DNA of 40,908 nt, taken from IMG/VR virus record IMGVR_UViG_3300012355_000001, positions 1 through 40,908 of that record; one strand, given 5' to 3'. This document shows positions 1-40,908 of the stretch, piece after piece (positions within the stretch are counted from its first letter, which is position 1; each line of letters opens with the position of its first letter). Source of the DNA: a virus. The notes under the pieces are model-generated. The model searched no databases. It saw nothing but the letters and a program-made list of their open reading frames with translations, and was not told the DNA's origin. A program made the translations under genes and the position numbers.

Positions 1-123
1 AAGAACTGGTTCTTGCCCGCGCCGGTCTCCGCCGCGTACGCGGAGTGGATGAACTCCGGCCCCGCGTACTCGATGACCCAGTCGCTCATCTTGGTGACGC
101 GGCCCTGGGTGACCGGGCAGTCC
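1..123. repeat. Terminal direct repeat, left copy (contig circularity)
   Basis: The first 123 bases are identical to bases 40786-40908. The repeat lies inside the major capsid gene, and joining the two ends restores a single open frame across the junction. The simplest reading is an assembly overlap of a circular or circularly permuted molecule. A genuine short terminal repeat is less likely because it would interrupt a capsid gene. Confidence 0.97.
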
Positions 124-1130
124 GGGTCGGCCACGATCTCCAGGTCGCCCGCCGGCGACTTCAGCGTCACGCCGGTGAAGCCGAACACCGCCTTGGCGCC
201 GCCGCCGCCGGTGTACTGGATCTTGCCGCTCAGGCGCTCCACGACCTCGAGCGCCTTGGTCGGGTTGAGGATGAGCGAGTCCGCATCGCCGCCGAAGTTG
301 AAGATGCGCGTCGCCACGGTGAGCGCGCGCTCCTCGGTGGACAGGCCCGCCGCGTCCGTGCTCGACAGGCGCGCGCCGGCGAGCAGCGCCGTGTACGCCG
401 TGCGGTCGTTGCCCGAGCCGCGGAACGACTCGCCCGCCGTCGGCGCGGTCTGCGGGTTCAGGACGTCGAAGCCGTCCATCACGACCGTGCCGGTCTCGCC
501 CTGCCGGAACAGGAAGTCCGAGTCGGCGAACGACACGAGCGCGGCGGCGCTCGCCAGCGTCACGGTGCCCGCGTCGGGGTCGACGTTGGTGACCGTCGTG
601 GTGCCGACGCGCAGCGAGCTGGTGGACACGCCGGCGACCACCGTCATGCCCACGAAGAAGTTGCGGGCGTCGTCCTTCACCGTCAGGGTCACGGTGTTCG
701 ACGAGATGCTGGCCCGCTTGCCGCGCGCGCCCGTGGCGTCGCGGAACAGCATGAAGCCGACGTCGTCCATGATGCCGCTCGTCGCGGCCTTCAGGTGGCG
801 CGTGACGAGCGAGTCGTACGCGCCGTCCTTGTCGCGCGACAGCTCGAGGTCGACGCGCTTGATCTGGCACACCCGGTAGCCGTTGCGCACCGGGATCGCG
901 AACTGCATGCCCTTCGGCTGGGAGATGTTGGCCTGCGCCGTGGGGAAGTTGTCACCCCACGCGGCGCCCTGGTCGTTGCCGTACTCGACCGTGTTGATGG
1001 TCGTGTTGGTGAGACCCTTGACCTTGCGGATCCGGTTCAGGGTCGGATGCCGGCGCGCCGCCGACTCCATGAGCTTGAGGTACTTGTTCTTGAAGATGTA
1101 ATTCGCGTTGCTCGCTGCGGTCGCGGACAT
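1..1130 (-). CDS. Major capsid protein, N-terminal 376 residues (continues across contig end)
   Basis: This minus-strand frame starts with ATG at 1130-1128, behind a GGAGGTC ribosome site. It runs off the left end and continues at 40785 down to a TAG at 40683, giving 410 residues in the closed molecule. The call rests mainly on position: it follows terminase, portal and scaffold in the usual head-gene order. Length and composition fit an HK97-fold coat protein (no cysteine cluster, no membrane segment, many Thr/Val/Ala strands in the middle). A basic N-terminal region precedes a 'TINTVEYGND' stretch typical of the start of a coat fold. A scaffold lies 29 bases upstream and a hairpin follows the stop, as expected for a highly expressed capsid gene. 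The fold itself is inferred from context. Confidence 0.82.
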   Translation of the reverse strand, partial: MSATAASNANYIFKNKYLKLMESAARRHPTLNRIRKVKGLTNTTINTVEYGNDQGAAWGDNFPTAQANISQPKGMQFAIPVRNGYRVCQIKRVDLELSRDKDGAYDSLVTRHLKAATSGIMDDVGFMLFRDATGARGKRASISSNTVTLTVKDDARNFFVGMTVVAGVSTSSLRVGTTTVTNVDPDAGTVTLASAAALVSFADSDFLFRQGETGTVVMDGFDVLNPQTAPTAGESFRGSGNDRTAYTALLAGARLSSTDAAGLSTEERALTVATRIFNFGGDADSLILNPTKALEVVERLSGKIQYTGGGGAKAVFGFTGVTLKSPAGDLEIVADPDCPVTQGRVTKMSDWVIEYAGPEFIHSAYAAETGAGKNQF

Positions 1131-1159
1131 GAGAGACCTCCAGCGCGGCGGCTACTTGC

Positions 1160-2236
1160 TCAGCCGCGCTTCAGGCGCCTCGCGAGCTCGGCCCGGAACT
1201 CCTCATCGCTTGCGGCGATGTCGGGGTCCTTCTCCGGCTCAGCGGCGCCGTCCTTCTTGGTCGGTCCTTGCCCTTGATTCTTTGCGGCGGTCGGGGATTT
1301 TGCTTTGTTCGTCGACGTCGACGTCGCTGGCGCGGCGGCGGGTGGCGAGAGACCGAGGCGCACGAGGCGTGCGCGCTGCTGCTTCTCCCACGTCAACACC
1401 ACCTTGGTCGGGTCCGCGTACTGGCCGTTGTTGGCCGACGCGAGCTCGTAGGCCACGGCGTACAGCTCCCGCTTCGTGACCGCGGGGTCCGTCTCCATTG
1501 CCTTCGCCAGCAGAGGGGTTTTTGCTTTGAGGGGCGCGATCGACGACTCGATGCGCGCCACGTAGCTGTTGAGCTGCTTGTCGTTCTCGGCCTGTGCCTT
1601 CTCCTGGGCACGCTCCCGCTCGAGCTTGTCGACACGCTCGAGGGCGCGCCGGTTCTCGATGTCGCGCGCGTGCTCGCGCTGCAGGCGCTCTGCCTCGCCC
1701 TTGGCGCGCGGGTCCTTCTGGCCGTCCGTCGAGTACAGGTAGAACTGCTTCGCCCAGTGATCGATCTCGACCTGGCCCAGCAGGCCCTTGCTGAGAAACG
1801 TGCCAACCGGGTTCACCTGCACGGTCGAGGCGAAATCGATGACCTGCTGCTCGCGCGCCTCAAGCGCCTGGGCACGCTCCTTGACCGAGCGCTCGAGCGC
1901 GAGGACCTCGGTCTTGAAGGTGTTGAAGGTGCGGCGCTCCTTCGATAGCTTGCGGAGCGCGTCCTTGTCGACCTTCTCGTCTTCGGCCTGGTCGTCGTCC
2001 TCGTCCTCGTCGGCGGCCGCCTTGTCCGGCTTGTCCTCGTCGTCCGCCGCCGCGCCGTCCTCGTCGTCACCCGGCTTCGCCGCGGGCTTCTCGTCGTTGT
2101 CTTTCGGTGGCTCCGTCTCGTCCGTGACCTCGCCGCGCAGGCGCGCGTTCAGGCCCGCCATGTACGCGGTGTTGTCATCTGGAGCGGGCGCGGGCGCCGG
2201 CGCAGCGGTGCCTTCGGCCGGGGTCTCGGTCGGCAT
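1160..2236 (-). CDS. Putative capsid scaffolding protein
   Basis: This 358-residue protein lies between portal and major capsid, the usual place for a scaffold. The N-terminal quarter is Pro/Ala-rich and then extremely acidic (roughly residues 40-95, mostly Asp, Glu, Lys and Ala). A long, highly charged helical stretch with many Glu, Arg and Gln residues follows (about 95-235) and should form coiled coil. A short basic C-terminus ends in Arg-Arg-Leu-Lys-Arg-Gly. In podovirus scaffolds a basic C-terminal helix binds coat protein, and this tail would suit that role. Scaffolds act inside the procapsid and leave before DNA enters. No protease gene was seen nearby, so it is probably released whole. 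Confidence 0.75.
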   Translation of the reverse strand: MPTETPAEGTAAPAPAPAPDDNTAYMAGLNARLRGEVTDETEPPKDNDEKPAAKPGDDEDGAAADDEDKPDKAAADEDEDDDQAEDEKVDKDALRKLSKERRTFNTFKTEVLALERSVKERAQALEAREQQVIDFASTVQVNPVGTFLSKGLLGQVEIDHWAKQFYLYSTDGQKDPRAKGEAERLQREHARDIENRRALERVDKLERERAQEKAQAENDKQLNSYVARIESSIAPLKAKTPLLAKAMETDPAVTKRELYAVAYELASANNGQYADPTKVVLTWEKQQRARLVRLGLSPPAAAPATSTSTNKAKSPTAAKNQGQGPTKKDGAAEPEKDPDIAASDEEFRAELARRLKRG

Positions 2237-2267
2237 GGTTCTCCTCGGGGATTTTTCTCAGTTGCTT

Positions 2268-4076
2268 CTACGCAGCCATCGGCGGCGGCGGCGGCGCGGC
2301 GGCCGCGAGTGCGCCCATCGGCGGTCCAGCTCCGGGCGGCGGCGCCGGCGGCTGCTGCTTCGCCAGCAGGAAGGCCGCCTGGTCGGTCCAGGTGCGAAGG
2401 TTCTCGACGCGCTCTTCGGGGGCGCCGTCGTTCACCGCCTCGAAGTAGCCCATCACCATCAAGTTGAGGCCCATCGCGAGGTTCTCGCGGGGATCGGGCG
2501 CCACGTACTCGCCGTCGAGCAGCAGCTCCTTCACCTTGTCGATGTACTCGCGGTAGGCGTCGAACAGCGACATCGCGCTGTCCAGGTCCGGGTGGTTGAT
2601 GAGGTGCCGGGCCTCGTCGGGGCCGATGACGCCCTGGTTGGCCCAGTCAGCGATCTGCTGGTAGCGGCCCGACAGCGTGCGCGAGAACTGCGGCGCCGCC
2701 TGGATCTGGTAGACGACGTCGGCATCGTCCACCTGCTTCCACTTGATGCGCTTCGCCACGTGGGCGAACGAGAACGGGACCGCAGGCGTGGGCAGGTCGC
2801 GCTCGGCGTGGCCCCGGATGAGCATGAACATCACCTCGATGCAGTCGAGGTACCAGCGCTCGCTGGCCTGCTCCTGGATCGAGAAGCGCTCGCTGGTGAC
2901 GTTGTTCATCTCCTGGACCGCGGCGCCCGTCTCCGCGCGCGGCAGGGGCATCTCCCCGTGCGCGTGCATGGCGGAGATCCCCGAGACCTCGAGGTACGAC
3001 TGCTTCAGGTACGCCTGCCGCTCGAGCACTTCCTCGGCGATGATCTTCGGGATGGAGATCTCCGGCTTCTGCACCCGGTACGGCACGAAGCGCCCCACGC
3101 CCGGGACGAAGGCCATCTTGGTGACCGCGTTCAGGTCCTGCTCCTGCACGAAGGTCACCGGCGCGGCGTGGTAGTCGATCTGCGCGTCCATCGCCGCGTT
3201 CTGCTTGTTGATGGTTCGCTGGTGACCGAGCAGGTCCTCGATGAGCCCCTTGCCCATGAAGCCGGTCGTCCGCTCGTTCCAGCGCAGCACCGCGACCGGC
3301 AGGCGCGGCAGCTCGTACGGTTCGTCGAGCAGGATGAGCTTGTCGGTCGAGACGACCTTCCGCCCGGGCTTGTAGCCGGGCTTGCCCTTGGTGCCGATGG
3401 GCAGGCGGTAGGAGATGCGGACGAGCAGCTGGTCGGTCTGGTCGACCGAGCCGACGCCGAACCAGAACGAGCCGACGTCCTTGCTGTGCTCCTCGAGCTC
3501 GGCGGCGCGCGCGGGGTAGCGCACCATCAGCTCCTCGCGGTCGCGGTACTTCAGCAGGTGCATCGACCGTGGCGCCTGGCTCAGGCACTCCTGCTCGTTC
3601 ACCCGGACCTCGATGGGCAGGTATCGCTCGTGGCTGATCTTGCCGTCCTGGTCGATGTCGAAGTGCAGGACGCCGGTGCCGAAGATGGCTGCGTCCTTGA
3701 ACACGCGCGGGCGGCGCTCGTCGAGGCGCACCATCTTGCAGAGCGCCTCGGCGTAGCGACCGCGGTCGGCCGCGGAGCGCTTCTCCTTGAAGGTGCCTCC
3801 GTCCGTGAGGAAGACCGCGCGGTGCTTTACCTTGGCGATCATCGAGGTCACCGTGTCCACGCCGGCGGCGCAGATGTTCTCGGTGACCATCACGTTGTAC
3901 TCGTCGGGAAAGTAGATCCGGCCGAGGTAGTCGTAGGGGTCGTAGCGGAACGCCAGCTCGTAGAAGCGCTCGTACCCGTCGAGCTGGGTCGCCTCGAGCT
4001 GGTCGATGTCCTTCGTGATCTGGTTCAGCAGCGCGACCTGGTCGTCGGCCGCCAGCTTCCACCAGGCATCCTTCAT
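2268..4076 (-). CDS. Portal protein
   Basis: A 602-residue protein, the usual size for podovirus portals, encoded between large terminase and scaffold. The N-terminal half has the mixed alpha/beta pattern of portal wing and stem regions. A central stretch around residues 260-300 reads like the conserved portal segment (GKGLIEDLLGHQRTINKQ), followed by long helices that would line the channel. The last 35 residues are almost only Pro, Ala and Gly with one Met cluster, a disordered tail. Twelve copies would form the ring through which DNA is packaged and ejected, docking terminase during packaging and the head-tail adaptor afterwards. The start ATG lies one base from the stop of the preceding small gene. 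Confidence 0.88.
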   Translation of the reverse strand: MKDAWWKLAADDQVALLNQITKDIDQLEATQLDGYERFYELAFRYDPYDYLGRIYFPDEYNVMVTENICAAGVDTVTSMIAKVKHRAVFLTDGGTFKEKRSAADRGRYAEALCKMVRLDERRPRVFKDAAIFGTGVLHFDIDQDGKISHERYLPIEVRVNEQECLSQAPRSMHLLKYRDREELMVRYPARAAELEEHSKDVGSFWFGVGSVDQTDQLLVRISYRLPIGTKGKPGYKPGRKVVSTDKLILLDEPYELPRLPVAVLRWNERTTGFMGKGLIEDLLGHQRTINKQNAAMDAQIDYHAAPVTFVQEQDLNAVTKMAFVPGVGRFVPYRVQKPEISIPKIIAEEVLERQAYLKQSYLEVSGISAMHAHGEMPLPRAETGAAVQEMNNVTSERFSIQEQASERWYLDCIEVMFMLIRGHAERDLPTPAVPFSFAHVAKRIKWKQVDDADVVYQIQAAPQFSRTLSGRYQQIADWANQGVIGPDEARHLINHPDLDSAMSLFDAYREYIDKVKELLLDGEYVAPDPRENLAMGLNLMVMGYFEAVNDGAPEERVENLRTWTDQAAFLLAKQQPPAPPPGAGPPMGALAAAAPPPPPMAA

Positions 4077-4077
4077 C

Positions 4078-4338
4078 TCACTTCACCGTGGGCGCGGGCG
4101 TGGCGCGCCGCTCGCGGAAGGTGCGGATGCGCGGCGTGTCGGGCCGCAGGCCGAGCGAGACCGGGTCCCACGGCTTCTCCGGCGTGGTCGCCTCGGCCTG
4201 CTCGAGCGGCGCCGGCGGCTTGGGCGCGATGAGCATGGAGACGGCGCCGCTCGCCGGGTCGACGCTGATGTGCGTCACGCCCTGGTCGCGCAGCTGCGGC
4301 AGCCGCTCGATGAGCGCGTCCAGCATCTCGATGGTCAT
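4078..4338 (-). CDS. Small hypothetical protein between terminase and portal
   Basis: An 86-residue protein not recognised by sequence. It starts with a predicted helix (MTIEMLDALIERLPQLRDQG), followed by a short strand segment and a Pro/Glu-rich linker, and it ends with a basic Arg-rich tail. It directly abuts the large terminase stop (4339) and the portal start (4076), so the three are translated from one message. Its position suggests a packaging or portal accessory role, but nothing in the sequence proves this. Confidence 0.7.
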   Translation of the reverse strand: MTIEMLDALIERLPQLRDQGVTHISVDPASGAVSMLIAPKPPAPLEQAEATTPEKPWDPVSLGLRPDTPRIRTFRERRATPAPTVK

Positions 4339-6009
4339 CTACCGCCTCGGGTCGTAGGGTGTGAACGCGTTGTAGTTGGTGAGCTGGTCGTCACGCCGGC
4401 GCGGTGTCGGCCGGGCGAGCAGCTTCTCGACGTGCCGCTGCTCCGGCGTCTTCTCCTCGAGCGCCGCCGGCGCGATGTGGCTCAGGAACTTGATGACCTC
4501 GCCGCGCAGGTAGACGACGCAGTCGCAGGCGTCGTTCGCCATGCCCGGCCGCTCGCGCTTGCCGGTCTCGTCGTACTGCAGCTCGGCCATCTGCGTGGCA
4601 AGCGCGCTGCCGGCGAGCAGGAGCATCCGGCCGTCGACCAGGTCGTCGTTGACCAGGGTGATGAAACCTTCCTTGTCCTGCTTCTTCGCCTTCTCGACCT
4701 TGTGCCCGTACTTGATGAGCACCTCGACGAGGATCGTCTCGCCCATGTGCGCCATGTCCGAGACCAGCACCATCGGGTAGTCGTCGTAGTGCTTGATCAG
4801 CGCGATCGCGTGCGTGAGCGCCTGGCCGATGAAATCGACGCGCGAGAACGGCTTCTCGCCGGCGACGTCCATGTCCCTGAAGCGCTTGACCACCTCGTGC
4901 ACCTGGTAGAGGCGGCTCGGCAGCTGCTCGGAGAAGGCGAAGACCTCGAGGGCGAAGAGGTCGTTCTCGCCCATGTCCATCCCGATGGCGAAGTGCCACG
5001 CGATCGGGTGCCACTGCTCGCCGACCCGCACCTGGCTGAACAGGCCCAGCGGGTTGGCCTGGGTCTTCTCCAGCGGGCGCCAGATGTTCCAGTCCTGGCC
5101 GAGCTCGTCGTGCTGCTGGAACTTATAGACGTTCGCGGTGAGCTCGGCACACCACTGCCCGAGGTACTCGCGGCGCCACGTCGTGTTCCGATCGGTCCAG
5201 CCCTTCGCGCGCTTGAGCGCGACCGCGCGCTCCCATGCGCTCTCCGTCTGCCCCGGCAGCCGGATGGTGTTCTGCTCGAGCGACCAGCGGTGGCACGACC
5301 ACCGCAGCGGCTCGGGGTTCTCGTCCGTGCACGAGATGGAGAGCTCGGACCCGTTCCGGGTGAGCTCGTAGAAGTAGCCCTGCAGGACCGCGCCAGGCGT
5401 CCCGCAGATGCCGAGGACGCCGTCCTTCCAGGTGATGCGCGGCTCAAGGATCTCGTCGATGAGCTCCTTGAGCAGGTGCGGCGCCAGCGACTTGGCCTCG
5501 TCGATCCAGACCTCGTCGTAGCCCGGGCCACCGCGGTACTTCTCGATGGCCTCCATGTTGTCGGCGCCGCCGACACGGATGAGCGAGCCCGTCTTGGGGA
5601 ACCAGGCGATGAGATCCTGGTTCGAGAAGACGACGTCGACGCCGGCCTCGCCGACCTGGCCAATCCTCAGACCCAGGAGCTCGACGAGCGACCGCAGGCC
5701 GCTCGCGCCGTCCCAGATATCTTCCTTCGCCTTCTGCCGGCTCAGACCGATGTACAGGCCGTAGGCGTTGCGCTTCGTGAGCGCCATGAGCAGCAGGCGC
5801 GCGCGCAGGGTGAACGTCTTGCCGTTCTTGCCGGGCGTGAGCAGGCACAGCCGCTTGTGCCAGTCCTCGGCGAGCGCGCGCTGCATCGGCAGCAACTGCT
5901 CGAGGATGACCTTCGCCTTCCGGCGGTACTGCTCGGGGTCGAACGACCGCTCCTCGCGGTCCATCTTCCGGAGCAGGCTGTCGAGGAGCGGCGCGTCGTT
6001 GCGCGCCAC
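4339..6009 (-). CDS. terL: Terminase large subunit (packaging ATPase-nuclease)
   Basis: A 556-residue motor that powers DNA into the procapsid and cuts concatemers. The N-terminal ATPase has a variant Walker A (LTPGKNGKTF, about residues 57-66), a Walker B with catalytic Glu (VWIDEA, 167-172) and a coupling motif (ICGTPG, 201-206). The C-terminal RNase H-like nuclease has its acidic residues in GMDMGEND (Asp345), VLVSDMAH (Asp418) and ANDACD (Asp493/Asp496). Translation most likely begins at a GTG (6009-6007) behind a GAGGT ribosome site, three bases after the previous gene ends. Length and motif order match the family. I cannot tell cos from headful packaging from this sequence alone. Confidence 0.93.
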   Translation of the reverse strand: MARNDAPLLDSLLRKMDREERSFDPEQYRRKAKVILEQLLPMQRALAEDWHKRLCLLTPGKNGKTFTLRARLLLMALTKRNAYGLYIGLSRQKAKEDIWDGASGLRSLVELLGLRIGQVGEAGVDVVFSNQDLIAWFPKTGSLIRVGGADNMEAIEKYRGGPGYDEVWIDEAKSLAPHLLKELIDEILEPRITWKDGVLGICGTPGAVLQGYFYELTRNGSELSISCTDENPEPLRWSCHRWSLEQNTIRLPGQTESAWERAVALKRAKGWTDRNTTWRREYLGQWCAELTANVYKFQQHDELGQDWNIWRPLEKTQANPLGLFSQVRVGEQWHPIAWHFAIGMDMGENDLFALEVFAFSEQLPSRLYQVHEVVKRFRDMDVAGEKPFSRVDFIGQALTHAIALIKHYDDYPMVLVSDMAHMGETILVEVLIKYGHKVEKAKKQDKEGFITLVNDDLVDGRMLLLAGSALATQMAELQYDETGKRERPGMANDACDCVVYLRGEVIKFLSHIAPAALEEKTPEQRHVEKLLARPTPRRRDDQLTNYNAFTPYDPRR

Positions 6010-6013
6010 CCGA

Positions 6014-6310
6014 TTACCTCACCTGCGGCGAGCCCTTGCCGCCCTTGGGCTCGGCCATGATGATGACGCCGCCGTCCTTGGGCGGCGGCGCGGCCGCCGG
6101 CTTCGGCGCGTCCTCCGGCTCGAGGTAGATGTCGCAGCGGGACGCGTGCACCACGACCTCGCCGCCGTCCTTCGCGTCGTCGATGACGAGGATCCCCGAC
6201 TCTGGCCAGAACGTCATCTTGTAGCCGTCCTGCGCGCGCAGCACGGTCACCTTCCGCCCCCAGAGCTCGTTGTAGCCGCTCGGGAACCGGACCTGTCTCA
6301 CCTGTCTCAT
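6014..6310 (-). CDS. Small hypothetical protein upstream of terL
   Basis: A 98-residue protein starting at ATG 6310, which overlaps the end of the GNAT-like gene by four bases. The first 60 residues look like a small beta barrel (WGRKVTVLRAQDGYKMTF, then ILVIDD and EVVVHAS). A Pro/Ala-rich linker and a Gly/Lys-rich tail follow. Not recognised. Its place directly before the large terminase suggests a packaging or head role, but this is inference only. Confidence 0.72.
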   Translation of the reverse strand: MRQVRQVRFPSGYNELWGRKVTVLRAQDGYKMTFWPESGILVIDDAKDGGEVVVHASRCDIYLEPEDAPKPAAAPPPKDGGVIIMAEPKGGKGSPQVR

Positions 6311-6885
6311 GGGATTTTGCTCTCTTCTTTCGGGAACCGGGCCGACAGCGGGAACCAGCGCGCGCTCGCCATCAGCCCCGCCTTCTCGAGCTTCGAGACC
6401 ACCGGGGTCTTGCACGAGTAGAGGAACGGCTGGGCCGGGTCGATGCCGGCGGCCTGGAGGAGCGCACGCGCGATGCCGAGCTGGCGGTAGGTGCGCTTCA
6501 CGAACACGAAGTGGATGAGCGGCTCGGTCGACGTCGCCACCTGCAGCTCGTACTCGGCCCCGCGGCCGCGGGGCACGTACGAGGGCACGTTCGCGCCGGT
6601 CTCGCTCACCACGAAGCCGTACAGGTCGTGTGGCGCGCGCTCGCGCGGGTTGTACGCCACCCACGTAGTCAGGCCCGGCCGCTGCAGCAGCCGCGCGAGC
6701 GTGACCTCCATGACCGCGCTGAAGTCGTACCGGATCGGCCGTCCGCACTCGCACGGGACCGCGAACTCCGGGATGCTCAGGATGCCCGCACCGTGCGCGC
6801 CCTTGAACGAGTCGATCCAGCTGCGGATGATGAACTGCACGTCGCCGGCGCCCGCGGGGCGGTACTCGATGATCTCACGCGCCAT
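6307..6885 (-). CDS. GNAT-fold acyltransferase-like protein
   Basis: A 192-residue protein. The C-terminal half carries a GNAT acetyl-CoA motif: a strand LIHFVFV (about 123-129) followed by RTYRQLGIARALLQ (131-144), which fits the Q/R-x-x-G-x-G/A pyrophosphate loop and helix. An N-terminal pair of cysteines (CECG, about 45-48) may bind metal. The family transfers acetyl groups from acetyl-CoA to amines or protein termini. The substrate here is unknown. It overlaps its upstream neighbour by 11 bases and its downstream neighbour by four, so it is a true member of the packaging cluster, where it could modify a host or virion protein. The loop has Ala where Gly is usual, so catalysis is not certain. 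Confidence 0.72.
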   Translation of the reverse strand: MAREIIEYRPAGAGDVQFIIRSWIDSFKGAHGAGILSIPEFAVPCECGRPIRYDFSAVMEVTLARLLQRPGLTTWVAYNPRERAPHDLYGFVVSETGANVPSYVPRGRGAEYELQVATSTEPLIHFVFVKRTYRQLGIARALLQAAGIDPAQPFLYSCKTPVVSKLEKAGLMASARWFPLSARFPKEESKIP

Positions 6886-7228
6886 GGCTGATGACCTTGC
6901 CGTCGAGCTCCTCGATGCGGAGCGCGACGGCGGCGCGGTGCTCCGGCGACAGCCTGGCGACCAGCTTCAGCGTGAGCTCGGCGACGCGCTCGGGCGTGAG
7001 CTCGCCGAGCTGCTCTTCGGCGCGCTCGCCGGTCTTGCGGATCTCGGCCAGCAGCGCAGCCAGCCCGCGCGCCATCGTCATCACCTGGCTGGTGAGGCGC
7101 GTCGCCTCGAGGGGACTCTTCTTCGCGCCCTTCTTCGGCGGCGCCAGCGCGGCCTTCTGCTGCGCCTCGATGGCGCCGATCTGTCGGTTAAGCACGTCGA
7201 TGGCTCGGTCGACGTCGATATTTCTCAT
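6875..7228 (-). CDS. Candidate small terminase subunit
   Basis: A 117-residue, almost wholly helical protein. It has an N-terminal helix (about 1-30), a Lys-rich loop (KKGAKKSPLEATRL, about 31-45), and two long charged helices with heptad-like spacing that should oligomerise. Small terminases are short helical proteins that form rings, recognise phage DNA and sit just upstream of terL. This is the best candidate in the window by size, helicity and place, but I see no clear N-terminal HTH. The 98-residue gene next to terL is the alternative. The start is an ATG that overlaps the end of the HNH gene by four bases. Confidence 0.5.
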   Translation of the reverse strand: MRNIDVDRAIDVLNRQIGAIEAQQKAALAPPKKGAKKSPLEATRLTSQVMTMARGLAALLAEIRKTGERAEEQLGELTPERVAELTLKLVARLSPEHRAAVALRIEELDGKVISHGA

Positions 7229-7671
7229 CGGACATGCGCCCAGCGCTCACCACGGGCGATGCACCCGACGTGAGGCTGGCAAATCTCGAACGCGCGAGCG
7301 ATCGATCGCTGTGACTCCCCCGCAGCAACGCGGCTACGGATTTCGTGCACCTGCGACTCGCTTAGCTTCGCCAGTCGGAGCTTCTTCTCACCCCTGGCCT
7401 GCCTGCCCTTGGCGACCATGTCCGCGTTGTTGTCCGCGCGCGTACCGAGAAAGAGATGGTCCGGGTTCACACAGCACGGCACGTCGCAGCGATGGAGCAC
7501 CGACATCCCATGCGGGATGGCGCCGCGCGCGCGCGTCCATGCAAACCGGTGCGCGAGGTACGTCTTGCCCCCGCGCCGGACCCAGCCATACCCGCGCGAG
7601 TTCGCTGCGCCCAGCCAGAGCCAGCAGCCGCTGTTCGGCTCGGTCACGACCTTCGCCTCGAAGAGGTCCAT
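7225..7671 (-). CDS. HNH endonuclease with C-terminal HTH-like segment
   Basis: A 148-residue protein of the free-standing phage HNH type. The nuclease core is VLHRCDVPCCVNPDHLFLG (about 58-76), with His60, Asn69 and His72 and the Cys pair that binds structural zinc. It is followed by the usual TRADNNADM segment. After a basic linker, residues about 101-140 read as a helix-turn-helix (LSESQVHEIRSRVAAGESQR). The N-terminal CWLWLGAANSRGYG motif is standard for this group. Such proteins act either as homing endonucleases or, when next to terminase, as nicking partners in cos cleavage. Both fit here. Confidence 0.88.
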   Translation of the reverse strand: MDLFEAKVVTEPNSGCWLWLGAANSRGYGWVRRGGKTYLAHRFAWTRARGAIPHGMSVLHRCDVPCCVNPDHLFLGTRADNNADMVAKGRQARGEKKLRLAKLSESQVHEIRSRVAAGESQRSIARAFEICQPHVGCIARGERWAHVR

Positions 7672-7698
7672 GGGGTTGCTCCGCCTGAAGGTAGGGGT

Positions 7699-8091
7699 TC
7701 ACGCGAGCTCGGGCGCGATGGTCGGTGACCAGACGCCCGAGCAGATACGACAGATGATTCCGGCCTCCGGCGTGCGCCGACCGTGGATGAAGAGGTCATG
7801 GCCCTTGGCGCAGGCCTTCAGCTGCGACCGGTGCGACCATGCCTTACGCCGCTGATTCTCGGCCCGCGTCACCAGATCGAGGTGAGCGACCGCCACGCAC
7901 AGCCGACGCCTACAGATGTGGTCCGGTTCCCGGTCCGGCGGGATCGCGATGCCGGCCCTCTCGAGCGCGACGTAGTAGGCCTGGCGCGGCCGCCCACCTT
8001 CCCACACGGTCGGGTAGTCGTTCGAGTTAACCGCGCCGCGCCAGAGCTCGCAACCGAACCACGGGTCGCGCTCGGTGCGCCACTGGCTCAC
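7699..8091 (-). CDS. Second HNH-family protein with zinc-finger tail
   Basis: A 130-residue relative of the neighbouring HNH protein. The core DHICRRRLCVAVAHLDLVT (about 57-75) keeps the His and Cys frame, but the usual Asn-Pro is replaced by Ala-Val, so the His-Asn-His triad is incomplete. A four-residue metal site follows at the C-terminus (CAKGHDL and CRIC). The start is GTG at 8091, overlapping the preceding stop as GTGA. It may be an active nuclease using other ligands, or a DNA-binding remnant of a duplicated homing endonuclease. Confidence 0.82.
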   Translation of the reverse strand: MSQWRTERDPWFGCELWRGAVNSNDYPTVWEGGRPRQAYYVALERAGIAIPPDREPDHICRRRLCVAVAHLDLVTRAENQRRKAWSHRSQLKACAKGHDLFIHGRRTPEAGIICRICSGVWSPTIAPELA

Positions 8092-8324
8092 GGCGTGGCG
8101 AAGAACTGGGGGCGCAGCTTGTAGCGAACGCCGTCCCCGTCGACCGTCACCACGCCATCGGCGTCACGCTCGATCTCTTCGGTCCGCTTGATGACACCAT
8201 ATCCGTAGTCGCGACCGATCAGCGACGCCCCGTCGGGCAGCAGCCCCATGAACAGGCCGAACGGTCCCATCTCGCAATTGCACCCAGCGGTGACGACGCG
8301 GAATGGCAGCTTCTCGACCTTCAT
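8088..8324 (-). CDS. Small hypothetical protein
   Basis: A 78-residue protein not recognised. It is mostly beta-like, with a CNCEMGPFG segment near residue 15 and a VTVDGDGVRY hairpin near the end. It begins inside the stop of the 56-residue gene upstream (ATGA) and its own stop overlaps the GTG of the second HNH gene, so it is coupled on both sides. Confidence 0.68.
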   Translation of the reverse strand: MKVEKLPFRVVTAGCNCEMGPFGLFMGLLPDGASLIGRDYGYGVIKRTEEIERDADGVVTVDGDGVRYKLRPQFFATP

Positions 8325-8491
8325 GATTCACCTCGCGGCGGTGTCGAGCAGGGCCTCGACGGCGGCAGCCCCGGCGGGTCGGGCGGCAGCCCGAAGGCCT
8401 CCGGCGGGCCCGCGGCCTGCGACTGGCTCGACTCCAGGTAGTGCCGCGCAGCGCCCGGCGAAGCTTCTTCAGGCGGCGCAGCCTTGCCCAT
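8321..8491 (-). CDS. 56-residue proline-rich small protein
   Basis: The frame runs from ATG 8491 to TGA 8321. Its start overlaps the stop of the 249-residue virion protein gene (ATGA), and its stop overlaps the next start in the same way. That double coupling is the main evidence that it is real. The protein is Pro, Ala, Gly and Ser-rich, with one short helix (ARHYLESSQSQ), and probably disordered. No function can be given. Confidence 0.55.
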   Translation of the reverse strand: MGKAAPPEEASPGAARHYLESSQSQAAGPPEAFGLPPDPPGLPPSRPCSTPPRGES

Positions 8492-9240
8492 CAGCGCTCG
8501 TCCCACTCCATGGTGACTTCGAGGCTGTCCGCGCCCGACTGCGACACGCGCCAGAGGTGCAGCAGGAAGCTCGCCTGCGGCCCCACGATCACCGGCGGCA
8601 CCTTGATGACCTGCGAGGCCACCGCGGTGCCGCTCAGGATCGAGGGCGCGACGGCCGGCTGGTCGCCGAACACGAAGGTCACGTCGTCGAAGATGACCGG
8701 GATGACCGGCCGGATCTGGCCGGTCTGGATGCGGCGCACGTTCGCCGACGCCACCGGCGCCACGACCGCGCCGTGGAAGAGCACCACAGACGAGAGGTCG
8801 GAGACGTCGCTGTTCACGCCCGCCGGCGTGATCTGGGTACCGCCCGAGGTGTAGCGGTTGGTGCCCGCCGGCTCGAGCTCCATGTGGTAGCGGGGCAGCG
8901 TGCCGCCGGCGCCGATCGCCGTGTACTGCAGGCGCAGGCGCGCGAGCTCGCACTGCTTCTTCGTCGCGGCCGCGTAGTTGTTGTTGAAGTAGAGGAACGG
9001 CTTCACGCCCTCGAAGAGCACGGGCGCCGGGTGGCCCGCCACGCCGGCGGCCGCGGTCGTGGGCACCGTGATGGCGCCGAAGCGCCGGCCCTGGCGCGCC
9101 GAGACGTAGCCGTTGACCGGCTGGACGACCAGCTCGCCGTTCTTGGTGCCGCGGCCGTAGCCGAAGCCCGATCCGTCGAGGTACAGGGCCGGATTGGTCT
9201 CGTGCGTCTCCAGGAGGAGCTTGTTCTCGTAGGTGCCCAT
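8491..9240 (-). CDS. Putative virion structural protein, first gene of late operon
   Basis: A 249-residue protein starting at ATG 9240 behind GGAGGCAAATC. It is rich in Thr, Val, Gly and aromatic residues in strand-like runs, with no catalytic motif, zinc site or membrane segment. It ends in a strand pair finishing Glu-Trp-Asp-Glu-Arg. That composition suits a beta-rich virion or decoration protein. It opens the late operon, right after the non-coding stretch and ahead of the packaging genes, which is unusual because most structural genes here follow the portal. Not assigned to a named family. Confidence 0.65.
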   Translation of the reverse strand: MGTYENKLLLETHETNPALYLDGSGFGYGRGTKNGELVVQPVNGYVSARQGRRFGAITVPTTAAAGVAGHPAPVLFEGVKPFLYFNNNYAAATKKQCELARLRLQYTAIGAGGTLPRYHMELEPAGTNRYTSGGTQITPAGVNSDVSDLSSVVLFHGAVVAPVASANVRRIQTGQIRPVIPVIFDDVTFVFGDQPAVAPSILSGTAVASQVIKVPPVIVGPQASFLLHLWRVSQSGADSLEVTMEWDER

Positions 9241-9662
9241 GATTTGCCTCCAAAGCCCGCGGAAGGACGTCAAACCGCGCGAAATTGCGCGTTTTCGCCT
9301 ACAGACCGAGCGTTTCTCGTGAAATCGCGGAATTTTTCGCGTTCGCGCGACGCGGAGAACTGCTAGCCAGTCCCGCGCTGGAACGCAAAGGGGGGAGCCC
9401 CCGTTCAGGTGGCCGTGGAACGGCCGTGGAACGCTCGCCCTGCCCCGTTCAGTGCGCGTCCGCCCCCGAGAGCGCCGAGACACTCGCGGGCGTCCCACGC
9501 GCGCGGTGCATCGGCTTCGGTCGGCTTCGCGCCTTCCGTGGACGCACCTGTCCGGCCAGTCCGTTGTGCCTCACGGGGGCCTAAGCCTGCAAGGATTCAC
9601 GACCTGCTTGTCGTTCCTGTCCGTGCGATGTGGTGCGAGGACTCGAAGATGCGCTGCGGTGC
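9241..9662. promoter_or_regulatory. 422-bp non-coding region ahead of the late operon
   Basis: No convincing gene lies here on either strand. It should hold the late promoter, since the early operon ends at 9663 and the late operon starts at 9240 on the same strand. Visible structure includes an AT-richer block with a palindrome CGCGC-GAAATT-GCGCG (9276-9291) and related CGCG/AATT words up to about 9350. There is a short G5-GAG-C5 hairpin near 9391-9403 and a tandem 11-bp repeat GGCCGTGGAAC (9411-9421, 9422-9432). I found no standard sigma-70 pair pointing left, so the late promoter may need an activator. Confidence 0.5.
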
Positions 9663-9878
9663 TCAGCGCCCGCGCCGCGCCATGCGCTCTTCCCACGCCT
9701 GCAGTTCGTCCACGTAGCAGTAGAGGCGCGCGGCCTTGCCATCGGTGAGCCGCCAGATGGGCAGGCGCAGCTCGTTCGGGCGGTGCTCGGCGGCCAAGCG
9801 GCGCACGGTGCGCGGGTCGAGGCCGAGGTAGGCCGCGATGACCTTCAACGTGTCGAGGCGAGGCCGGCGCTGGCTCAT
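9663..9878 (-). CDS. Small helix-turn-helix protein
   Basis: A 71-residue protein. Its N-terminal half is an HTH (LKVIAAYLGLDPRTVRRLAA, about 11-30), followed by a strand segment (RLYCYVDELQAWE, about 51-63). This layout resembles MerR/excisionase-type winged HTH proteins, where the wing follows the recognition helix. ATG 9878 overlaps the lipoprotein stop. It is the last gene of the leftward early operon and sits just before the presumed late promoter. It is therefore a reasonable candidate for a late regulator, or for a second excisionase-like protein. The choice is inference. Confidence 0.72.
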   Translation of the reverse strand: MSQRRPRLDTLKVIAAYLGLDPRTVRRLAAEHRPNELRLPIWRLTDGKAARLYCYVDELQAWEERMARRGR

Positions 9879-10288
9879 GGGACGTCGAGATGCCTCGCCC
9901 AGGTCTCGACCACGCAGCTCTGCCGAGTGGTCGAGTTCCACCAGGTCATGCTCGCCTGGTAGGTCTCGCCGTCCTCGCCGAGCTCGAAGGTCGTGTCGGT
10001 CGCCGACCAGGCGAAGGCCTGCGCGCCCTCGAGCATGAAGCCGTCGGCGGTCGCCGACCACCGCGCCACCGTGCTGCCGCCCGATGAGTCGGCGAGGTCG
10101 GCGGTGCCGTCGGGCTGCAGGGTCACCGTGTTCACGAAGGGCAGCGTGCCCTGGCAGTCGGCGCTGAGGTTGAAGGTCTGGCCGAGCTCGTAGGTGCCGA
10201 GCACCAGCTCGGGCCCGGGCGGAACGTCGCCGGTCTCCTCGTAGCACCCGGCCAACATCGCGCACACCACCATCACGATGATCCTCAT
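9875..10288 (-). CDS. Phage-encoded lipoprotein
   Basis: A 137-residue protein with a clear lipoprotein signal: MRIIVMVVCAMLAGC, basic start, hydrophobic core and lipobox ending at Cys15. The mature part is beta-rich with Trp- and Thr-containing strands and two further cysteines (near residues 44 and 125) that could form a disulfide. It would be exported and anchored in a membrane. It lies in the early operon, so a role in superinfection exclusion is more likely than lysis, but no family was recognised. ATG overlaps the preceding stop (ATGA). Confidence 0.78.
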   Translation of the reverse strand: MRIIVMVVCAMLAGCYEETGDVPPGPELVLGTYELGQTFNLSADCQGTLPFVNTVTLQPDGTADLADSSGGSTVARWSATADGFMLEGAQAFAWSATDTTFELGEDGETYQASMTWWNSTTRQSCVVETWARHLDVP

Positions 10289-10710
10289 GCTGCTACTCCG
10301 TTCCGCGCCTGTCGGCGCAGCAGGTTCTCGGTCACGGTCGCGATCGCGGCAAAGCGCATCGAGCGCAGCGCCTGATGGTCGATCTCGAGCCCTAGGCGGG
10401 TGGCGGCTTGCTCGAGCGTGAGCCGGGGCGTCCAGCGCTCGGTCTCCCGCTCGTAGGTGATGCCCATGTGCTCGGCCTGCTCGCAGTTCCACTTCTGCTC
10501 CCCCGTGCCCTCGCACTCGCGCACGCCCAGGACGTCGAGGAGCACGGCCGGGACGCCGGCGGTGAGCTGGCAGCTATCCACCCAGGCCGACTCGCTCAGG
10601 CGCTCGACCGCCCCGAGCTGGCCGTCCAGGGGTACGCTGCGGATGGCGCGGCGGAGCCAGCGCTCGCGCGCGTGCCGCACAAGGACCTCGGTGGCGCTGA
10701 GCCGCTTCAC
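10285..10710 (-). CDS. Hypothetical protein with C-terminal HTH-like segment
   Basis: A 141-residue protein starting at GTG 10710, overlapping the upstream stop (GTGA). It contains three cysteines (one near residue 47, two around 65-76) and a helix-turn-helix-like stretch (LTLEQAATRLGLEIDHQALR). Basic helices frame it at both ends. Not recognised. Late in the early operon is where lambdoid phages carry their late antiterminator, so that role is possible but unproven. Confidence 0.68.
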   Translation of the reverse strand: MKRLSATEVLVRHARERWLRRAIRSVPLDGQLGAVERLSESAWVDSCQLTAGVPAVLLDVLGVRECEGTGEQKWNCEQAEHMGITYERETERWTPRLTLEQAATRLGLEIDHQALRSMRFAAIATVTENLLRRQARNGVAA

Positions 10711-11060
10711 TCGTCACCGCCCTGGTGAGGGGCGACCTGGTCGAAGTACTCGCGCACCTGGTCGACGGCGACCTCAAGGCCGTGAACGTCGACCAGGTGC
10801 TGGTGCAGTGCCTTGCCGAAGACCAGCGAGCTGCATGCCACCTTGGCCACAGCCTGCTGGTTGGCCTGGCCAGTCTCCATCGGCACGGCCAGGCGACAGC
10901 GGAAGTACTCCTCGATCTGGTGGGCGCGCGCCAGGTTGGGCAGGCGATCGCCCTTCTCCGAAGGCCGGCGGTAGGCGTCGTCGCCGTACCGCGCGCGCAT
11001 CCGCTCGGCGCGCTCGAGCGCCTTCTGCCGATAGCGGGCCGCCCACGCGCTGCTACCCAT
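10707..11060 (-). CDS. Hypothetical helical protein
   Basis: A 117-residue, Arg/Ala-rich, predicted helical protein. The N-terminal 35 residues are strongly basic (RYRQKALERAERMRARYG). The rest alternates short helices with a Gln-rich turn (ETGQANQQAVAKVACS) and an acidic C-terminus. No motif was recognised. It overlaps the zinc-knuckle gene by eight bases and the next gene by four. Confidence 0.66.
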   Translation of the reverse strand: MGSSAWAARYRQKALERAERMRARYGDDAYRRPSEKGDRLPNLARAHQIEEYFRCRLAVPMETGQANQQAVAKVACSSLVFGKALHQHLVDVHGLEVAVDQVREYFDQVAPHQGGDE

Positions 11061-11433
11061 GCATCACCCCCGCGCGCGCCTTGATCTTCTGCAGCCGGTC
11101 GACCGGGCCGGCGAGCTCGGCCTCGACCGCCTCGACCTTGCGCCCGAAGGCCTTCTCCGCGCTCGGTGATGCAGACGTCTGCGCGCCGACGCGCTTCGGG
11201 CAGGTCTTGCTGCGCGCCGTGTGACCCTGCTGGCCGCAGGCCTTGCACGTCCAGCCGGACTGGCTTGCCGCTGCTGGCGCGCGCGGCCGCGGGGACGAGG
11301 CCTTCGGCGGCTTGGCGTCGCGCTCGCCGAGGTCCTTGAGGACGTCGAGAGCTCTCTCGACCAGCCGCAGGCGCCCGGTGAGCTGGTCGCGTTCGTCGCG
11401 CAGGGCGACCAGCGCCTGGTCCAAGGCGCTCAC
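11053..11433 (-). CDS. Zinc-knuckle protein with coiled-coil ends
   Basis: A 126-residue protein in three parts. The N-terminal coiled coil (about 1-40) is rich in Leu, Arg and Asp. A Pro/Ala/Ser linker leads to a knuckle of Cys and His residues (CKACGQQGHTARSKTC, about 63-78). A C-terminal helix follows. The spacing resembles CCHC knuckles that bind single-stranded nucleic acid. The frame starts at GTG 11433 and overlaps its upstream gene by four bases. Its place in the replication operon suits a single-strand DNA or RNA binding accessory, an inference. Confidence 0.68.
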   Translation of the reverse strand: MSALDQALVALRDERDQLTGRLRLVERALDVLKDLGERDAKPPKASSPRPRAPAAASQSGWTCKACGQQGHTARSKTCPKRVGAQTSASPSAEKAFGRKVEAVEAELAGPVDRLQKIKARAGVMHG

Positions 11434-11783
11434 AGCGCGTCCGTCCCGGGCAGCGTCTTCTGCGCCTTCACGCGGCGCACGCCCTCGTAGGCCTCGTCGC
11501 TGAGCTTGTCGATCGCCTTCTTCAGGTCCTTGACCTTGTTGTTCTGCAGGCGCCGGATCGCCGAGTGGTCGAGCAGCAGCTTTCGCAGCTCGATGTTCTT
11601 CTGCCCGAGCATCTCGCCGGCCTTCGCGCGCTCCTCGACCGTGAGTTCCTCGACGTGGACCGGGCCCGCCTCGTCGTGCTCGATGCCCGAGCGGCCGCGA
11701 TCCTCCTTCTCCGCCGAGGCGTCGACGGCGTCCTTGAACTTGCTCGAGTCCTTGTTCCGGGGCTTCTTCACCGCGCGTGCCAT
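11430..11783 (-). CDS. Hypothetical highly charged protein
   Basis: A 117-residue protein from ATG 11783, preceded by an AAGGAG ribosome site. The first 35 residues are basic, the middle is acidic, and two charged helices follow (EMLGQKNIELRKLLLDHSAI and a Lys-rich helix near 82-100). It looks like a coiled-coil or nucleic-acid accessory protein. Not recognised. It overlaps the RuvC-like gene by 16 bases, more than the usual four here. Confidence 0.7.
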   Translation of the reverse strand: MARAVKKPRNKDSSKFKDAVDASAEKEDRGRSGIEHDEAGPVHVEELTVEERAKAGEMLGQKNIELRKLLLDHSAIRRLQNNKVKDLKKAIDKLSDEAYEGVRRVKAQKTLPGTDAL

Positions 11784-12376
11784 GCGAGTTCTCCTTGGGC
11801 GCTCGTCGGCGCCGCCTGGGTTGTGGCCCTGTCCGTCCAGCTCGTCGCGATCGCGAGCGCGTCCCACGCGTGCTCGCGAGTGATCGCCGGCGCGCTCTCG
11901 AGCATCGCGGACGCGCCGGGCCAGCGCGTCCGCATCAGCTGCTCGGTCGACTCCTTGCGCTTCGCTTGCGCCTGGCGCGCCAGCTGGGCGCGGAGCTTCG
12001 GCTCGGTCGTCTTCGCCGGCGGCAGCTTCTCGGCGAGCAGCCCGAGCAGCTTGCGCCACTCGCCCGGGTTGCGCGTGACGAGCTCGGCGCCGCGCGCCTT
12101 GCACAGACCGACAAGCAGCGAGAACGAGGCCCAGACCATCGCAGCAGCGAGCGCGCCCTTGGGAAACGCCGGCGCCTCGGTCACGACTACGCCCGGCGCC
12201 TGGACTACGAGCAGCTCGTCGAGGTCGGCGGCGAGCTCGGCCACGCGGTCACGCAGGCGCGCTTCCGGGTCGCTCTTGAAGCAGCCGAGGTCGCGAACGC
12301 GCACGCCGCCGTCGAAGCGCTCGAGCGCGGCGAACCCGCAGTGCGCGGTGCCCGGGTCGATACCGAGGATCCTCAT
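11768..12376 (-). CDS. RuvC-like Holliday junction resolvase
   Basis: A 202-residue protein with the RNase H-fold layout of RuvC. The first strand holds Asp7 in MRILGIDPGT. Glu67 lies in VVVTEAP at the end of a later strand, and a C-terminal helix has Glu168, His169 and Asp172 (REHAWDALAIA). These acidic residues would bind two metals and cut Holliday or branched DNA. It follows the primase-helicase and zinc ribbon, so it likely clears junctions made during replication and ERF-driven annealing before packaging. ATG 12376 is chosen because it directly begins the conserved strand and overlaps the zinc-ribbon stop (ATGA). Confidence 0.87.
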   Translation of the reverse strand: MRILGIDPGTAHCGFAALERFDGGVRVRDLGCFKSDPEARLRDRVAELAADLDELLVVQAPGVVVTEAPAFPKGALAAAMVWASFSLLVGLCKARGAELVTRNPGEWRKLLGLLAEKLPPAKTTEPKLRAQLARQAQAKRKESTEQLMRTRWPGASAMLESAPAITREHAWDALAIATSWTDRATTQAAPTSAQGELAWHAR

Positions 12377-12525
12377 CGGCGCACCGGCGTCGGCGTCGAC
12401 GTGATGGGCGCCGTGCACCAGCGCGAGCAGCGCCAGATCAGCGTCGACGACCCCATCGTGATGCACGGCGCACCGCATGATGGGCATCGCGGTGTCGAGG
12501 TCGGTGGGTGCGGGACGAAGGTCAT
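12373..12525 (-). CDS. 50-residue zinc-ribbon protein
   Basis: A short frame of 50 residues fills the space between the primase-helicase and RuvC-like genes. It carries a zinc-ribbon pattern: CPSCGAPC at residues 14-21 and CSRWC at 33-37, separated by a strand-like stretch. Its ATG overlaps the helicase stop and its own stop overlaps the resolvase start, both as ATGA, so gene order and coupling support it. It could be a DNA-binding or protein-docking ribbon for the replication complex, an inference. Confidence 0.6.
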   Translation of the reverse strand: MTFVPHPPTSTPRCPSCGAPCITMGSSTLIWRCSRWCTAPITSTPTPVRR

Positions 12526-14336
12526 AGCGGCAGTGCCTCCTGCGGATCCTTGCGGCGAGCGCGGTGTGCCCAGTAGGGCAGCGACTCGATCTGCTCCCAG
12601 CTCTCCTCGTTGCCCTTCCGCTGCACGCGGCCGAGCTCGTAGGCCTCGCGGTACGTGCCGAGCGTCTTGTCGAAGATGACCCTCGCCACCAGCGAGTTCG
12701 CGCCGTCGAGCCGGTCCTTCAGCACCGTCATGAACGTCGGTGCGAGGTTCCAGTCCTTGCCGTTGTGCGGCGCCGGCGCGAGCGCGACCGCGTGCGTCGC
12801 GACGCGCGTGATGTGGCTCGACCCGGCGAGCTCGCCCATCGTGGGCACGAGCGACGAGCGCATGCCGTCGGCCTTCTTCAGGTGCACGACCAGCAGCACT
12901 GGCTTGTTCATGCGCATTGCCAGATCGCGCAGTCGCTTCATCACCGCCGTCTGCGCCTTGACCTCATGCTCCTCGTCCTCGACGTCGACGTAGTGCAGGT
13001 GGTCGACGACGACCAGGTCGACGCGGTCCTGCATCGCCACCATGACGCGCTCGGTGTCCTCGAGCGTGAACGACGATCCGCGATAGACCGTGTGCAGGCG
13101 CTGCCCGATCTGCTGCGTCAGATAGCGGTCGACCGCGCCCTCGATGTCGGCGAAGAGCGCATCGAGCTCGCCGCGCATCCAGCGCCCGAACGAGATGACC
13201 TCGCGGATCGTGCCCGGCTCGCGCGCGCTGCGTGCCGCCAGGCCATCCGCGTAGAGCTGGGCGAGCGCGCGGTACTTCAGGCGCCGCTCGATCTCGCTGC
13301 GGTTCGCCTCGAGGAAGAAGCCGAGTACTCGGCGCCCCGCGCGCGCGCCGCGCTCGGCGATCGTCGACGCCAGCTGCGTCTTGCCCGCGCCTGGGCGCGC
13401 GGTGAGCACGACCAGGTCGTTCGGCAGCATCCCGCCGATCGCGTCGTCGAGGAACGCGACGTCGTACGGGATGAGCTTCTTCGCGTCGTCGAGGCGGCGC
13501 TCGCGCTCGCCGGCCAGGCGCTGATCGATGGTCCCGATGTCGATGCCGAGCAGCTCGGGCATCGCCGGCCCGCGCTCGCGCGCCTCGGTCACGAGCTGCT
13601 GCAGCCCCTTCGCCGTGCCGCCGTCCCTGATCCAGTCCGAGACGTCGCCCTTCTCCTCGAGCCCGGGCAGCTCGAGCACGATCACGCTCTTCGCCGCCGT
13701 GCGCAGCGAGGCGACGACGTCGGCGGCGTACTGCCGTCCGGGCTTATCGTTGTCGGGCACGACCACCACATGCCGCCCGGCGAGGATCTCGGCAGCGTGC
13801 TCGCCGACGTACTTCCACCCGTTCGTGCCGCCGGCGCAGCATGTCGCGATGAAACCGATCGAGCGAAGCGAATCGACATCCTTCTCGCCCTCGGCGACGA
13901 ACACCGTGCGCGTCTTGCTCGCCGGGTCGACGAGCTCGGGCAGCCGGTAGAGCACGCGGCGCACGCCCTCGAGGTTCCAGGTCCAGCCGCTCGTGTGATC
14001 TGGCCGGCGCTGCCGGAAGCTCTTCGGCACCATGCGAACGACCTGGAAGAGCAGCTCGCCGCGCTCGTCGTGGTACGAATACTCGGTCGCGATGGTGGGC
14101 TTCGCGGCGTCGCCGGCGGAGTGCGGGAATAGGTCCTTCGCCTCGAGGTGCAGCGCGCGCAGGATCGCGTCGAGCTTGCAGCCGGCCTGGCAGAACAGCA
14201 CGACCTTGCCGTCCTCGCCGCGCGAGATCGCGAGCGACGGCGTGTTGTCCTCGTGAGCAGGGCATCGCGCGACCCACTGGCCGGGCTTCTCCCGCTTCAC
14301 GCCGTCGAGGCGCTGGAGAATCTCGTCGACGGTCAC
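12522..14336 (-). CDS. Bifunctional primase-helicase
   Basis: A 604-residue protein joining primase and ring helicase, similar in layout to T7 gp4. It has a CHC2-like zinc site (Cys25, His28, Cys49, Cys53) and a Toprim core with Glu149 (VFVAEGEKD), Asp195/Asp197 (VVPDNDKPG) and DVSDWI at 231-236. The DnaB/RecA-type motor has Walker A ARPGAGKT (313-320) and Walker B LVVVDHLHY (441-449). It would unwind the fork and lay primers for a host polymerase. The start is GTG 14336, overlapping the initiator stop (GTGA); the ATG-initiated frame further upstream runs through the initiator gene and is not credible. Confidence 0.9.
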   Translation of the reverse strand: MTVDEILQRLDGVKREKPGQWVARCPAHEDNTPSLAISRGEDGKVVLFCQAGCKLDAILRALHLEAKDLFPHSAGDAAKPTIATEYSYHDERGELLFQVVRMVPKSFRQRRPDHTSGWTWNLEGVRRVLYRLPELVDPASKTRTVFVAEGEKDVDSLRSIGFIATCCAGGTNGWKYVGEHAAEILAGRHVVVVPDNDKPGRQYAADVVASLRTAAKSVIVLELPGLEEKGDVSDWIRDGGTAKGLQQLVTEARERGPAMPELLGIDIGTIDQRLAGERERRLDDAKKLIPYDVAFLDDAIGGMLPNDLVVLTARPGAGKTQLASTIAERGARAGRRVLGFFLEANRSEIERRLKYRALAQLYADGLAARSAREPGTIREVISFGRWMRGELDALFADIEGAVDRYLTQQIGQRLHTVYRGSSFTLEDTERVMVAMQDRVDLVVVDHLHYVDVEDEEHEVKAQTAVMKRLRDLAMRMNKPVLLVVHLKKADGMRSSLVPTMGELAGSSHITRVATHAVALAPAPHNGKDWNLAPTFMTVLKDRLDGANSLVARVIFDKTLGTYREAYELGRVQRKGNEESWEQIESLPYWAHRARRKDPQEALPL

Positions 14337-15181
14337 CGAATTCTCCCGGCGGCGTGGTCTTCCATCAGCCTGTCGATGGGCTCGGGCGGGCGCTCGACGG
14401 TGATGTAGTCGCGCCAGCAGCCCATGAACGTCGAGAAGTGCTTCTGGTACTTCGCCTCGCGGTCCTGCACCTGGATGGCGTAGTTCGCCACGGCCACTTT
14501 GAGCGCGGCGTAGTCGCCGGCGGTGCGGATCTGCTTCTCGCACAATGCGAGGCCACGGCTCTTGCCGTCCTTGCGTGGGTAGGCCCGGTAGATGGCCTCG
14601 TAGTCGAAGACGGGCTTCGAGGGAACGAGGCCGAGCTTCAGAATAGGCGGAGCCGGGTCGCCGTGTTCTTGTTCTTGTTCTTGTTCTTGTTCTTGTTCCT
14701 GTTCCGGATCGTCCTTCGCCGAAGGCTTCCCGAAGGGCTTCGTGCAGGCTTCCCGGAAGGCTTTCGCGAAGCCTTCCCCCAAGCCTTCTGTGAAGGCTTT
14801 AAGCGCGTGCCATGACTCGATTTTCAGAGGGCACTCAGGGGTCTCGTCCCACGTCGCCCGCCACGACCGCACCACGTTCGGCGACTCCGGGGCGTTGTGC
14901 TTGGCCCCGTTCGGCAGCCAGACCATGCCGGCCTCACGGTCGACCTTGGCCATGTCCTGGTCCACGATTTCGACCATCGCGGACCAGAAGCCTTCGAATG
15001 GCCAGCGCAGGGCAGCCGCCAGCTCCTCGGGCGTACCGAGGACGATGCCGGGGATCTGCGTGGTGCGCGTGCCAGTGATGAGCCAGACCAGCAGGCTTTG
15101 CCCGTTCGGTGTCGGTCGGCTCAGGCGCCGAACCTTCTCGTCGGCCCACAGGCCCAGGCTGACCTTGCGGTACTTCGCCAC
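14333..15181 (-). CDS. Replication initiator (lambda O-like organisation)
   Basis: A 282-residue protein. The N-terminal domain (about 1-120) is of the phage replisome-organiser type, starting KYRKVSLGLWADEKVRRLS and including the conserved LVWLITGTRTTQIPG segment. This is a winged-helix DNA-binding region. A linker follows with repeated Phe/Gly/Lys units and six Glu-Gln pairs. The C-terminal domain has YRAYPRKDGKS, common at helicase-loading ends of these proteins. It would bind the repeats in its own gene (14721-14799) and bring in the primase-helicase encoded next. The start is GTG 15181, right after the stop of the preceding gene. Confidence is high for the role and moderate for the exact family. 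Confidence 0.8.
   Translation of the reverse strand: MAKYRKVSLGLWADEKVRRLSRPTPNGQSLLVWLITGTRTTQIPGIVLGTPEELAAALRWPFEGFWSAMVEIVDQDMAKVDREAGMVWLPNGAKHNAPESPNVVRSWRATWDETPECPLKIESWHALKAFTEGLGEGFAKAFREACTKPFGKPSAKDDPEQEQEQEQEQEQEHGDPAPPILKLGLVPSKPVFDYEAIYRAYPRKDGKSRGLALCEKQIRTAGDYAALKVAVANYAIQVQDREAKYQKHFSTFMGCWRDYITVERPPEPIDRLMEDHAAGRIR
14665..14706 (-). repeat. Tandem 6-bp repeat, AT-richer tract in initiator gene
   Basis: Five perfect copies of GTTCTT (plus strand) run from 14665 to 14694, followed by GTTCCT and GTTCCG. On the coding strand they give the Glu-Gln repeat. The tract is pyrimidine-only apart from G and clearly richer in A+T than its surroundings. It lies beside the iteron-like repeats, so it may be the easily melted part of the origin. 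Slippage would add or remove pairs of residues without breaking the frame. Confidence 0.85.
14721..14799. other. Candidate replication origin, iteron-like repeats
   Basis: Inside the initiator gene, the 8-mer GAAGGCTT occurs at 14721-14728, 14756-14763 and 14792-14799, spaced 35 and 36 bp. Its reverse complement AAGCCTTC occurs at 14769-14776 and 14781-14788. Near copies lie at 14732 (GAAGGGCTT) and 14746 (AGGCTTC). The cluster is flanked on the downstream coding side by the 6-bp AT-richer tract. In lambda the origin also lies in the middle of gene O as iterons followed by an AT-rich stretch toward gene P. The match is in layout, not in sequence. Confidence 0.55.
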
Positions 15182-15424
15182 CTACGTCTCCTTCGTTGGT
15201 GGTGCTGGGTTGTTGGTGGCGGTGATGGCGCGCACGAGCTGCTCGAGCTGGGCGTTCAGCGCGTCGACCTCGTCGCGGTCGCCGGCGAGCTGGGCGGCGT
15301 CGACCAGGGCGATGAGCAGCAGCGCGCGCAGCCGGTTCGCCTCGAGGCCGTTGGCGTAGAGGCGCTCCTGCACGCGCGTCGCGAGCTGATAGTCGAGCGC
15401 GCGCTCTGCGGCGGTCCGCTTCAT
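15182..15424 (-). CDS. Small helical hypothetical protein
   Basis: An 80-residue protein from ATG 15424, overlapping the GIY-YIG-like stop (ATGA). It is almost wholly helical (RALDYQLATRVQERLYANGL and onward), with Leu/Ala heptads that suggest dimerisation and a short Pro/Thr-rich tail. Not recognised. It lies directly before the replication initiator. Confidence 0.68.
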   Translation of the reverse strand: MKRTAAERALDYQLATRVQERLYANGLEANRLRALLLIALVDAAQLAGDRDEVDALNAQLEQLVRAITATNNPAPPTKET

Positions 15425-15762
15425 GTGGGTACTCCTGACCCAATCGCGCCGGCGGATACGTCGCTGTACCGTGGAGCGAGGAAGCTGCAGGCGTTGCGGC
15501 AGAGTGGACAGCGCCCGAGAGGCAGCAGACGCGTGAGCAGCGTGCGAGACGCCGGGCAGTCGACGAACCACTCGCCACGCACTTGCAGGCCGGCAATCAT
15601 CTCGTGAATCCTTTGCTCGTCCGCAAGCGAGCCACCGCTGATTCCGATCAGCCGCAGCTCATGCGGATTGGCCGTCTGGAGGGCGGCCAGCCTTTCTTCG
15701 GGATCGCCGGCGGTGAACCCGACCTTGATGAAGCCACCACCAGCGATGGCATAGACCGCCAT
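15421..15762 (-). CDS. GIY-YIG-superfamily (Mug113/T5orf172-like) protein
   Basis: A 113-residue protein whose first 70 residues match the short GIY-YIG relatives found in phages. It has MAVYAIAGGGFIKVGFTAG, then DPEERLAALQTANPHELRLI, then a Glu-containing helix and VRGEWF. The two strand motifs are degenerate (VYAI and FIKVG), as is usual in this branch. The Arg in the first helix (ERL) and the Glu in the later helix would be catalytic if it is active. The C-terminus adds a CPLC pair. Such proteins may nick DNA or act as DNA-binding domains. The start is ATG 15762, right after the HTH gene stop. Confidence 0.75.
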   Translation of the reverse strand: MAVYAIAGGGFIKVGFTAGDPEERLAALQTANPHELRLIGISGGSLADEQRIHEMIAGLQVRGEWFVDCPASRTLLTRLLPLGRCPLCRNACSFLAPRYSDVSAGAIGSGVPT

Positions 15763-16110
15763 CTACGCGGCCTCGCCGCCCTTGTGACTAGCCAGGGCCC
15801 GCTCTATCGCTGCTGCGTCGATCTCGAGCGTGATATCGCCGGTTGTCGGATGCGGAGGCAGCTCTTCTTCTTCGGGCCGCGCATCCTTCGCTTCTTCGGT
15901 GGGCATGCGCGCGAAGAACTCAGCGACGCCGCCGGGGATGCCGAGCGCCCTCACGATGGGGTCGAGCCGATCGGTCGTCGGCGCCGAGCTGTCGTGCATC
16001 CAGCCGTGCACGGCCCTGCGACTCACGTCGAGAGCTCGCGCCAAATCGGCCTGGCGCATCTCCACGAACTTCAGCCAGCTCGTCAGGCGCATCCCGAAGG
16101 TCGGTTCCAT
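15763..16110 (-). CDS. XRE-family HTH regulator (repressor or Cro-like)
   Basis: A 115-residue protein with a classic five-helix XRE domain at about residues 8-58; the recognition region is QADLARALDVSRRAVHGWM. An acidic linker and a short strand/helix C-terminus (ITLEIDAAAIERALAS) may dimerise. It is the first gene of the leftward early operon and is next to two 17-bp operators. The leftward promoter -10 (16119-16124) ends only eight bases before its ATG, so the transcript from it would be nearly leaderless. Whether it is the lysogenic repressor or the lytic Cro counterpart cannot be decided from sequence. Confidence 0.85.
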   Translation of the reverse strand: MEPTFGMRLTSWLKFVEMRQADLARALDVSRRAVHGWMHDSSAPTTDRLDPIVRALGIPGGVAEFFARMPTEEAKDARPEEEELPPHPTTGDITLEIDAAAIERALASHKGGEAA

Positions 16111-16118
16111 GGCCGCAT

Positions 16119-16148
16119 ACGTTACGACCGATGTAACATTCAGTGCAA
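16119..16148 (-). promoter_or_regulatory. Leftward early promoter
   Basis: On the minus strand a -35 TTGCAC (16148-16143) and a -10 TAACGT (16124-16119) are 18 bp apart. The -10 overlaps one arm of the operator at 16121-16137, so a bound regulator would block it. It would drive the replication operon. Predicted start of transcription is within a few bases of the ATG at 16110. Confidence 0.5.
16121..16137. promoter_or_regulatory. Operator 1 (GTTAC-N7-GTAAC)
   Basis: Sequence GTTACGACCGATGTAAC, a 17-bp dyad with perfect five-base arms. It overlaps the leftward promoter -10 and is 35 bp (start to start) from operator 2. Confidence 0.85.
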
Positions 16149-16155
16149 GCCTTTC

Positions 16156-16172
16156 GTTACACCAGTCGTAAC
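16156..16172. promoter_or_regulatory. Operator 2 (GTTAC-N7-GTAAC)
   Basis: Sequence GTTACACCAGTCGTAAC. It lies 25 bases before the ATG of the rightward regulator gene. TAACAT at its right edge could act as a -10 for that gene, but no good -35 is present, so that promoter may need activation. Confidence 0.85.
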
Positions 16173-16196
16173 ATCCTCTGCGCGAGCATAGGAGCC

Positions 16197-16640
16197 ATGG
16201 GCCGAGATGGCCGACGCTGGTACTTGAAGCCAGCCTCTCGGGAGACCGTGAAGCAGCTGATCACCGCCGAGGAGGGTAGCTATCGGGGGGTTGCGCAGCG
16301 GTTGCGCCTCGGCATCTCCTACGCGAGCCTGCACCGAATTGCGGCAGGCGTAACTAAGTCATCCTGGGTGATTCCTGACTTGTTGCGCTACCTGAACCTC
16401 GTTCCGTCAGAACACATCGACCTCGAGCTCGGCGAGGAACTCACCGACGAGCAGATCGCCTGGCTCAAGCTGCTGGCCGACCTCAAAGGTCGCTGGCAAG
16501 GACCCCGCGGACATCGAGACCCTCATTCGGAAAATCGCCGGCATGCCCGCCTCGAAGAGCTCCCAGTAACCCCGCGAGACGACCCAGGGATCTCCACCAT
16601 GCTGGGTATCGGACACCCACCTTCGTTACAGACAGTGTAA
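16197..16640 (+). CDS. Rightward HTH regulator with probable frame disruption
   Basis: The gene starts at ATG 16197 behind TAGGAG. The first about 97 residues read well: a Cro/CI-like HTH (YRGVAQRLRLGISYASLHRI, about 29-48), then an acidic helix ending LTDEQIAWLKLLADLK. After that the open frame gives an Arg/His/Pro-rich run to 16640 (147 residues in all) that looks non-coding. If one A of the AAA at 16485-16487 is skipped, the frame instead reads VAGKDPADIETLIRKIAGMP and stops at TAA 16567-16569, giving 123 residues. The second version is far more protein-like. It may be a sequence error, a true +1 shift or a mutation. It is the likely partner of the opposing XRE regulator in the lysogeny switch. 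Confidence 0.72.
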   Translation: MGRDGRRWYLKPASRETVKQLITAEEGSYRGVAQRLRLGISYASLHRIAAGVTKSSWVIPDLLRYLNLVPSEHIDLELGEELTDEQIAWLKLLADLKGRWQGPRGHRDPHSENRRHARLEELPVTPRDDPGISTMLGIGHPPSLQTV

Positions 16641-16641
16641 C
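16625..16641. promoter_or_regulatory. Operator 3 (GTTAC-N7-GTAAC)
   Basis: Sequence GTTACAGACAGTGTAAC. It is 35 bp (start to start) before operator 4 and lies just upstream of the rightward promoter -35. It repeats the geometry of operators 1 and 2. Confidence 0.85.
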
Positions 16642-16649
16642 GTTTTGCG

Positions 16650-16678
16650 TTGACGTCGCGTTACACTTACCGTAACGT
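16650..16678 (+). promoter_or_regulatory. Rightward early promoter
   Basis: A -35 TTGACG (16650-16655) and a -10 TAACGT (16673-16678) are 17 bp apart. Operator 4 fills most of the spacer and the first part of the -10. The same -10 word is used by the leftward promoter. It would drive the rightward operon from about 16685 to int at 25382. Confidence 0.6.
16660..16676. promoter_or_regulatory. Operator 4 (GTTAC-N7-GTAAC)
   Basis: Sequence GTTACACTTACCGTAAC. It overlaps the spacer and -10 of the rightward promoter, so binding there should shut it off. Confidence 0.85.
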
Positions 16679-16795
16679 CTGCCCCATCATCGGGCAGTCG
16701 GATGTTCAGCTCAACACGGATTCGTGAACGCTTCGGCGCACGGCCAGAGGGCGGACTCCGGCGGCTGGTGGAGACAGCTGACCGAAGGAGGGGAC

Positions 16796-16846
16796 ATGCC
16801 CGTGTGCCTGGGGATGCTGAAGGAGCTGTTCGGGGGTGACCGTTGA
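16796..16846 (+). CDS. Possible 16-residue leader peptide
   Basis: The frame MPVCLGMLKELFGGDR follows a strong AAGGAGGGG ribosome site. Its TGA (16844-16846) overlaps the TTG start of the next gene (16843), giving TTGA coupling. It may serve to deliver ribosomes to that weak TTG start. A different 45-codon frame (16702-16839) covers the same stretch but has a poor ribosome site. Confidence 0.35.
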   Translation: MPVCLGMLKELFGGDR

Positions 16847-17349
16847 CCGCGTACCCGGTGCGCGCGCTCCGGATGGAGCGCGCGGACAAGCGCTTCGCCG
16901 CGCTGGCGCGCGACGTCGGCCTGGTGCTCGAGCAGCACTCCTATCCGCGCGTCAACGGTGACGACCGGAGCGAGCTGGAGAAGGTGCTGTTCGACTTCCT
17001 CTACGGGAGCCGCGGCGCCGCCGGCGAGCTGGAGAAACGGCTCAACGGCACGGCCGCGCCGCTGGTCTCGGAGGAGGGCACGCTCGACTCGTACGACTGC
17101 CTCGCTGTGGCGCACGAGCTGCGGCGCAAGCGGGCCGCGACGGGAGCGCTGGTCATCGCGACCGACGCCAACGACCAGCTGTCGATCGGCCTGGCCGCCG
17201 ACGAGGGCGCGCTGATGGACGTGCTCGGCAACGAGATCATCGAGTCGCTCGAGGGCGTGCTGAAGAAACGAGGGTGGGCCGCACCCGAGATCAAGGACGT
17301 CGGCATGGACTTCACCGTCCCCGGCGACGACAAGGAGCGTGCGTCATGA
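16843..17349 (+). CDS. First substantial protein of the rightward operon, unknown function
   Basis: A 168-residue protein that most likely starts at TTG 16843, overlapping the leader stop; ATG 16873 is the alternative. It is a mixed alpha/beta protein with charged helices at the N-terminus and a strand region LVIATDANDQLSIGL (about 103-117). A long helix and a closing strand (MDFTVPG) follow. No motif was recognised. Being first after the rightward promoter, it should be strongly expressed early after infection. Confidence 0.72.
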   Translation: MTAYPVRALRMERADKRFAALARDVGLVLEQHSYPRVNGDDRSELEKVLFDFLYGSRGAAGELEKRLNGTAAPLVSEEGTLDSYDCLAVAHELRRKRAATGALVIATDANDQLSIGLAADEGALMDVLGNEIIESLEGVLKKRGWAAPEIKDVGMDFTVPGDDKERAS

Positions 17350-17642
17350 CGCTGAAGATGTGGACCGATCGAGCGCATGTCCTCTACGACATGGTCGGGA
17401 GCGCTCGCCAGCGCGTCGCCCTCCAAGCGACGCCAATCGCGGACTCGATCGCCGAGGGCCACGAGGTGTGGCGCAACGACGTCAAGCGCTACCGCTGGGC
17501 GCGAGACTGCGAGCGTGTCGCCTGGGTGATGTGGCACCTCGAGGTCTACGGCGCCTTCCCTGAGTTCTGGAACGCCGCGCCGGTGGCCGCGCCCGCCGTG
17601 TCCATCACGCCCGCCGCCGGCACCGTCGAGGTGTCGCCGTGA
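17346..17642 (+). CDS. Small hypothetical protein
   Basis: A 98-residue protein from ATG 17346 (ATGA overlap). It is Trp-rich and helical in its first 75 residues (RYRWARDCERVAWVMWHLEV), followed by a Pro/Ala/Val tail. It has no signal peptide or zinc site. Not recognised. Confidence 0.68.
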   Translation: MTLKMWTDRAHVLYDMVGSARQRVALQATPIADSIAEGHEVWRNDVKRYRWARDCERVAWVMWHLEVYGAFPEFWNAAPVAAPAVSITPAAGTVEVSP

Positions 17643-17995
17643 CCGGTCGTGGCGTGGCCATCATCCCGGTCATCGCGCCGTCGCGCGAGCAGCAGCTCGA
17701 GCGCGAGGTGAACGAGCTTCACGCCAAGCTCGAGCTGAAGCAGGCGCAGCTCGAGGACGCGTGCGCCCAGCTCACCGCGAACGGCGCGCCGGCGATCCCC
17801 GACCAGGTGCCGATGTGCATCGGGGGCGGGCTGGTCGGCGAGGCGGACGGCTGGCTGTGGCTGATGCGCGGCGGCGTGCTGCGCCGGCTGTGGCTCGCGA
17901 CGGCGGAGGAGACGCGGCAGGCGCAGGCGGTGCGCGAGGTGCTCGAGCGCGAGCAGGCGGAGCGAGACGCGGTCCGCCGGAGGTTCGCGTCGTGA
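17639..17995 (+). CDS. Coiled-coil hypothetical protein
   Basis: A 118-residue protein starting at GTG 17639 (GTGA overlap). A coiled coil covers about residues 15-45 (EQQLEREVNELHAKLELKQA). A Gly/Trp-rich turn with one Cys follows, then a second charged helix to the end. The two helices could pack back to back. Function unknown. Confidence 0.66.
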   Translation: MTGRGVAIIPVIAPSREQQLEREVNELHAKLELKQAQLEDACAQLTANGAPAIPDQVPMCIGGGLVGEADGWLWLMRGGVLRRLWLATAEETRQAQAVREVLEREQAERDAVRRRFAS

Positions 17996-18348
17996 GCTAC
18001 CACGCGGTCCTCGATGCCGAGGAGCTACGGCGCGCGCTCGACACTGCGCCCATCGAGGAGGTGCTGGCCGCGCTGGTGCGGCGCGGTGCCCGGCTCCTGG
18101 CGCTCGCCGAGGCGGCGGCGCACGAGGCCTCGGTCGAGCAGCTCGAGGGCCGCGTGGCCGAGCTCGAGCGCCGGTGTGCGGCGAGCTGCATCGAGGTCCG
18201 CAAGCTGAGCGACGCGATGCACGTGCTGGCGCCGGCCAGCAACCTGGACTTCCAGCTCGCCGGGTACTCGCGCGCCGCGGCGACGTTCGACCGGCTGACC
18301 GCGTTCCGGCTGCGGTGCCTGCGGAAGCAGGAGGTCGGCCATGCGTGA
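17992..18348 (+). CDS. Helical hypothetical protein
   Basis: A 118-residue protein starting at GTG 17992 (GTGA overlap). It has long Ala/Leu/Glu/Arg helices, with heptads at about 45-70 (SVEQLEGRVAELERRC). It probably dimerises. No domain was recognised. Its length and style are close to the preceding coiled-coil gene, but I see no clear sequence duplication. Confidence 0.66.
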   Translation: MSYHAVLDAEELRRALDTAPIEEVLAALVRRGARLLALAEAAAHEASVEQLEGRVAELERRCAASCIEVRKLSDAMHVLAPASNLDFQLAGYSRAAATFDRLTAFRLRCLRKQEVGHA

Positions 18349-18865
18349 GCCGAATTCGAGTCCGATTTCGGGTTTGCTCTCCGAGGCGGATCTGGCGGAA
18401 ATCGAGAAGCGCGCGGCGGCGGCGACGCCGGGGCCGTGGGTGGAGGGGTACGTCACCGGGCGCTGCCATCTCGACCACGAGCATACGCGTGGTGAGTGTC
18501 GATACGACTACCGACTCGAGACCAGCGCGCGCGGGCAGATTGCCAGTCTCGCGTTGACCCGCGACGTCCTCACCACCACCAAGTACGGGCTTCCCTCGGC
18601 TGCGGACGTCGCATTCATCGCGGCCGCGCGCACGGACGTCCCCGCGCTGGCCGCCCACGTGCGCGTGCTCGAGCGAAGCCGCGACGGCTGGCGCGCTGAC
18701 GCGGAGCGCGAGGCTGGGCACGCCGCCTACTGGAGGGAACGCATGGCCGCCATGGTCGGCGCGGTGCGAGCGGCCATGAGGTGCACCTGCGGCGAGCCGG
18801 TGTGCGAGGCCGTGGAGGACGTCCAACTGCTGCTGGCGTTGCGCGAGGACGCGCTCCATGCGTAG
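18341..18865 (+). CDS. Ea22-like early phage protein
   Basis: A 174-residue protein of the widespread phage early-gene type: an N-terminal LAEIEKRAAAATPGPW motif (about 18-33), a variable His/Cys-containing centre, then DVAFIAAARTDVPALAAHV (about 90-108) leading into a helix. The C-terminus adds a CTCGEPVC pair. The family is common in early regions of lambdoid and related phages, but its molecular role is not established. It overlaps its upstream and downstream genes by eight bases each. Confidence 0.72.
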   Translation: MREPNSSPISGLLSEADLAEIEKRAAAATPGPWVEGYVTGRCHLDHEHTRGECRYDYRLETSARGQIASLALTRDVLTTTKYGLPSAADVAFIAAARTDVPALAAHVRVLERSRDGWRADAEREAGHAAYWRERMAAMVGAVRAAMRCTCGEPVCEAVEDVQLLLALREDALHA

Positions 18866-19070
18866 CCGCCCGCAGCTCCGCGTCGTGCGCCCGACCGATC
18901 CCCTGCCGCCGCTCGAGCACGCACCGCTGATCGCGCCGCGCCTGGTCGTCGTCCGGCCGCAGCCGAAGCTGCGCTGGATCGACAGCGTCGCCGCCGGGCT
19001 CCTCATCTCCGGATCGCTCCTGGCAGGTGCGGTCCTCATCTCTCTGGCCATGGGCTGGATTCGACTCTGA
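18858..19070 (+). CDS. Small single-pass membrane protein
   Basis: A 70-residue protein. The first 42 residues are Pro/Arg-rich and should be cytoplasmic, and one membrane helix follows (about 46-66, AAGLLISGSLLAGAVLISLA). There is no cleavage site. It overlaps the Ea22-like gene by eight bases. Its role is unknown; early phage micro-membrane proteins often alter host envelope functions. Confidence 0.66.
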   Translation: MRSRPQLRVVRPTDPLPPLEHAPLIAPRLVVVRPQPKLRWIDSVAAGLLISGSLLAGAVLISLAMGWIRL

Positions 19071-19084
19071 CGGAGGACGGAACC

Positions 19085-20080
<996 letters not shown>

Positions 20081-20082
20081 CC

Positions 20083-20364
20083 GTGTCGCACCCGTTCTGC
20101 TACCGCTGCCGTCACGACGTCCTGCCCGGGCGCGGGTGCCTCTGCGCCCAGCTGCAGGCGGACTACGACGAGGCGGTGGCAGAGCGGCAGCGCGAGCGCC
20201 TGGCGGAAGAGAGGTACTGGGCCGAGATGGACGCGTCGATGGCCGCCGAGCGGCGCCGCGTCGATGAGGACGCCGCGGCCGACAGGGAGTTCGAGGCGAG
20301 CCGGGCGCGCGCCCGGGAGAACGCCCAGGCGCATGACGACCTGGTGTGGGGAGACGACCGATGA
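20083..20364 (+). CDS. Small zinc-site and coiled-coil protein
   Basis: A 93-residue protein starting at GTG 20083, just after the previous stop. Residues about 6-22 hold a likely metal site (CYRCRH, CLC), and the rest is a long, highly charged helix (Glu, Arg, Ala). It would look like a small finger on a stalk. It overlaps the ERF gene by four bases and may assist it, an inference from adjacency. Confidence 0.68.
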   Translation: MSHPFCYRCRHDVLPGRGCLCAQLQADYDEAVAERQRERLAEERYWAEMDASMAAERRRVDEDAAADREFEASRARARENAQAHDDLVWGDDR

Positions 20365-21095
20365 CCGAGACATCGCAGAGCGTGGGCGCGCTGGCCGCGG
20401 CGCTGGCCAAGGCGCAGGCGGAGATCGAGGGCGCGTCCAAGGACCGCGTGAACCCGCACTTCAAGGCGTCCTATGCCACGCTCGCATCCGTCTGGGACGC
20501 GTGCCGCAGCGCGCTCGCCAAGAACGGCCTCGCGGTGGTGCAGTCACCGGTCTCGGAAGGCTCGACGGTGACTGTCTACACGACGATCATGCACGCCTCG
20601 GGCGAGTGGATGCGCAGCGCGCTCTCCGCGTCGGCCCGCGACGGCACGCCGCAGAGCATTGGGTCCGCCATCACGTACCTGCGCCGCTACTCGCTCGCTG
20701 CGATGGTAGGCGTGGCGCCGGAGGACGACGATGGTAATGACGCGCAGCCGCCGCGCTTCGACCAGGCGCCGCCGCGCCAGCAGCAGCCTCCACCGGCGCG
20801 CCAGCCGAACGGGCCTGCCCTGCCCGACTTCGACGCGGTGAACGACCGCCTGCACAAGGTGACCGGGTATGGGGGCGACGAGCACAAGACCGCGCGGAAG
20901 ACCTGGTGGGCGAAGGCGCTGGGCTACGTGAACCCTGGCCCGCAGTGGTCGCCTTTCACCCCCTATGGCCAGGCCGACGTCGCTGCGAAGCGCAAGGTCG
21001 TGCAGCTGCTCGAGCAGCTCGAGCTCGCCACCGCGGCGGCGCCGCCGATGGCGGATGGGCCGCCGCCGCGCAACGACGACGACATCCCGTTCTAG
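20361..21095 (+). CDS. erf: ERF-family single-strand annealing protein
   Basis: A 244-residue recombinase of the ERF superfamily (P22 Erf type). The N-terminal domain has the family signature NPHFKASYATLASVWDACR (about 34-52), then the GLAVVQSPVSEG strand, and SIGSAITYLRRYSLAAMVG (about 99-117). A Gln/Pro-rich linker (about 130-155) leads to a helical tail. The last residues DDDIPF match the acidic tip of SSB proteins, a known docking peptide for host repair enzymes. It would anneal complementary single strands and support recombination or circularisation in early infection. ATG overlaps the preceding gene (ATGA). Confidence 0.86.
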   Translation: MTETSQSVGALAAALAKAQAEIEGASKDRVNPHFKASYATLASVWDACRSALAKNGLAVVQSPVSEGSTVTVYTTIMHASGEWMRSALSASARDGTPQSIGSAITYLRRYSLAAMVGVAPEDDDGNDAQPPRFDQAPPRQQQPPPARQPNGPALPDFDAVNDRLHKVTGYGGDEHKTARKTWWAKALGYVNPGPQWSPFTPYGQADVAAKRKVVQLLEQLELATAAAPPMADGPPPRNDDDIPF

Positions 21096-21108
21096 ACCCC
21101 TTTGGTCC

Positions 21109-21150
21109 CGCCGGCGGCGCGCGTCTCCTCCTCAGCGTGCGCCGCCGGCG
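21109..21150 (+). terminator. Perfect 12-bp hairpin between erf and parB-like gene
   Basis: CGCCGGCGGCGC (21109-21120) pairs exactly with GCGCCGCCGGCG (21139-21150) across an 18-base loop. A short T4 run follows at 21160-21163. It could be a partial terminator that lowers expression of the distal operon. Because it lies just before a ParB-like gene, it could also be a binding site. Confidence 0.5.
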
Positions 21151-21176
21151 AGGGCCTCTTTTCCCCGGAGGATCCG

Positions 21177-22802
21177 ATGGACGCCAGCACCGAGACCGAG
21201 ACGAGCGACGAGCTGTTCATGCACATCCCCCTCGGCCAGCTCACGGCCTCGAGGTTCCAGCCGGCGACGCGCCGGCCCGACGCCGATCTCATCGAGAGCG
21301 TGCGCCAGCACGGCGTCGTCACGCCCGGCCTGGCGCGGCCGACGCCGGACGGCCCGACCGCGTACGAGGTGGTCTTCGGCCACTGCCGCTGGCAGGCCGC
21401 CGCGGCCGTCAAGCTCCCCACGATGCCCTTCCTCGTGCGCGAGCTTGACGACGTCACGGCGCTCGAGCTGCAGCTGGTCGAGAACCTGCGCCGCTCGGAC
21501 CTCCACCCGATGGACGAGGCCGAGGGCTACCACCAGCTGCACGAGGAGCACGGCCAGGCGGTCGAGCAGATCGCGGCCCGGGTGGGCAAGTCGAAGGCCT
21601 ACGTCTACGCGCGGCTGAAGCTGCTCGCGCTACAGACCGAGGGCCGCGAGGCGTTCCGCGCCGGCGAGCTCGACGCCTCCGTCGCGCTCTACCTGGCGCG
21701 CGTGCCCGGCTCGCTGCAGGCGATGGCGCTGAAGGCGCTGCGCGGGCGCGCGGAGCAGGGCGACCGCGTGTCGGCGCGCACGGCGGCCTGGCTCCTGCAG
21801 CATCAGTTCATGCTGCAGCTCGACCAGGCGCCGTTCCAGACGAGCGACGCCGAGCTGGTACATCAGGCCGGCGCGTGCACCGACTGCACGAAGCGGACGG
21901 GCAACCAGCGCGAGCTCTTCGCCGACGTCGAGAGCGACGACGTCTGCACCGACCCGATCTGCTATCGGAGGAAGGTCGACGCGGTATGGCAGCTCCGGAC
22001 GAAGGACAAGAGCATGCCCGTGCTCCCAGCCAAAGAGGCCAAGGCGCTGTGGCCGCACAGCAGCAGCCACATGACCTACCAGCGCGAGTGGATCGACCTG
22101 GCGGAGAGCTGCTACGACGCCGGAGGGAAGCCCTACAAGAAGGCCCTCGCCAAGGCGATGCCGGAGGTGACCCTCGCCCGCGATCCCGACGGCGGCGTGC
22201 ACGAGCTCGTGAAGCGCGCGGCCGCCGAGAAGGCGCTGAAGGACCTCGGCCTCACCAAGAAGGTGTCGCCGGCAAGCTCGAGCTCGAGCAGTTCGTCATC
22301 CTCCAAGAATGACAAGGAGGCGCGCGCGGCCGCGGCGAAGGCGCGCGCGGCCGAGGAGCTCAACAAGATGGTGGCTGCCTCGGTCGTGGCGGAGATCGCC
22401 GAGGTCGCCGAGAGGGCCTCGCCCACCGCCGCCCAGCTGTTCGCCCTCGTGGTCGCGCTCGAAGGCAACCTCTACAGCGGCCCGCAGCGCGCGCTCGACC
22501 GGCGAGGCCTGAAGCGTGACGCGCTGAAGAAGATGAACGAGCGTGGCCTCTGGGCGCTGCTCGTCGAGTACCTCGCCGCCGAGCTCCTCGAGGACGTCTT
22601 CTCCGGCCAGCAGCCGAAGGACCTGCTCGCACTGGCGAAGGCCTTCAAGGTCGACGTGCTTGCGCTCGAGAAGAAGGCGAAGGCCGAACTCGAGGCCTCC
22701 GCCAAGATGCCCGCCGACCTGAAGGCGAAGCCGGTCAAGGGCAAGAAGCTCAGCGCCCAGGCGCTGAAGCACGGCGCGCTCGGGCCCGAGGGCAAGCGGT
22801 GA
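21177..22802 (+). CDS. ParB/RepB/Spo0J-like protein
   Basis: A 541-residue protein with a CGGAGG ribosome site and ATG at 21177. The N-terminus has ParB motifs: IPLGQLTASRFQP (about 16-28), the nucleotide-binding box GHCRWQAA (about 72-79), and LVENLRRSDLHPMDEAEGY (about 102-120). An HTH follows (EQIAARVGKSKAYVYARLKL). Past that are a cysteine cluster (CTDC, VCTDPICY, near 235-265), a Ser tract and a long charged C-terminal region. It is nearly twice the length of chromosomal ParB. No ParA partner was seen. It may be a transcription or DNA-organising factor rather than a partition protein. Confidence 0.85.
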   Translation: MDASTETETSDELFMHIPLGQLTASRFQPATRRPDADLIESVRQHGVVTPGLARPTPDGPTAYEVVFGHCRWQAAAAVKLPTMPFLVRELDDVTALELQLVENLRRSDLHPMDEAEGYHQLHEEHGQAVEQIAARVGKSKAYVYARLKLLALQTEGREAFRAGELDASVALYLARVPGSLQAMALKALRGRAEQGDRVSARTAAWLLQHQFMLQLDQAPFQTSDAELVHQAGACTDCTKRTGNQRELFADVESDDVCTDPICYRRKVDAVWQLRTKDKSMPVLPAKEAKALWPHSSSHMTYQREWIDLAESCYDAGGKPYKKALAKAMPEVTLARDPDGGVHELVKRAAAEKALKDLGLTKKVSPASSSSSSSSSSKNDKEARAAAAKARAAEELNKMVAASVVAEIAEVAERASPTAAQLFALVVALEGNLYSGPQRALDRRGLKRDALKKMNERGLWALLVEYLAAELLEDVFSGQQPKDLLALAKAFKVDVLALEKKAKAELEASAKMPADLKAKPVKGKKLSAQALKHGALGPEGKR

Positions 22803-23134
22803 GCGACCTCAGTGACCTGGTGCGCGATCTGGTGCGCGCCCGCGTGCTCGTCGCAGTGCGCGCGTGCCCGGGCATCACGCCGGCGCGCGCGGCCGCGGTG
22901 GCGCTGTTCAAGGAGGAGGACGCCATCATCGCGCTCGAGCAGCTCGTCGAGCTCGCCCAGGTGGAGGAGGTCGCGCTGCACGACACGACGTCGCTCTGGT
23001 ACCCGGTCGCCTGGTGTGTGACCTGCGGCTGCACCGAGCTGCACGCGTGCGAGGGTGGCTGCTTGTGGAGCGTGCACCCCGGCGAGGACCCGCACGTCGG
23101 TGACTTCGCCGGCGTCTGCTCGAGGTGCGACTGA
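22799..23134 (+). CDS. Small zinc-binding phage protein
   Basis: A 111-residue protein from GTG 22799 (GTGA overlap). A helical N-terminus (about 1-65) with a winged-helix feel (ITPARAAAVALFKEEDAIIA) leads to a Cys/His-rich end: CVTCGCTELHACEGGCLW, then CSRC at the last residues. The CGCT..HAC..GC.W..CS.C pattern is a recurrent phage and plasmid zinc module of unknown function. Confidence 0.72.
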   Translation: MSDLSDLVRDLVRARVLVAVRACPGITPARAAAVALFKEEDAIIALEQLVELAQVEEVALHDTTSLWYPVAWCVTCGCTELHACEGGCLWSVHPGEDPHVGDFAGVCSRCD

Positions 23135-23241
23135 TGCTCGACCTCTTTGCCTACTGGCTCGGCCACCTCCTGGCATGGCTCTTCCCTGGTCTCGCCGGGC
23201 TCGGCGCCGTCGATGCCTGGGCGCCTGGAGACCTGCGATGA
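23134..23241 (+). CDS. 35-residue membrane micro-protein
   Basis: ATG 23134 overlaps the previous stop and its TGA overlaps the next ATG (ATGA). The product is MLDLFAYWLGHLLAWLFPGL followed by a short polar end, one hydrophobic helix. Support comes from double coupling and composition. Function unknown. Confidence 0.55.
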   Translation: MLDLFAYWLGHLLAWLFPGLAGLGAVDAWAPGDLR

Positions 23242-23435
23242 AGTACGACGACACGTCGCGCCACCTCTGGCCGGCGCACCTCGACGCCATCCCGTGCCCG
23301 CGGTGCCAGGAGCGCATGGACGCGCACCTGTGGAGCGTCGTCGACGGCCTGGTCTGCCCGCGCTGGACGCGGCGCCTGGCCCGCCGGCTCGCCGATGCCC
23401 TGGCGCGGCTGTCGACAGTCGTCGGAGGTCAGTGA
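23238..23435 (+). CDS. 65-residue Cys-containing basic protein
   Basis: A 65-residue protein with CPRC (about 20-23) and a single later Cys before an Arg-rich helix (WTRRLARRLADALARL). The zinc site looks incomplete unless His residues at about 15 and 30 take part. Coupled on both sides. Function unknown. Confidence 0.62.
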   Translation: MKYDDTSRHLWPAHLDAIPCPRCQERMDAHLWSVVDGLVCPRWTRRLARRLADALARLSTVVGGQ

Positions 23436-23740
23436 TGCAGATGCGCGGCCAGGCATGGTGCGGGCTGCACGACATCTACTACGGCGAGGCCTTCGGCTGC
23501 GGCTACTGCAACGATGAGCTCCGCCGGGATTTCCGCGCCGCCCGCGCGGAGGTCACGGGCGCGACGGTCCGCGGCGCCTTCCGCGCACTCGCCGAGGTCG
23601 GCTGCGCGGTCCAGCTCGGGCTGCTTGCCGTCCACGTCGTGAGCGGCACGCCCGCCTGGGACGGGCCTGAGCCGGGCGTGCTGGCGCGCTACGGCGACGC
23701 CGAGTACTCGCTCCTGGCCGGGCTCGGTGGGCGGCCATGA
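23435..23740 (+). CDS. Small hypothetical protein with Cys cluster
   Basis: A 101-residue protein starting at ATG 23435, behind GGAGGTC. The N-terminus carries CGLH (about 9-12) and CGYC (about 22-25), a likely zinc site. A basic helix and a hydrophobic stretch follow (VGCAVQLGLLAVHVV). Two residues in there is a second ATG that could also serve. Not recognised. Confidence 0.65.
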   Translation: MQMRGQAWCGLHDIYYGEAFGCGYCNDELRRDFRAARAEVTGATVRGAFRALAEVGCAVQLGLLAVHVVSGTPAWDGPEPGVLARYGDAEYSLLAGLGGRP

Positions 23741-23850
23741 CCGACGCCGAGATGATGCTGGTCTCGCTCCTGGTCTTCCTTGCCGTGCTCCTGGGCTTGG
23801 CCTGCTGGGTAGCCGACCAGCGCGGCATGGCCGAGCAGGAGCGGTGGTGA
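23737..23850 (+). CDS. 37-residue membrane micro-protein
   Basis: ATG 23737 overlaps the preceding stop (ATGA). The product has one strong membrane helix (MLVSLLVFLAVLLGLACWVA) and a charged tail. Holin-like antitoxins and envelope modulators can look like this, but it has no specific motif. Confidence 0.55.
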   Translation: MTDAEMMLVSLLVFLAVLLGLACWVADQRGMAEQERW

Positions 23851-23854
23851 GACC

Positions 23855-24025
23855 GTGAGCTTCCTCGCAGACTGGGGCGCGACCCTCATCTTCGGCGCGT
23901 TCGTCGCCGGGCTGGTCGCGCTGCTCGGCCCGCTCGTCGGCGCCATGGTCTCCGGTGGGTGCGTGTTCGGCGGCTGGCTCATCGCGCGCGCGATCGACCG
24001 CGGGTTCGGGGGCCGCCCGTCGTGA
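23855..24025 (+). CDS. 56-residue membrane micro-protein
   Basis: Starts at GTG 23855, and its TGA overlaps the GTG of the next gene. There are two hydrophobic stretches (LIFGAFVAGLVALLGPLVGA and VFGGWLIARAI), possibly a helical hairpin. Function unknown. It is the third small membrane protein in under a kilobase. Confidence 0.55.
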   Translation: MSFLADWGATLIFGAFVAGLVALLGPLVGAMVSGGCVFGGWLIARAIDRGFGGRPS

Positions 24026-24426
24026 TCGCCCTGGCCCCGAACGTCTTCTACGCCGAGGACGAGCTCGTCACCGGCCTGAGCGTGAGCCGCAAGTGGCTGC
24101 GCCGCACCGTCGGCGGGTTGCGCGCCGGGCGGGCGCGCGTGTACCGTGGCTCCGACGTCCTGGAGAAGATGCAGGTATGCCTCAACGCTTCACCGTCTCG
24201 GTCTACACCCGCTCCGGCTCGCCGTTCTGGTACGCGCGGTGCTACCTCGACGGCGGCGGCGACAAGCCCCTCCGATGGTCCACCGGCGTCCGCCTCGACA
24301 GCGAGGGGGGGAAGCGTGGATCTCGTCGAGTGGCTGAAGCAAGAGCAGAGGCAGAAGCCCGACGCCTTGCCGACGCCGCTCAGCTCGAGACGCAGACCGA
24401 GACGTCCACCACCGTCAACGCCGTAG
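24022..24426 (+). CDS. Excisionase-like HTH protein overlapping int
   Basis: Starts at GTG 24022 (GTGA overlap) and has no stop until 24426, so it overlaps int by 250 bases. The first 50 residues resemble an excisionase or MerR-type winged HTH: FYAEDELVTGLSVSRKWLRR, then GRARVYRGSDVLEKM. The rest is Pro/Ser/Arg-rich and reads like the shadow of the integrase gene. Functionally the N-terminal domain would be the Xis part, which would bind attP and steer Int toward excision. Its location directly before int supports this. The length of the true product is uncertain. Confidence 0.6.
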   Translation: MIALAPNVFYAEDELVTGLSVSRKWLRRTVGGLRAGRARVYRGSDVLEKMQVCLNASPSRSTPAPARRSGTRGATSTAAATSPSDGPPASASTARGGSVDLVEWLKQEQRQKPDALPTPLSSRRRPRRPPPSTP

Positions 24427-25382
24427 CCCGGCGGATGCTCCGGCAGAAGCAGGCAGACCAGCGCCAGCCGCGCGCCGTCGCATCGCTCGCCCACAACCTC
24501 CGCAAGCACGTCGAGCCCTTCTTCGGCCCCGAGCGGGACATCCGCTCGATCCGCCGCCCGGACCTCGAGGCCTTCAAGCGCCACCTGGTCGCGGTGCCGC
24601 TCTCGCCCATCACGGTCAACAACAACCTCACCGCGATCAGGCAGATACTCAAGCACGCCGCGAACGTCGAGGAGCTGCTCGAGGTCCTGCCCCACGTCGC
24701 GAACGTGAAGGCGCCCAAGGGGACGAAGGGGCGCGCGCTCACCGAGGAGCAGGTCGGCGCGCTGCTCGATGCCGTCCAGCCGCGCGAGCTCGAGGCGCAG
24801 CAGTTCCTCGAGTTCATCTCGAACGTGGGCATGCGTAAGACCGAGACCCTGGCCATGAAGTGGGGCTGGATCGACTGGGACGCGGCCATGATGAGGATCC
24901 CGCCCGAGTACCGGAAGGGCGGCGAGGACCGCCGGCGCGTGCCGCTCAATGATGCCGCGCTCGCGATCCTCATCGCGCGCCGCGACCACGGCACGAAGTA
25001 CACGGGGCGGCGCAAGGAGCCGCTGCCGACCGGGCCCGAGAACCGGGTCTGGATCCAGAAGAAGCACGACGTGTCCCGCAACGAGGCGGCGAAGCGCGCC
25101 GGCCTCGGCCGGGTGCGCACGCACGACCTGCGGCATACCTTCGGCTCACTGGCGGTCGCGAACGGCGCGTCGCTCACCGAGGCGCGCGACCTGCTTGGCC
25201 ATCTGACGATGGCGATGGTGAACCACTACCAGCACGCCTACGAGGACCGGCTCAAGGAGGCCGCCCAGCGGGTGCAGATCAGGAGCTCGCGGAGTGTGTC
25301 GGCTGGTGTGTCGGGCGAGGGGTCAAACAGGGCTCAGAACGAGCTGGATCGGGCACGAGCGAAGAAGACCTCTCGACGGTGA
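24177..25382 (+). CDS. int: Tyrosine integrase
   Basis: A 401-residue tyrosine recombinase. The N-terminal arm-binding part (about 1-45) precedes a core-binding domain (about 80-175) with helix QRQPRAVASLAHNLRKHVEP. The catalytic domain has Arg220 (VGMRKTETL), His316 and Arg319 in HDLRH, His342 in LLGHLTM, and nucleophile Tyr351 in NHYQHAY. It would insert the phage at a host attB and, with the excisionase-like protein, remove it. Its 3' end carries two of four TGTGTCGG repeats. ATG 24177 is used as start because it begins the conserved MPQRFTVSVY strand region. Confidence 0.92.
   Translation: MPQRFTVSVYTRSGSPFWYARCYLDGGGDKPLRWSTGVRLDSEGGKRGSRRVAEARAEAEARRLADAAQLETQTETSTTVNAVARRMLRQKQADQRQPRAVASLAHNLRKHVEPFFGPERDIRSIRRPDLEAFKRHLVAVPLSPITVNNNLTAIRQILKHAANVEELLEVLPHVANVKAPKGTKGRALTEEQVGALLDAVQPRELEAQQFLEFISNVGMRKTETLAMKWGWIDWDAAMMRIPPEYRKGGEDRRRVPLNDAALAILIARRDHGTKYTGRRKEPLPTGPENRVWIQKKHDVSRNEAAKRAGLGRVRTHDLRHTFGSLAVANGASLTEARDLLGHLTMAMVNHYQHAYEDRLKEAAQRVQIRSSRSVSAGVSGEGSNRAQNELDRARAKKTSRR
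25295..25314 (+). promoter_or_regulatory. Left pair of Int arm-type repeats (TGTGTCGG)
   Basis: TGTGTCGG occurs at 25295-25302 and 25307-25314, inside the end of int. The same 8-mer appears twice in the same direction on the other side of the int-to-late gap, as expected for arm-type sites flanking an attP core. Confidence 0.6.
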
Positions 25383-25547
25383 GTGCCTGAAATGATTCAT
25401 GGAAGTGCGTGCCGGACTGGTGCCGGCCTCGGTCTTCAAAATCAGTGGAGCGATGGACCTAAGCAGTTGATTTTGTGGGCGGACGCCCAAGAGTGTGTCG
25501 GGTGGGTTGTGTCGGGTTGGCTGGACCGAACGCGATGTGCAGCCGGC
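25383..25547. other. Candidate attP region between converging operons
   Basis: A 165-bp gap with no gene, next to int and between the ends of the rightward and late operons. It holds an inverted repeat CAAAATCA (25437-25444) and TGATTTTG (25468-25475), the most AT-rich part nearby. A short GGGCG/CGCCC hairpin lies near 25477-25488. Two TGTGTCGG repeats (25494-25501, 25508-25515) lie at its right end. CTTCAAA at 25434-25440 equals a selenocysteine tRNA anticodon loop, which may be chance. Confidence 0.6.
25494..25515 (+). promoter_or_regulatory. Right pair of Int arm-type repeats (TGTGTCGG)
   Basis: TGTGTCGG at 25494-25501 and 25508-25515, same orientation as the left pair. The two pairs are about 180 bp apart and bracket the inverted repeat. 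Confidence 0.6.
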
Positions 25548-25928
25548 TCAGGGCGGGACGGCACGCCAGACCTCCTCGGCGTACCGGACGACCGACGTGC
25601 CGGGCCACTTCTCGGTGGCGATCGCCACGGCATCGGCGCACGTCGAGTGCCCGGCCGTGAACACCAGGACGTCGGGCGGCTCGCCGGCGAGCGCGCGGGC
25701 GTCGGCCTCGGCCTCGCTGGCGTCCACCCAGACGCCGCAGGGGAGCGCTGGCACGGCGGCGGCCGCGGCGGTCTCGACCAGGGCGGGCGCCCGGGCCGCC
25801 ACAGGGCCGCTGGGCGACGTCCCGATGCCGCAGGGGTCGTCGTCCAGGCGACCCTCCTCGCGGGCGGCGCAGGCGGCGACCAGGGCGAGCAGGAGCAGGG
25901 ACAGGGACAGGGCGATGCGGAGGGTCAC
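25548..25928 (-). CDS. Lipoprotein at end of late operon
   Basis: A 126-residue protein starting at GTG 25928 (GTGA overlap). It has a textbook signal: MTLRIALSLSLLLLALVAAC with the lipobox Cys at residue 20. The mature part is Ala/Glu-rich with three cysteines that could form disulfides. It would be anchored in a membrane, most likely the outer. As the last gene of the late operon it may help lysis or protect the infected cell. No family was recognised. Confidence 0.76.
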   Translation of the reverse strand: MTLRIALSLSLLLLALVAACAAREEGRLDDDPCGIGTSPSGPVAARAPALVETAAAAAVPALPCGVWVDASEAEADARALAGEPPDVLVFTAGHSTCADAVAIATEKWPGTSVVRYAEEVWRAVPP

Positions 25929-26233
25929 GACGCGCCCGCCGGCGTGATGTCGAAGTAGTACTCCTGGTCGAGCTCGAGCTGGTCGACGGCCGCCCTGTTG
26001 ACGCAGTTCAGCTCGAACTTGCCGCCCGGCGACGCGTCCCAGAACTTCGAGTTCTCGTGGGCCGGGTCGTTGTTGGCGGAGACGGGGCACATCTCGATCG
26101 TCCACATCTCGCCCGGCACGTAGATGTCGTAGCCCTTCTCGGTCTTCACGCGCGCGCCGCTCGCGTCGAGCTTCGGGCGCGAACCCATCGTGCGCTTGAT
26201 GCCGGTGACCTTGAACTTGCAGCGGACGCTCAT
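25925..26233 (-). CDS. Small conserved-type phage protein
   Basis: A 102-residue protein from ATG 26233 behind AAGGAG. It shows the pattern of a common phage family of unknown function: RCKFKVTG start, strand MWTIEMCPV, then NSKFWDASPGGKFELNCVN and LDQEYYFDITPA. It is beta-rich and small. Such proteins occur among late or structural genes of many tailed phages. Role unknown. Confidence 0.7.
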   Translation of the reverse strand: MSVRCKFKVTGIKRTMGSRPKLDASGARVKTEKGYDIYVPGEMWTIEMCPVSANNDPAHENSKFWDASPGGKFELNCVNRAAVDQLELDQEYYFDITPAGAS

Positions 26234-26252
26234 CGTGTTTCTCCTTCGCGGC

Positions 26253-26690
26253 TCAGGGCCGCTCCGTTCCGTGCAGGATGCGCAGCAGCGCGACCCGCAC
26301 CATGGCCTTGTCGGGCTCGCTCGCGTCGCGGTACGGGCTGGCCAAGAGCACGAGCTCGACCAGCTGGGCGTCCGGGACCGTCCAGACGCCGGTGTCGCCG
26401 ACCGTGCTCGTGGCCTCGCCCAGGCGCAGGTTGCGGACGCCCTGCAGCTCGAGGCCATGCTGGGCCGCCTCGGAGTGGCGCGCGCGCAACCCGGGCACGA
26501 CGCGCTGCCAGGCGTGCTCCGCCGGCGGCGTCGGCCGCAGGTCCTCGCTGCTCGGCGGCCGCGGTGGCGGGTAGCCCGCGACGTGCTCGAAGTGCTGAGC
26601 GCACAGCCGCGCGCCGTTGAGCAGCCAGACCGGCATGCGGTATGTCTGGCTGCAGTGGTCGCAGTAGAAGCTGCCGAGGAACTGACTCAT
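26253..26690 (-). CDS. Hypothetical protein with N-terminal zinc site
   Basis: A 145-residue protein. A likely metal site lies at the N-terminus (CDHCSQTY at about 10-17, then CAQHFEH at about 30-36). A Pro-rich linker and a helical C-terminus (VELVLLASPYRDASEPDKAM) follow. ATG overlaps the Rz1-like stop (ATGA). Not recognised. No lysozyme motif was found in it. Confidence 0.66.
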   Translation of the reverse strand: MSQFLGSFYCDHCSQTYRMPVWLLNGARLCAQHFEHVAGYPPPRPPSSEDLRPTPPAEHAWQRVVPGLRARHSEAAQHGLELQGVRNLRLGEATSTVGDTGVWTVPDAQLVELVLLASPYRDASEPDKAMVRVALLRILHGTERP

Positions 26691-27010
26691 GGCTCGGCCT
26701 CCACGTTGACGCTCGTCTCGCCGTGCTCCTGGGCGACGTGCAGGCAGCGGAAGTACTGCTCGAGCGCGTAGCGGCGCAGCTCGGCGTAGGCGCCCTGCAC
26801 GCGCTCCACGGTGCTGCGGTGCAGGAGCACGTTGCCCACGCGGTCCGCGTCTGGCCAGTCGATCACCTCGAGCGGCGGCGGCTCGGCCATGCAGCTCACG
26901 TAGCGGAGCTCGGTCGTGACGCGTGGAGAAGGTTGGACGGCTTGAGGTCGCGGTGGACCACCGCCGGCGACGCAGGCGCCCAGCAGGAGCGCCGCGACGA
27001 CGCGCATCAC
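26687..27010 (-). CDS. Rz1-like lipoprotein (outer-membrane spanin candidate)
   Basis: A 107-residue product. The signal MMRVVAALLLGAC has its lipobox Cys at residue 13. The mature protein begins with a Pro-rich stretch (GGGPPRPQAVQPSP), a trait of Rz1 spanins, then a helical part with two cysteines. GTG 27010 overlaps the Rz-like stop (GTGA); ATG 27007 also fits. Order and coupling with the membrane coiled-coil gene upstream match an Rz/Rz1 pair that fuses the two membranes in the last step of lysis. Confidence 0.68.
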   Translation of the reverse strand: MMRVVAALLLGACVAGGGPPRPQAVQPSPRVTTELRYVSCMAEPPPLEVIDWPDADRVGNVLLHRSTVERVQGAYAELRRYALEQYFRCLHVAQEHGETSVNVEAEP

Positions 27011-27456
27011 GGCTGCCCTCTGGCGGCGGACGCTGGGACGCGGCGCGCGCCGGTTGCTCGAGCTACCTCGAGGAGCTGGTCGTAGAGTCGGTCGGCCTTG
27101 CGGCCCAGGTCGGTGACGTCGCGCTGCAGGTCGGCGATGCTCTGGTCGACCGCGGCGGAGCGCACGCGCAGGTCCTGCACCTGGCCCGCGAGCTCGCCCA
27201 GCTGGGTGGCGGTTGAGCCCTGGGCGTGCTCGAGCTGGGCGGCGGCGCTGTCGCGGACCTGGTGGACCTCCGCGGCCGTGGCCAGCTCGCCGAGGTACGT
27301 CGCGCTATACGTGCCCACGCCGACCAGGCTCGCCGCGATCACAAGGAGCGCCTTGTAGCCTTCGAGCCGCGCGATCAGCCGGGCGACCGGCGGCGCGATG
27401 GCTACGGGGTCAGGCGGGACCGTGGGAAGCGGCGTCGACGGGCGCGGGTGCGACAT
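27007..27456 (-). CDS. Rz-like inner-membrane spanin candidate
   Basis: A 149-residue product. A short basic N-terminus leads to one membrane helix (about 35-57, KALLVIAASLVGVGTYSA). A long periplasmic coiled coil follows (about 60-135, including VHQVRDSAAAQLEHAQG and DQSIADLQRDVTDLGRK). This is the usual layout of an inner-membrane spanin, and the next gene codes a proline-rich lipoprotein. A holin accessory is the alternative reading. Confidence 0.65.
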   Translation of the reverse strand: MSHPRPSTPLPTVPPDPVAIAPPVARLIARLEGYKALLVIAASLVGVGTYSATYLGELATAAEVHQVRDSAAAQLEHAQGSTATQLGELAGQVQDLRVRSAAVDQSIADLQRDVTDLGRKADRLYDQLLEVARATGARRVPASAARGQP

Positions 27457-27619
27457 TCGGGCCTCCTCGCTGCTGGGCAGCTGCGATCTGCGCCGCGAGG
27501 CGCTGGAGCGTTTCCATCTCGGCCAGGAGCTGGACGCGCCGGCGCTGCCGCACCTCGAGCTCTAGGTCCAGGTTGCCGAGCTCGCCGCAGAGCTGGCCGT
27601 ACCGCGCGCTGAGATCCAT
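27410..27619 (-). CDS. 69-residue coiled-coil protein
   Basis: A 69-residue protein, helical through about residue 50 (LELEVRQRRRVQLLAEMETL), with an Ala/Pro tail. It overlaps the Rz-like gene by 47 bases, unusually long for this genome. No membrane segment. Function unknown; it might be a lysis or tail accessory. Confidence 0.6.
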   Translation of the reverse strand: MDLSARYGQLCGELGNLDLELEVRQRRRVQLLAEMETLQRLAAQIAAAQQRGGPNVAPAPVDAASHGPA

Positions 27620-27855
27620 CAGACGTACCCCCTCGCCGTGCGGTAGAGGGCGATGACCTCGTTGTAGATGGTCTGCAGCGCCGTCTGGGACGCCGAGGAG
27701 AGCTGGCTGGCCACGAACGCGGCGGGCCCGTCGGGATCCGCCGGGTGGACGAACACCATGTCCACGCCGGCGAAGCCCGCAGCACGGCGGCTGAACGCGA
27801 GCTGGTCTCCGATCGTCCCGGCGGTTGGGTCTGCGATGCTGAGGCTGCGAGGCAT
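27619..27855 (-). CDS. Small hypothetical protein
   Basis: A 78-residue protein with a mixed fold: a strand (VDMVFVHPADPDGPAAFVA), then a helix ending TARGYV. Not recognised. The ATG is set by a clear upstream AGGAGAAGAG site. Confidence 0.66.
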   Translation of the reverse strand: MPRSLSIADPTAGTIGDQLAFSRRAAGFAGVDMVFVHPADPDGPAAFVASQLSSASQTALQTIYNEVIALYRTARGYV

Positions 27856-27874
27856 TGTTCTCTCTTCTCCTTGC

Positions 27875-28834
27875 TCAGGCCCAGGCCGGCACGAAGCGCT
27901 TGCCGTTCTGGGTGTGGATTTCGATCCACTCGTTCTGTGCCGCGGCGGCGGGGCCGCTGCCGCCGATGGTCCCGACCGTCGGCGCTGCGCCGCCGCCCAG
28001 GGCGACAGCGCCGTCGACCTTGATCTTCGCGTTGAACTCGGCGGCGAACGAGTTGGTGATGGTCGCGTTCGTGCCGGCGAGCGGCGCCTCGGCGTAGAGG
28101 CCCGCGGCCTTCGTGATGGTGCTGGCGCCGACGAAGGCGTACGTCGCCGCCTTGATCTGAAACTCGCGCTGCGCGGCGAGCGCGCCGGTCGCCCACTGCT
28201 TCGTGTAGCTGTTGTAGAGGAACCCGGCGATCTCCGTCGACGCGGTCTGCCCGGTGTTCGCCGGAGGGCTGAGCGCGAAGAAGTTGATCGCGCCCGACGT
28301 GGCCACAGCGGACGTGTCCCAGAGAAAGCCGTTCACGCCGCCAACCAGGGCTCGCGTCCGCAGCTGCGTCGAGACGACCGAGAGCTGGACTTGAGAGGTG
28401 CCTCCGACAACGACCCGATACTCGGGCGTATGCACCGACGTGCCGGCGAAGATGCTTCTCGGACGTGTCGCGCCGCCCTGGCCGATGTCGAACGAGTTGT
28501 CGGTGATCGCCAAGAAGTGGCCGCTCGCGTTCACCTCCCAGCGCCCGACGCCCGCGCTCGCGATCCCGAGCCGGTTCGTGCCGACCTGGTAAAGGCCCAG
28601 CCCGTCGTCGACCAAGGAGAGCGACGGCTTCACCGCCGAGCCGGCGCCGAGGACGAGCTGGTGGTCGGTCTCGTCGTAGAAGAAGTTGGCGTTGTCCTGC
28701 GCGAGTAGCCCACCGGCGCCGACGTAGAGCACGCTGCCGGCGGTAGGCGAACCGCCGATGGCGCCGCCGATGCTGGCGCCACCGCCGGCCGCTGCGCGGT
28801 GCGGCAAGTAGTCGGTGCTGCTGTAGAGACCCAT
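27875..28834 (-). CDS. Tail fibre-like protein
   Basis: A 319-residue protein with fibre features. A Gly/Ala-rich N-terminus is followed by short repeated strand units: NFFYDETDHQLVLG, RLGIASAGVGRWEVNASG, and SFDIGQGGATRPRSIFAGTS. The last kind of motif is common in phage fibre shafts. The C-terminus (EWIEIHTQNGKRFVPAW) looks like a receptor-binding or trimerising tip. No variable-repeat or reverse-transcriptase system is near. It would act outside the particle to recognise the host surface. Confidence 0.7.
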   Translation of the reverse strand: MGLYSSTDYLPHRAAAGGGASIGGAIGGSPTAGSVLYVGAGGLLAQDNANFFYDETDHQLVLGAGSAVKPSLSLVDDGLGLYQVGTNRLGIASAGVGRWEVNASGHFLAITDNSFDIGQGGATRPRSIFAGTSVHTPEYRVVVGGTSQVQLSVVSTQLRTRALVGGVNGFLWDTSAVATSGAINFFALSPPANTGQTASTEIAGFLYNSYTKQWATGALAAQREFQIKAATYAFVGASTITKAAGLYAEAPLAGTNATITNSFAAEFNAKIKVDGAVALGGGAAPTVGTIGGSGPAAAAQNEWIEIHTQNGKRFVPAWA

Positions 28835-28836
28835 CG

Positions 28837-29622
28837 CTACACCGCTCCCTGGCGCGCGCAGCTGCTCAGGAACAGGTCGACGGCGGTGGCCGTGCCGCCG
28901 ATGGCCACGATCTCGGGGTAGATGTAGTCCCAGCCGGAGAGGAACTGCACCGGCTCGGTGTGCGTGAGGACGTCCGCGCCGTCCTCGGTGATTGCCGTGC
29001 CGTCGTCGATGACGCCACGAAGGGTCATGGTCGCGTTCACGCCGAGCGGGTGCCACGCGTGCGTGAGCTCGCTGTAGACCCACAGCCGCACGGTGACGGT
29101 CATCGTGCCGCTGCCCGCCGTCGAGACCATCTGCAGCACGCCGGCGTCGTGCAGGTGCCAGCGGAATGGCGTGCCGTCCACGCTGCCGTTCAGCGGGAAG
29201 CCGACGGTGATGCCGCCGGCCATGCCGGTGATCGCGATGGCCGTGGTGTTGCCGATGGTCACGTTGCCGTGGAAGCCACCGAAGTCGTTCGTCAGCGTGG
29301 TGATGTTGCTGCCGCCGTCCGAGGCCGTGATGCGCAGCGCCGTGGTCACCGCGTTGATGGCGGCGATGATCGCGGTCTGCACGGTCGCAGCCGTGTCGCC
29401 CGCCGTGTACGCGATGCGGACCTTCGTCGCGGACGCGTCGGCGAGCGCCGCTGTGGAGAAGACAAAGTAGATGGCCGGGTTGATGCCGTCGTTGAGCACG
29501 AACCCGGTGAGGTTGGTGATCGCCGAGCCGGCCGTCGACGGGATGGAGCCGGTGGCCGCCGTGTTCGACGGCTTCCCGTTCGTCGCGGTCGCGCCGTTGA
29601 GCAGTCGCAGAGCTGGTCGCAT
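28837..29622 (-). CDS. Virion protein, fibre- or spike-associated
   Basis: A 261-residue, Thr/Ala/Gly-rich, beta-strand protein from ATG 29622. It lies two bases before the fibre-like gene. The composition (many TAxx turns, GGITVGFPLNGSVDG, WDYIYPEIVAIGG) fits an extracellular virion part. Cysteines are nearly absent. It could be a fibre attachment protein. No family was recognised. Confidence 0.62.
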   Translation of the reverse strand: MRPALRLLNGATATNGKPSNTAATGSIPSTAGSAITNLTGFVLNDGINPAIYFVFSTAALADASATKVRIAYTAGDTAATVQTAIIAAINAVTTALRITASDGGSNITTLTNDFGGFHGNVTIGNTTAIAITGMAGGITVGFPLNGSVDGTPFRWHLHDAGVLQMVSTAGSGTMTVTVRLWVYSELTHAWHPLGVNATMTLRGVIDDGTAITEDGADVLTHTEPVQFLSGWDYIYPEIVAIGGTATAVDLFLSSCARQGAV

Positions 29623-29709
29623 GGGTCTATCCCTTCGCAGGGGCGACGTGGCCCCATGTCGAGCGGCGTACAATATCTGGGCGACGGACGAGAATTCGGC
29701 CGAGCTGCG

Positions 29710-32286
29710 TCATGCGGCCCCTGCCCTTTGCCCCGGTGTCGGCTTCTCCGACGACTTGAAGGACTTCGGTGGCGCGCCCGGCGTTGGGCCCGTGCCTGCG
29801 CCGGCGCTGGCCTGCGGCTGGGCATAGAGCCCTTGGTAGACCGTGATGGCCTCGGGGGTCACCGCCGGGTCGGCGTTCACGTCGAGGAAGATGGACAGCG
29901 TGAGTCGGCGCTGGAAGGGCAGCGAGCGCGCCTCGACGAGGTGGCTCATCACCTGCTGCCGCGTGTCGTCGTACAGGCCCGGGTAGCAGGCCTTGAGGAC
30001 CTCGGCATCCTCCGGGGTCATCGTGCCGACTGACATCCGCTCGACGATCCGCTCGGGCTGCTCGACGGCTTCCATGTACCTGGCGAACTTCGCGATCTCC
30101 GCGTGACTCGGCTCGAAGGTGTCGGGTCCGACCTGCAGGTGCGGGGGTGCCGGGTTCCGCGGCAGCTTGCTCGCCAGAAACTCGAGCCGAGCGTTGTGGG
30201 TCTTCTCGACGCCGTTGGCGAAGTCCGGGTCGATGGCCCAGAGCGCCTGCAGCCGCGCGTTGAGCGCTTCGCGCGCCGGCATGCGCACGGCAAAGCCGCC
30301 GTCGGGACGGCGCTCGGTCAGCGCGTTGAGCTCGCGGGCGCGCTCGCGGAAGGCCATCACGGTCGGGCTCTTCGAGGCCTGCTCGTTCGCGGGGCCGAGG
30401 ACGGCGGCGACGTACGCCGGCGGCGCGTACCGGATCGCAGGCAGGATGCGGCTCGCGCGCGGCGCCACCTTCGTGGCCGCCCTGCCCACGCGCTCTGCGC
30501 CGGTCGCGAACAGCTGGGCGACGCTGCCGGAGATCGACTTCGCCCGCATCGCGTTGCCGCTCTGGATCTTGCGGACGAGCCGGTCGTAGAGCGCGCCGCC
30601 CACCTCGCGGCCCGCCATGCCGCCCGCGATCGCTCCCATCGGTCCGCCAAGCGCGAAGCCCGCGTGGCCGCCTGCCAGCGCGCCGGCGCCCTGAGCGAAC
30701 TTCTTGGCGATCGTGGTCTCGCTCACATCGGCTAGGTGCGCCTCGAGGGCCTCGAGGCGGGGCGTCTTCCCCACGCCGGCGCGCGCGGCCTCGAGCTTGG
30801 CATCGAGGCTGGTCAGCGTCTCCGAGGCGACAGGCGCGCGCACGGCGGCGAAACTGTCGAGCAACGCCTGGTTGCGCTGCATCAGCTCCTGCGCGTTGAG
30901 CACCCGCTGCAGCCCGGGCGGGTTGACGTCGCCGCGCTCGAGCGCCCCGCGGAAGCCGGCGAGCTCATCTGTGGTCACCGACAGCCCCGGCTGGCCCTTG
31001 GGCATCTTCACGCCGGCGTAGTCGGCGTAGAGCTGCGACTGGTCGGGGGTGAGATAGACGCTCGCCTTGCCCTCCGCGCTCTGGGGCAGCCGATCGAGAA
31101 CGGCCTGCCGCTCGATGTCCGCGTTGAACATGACGTCGTCGGCGTCTGCGAGGACCTTCTCGAGCGCGCCCTTCTGCTTCTGCAGGCCGTCGAGCACGGC
31201 CTCGGTGCCGCGCTTCCTGATGAAGCCCTCGGCATTGTCGAGGCCCTTCATGATCTGGACCTTCGAGCGTCTGAGGACCGAGGCGGTCTCGGCGTCGGCC
31301 GTCTCGATGAAGGCGGCTCGCTCGTTGCGCAGGTAGTTCTTGAAGTCCAGCGCGTCGCTGTGCAGCTCGGCGGCCGCAGCGTCCTTGGCCTTCTCGAGCG
31401 CCGAGACTTCGGCCTCGCGCGCCGCCTTGCCTTCGACCAAGTCGGTGGCGCGCTGAGCGCGCACGGTCTCGCGCTCGGCCGCGATCGCCTCACGCGCGGC
31501 CTTCTTGTCCATCGTCGCGATCTCGGGGAAGGCGCTACGGTCCACCGCGGCCGCCTCCGGCGCGCGCGCCTCCTCGAGCTTCCGCTGGGCGAAGCCCTTG
31601 GCCGCCACCGCGCCCTCCTCGAGGAGCTTCGCGCCCACGCCGATTCCAAAGCCGACGCCGGCGCCGCCGAGCGCATTCGAGCCGATGGTCGCCGCGGCGG
31701 ATTCCCAGGACACCGGGCCCGGCGTGAGCCCGACTTCAGACGCGCCCATACCGGCGCCGAAGACGCCGCCCTCGGCTGCGCCACGCGCACCCGCAGCCAC
31801 CAAGCGCCCGCCGAGGCCAGTTCCCGCCCGCGCCGCGATCGCCGCCTCGGCGGCGCGCCCGGCGCTCGAGGCCAGCCCGCCTGCGCCCCAGGGTGTGAGG
31901 GCGCCTGCGACGCCGCCGATGATGTTGCCCGCGGTGTTGGCTTCGCGGCGCTCGCGGGTCTCCTTGGCGTACTCGGGCGAGATCGCGCCGGCGAGCAGGT
32001 CGGTACCGCCGAGCGTAGCCGTACTGGCGAAGGAGCGGATGCCGGTGTCGACCTGGTGGCCCTCGGCCGCCTTCTGGCGCTCGCGCGCCTCGGTCTGCGC
32101 CTCGCCCTCGAGGCGAGCGCCCTTCCCGACGATCTCCTCCTCGAGCTGCGAGCGCGGCACGGTGCCCGCGCTTCCGTTCGGGTAGACGACCGCGACCATG
32201 TCGGTGTCGGTCGCGGATGCCTCGGGCGCACCGGTGGCCTCCGACTGGACCTTCGTCCCGACGGGTGCGTCGAACCACTCGGCCAC
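29710..32286 (-). CDS. Large internal virion or ejection protein
   Basis: An 858-residue protein. Two Gly/Ala-rich hydrophobic regions (about 115-225 and 525-565, for example GGHAGFALGGPMGAIAGGMAG shortened here to its Gly/Ala zipper pattern) could insert in membranes. Between them are long charged coiled coils with Glu/Ala/Lys/Arg. It lies with two more proteins of similar style downstream of the tail nozzle. In podoviruses such a trio is ejected to build a channel across the host envelope. No lytic transglycosylase motif was seen. Confidence 0.7.
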   Translation of the reverse strand: MAEWFDAPVGTKVQSEATGAPEASATDTDMVAVVYPNGSAGTVPRSQLEEEIVGKGARLEGEAQTEARERQKAAEGHQVDTGIRSFASTATLGGTDLLAGAISPEYAKETRERREANTAGNIIGGVAGALTPWGAGGLASSAGRAAEAAIAARAGTGLGGRLVAAGARGAAEGGVFGAGMGASEVGLTPGPVSWESAAATIGSNALGGAGVGFGIGVGAKLLEEGAVAAKGFAQRKLEEARAPEAAAVDRSAFPEIATMDKKAAREAIAAERETVRAQRATDLVEGKAAREAEVSALEKAKDAAAAELHSDALDFKNYLRNERAAFIETADAETASVLRRSKVQIMKGLDNAEGFIRKRGTEAVLDGLQKQKGALEKVLADADDVMFNADIERQAVLDRLPQSAEGKASVYLTPDQSQLYADYAGVKMPKGQPGLSVTTDELAGFRGALERGDVNPPGLQRVLNAQELMQRNQALLDSFAAVRAPVASETLTSLDAKLEAARAGVGKTPRLEALEAHLADVSETTIAKKFAQGAGALAGGHAGFALGGPMGAIAGGMAGREVGGALYDRLVRKIQSGNAMRAKSISGSVAQLFATGAERVGRAATKVAPRASRILPAIRYAPPAYVAAVLGPANEQASKSPTVMAFRERARELNALTERRPDGGFAVRMPAREALNARLQALWAIDPDFANGVEKTHNARLEFLASKLPRNPAPPHLQVGPDTFEPSHAEIAKFARYMEAVEQPERIVERMSVGTMTPEDAEVLKACYPGLYDDTRQQVMSHLVEARSLPFQRRLTLSIFLDVNADPAVTPEAITVYQGLYAQPQASAGAGTGPTPGAPPKSFKSSEKPTPGQRAGAA

Positions 32287-32289
32287 TCG

Positions 32290-34314
32290 CTACTCCTCGA
32301 TGTCCAGGCTCGAGCCATCGTCGAGCTCGTAGGTGGAGACCGACTGGCCGCCCGCGCCGGTGCGCGCGGACTGGCCGACGATCTGGCGCCCAGCTGGGAT
32401 GACCACGCCGCCGGCAGTGAGGCTCTTGGATCCGTCCGGGGACTGGCCCACGATCTCCCAGCTCGAACGGGGCGCGGCCTGGTCATCGCGCCGCGCCCCG
32501 TTCTGCTTCTGCTTCTGTGCGAAGTCGCTGGTCGTGCTCGTGCTCTGGTTGCCCGATGGCGCCCTCTCAGGCTCCCAATAGGCCACGTCCTGATTTGGGG
32601 ACTTCGCCCGCAGCTCGTTGTTCATGCCGCGGATGCCCATCTCGCGCATCTTGCTGATGTTGGCGCGCGGGTCGAGCAGCGCGGTCGGGTCGCCGAACAT
32701 CTCGAAGTACATCGGGTACTCCTTGTCCCGGATGACCCCCTGCTCGTTGGCCTTCGAGAACTCCGGCAGGATCGTGCCCAGGATGACCTTGGCCCGCTTG
32801 GCGTCCTCGGCAGCGGCGTGGTCCATCAAGTTCCACTTCCCGAGCGGGTTCCAGCCGTGCTTCTCGTAGATGCCCTCGAGCTCGTCGAGCTTCTGAGACA
32901 TCGACGTGATGGTCGCCATCTTGTCGCGCAGCGGCCCGGCCTGCTTGTCGTCGAGCACGAGCAGCTCGCCGCCCTTCTTCGTGCGCGCGCCCGGGATGAC
33001 TCGCTCGTCGTGGTACTTCTGCTGTTCGCGCTGCTCCTTCGACATCAGTACCTGGTCGCGCACGGACGGCTGCTTGTTGGCACGCGCTTCGGCCTCGCTG
33101 AGCATATTCAGCCGGCCGGTCTCGGCGTTGTAGGCCTGGATGTCCAGCCCGCGGCCGGCCTGCGCGTTGTGGATCTGGTCCTGCCGGCGAGCGTAGAGCT
33201 GCTGCTCCTTGCCCTGCTGGTACTTCGTCCCGAGCTCCATCTGCGCGTCGCGGATGTCGGCGAGGTGCGTGGCCAGCCGCGCGTCGATCACCGGGTTGTC
33301 GAACCGGAGGGCGTACGCCTGCATCTGGTTCGCGGCGGTCTCGTAGGCTGCGCTCAAGCTCTTGTACTGGACGTCGAGCATGTCGCGCCCCGCGGCCAGG
33401 TCGTCGGCCATCAGGCCACGCCGCACGCCCAGCGACTTGTAGCGGTTGTCGAGCTGGGCCTGCTGCGCCTGCAGGTCGCGCTCGACCATCGCATTGATCT
33501 GCGTGAGCACCGGGTTCTGGCCGGTCTGGACAGCGCGCGTGGTCGCGCCCGTGAGCGCGGCGGTGATGCCCACAAAGAGCTTCGCCCCGAAGGACGCGTC
33601 GTGCCACAGGCGGCCGGGGTCGATCTTGGCGTTGGCCAGGTTCTTGGCTTCCTGGTCGAGCTCGGCTCGCCGCGCGCGCGCTTCGTTGTAGACCTGCCGG
33701 TACTCGTTGTCGGCGGCCGCCTGGCGCGCGCTGCGGTCCTGCGCGATCCGGGTGCCCTCCTCCGACAGGTAGAGGTTCTTCTGCTTCTGCGCCTCGCCCT
33801 CGGCGACTGCGGCGCGCGCGCGGACGTCGCCCGACTCGGCCAGGTTGTCCAGGTACGCATCGCCGGTCGATGGACGCGGCGCGGCCTCCGGGTACGCGTG
33901 CCCGATGTCGCCCTCGCGTCGGGCCTGCTCATGCGCAGCAAGGGCGGCCGCGCCCGCCTGCGTGGTCGCCGGCGGCTCTTGGGCAGGCGCGGTGGGCGGC
34001 GCCTGCTCGTTCTCGACGACCGGCACGTCGTGGCCCTGGTGCTGCTCCGGTAGCCCCTCGGGCGTGCCGAACCAGCTGTCGGGCGGCGGCCAGAGCGGAG
34101 CGCCCTGCGCATCGTACTGGTAGCCCTGGGACTCCGCCGGCGGCGCCGCCGCGGGCAGGCCCGTGAGGGGATCGACGTCGGGCAGCTGCGGCATGAGCGG
34201 TGCGCCCGGTGGCACCGGCGCGATCGGCACCGGGGCGGCGAGCTCGGCCGGCGTCCCGAGCGGGTCGAGCAGGGGCGCGCCCGGAATCGGGCGGTCCTGC
34301 GGCAGGCCAGCCAT
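32290..34314 (-). CDS. Internal virion protein 2, coiled-coil rich
   Basis: A 674-residue protein. The first 130 residues are Pro/Ala/Gln-rich and disordered. A long helical core follows (about 140-440) with coiled-coil segments such as RSARQAAADNEYRQVYNEAR and ATHLADIRDAQMELG. A short hydrophobic Gly/Ala/Thr patch (KLFVGITAALTGATT) lies near 245. The C-terminus is Ser/Gly-rich with a small strand domain. It is placed between the other two internal proteins, so an ejection role is likely. Confidence 0.68.
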   Translation of the reverse strand: MAGLPQDRPIPGAPLLDPLGTPAELAAPVPIAPVPPGAPLMPQLPDVDPLTGLPAAAPPAESQGYQYDAQGAPLWPPPDSWFGTPEGLPEQHQGHDVPVVENEQAPPTAPAQEPPATTQAGAAALAAHEQARREGDIGHAYPEAAPRPSTGDAYLDNLAESGDVRARAAVAEGEAQKQKNLYLSEEGTRIAQDRSARQAAADNEYRQVYNEARARRAELDQEAKNLANAKIDPGRLWHDASFGAKLFVGITAALTGATTRAVQTGQNPVLTQINAMVERDLQAQQAQLDNRYKSLGVRRGLMADDLAAGRDMLDVQYKSLSAAYETAANQMQAYALRFDNPVIDARLATHLADIRDAQMELGTKYQQGKEQQLYARRQDQIHNAQAGRGLDIQAYNAETGRLNMLSEAEARANKQPSVRDQVLMSKEQREQQKYHDERVIPGARTKKGGELLVLDDKQAGPLRDKMATITSMSQKLDELEGIYEKHGWNPLGKWNLMDHAAAEDAKRAKVILGTILPEFSKANEQGVIRDKEYPMYFEMFGDPTALLDPRANISKMREMGIRGMNNELRAKSPNQDVAYWEPERAPSGNQSTSTTSDFAQKQKQNGARRDDQAAPRSSWEIVGQSPDGSKSLTAGGVVIPAGRQIVGQSARTGAGGQSVSTYELDDGSSLDIEE

Positions 34315-35880
34315 CTACCGCCCCCAGCTCGGCGGCGGCCGGTGCATATAGAGCGCGCCCGTGTGCGTGACCGGCTGCATCGCCGGGCGCGGCGCCGGCC
34401 GCTCGCGGTACAGCTCCTCGGGGCGCACCATGAAGTGCTGGCGAGACAGCTCCTCCGGGCGCGCGAAGAGGCTGGCGCTCTGCGGAGCCGGCGCGGGCGC
34501 CGCCTTGGCCGTCTGCTTCGTCCGTCCGCCGCCGATCGCGCCCAGGCGCTCCATCAGGGTAGGGAGCTGGTCGAGCGGCACGACGACCTCGGGGCCGTCC
34601 TCGCCGATGACCGCGCGGGTCGGCTCCGTGACGACCCCACCCTTGGCCATCATCGTGTAGGGGTTCATCAGCTCGGCGCTGGCGCCGCGCTCGGCGTACG
34701 GGGCGAGCGTCGCCCCCATCATCCCGCCGCCGAGCTGGGCGCTGAGCCGCGAGGCCTGCGGCCGCGGGCCCGCCTGGTCGGCGAGGCTCGAGCGGAGCGC
34801 GGCGCCTTCCTTCTGCTTGTCCTGGCGGTGCGCCCATGCGCCCGCGATGCCGCCCAGGCCGCGCACCAGGGGATCATCGGACGCCTGGCTCATCTGGATG
34901 GCGTAGTCGCGCGCGCTCGTCCGGTCCTTGTCGTCCTTGCCCTCGCCGAGCAGGCGCAGGCTCTCCAGCCCGGTCACGCGGTTCGCGTTCGAGTTCACGA
35001 GGCCGGGCAGCTGCGCGAGGGGGATGATGGCCTCCGGCCCTGCCTCGCCCACGACCGCGTCGGTCGGCTCGGTCACCATGCCGCCGTCCGCGAGGAGGAA
35101 CGGTGCGACCGCGCCGGCGGCGCCCACGACGCGTTCCCAGTTCGCCGGCTGCTGGGGCACGCCAAGGTCCTGCCCGCGACGCATCGTCTGGTTCGACTCG
35201 TAGCCCATGTTGCCCTGCTGCCGCATGCCCGCGTTCGCGAGCTCCTGCCCGCGCGTGGCGATCGAGGCCTGGTCGTTGAGCCCGGTCTGCTGCAGCTGGG
35301 CCTGCGTGTTGAACTGGTTGTGCTGCAGGTCCTGCCCGCGCGCCTGGCCGGCGACGCCGGCGAGCGCGTTCGCGGCCGCGTTGCGCTCCTGGATCCCGAG
35401 CTGGGCCGCCTGCTGCCCGAGGCCCTGGTTCATCTTGCCGATGTTCTGCGCGGCCAGCCGCTGCATCATCGCCGCGTTCTGCGGGTTCGCCGACGCGGCG
35501 AGCGAGCGCTGCTGCGCGATGTTCTGGTCGGTCGCGTTGCGGAGCTGCAGCTGGGCCAGCGAATCGGCGCCGCCCATCTGGTTGCGGAGGCGCTCGACGA
35601 GCGACGCCTGGTCGCCGCGGAAGCTCGAGTCGGCGGCCTGTGGCGCGGTCCGGTTGCCGTACTGGTCGGCGAGCGCGTTCAGGCGGTTCGTGCGGTCCTC
35701 GCCGCCCGGCGTGATGAAGTTCGCCCGGTCGGCTGCTGCGACGTTCGACTTCGGGCCGCCCGAGCTGTCGCCGAGCCAGTCGATGAAGTTGCCAGCGCCC
35801 TCGACCGCCCCCTGGCCGAGGTCCGCGAGCTGGTCAGGCGCGCTCTTGATGCCGTCCCACACATCACCGAAGAAGCCCAT
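34315..35880 (-). CDS. Internal virion protein 1 with tape-measure-type GPE motifs
   Basis: A 521-residue protein starting at ATG 35880, which overlaps the tail-nozzle stop by one base (TAATG). The N-terminus is amphipathic (MGFFGDVWDGIKSAPDQLAD), with a long Gln/Ala/Asn-rich helical middle. Two copies of a motif, GGMVTEPTDAVVGEAGPEAI (about 262-281) and GGVVTEPTRAVIGEDGPEVV (about 409-428), match the ending motif of many tape-measure and minor tail proteins. In a short-tailed phage it is best read as an ejection or internal protein. The C-terminus is Pro/Arg-rich. Confidence 0.7.
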   Translation of the reverse strand: MGFFGDVWDGIKSAPDQLADLGQGAVEGAGNFIDWLGDSSGGPKSNVAAADRANFITPGGEDRTNRLNALADQYGNRTAPQAADSSFRGDQASLVERLRNQMGGADSLAQLQLRNATDQNIAQQRSLAASANPQNAAMMQRLAAQNIGKMNQGLGQQAAQLGIQERNAAANALAGVAGQARGQDLQHNQFNTQAQLQQTGLNDQASIATRGQELANAGMRQQGNMGYESNQTMRRGQDLGVPQQPANWERVVGAAGAVAPFLLADGGMVTEPTDAVVGEAGPEAIIPLAQLPGLVNSNANRVTGLESLRLLGEGKDDKDRTSARDYAIQMSQASDDPLVRGLGGIAGAWAHRQDKQKEGAALRSSLADQAGPRPQASRLSAQLGGGMMGATLAPYAERGASAELMNPYTMMAKGGVVTEPTRAVIGEDGPEVVVPLDQLPTLMERLGAIGGGRTKQTAKAAPAPAPQSASLFARPEELSRQHFMVRPEELYRERPAPRPAMQPVTHTGALYMHRPPPSWGR

Positions 35881-38800
35881 TAGATGTCCCTTCCCAGCAT
35901 CGTGCTGCGCAGCCCGAGTTCGAAGGCGAGCTCGACGAGCCTCATGCCCGCGGACGCCACGACGACGTCGGCGCCGTAGACGTCGAGCAGCGCGTCGCGG
36001 ATGGTGACCTCGATCGACGAGCAGTACTGGCGGCTCACTCGCCATAGCGGCTCGAGGACGCCGGCGCCGGCGATGCTCTGCTCGATGAGGCCAACCGGCG
36101 CGCCCTGGTCGTAGGCGACGAAGATGGCCAGGTTGTGCGCGGCGAGCGACTCCCCGGTGAGCGCGACCTGGCGCACCTGCAGGTCCCCCCGCCGCGTGCG
36201 CGGCGAGGTCACCCAGCCGAGCGTGATCTCCATCGTGTAGGGGTCGCCGGCGTCGGTCCAGACCGCCGCGTCGTCGTAGACGACCCCCGTGTCGAGCGCC
36301 GTGTGCACGTCGTTCCAGCGGCAGGTCGCGCCGTCGCTCCCGTGCGTGAAGACGTACCACTGCTGGTGGTAGTAGTCGTAGACGTGCGTCGTCGCGGCGT
36401 ACGAGAAGCGCACCTGCTGCAGCGCCGGCACCAGCACCGCGCCCTTGCACGTCCCGGGCGCGCTCAGCTTCTCGAGCGGCGCCCCGACGTAGGCGAGCGT
36501 GTAGGCCTGGGTGAGGAGCATCTTGCCCTTCACGCCCTCGAACATCACGCCCATCGGGGTCACGACCACGCTGCGGGCGATCGCGGTGCCGGTGTCCGCG
36601 CTGACGAGCTCGGGGGTGAGCCAATCGCCGAACCCGAGGTTGTTCGGCCCGTCGCCGCGCACCCGGTAAATCGCGCTCTTCTTGAAGATGACCAGCGTCT
36701 CGTTCAGCACCGCGAGCGCCGTGATGGGGCCGCCAGCGTCCGGCACGACGATGCGCGGCAGGAAGTCCGAGAACTCGAGCACACGCCCGTCCGTGCGGAT
36801 CTTCGATGGCACCACCGTGTTGGGCAGGTCGGCAATGCCCGCGACGAACACGCGCCCGTTGCCCGCTGCGAGGAGGTAGCCGGTCGGCGGCGCGGTGTTC
36901 TCGAGCTCGCCCGTGTCCTGGTAGAAGGTCTCCGATGTCGCGGCGGCCGTGTCGGCCACCGTGTCCACGAAGGTGACCGTGCTCGCGGTCGGGTCGTTGG
37001 TGACCTGGCCGATATAGTAGTGGGGCGAGTCGGCCGTCGGGTTGGCGAGCGTCCGATAGACCAGAATCACTGCGTCGCCGCGCGGCGCCAGCATCCGCGT
37101 GTGCGCGAGCGTCGGCAGCGTGAAGGTGTGCTGGTTGTTCGTCCCCGTGAGCACCGGGCACGTCTTCACACCCAGATTCGTGCCAAGCACGCGCTGCCCG
37201 CGGAGATCGCTCCAGGCGTAGATGAAGTGGTACGCGTAGATGGCGGTCGCCGTGAGGTGCGTTCCTGCGATGGTCGCCTGCGCCGGGTCCGCGACGGAGC
37301 CGGTATCCAGGGGCAGCATGATGGCCGCCTCGACGAACGACTCGCCGTCGTACATCTGCAAATAGCCACCGGCCATGTGTAGAGACTCGCCGGCCGCCTC
37401 CACGGCTTCGTGGCTGTCCTCGTGGACCATGTCGACGAGCACGCGGCGCAGCCCCAGCACTTGACTCTGAAAACCGACCGACGCCAACGCGCCGGTCAGG
37501 TACGGCACGGTCACTCCGAATCTCGTCGCGCCCGCGGCGAGCGATGCCTCGATCCGGGGCAGCGAGACTGGCGTGTTGTAGACCTTGAAGGCGCCCTGAA
37601 CGTCGAGCGCCTTCGCCACGACCACGCCGTCCTGGCGCATCAGGAACAGCACCCGCGTGGCGGCGTTCGAGGCGCCGCTGTTCGCCACGACCCAGAAGTA
37701 GAACTTCGTGTCATCGAGGCCCAGCCTGGGCTTCGAGGCGAGCCAGCTGTGCCGGAGCGTGCCGATCCTCGAGCTGGCCGCGCCCGCCGTCGAGTACTGG
37801 GCCTGGTAGACCGTCGGATTCGCGGTGTCGGCGATGGTGTAGACGAGGCGCAGGACGCTGCCGCCGCTGTAGCTGCAGCCCAGATTGCGCACCAGGGTCC
37901 CGCCGGGTACGGCGGTGTCCAGCGCTCCGCTCGTAGCGGTCACCGACCAGGCCGTACCGTTGAACGAGCGGTGCAGAGCGTAGACGTCGTTCGGCTGCGT
38001 CCCAACCACGTAGGCGATCCCGTGCATGGCGTTGCCGGTGGCCACCGCGACCGAGATGAAACCGTCCACGATGAAGTCCGAGACCGCGGCAGTCGTCGAG
38101 GTGTTCACGAGCGCGCCTGACGTATCGACGAAGCCAAAGGAGAGCTGGCTCGCGGTGGTGTCGTTCCAGGCGACAAAGATCCCGTAGGTGGAGTTCGACG
38201 CCACGTCGAAGTGCGGCGACGTGGGGCCGATGTCGCCGGTCACCGTGACCGGGGTGGGCTCCATGGTTCCCAGCGAGCTCGAGCTCGTCGCGTCGAGAAT
38301 GGCCACGCGCAGGTCGGTCAGGTCGGGGTCGTACCAGAACACGTACACCAGGTTCGCCCGCGCCACGCAGCGGACACCGATCACGCGGTCGGCCGAGGCC
38401 GTCGTCGTCGCGTAGAGGGTGTAGGCCTTCTTCAGGACCGTGCCGTTCGCGTCGATGACCGTGATTCGGACGGACGACTGCAGGTTCGCGCCGCTGGGCT
38501 CCTGCTCGACGTAGGCGTGCACCGTGACGCCGTTGGCGGTCGAGGAGTCGCCCTGCAGGGCCCCGGCCTCGGCCCCGCTCTTCGCGATGTTCTCCGACCG
38601 TACCCGCGGCGACTCGACGTCGCCCTTCGCGACCCACTTCGCCTCGGTCTGCGAGTACTCGTAGGCCGCGCCGGGCACGTTCGGGTCACCCATCGTGAAG
38701 CCGAGCAGGTTGTTCTTGTACGTGCTCAGCGCCGTGAGGGTTCCCACGGTGGCGCCGCCCTGGATGTTGCTCGTGAGCAGCGATCGCCCGAAGCGCCGCT

Positions 38801-38960
38801 GGAGCGAGCCCGTCTGGTCGGCGTAGGCGTTCTTGCAGACCTGCAGCTTCGGCGGCGGCAGCACCAGGCCGTGGAACTTCGTGTCGACGCCGCCGGAGAG
38901 CGGGTACGGGACCGGCTCGAACTGCGTCGGCCGATACTTGCCTCCGCGAGGGCGCGCCAT
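35880..38960 (-). CDS. Tail nozzle protein (T7 gp12 / P22 gp10-type role)
   Basis: About 1026 residues, beta-rich. The N-terminus PVPYPLSGGVDTKFHGLVLP, followed by NAYADQTGSLQRRFGRSLL, is typical of the stabilisation or nozzle proteins that close the podovirus tail. Many short Tyr/Trp/Thr strands suggest propeller-like repeats. It would sit under the head-tail adaptor and hold the DNA until receptor contact. ATG 38960 is chosen; two upstream GTG codons (38966, 38963) are possible. It overlaps the gene before by three bases. Confidence 0.82.
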   Translation of the reverse strand: MARPRGGKYRPTQFEPVPYPLSGGVDTKFHGLVLPPPKLQVCKNAYADQTGSLQRRFGRSLLTSNIQGGATVGTLTALSTYKNNLLGFTMGDPNVPGAAYEYSQTEAKWVAKGDVESPRVRSENIAKSGAEAGALQGDSSTANGVTVHAYVEQEPSGANLQSSVRITVIDANGTVLKKAYTLYATTTASADRVIGVRCVARANLVYVFWYDPDLTDLRVAILDATSSSSLGTMEPTPVTVTGDIGPTSPHFDVASNSTYGIFVAWNDTTASQLSFGFVDTSGALVNTSTTAAVSDFIVDGFISVAVATGNAMHGIAYVVGTQPNDVYALHRSFNGTAWSVTATSGALDTAVPGGTLVRNLGCSYSGGSVLRLVYTIADTANPTVYQAQYSTAGAASSRIGTLRHSWLASKPRLGLDDTKFYFWVVANSGASNAATRVLFLMRQDGVVVAKALDVQGAFKVYNTPVSLPRIEASLAAGATRFGVTVPYLTGALASVGFQSQVLGLRRVLVDMVHEDSHEAVEAAGESLHMAGGYLQMYDGESFVEAAIMLPLDTGSVADPAQATIAGTHLTATAIYAYHFIYAWSDLRGQRVLGTNLGVKTCPVLTGTNNQHTFTLPTLAHTRMLAPRGDAVILVYRTLANPTADSPHYYIGQVTNDPTASTVTFVDTVADTAAATSETFYQDTGELENTAPPTGYLLAAGNGRVFVAGIADLPNTVVPSKIRTDGRVLEFSDFLPRIVVPDAGGPITALAVLNETLVIFKKSAIYRVRGDGPNNLGFGDWLTPELVSADTGTAIARSVVVTPMGVMFEGVKGKMLLTQAYTLAYVGAPLEKLSAPGTCKGAVLVPALQQVRFSYAATTHVYDYYHQQWYVFTHGSDGATCRWNDVHTALDTGVVYDDAAVWTDAGDPYTMEITLGWVTSPRTRRGDLQVRQVALTGESLAAHNLAIFVAYDQGAPVGLIEQSIAGAGVLEPLWRVSRQYCSSIEVTIRDALLDVYGADVVVASAGMRLVELAFELGLRSTMLGRDI

Positions 38961-39286
38961 CACCACACCCGCATGCGGACCGTGACGGTCGCGCCGTAGC
39001 CCGTGGCCGTGAGCTTGACCGCGAGCCGGTCGGAGTCCGGCGCGGTCTCGACGATGCGCCCGGTCGCCACCGCGCCGATGGGAGCGCTGAGCGTGTAGTT
39101 GGTGAACGGCCGCCCCAGCCCGTGCTTCACGGTGGTGAGCACGCCGCTCGCGAGGGTCACGTCGATGTCGCGCCCGTTCAGGTAGACGTCGCGCGCCAGC
39201 TCCACCGCGCTGCGCCGCAGCTCGTCGATGGCCTTCTCGGTGTCCGGGTCCTTGACCGGGATGCGAGCGGGTTCCCGATGGCTCAT
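38960..39286 (-). CDS. Small tail or head accessory protein
   Basis: A 108-residue protein. An N-terminal charged helix (DTEKAIDELRRSAVELARDV) leads to a beta half with TTVKHGLGRPFTNYTLSAP, a motif common in short structural proteins of podoviruses next to the adaptor and nozzle genes. ATG overlaps the adaptor stop. It probably is a minor virion part. The exact role is not known. Confidence 0.66.
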   Translation of the reverse strand: MSHREPARIPVKDPDTEKAIDELRRSAVELARDVYLNGRDIDVTLASGVLTTVKHGLGRPFTNYTLSAPIGAVATGRIVETAPDSDRLAVKLTATGYGATVTVRMRVW

Positions 39287-40002
39287 GGTCGCGGCAACCT
39301 GGGCATGAGCGGGTACCTCGACTCAGGCCCGTACGGCCAGGGACGCCGCGTGCGCTGGGCCGCCATCGTCACCACGTCGGTGAAGTAGCGCCAGTTCGCC
39401 TCGGCCTTCAGCTCGTTCTCGAGCTTGTCGATCTCCGAGTCCCACTGGCCGGCGTACTCGTTCTTCATCTGCAGCAGGTCGCGGGCGACGACCTTCTCGA
39501 TCCAGTCCTCGTGTCCCAGGCGGCAGTCGATCGTGTTGTCGCGCGGGGTCAGCGCCGGCGCGATCGCCGCGGTCAGGACGGGCGCGGTGGGCAAGTAGAT
39601 GTGCGTGTGCGTCTGGCCGGTGAGCGGCGTCGGGTACAGCACCACATTGGTGCCGATGAGGCGGAAGGCCTGCGCGGTCCCCGACTGCCCGATGTAGTCG
39701 TTGCGCGATTCCTCGTGCAGGCGCGTGAGCGGCGTGCGCTGCGTCCCGCTCACCGCGTCGATGGCAATCGTCGACGCCCAGTCGGCCGGCAGCGCGTACG
39801 CCGAGGTCCCGCCGACACCGGTGATGGTCACCTCCGTGCGGAAGCGGTCCGGCTCGGACGCGACGTAATAGGCGTAGAGGCGTGCGTTGGTGCGGTCGAT
39901 GCGCTGGATGTACTCGGTCTCGGTCGCCAGCTTGTGGAGCGGGTCCTCGACGAGGACCTGCACCATGTCGACAATCGAGCCGACCGTCGCCACGCGCGCC
40001 AT
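39283..40002 (-). CDS. Head-tail adaptor (T7 gp11-type role)
   Basis: A 239-residue protein of the size and place of podovirus tail adaptors. It has an N-terminal helix (MVQVLVEDPLHKLATETEYI), a strand-rich centre (LPADWASTIAIDAV, FRLIGTNVVLYPTPL), and a long C-terminal helix pair (LLQMKNEYAGQWDSEIDKLE) that would pack against the portal. It is encoded just ahead of the tail nozzle, as expected for an adaptor. Confidence 0.78.
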   Translation of the reverse strand: MARVATVGSIVDMVQVLVEDPLHKLATETEYIQRIDRTNARLYAYYVASEPDRFRTEVTITGVGGTSAYALPADWASTIAIDAVSGTQRTPLTRLHEESRNDYIGQSGTAQAFRLIGTNVVLYPTPLTGQTHTHIYLPTAPVLTAAIAPALTPRDNTIDCRLGHEDWIEKVVARDLLQMKNEYAGQWDSEIDKLENELKAEANWRYFTDVVTMAAQRTRRPWPYGPESRYPLMPRLPRP

Positions 40003-40005
40003 GGC

Positions 40006-40230
40006 CTACTCCTCGCCGTCCTCGTTCGCGCAGGCCTCGTAGGCCGTGCGCAGGGCTTCCGCCACGCCGGCGGCGTCGCCGGCCTTCACCGCCGCGATCA
40101 GGTCGGTCGCGGCACCCATGAGCGGCGAGTCATCCTCGCCGCCCTCGTCCTCTTCGTCCGGCTCCATGGCGTCCATCGCCGGCGCGGCCGGCTTTATCGC
40201 CATCGCCTTCAGGCCTTCGAGCGCCTTCAT
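40006..40230 (-). CDS. Small acidic helical protein
   Basis: A 74-residue protein from ATG 40230, very acidic in its centre (EPDEEDEGGEDD), with two helices around it. It lies between the putative decoration gene and the head-tail adaptor. It may be a head-completion or minor capsid part. Function unknown. Confidence 0.68.
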   Translation of the reverse strand: MKALEGLKAMAIKPAAPAMDAMEPDEEDEGGEDDSPLMGAATDLIAAVKAGDAAGVAEALRTAYEACANEDGEE

Positions 40231-40232
40231 GG

Positions 40233-40601
40233 CTAGTTCCCGTGCTCGGAAAAGCTGACCGTGAGCCCCAGGTACTCGTTGACCAGGAGGTCGTCGGCCG
40301 CGTCCGCGGCGTTGAACAGGGTGAAGTCGAGCTGGAAGTTGGTGGCGTCGTAGGTGTCGAACACCACGGTGTGACCCTTCAGGTCGGAACACGTGGCCGC
40401 CTGCAGGCCGCTGGTGGCGTTGATGAAGAGGCCCGGGTCCTGCTGCCAGGAGACCCGGTAGAGCCCCTCGCTCACGCGCGCGACGCTCTTGATGCCGACG
40501 CCTTCCTCGATGGTGAGGTCGGCGCCGTCCGCGCCCAGCAGGCGCAGGTGGTACCCGACGACGTGCGGCCGACTGGCCTTCTTCGGATGAGCTGCTCCCA
40601 T
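40233..40601 (-). CDS. Putative capsid decoration or head protein
   Basis: A 122-residue, beta-rich protein starting at ATG 40601 behind a GAGGACAACGACC site. It follows the major capsid gene after a hairpin. Strands include HVVGYHLRLLG, LYRVSWQQDPG and LDFTLFNAADA. Decoration proteins are often in this position and of this size. The call is from context. Confidence 0.58.
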   Translation of the reverse strand: MGAAHPKKASRPHVVGYHLRLLGADGADLTIEEGVGIKSVARVSEGLYRVSWQQDPGLFINATSGLQAATCSDLKGHTVVFDTYDATNFQLDFTLFNAADAADDLLVNEYLGLTVSFSEHGN

Positions 40602-40639
40602 GGTCGTTGTCCTCTGTCTCGGGCGAAAGGGGAACGGGA

Positions 40640-40671
40640 GGGGGCGCCCAGCTCGGCGGCCAGGCACCCCC
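40640..40671 (-). terminator. Hairpin after the major capsid gene
   Basis: GGGGGCGCC (40640-40648) pairs with GGCACCCCC (40663-40671), nine pairs with one G-U, with a 14-base loop. It lies 11 bases past the capsid stop on the transcribed strand and has no good T run. It likely acts as a partial stop or RNA-stabilising end, raising capsid over downstream genes. Confidence 0.5.
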
Positions 40672-40682
40672 CTTCAGGCGAA

Positions 40683-40908
40683 CTACGCGACCGGGATCAC
40701 GCCGTGGTTGCGCGGCTCCTCGCAGTAGAGGTTCGCGATCACCGACCAGCGTCCCTCGATGCTGTCGGCCGCGTCCTTCCACACTAAGAACTGGTTCTTG
40801 CCCGCGCCGGTCTCCGCCGCGTACGCGGAGTGGATGAACTCCGGCCCCGCGTACTCGATGACCCAGTCGCTCATCTTGGTGACGCGGCCCTGGGTGACCG
40901 GGCAGTCC
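40683..40908 (-). CDS. Major capsid protein, C-terminal part (continues from contig start)
   Basis: This is the end of the 410-residue capsid frame that begins at 1130. Within the window it codes the last 75 residues, of which the part at 40786-40908 duplicates bases 1-123. The new part (40683-40785) adds the closing 34 residues, ending HGVIPVA then TAG at 40685-40683. An internal ATG at 40874 is not the true start. Confidence 0.82.
   Translation of the reverse strand, partial: DCPVTQGRVTKMSDWVIEYAGPEFIHSAYAAETGAGKNQFLVWKDAADSIEGRWSVIANLYCEEPRNHGVIPVA
40786..40908. repeat. Terminal direct repeat, right copy
   Basis: Identical to bases 1-123. It is the evidence that the contig is circular or circularly permuted, with 40785 unique bases. 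Confidence 0.97.

Follow-up and report, generated by a model that had tools for sequence, protein, structure and literature searches.

In phage lambda, the operator regions that flank the repressor gene loop, and the CI repressor uses its S24/oligomerisation domain for this looping. Lambda operators are spaced by about 20–24 bp; for OR1 and OR2, the distance is about 24 bp. Rhizobium phage 16-3 carries operators of a 434-like sequence. Its C repressor system comprises four of them—oL1, oL2, oR1, and oR2 (PMC12429752)—and N15 and phiKO2 bear three OR and two OL operators (PMC4997575, PMC4488713). For PY54, leaderless cI and cro mRNAs have been shown (PMC4488713). For prophages similar to Sinorhizobium phage phiLM21, a 2025 paper reports that operators were not found (PMC12429752).

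Here, we describe a region of an IMG/VR virus record of 40,908 bp—analyzed over its full length and called the window in the following—in which a temperate phage very probably encodes its CI/Cro immunity switch, in a lambda-like, mirror-imaged arrangement. This reading is built on the operator sites and their number, the promoter geometry, the gene order, and the recurrence in 16 other phage contigs; from these, we infer protein binding, the identity of the binder, cooperativity, and repression. The CI-like rightward HTH protein, expressed from the divergent OR region, would bind all four operators as a dimer, and two dimers per pair would sandwich the −35 and bury the spacer and the −10. Bound dimers would thereby shut off both PR (leftward: Cro, replication) and PL (rightward: recombination, integration), and Cro—first on the PR transcript—would probably compete for the same operators in lytic growth.

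Operator pairs, promoters, and gene order

The word GTTAC-N7-GTAAC occurs in four exact copies, at 16121, 16156, 16625, and 16660, where a dinucleotide model expects ~0.001 (P(≥4) ~6e-14). The first-pass annotation had described these sites as unique to the region, and the exact scan of the entire 40,908-bp record bears this out: the word is found at the four sites only and is, hence, not common elsewhere in the record. The copies form two pairs, and the site positions confirm the start-to-start spacing of 35 bp that had been ascribed to both. All four copies of the pentamer GTTAC in the window lie in operators, with 7.6 expected. Outside of the operators, GTTAC is absent and GTAAC occurs twice, with ~15 expected window-wide for both together; this shortage of half-sites might reflect avoidance or codon usage. 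The elements of the switch are as follows.

15763–16110, minus strand: Cro-like HTH gene (115 aa; HTH_3, PHROG), first in the leftward PR-like operon
16119–16148, minus strand: promoter PR, predicted from sequence; −35 TTGCAC (16148–16143), 18-bp spacer, −10 TAACGT (16124–16119)
16121–16137, no strand: operator 1 (OR proximal), exact match; occupies the PR −35/−10 spacer and overlaps the PR −10
16156–16172, no strand: operator 2 (OR distal), exact match; immediately upstream of the PR −35
16197–16640, plus strand: short CI-like HTH repressor gene; frame open as sequenced, stop TAA inside operator 3
16625–16641, no strand: operator 3 (OL distal), exact match; immediately upstream of the PL −35
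16650–16678, plus strand: promoter PL, predicted likewise; −35 TTGACG (16650–16655), 17-bp spacer, −10 TAACGT (16673–16678)
16660–16676, no strand: operator 4 (OL proximal), exact match; in the PL −35/−10 spacer, gives most of the PL −10
16679–16697, plus strand: inverted repeat CTGCCC-N7-GGGCAG; adjoins the PL −10, might fold into a hairpin in read-through transcripts

Operators 1 and 2 sit in the intergenic region between the divergent HTH genes, and operators 3 and 4 form a second region beyond the repressor gene, ahead of the recombination/integration operon. A third operator per region, as lambda has, is not seen in the window, which shows two in each; nor does the window show a further operator near the repressor start, apart from a two-mismatch word at 16338 within the gene. 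The earlier proposal of a four-operator lysogeny switch—two sites in each region, the repressor gene between them, and outward promoters—finds support in this layout. Its comparison with OR and OL of lambda likewise stands, except that the gene between the regions was taken as a departure from lambda, which it is not because cI also lies between OL and OR.

Both −10 hexamers read TAACGT, i.e., operator sequence plus GT, and their overlap with operators 1 and 4 was correctly called in the first pass (minus strand 16124–16119; plus strand 16673–16678). The order within the cassette is operator, −35, and a second operator, which fills the spacer and contributes the −10; one operator pair is, thus, predicted to be one sigma-70 promoter. 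The 35-bp operator spacing follows from this promoter geometry, as one 17-bp site lies upstream of the −35 and the next inside the 17–18-bp spacer. A distance of 34–35 bp is also one helical turn above that between OR1 and OR2 of lambda, and 45 bp is seen in a Bradyrhizobium phage (see below); it seems fair to infer a side-by-side dimer contact on one helix face. On the strand opposite to PR, the right half of operator 2 contains the word TAACAT, which is a possible −10 of the repressor gene; judged by sequence, the promoter of this gene is weak.

The two early operons contain the following genes.

11768–12487, minus strand: RuvC-like gene, leftward operon
12522–14543, minus strand: primase-helicase, leftward operon
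14333–15181, minus strand: DnaD-like helicase loader, leftward operon
16843–25382, plus strand: rightward PL-like operon, contains Erf-like, ParB-like, and integrase genes
20346–21095, plus strand: Erf-like annealing protein, PL-like operon
21102–22802, plus strand: ParB-like protein, PL-like operon
23955–25382, plus strand: tyrosine integrase, PL-like operon

The replication genes (helicase loader, primase-helicase) hence lie downstream of Cro on the predicted PR transcript. The Cro-like protein matches Pfam HTH_3 (E=4.5e-6) and a PHROG transcriptional repressor family (E=1e-6); its single-sequence structure model (pLDDT 52), like that of the CI-like protein, is too poor for a fold search. 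In the window and in all 16 relatives described below, the Cro ATG is located 5–8 nt past the PR −10 (17/17 phages; the window's ATG at 16110 is at +8), and the Cro mRNA is, therefore, predicted to be leaderless in all 17, in line with PY54.

Relatives with the same cassette and a possible hairpin at the PL start

Two operator pairs around a CI-type (HTH or S24) repressor gene are found in the window and in 16 other phage contigs (L005, L127, L130, L135/L145, L144, L146, L148, L149, L150, L152, L154, and L156–L160). An exact 35-bp double-site scan of IMG/VR returned a single viral contig besides the window, L005, which is a CI/Cro switch with a perfect pair downstream of its S24-type CI and a partly degenerate second pair, also at 35 bp, upstream. 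L127, L129, L130, and L135 stem from a scan with one operator plus TTGAC, L144 and L146 from a protein search with three short repressors as queries, and L149–L160 from the cassette scan. Left out of the count were L151, whose five sites crowd into 200 bp and whose pairs do not enclose a repressor gene, as well as L153 and L155, which appear to be coding repeats.

The 34 pair spacings in the 17 phages are 33 bp (2), 34 bp (18), and 35 bp (14), whereby the search pattern admitted 31–37 bp and so conditions some of these spacings, and as many as three mismatches were tolerated in some second members of pairs. L127, L129/L148, L130, L135, L144, and L146 were retrieved with queries that did not specify the spacing. 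As L144 and L146 came from protein similarity alone and L127, L129, L130, and L135 from a single operator plus TTGAC, the 34–35 bp were not selected for. The −35 and −10 occupy fixed positions in 17/17 PR and 17/17 PL, i.e., in all 34 promoters with the window included.

In the checked relatives that have the window's half-site, near-exact sites are confined to the switch region. Several relatives show or suggest an additional operator that overlaps the start codon of the repressor gene or lies close to it; in L127, L130, L135/L145, and L146, this extra operator lies over the start codon, and its right half encodes a shared Met-Ala-Thr N-terminus. Searched against viral contigs, the two HTH proteins of the window had no relatives, and against isolate phages they gave weak HTH matches or none. 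Acetobacter phage phiAX1 (L141:2797-2885) bears three similar palindromes with 34- and 35-bp spacing upstream of a repressor gene, and a Bradyrhizobium phage shows an operator spacing of 45 bp as judged by eye from the sequence.

A scan of 84,980 species genomes returned two exact 35-bp matches, L126 and L125, both of which were rejected as phage switches, the neighboring genes—judged by eye from translations—being of other kinds. The pair in L126 (3090-3141), a Pseudomonadales MAG, is located upstream of a HigB/HigA-like toxin–antitoxin operon that encodes, again by eye, a HigB-like toxin and an XRE-ImmA-type antitoxin. In L125 (3490-3650), a cluster of GTTAC/GTAAC palindromes follows an FtsK/TraB-like gene in an integrative-element-like region of Nocardiopsis.

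An inverted repeat directly after the PL −10 is also present in L127, L130, L135, L144, L148, L150, L154, L156–L160, and phiLM21, while its sequence differs from phage to phage. The stem has p=0.012 in the window, and the PL set reaches a Fisher value of 1.7e-9 versus 0.81 for the PR set. In most relatives, the 3′ arm covers the Shine–Dalgarno sequence of the first PL gene; the window's hairpin is short and its Shine–Dalgarno sequence weak. Since transcription is expected to start ~6 nt downstream of the −10, the PL mRNA would not include the 5′ arm: the entire hairpin would be present in mRNA that reads through from the repressor gene, and only part of it in PL-initiated mRNA. This suggests, as a working hypothesis, promoter-specific translation of the first PL gene—a logic known from gene e of phage T4. 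Tentatively, the phages might form an undescribed, widespread class, in which an interchangeable operator(−35)operator(−10) cassette serves at PR and PL and PL starts inside a hairpin that bears the Shine–Dalgarno sequence; we hold this broader claim to be possible rather than probable. If true, the read-through mRNA of a lysogen would be silent for the lytic operon, and the PL-initiated mRNA would be translated. A description of the cassette was not found in the open-licence literature searched.

Two GTTRC-N7-GYAAC words 33–35 bp apart with TTGAC between them provide a searchable signature for the switch, its repressor, and both early operons, which is useful in high-GC phages where family searches fail.

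Repressor gene, binding protein, and rival explanations

The intact rightward HTH frame at 16197–16569 of the first-pass annotation does not hold, as its 373 nt are no multiple of 3. Codon-position G+C before 16488 is 0.64/0.42/0.78, and beyond this point it is the frame ending at 16569 that shows a coding-like pattern. A +1 frameshift or an assembly error near 16488 into this latter frame is probable. Programmed shifting would be another possible cause of the phase change (16480–16570). For the CI-like protein of the window, Pfam gives nothing significant (best E=0.24) and PHROG matches are weak (E=0.04–0.09); a single-sequence model with a pLDDT of 44 displays an XRE-type HTH helix pattern at low confidence. 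The assignment of this protein as HTH hence draws on weak family matches together with comparative evidence. It bears the recognition-helix motif SYASLxRI, common to the repressors of L156 and L158. The S24 self-cleavage/oligomerisation domain has no match in the short repressor of the window and is present in that of L005.

Base 6 of the half-site is C in 39/39 half-sites of the seven phages with RxT(I/V)WRW-type CI helices (RxTIWRW class), G in 31/34 half-sites where the helix is of the TKTSISRIE type (five phages), and either A or G in the SYASLxRI class, which comprises the window, L156, and L158. The split of C versus not-C by helix class has p=3e-29, with phage kinship ignored. Base 6 thus tracks the recognition helix of CI, and this favors the rightward HTH protein as the operator binder; Cro may also bind the same operators and could even be their main binder. 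The phages thereby provide a natural repressor/operator set, in which one half-site base follows the recognition helix.

The leftward Cro-like protein is the better-supported HTH of the two, and the rightward frame is disrupted in the window contig, so one might suppose that the leftward protein alone binds and that the rightward gene is either defunct as a pseudogene or serves a different function. We regard this as rather unlikely: the operator base 6 follows the helix class of CI, and the window shares both SYASLxRI and an A/G at base 6 with L156 and L158. An origin of the paired palindromes as some unrelated repeat, arisen by chance or from coding sequence, is virtually out of the question. 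A wide-gap IMG/VR scan (gap 10–30 bp) did return >100 stretches, but most of these are coding repeats of low complexity from AT-rich phages, with spacing in multiples of 3, whereas L005, the sole other viral contig in which two perfect sites lie exactly 35 bp apart, carries a CI/Cro switch. The window's sites moreover sit on promoters, and the promoter geometry in 17 phages contradicts chance repeats.

The flanking of the CI-like repressor gene by two operator regions recalls lambda, and DNA looping by repressor oligomers between pairs ~500 bp apart, as between OL and OR, could be the core mechanism. The first-pass annotation had considered such looping plausible; the comparative data do not support it and leave it only a slim chance. 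In the 17 phages, the inner distance spans 375–1152 bp and shows no helical phase (Rayleigh p ~0.6–0.8), and the short repressors are devoid of the S24 C-terminal domain, while L005 retains S24 yet has the same cassette.

Comparison with known systems

In common with lambda, the window has divergent repressor and Cro-like HTH genes with the repressor gene between OL and OR, a PR that leads to Cro and replication genes, a PL that leads to recombination and integration genes, and one operator in the −35/−10 spacer that overlaps the −10. In contrast to lambda, it has two sites per region instead of three, spaced by 35 bp instead of about 20–24 bp—the distal site therefore clears the −35, unlike in lambda. 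Further differences are the short repressor without S24 domain and that Cro, not cI, is predicted to be leaderless.

Like phage 16-3, the window has two operators on each side of the repressor gene, but these are GTTAC-N7-GTAAC and not 434-like ACAA/TTGT. A homologous C repressor was not found: tblastn of the window repressor gave no match to phage records at E≤0.01. Those relatives that have five sites resemble N15 and phiKO2, with the extra site near the repressor start being similar to OR3. In N15 and phiKO2, as in the window, the repressor lacks the features by which lambda CI cleaves itself. N15, phiKO2, and PY54 (immB) differ by 16-bp TA-N10-TA operators, repA under OL, and a plasmid prophage.

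Sinorhizobium phage phiLM21 shares the divergent Cro-like and repressor genes and the hairpin at the PL start, and differs in its half-site, GTAGC, and in its repressor, which is longer and akin to the S24-type CI found in L005. Its candidate OL pair, GTAGC-N7-GCTAC (L140:4219-4270), has sites 35 bp apart with a −35 between them; the cassette thus offers candidate operators for phiLM21. Taken together, the cassette is a variant of the lambda-type switch—with its recurrence, the predicted leaderless Cro, and the hairpin at the PL start among the newer features.
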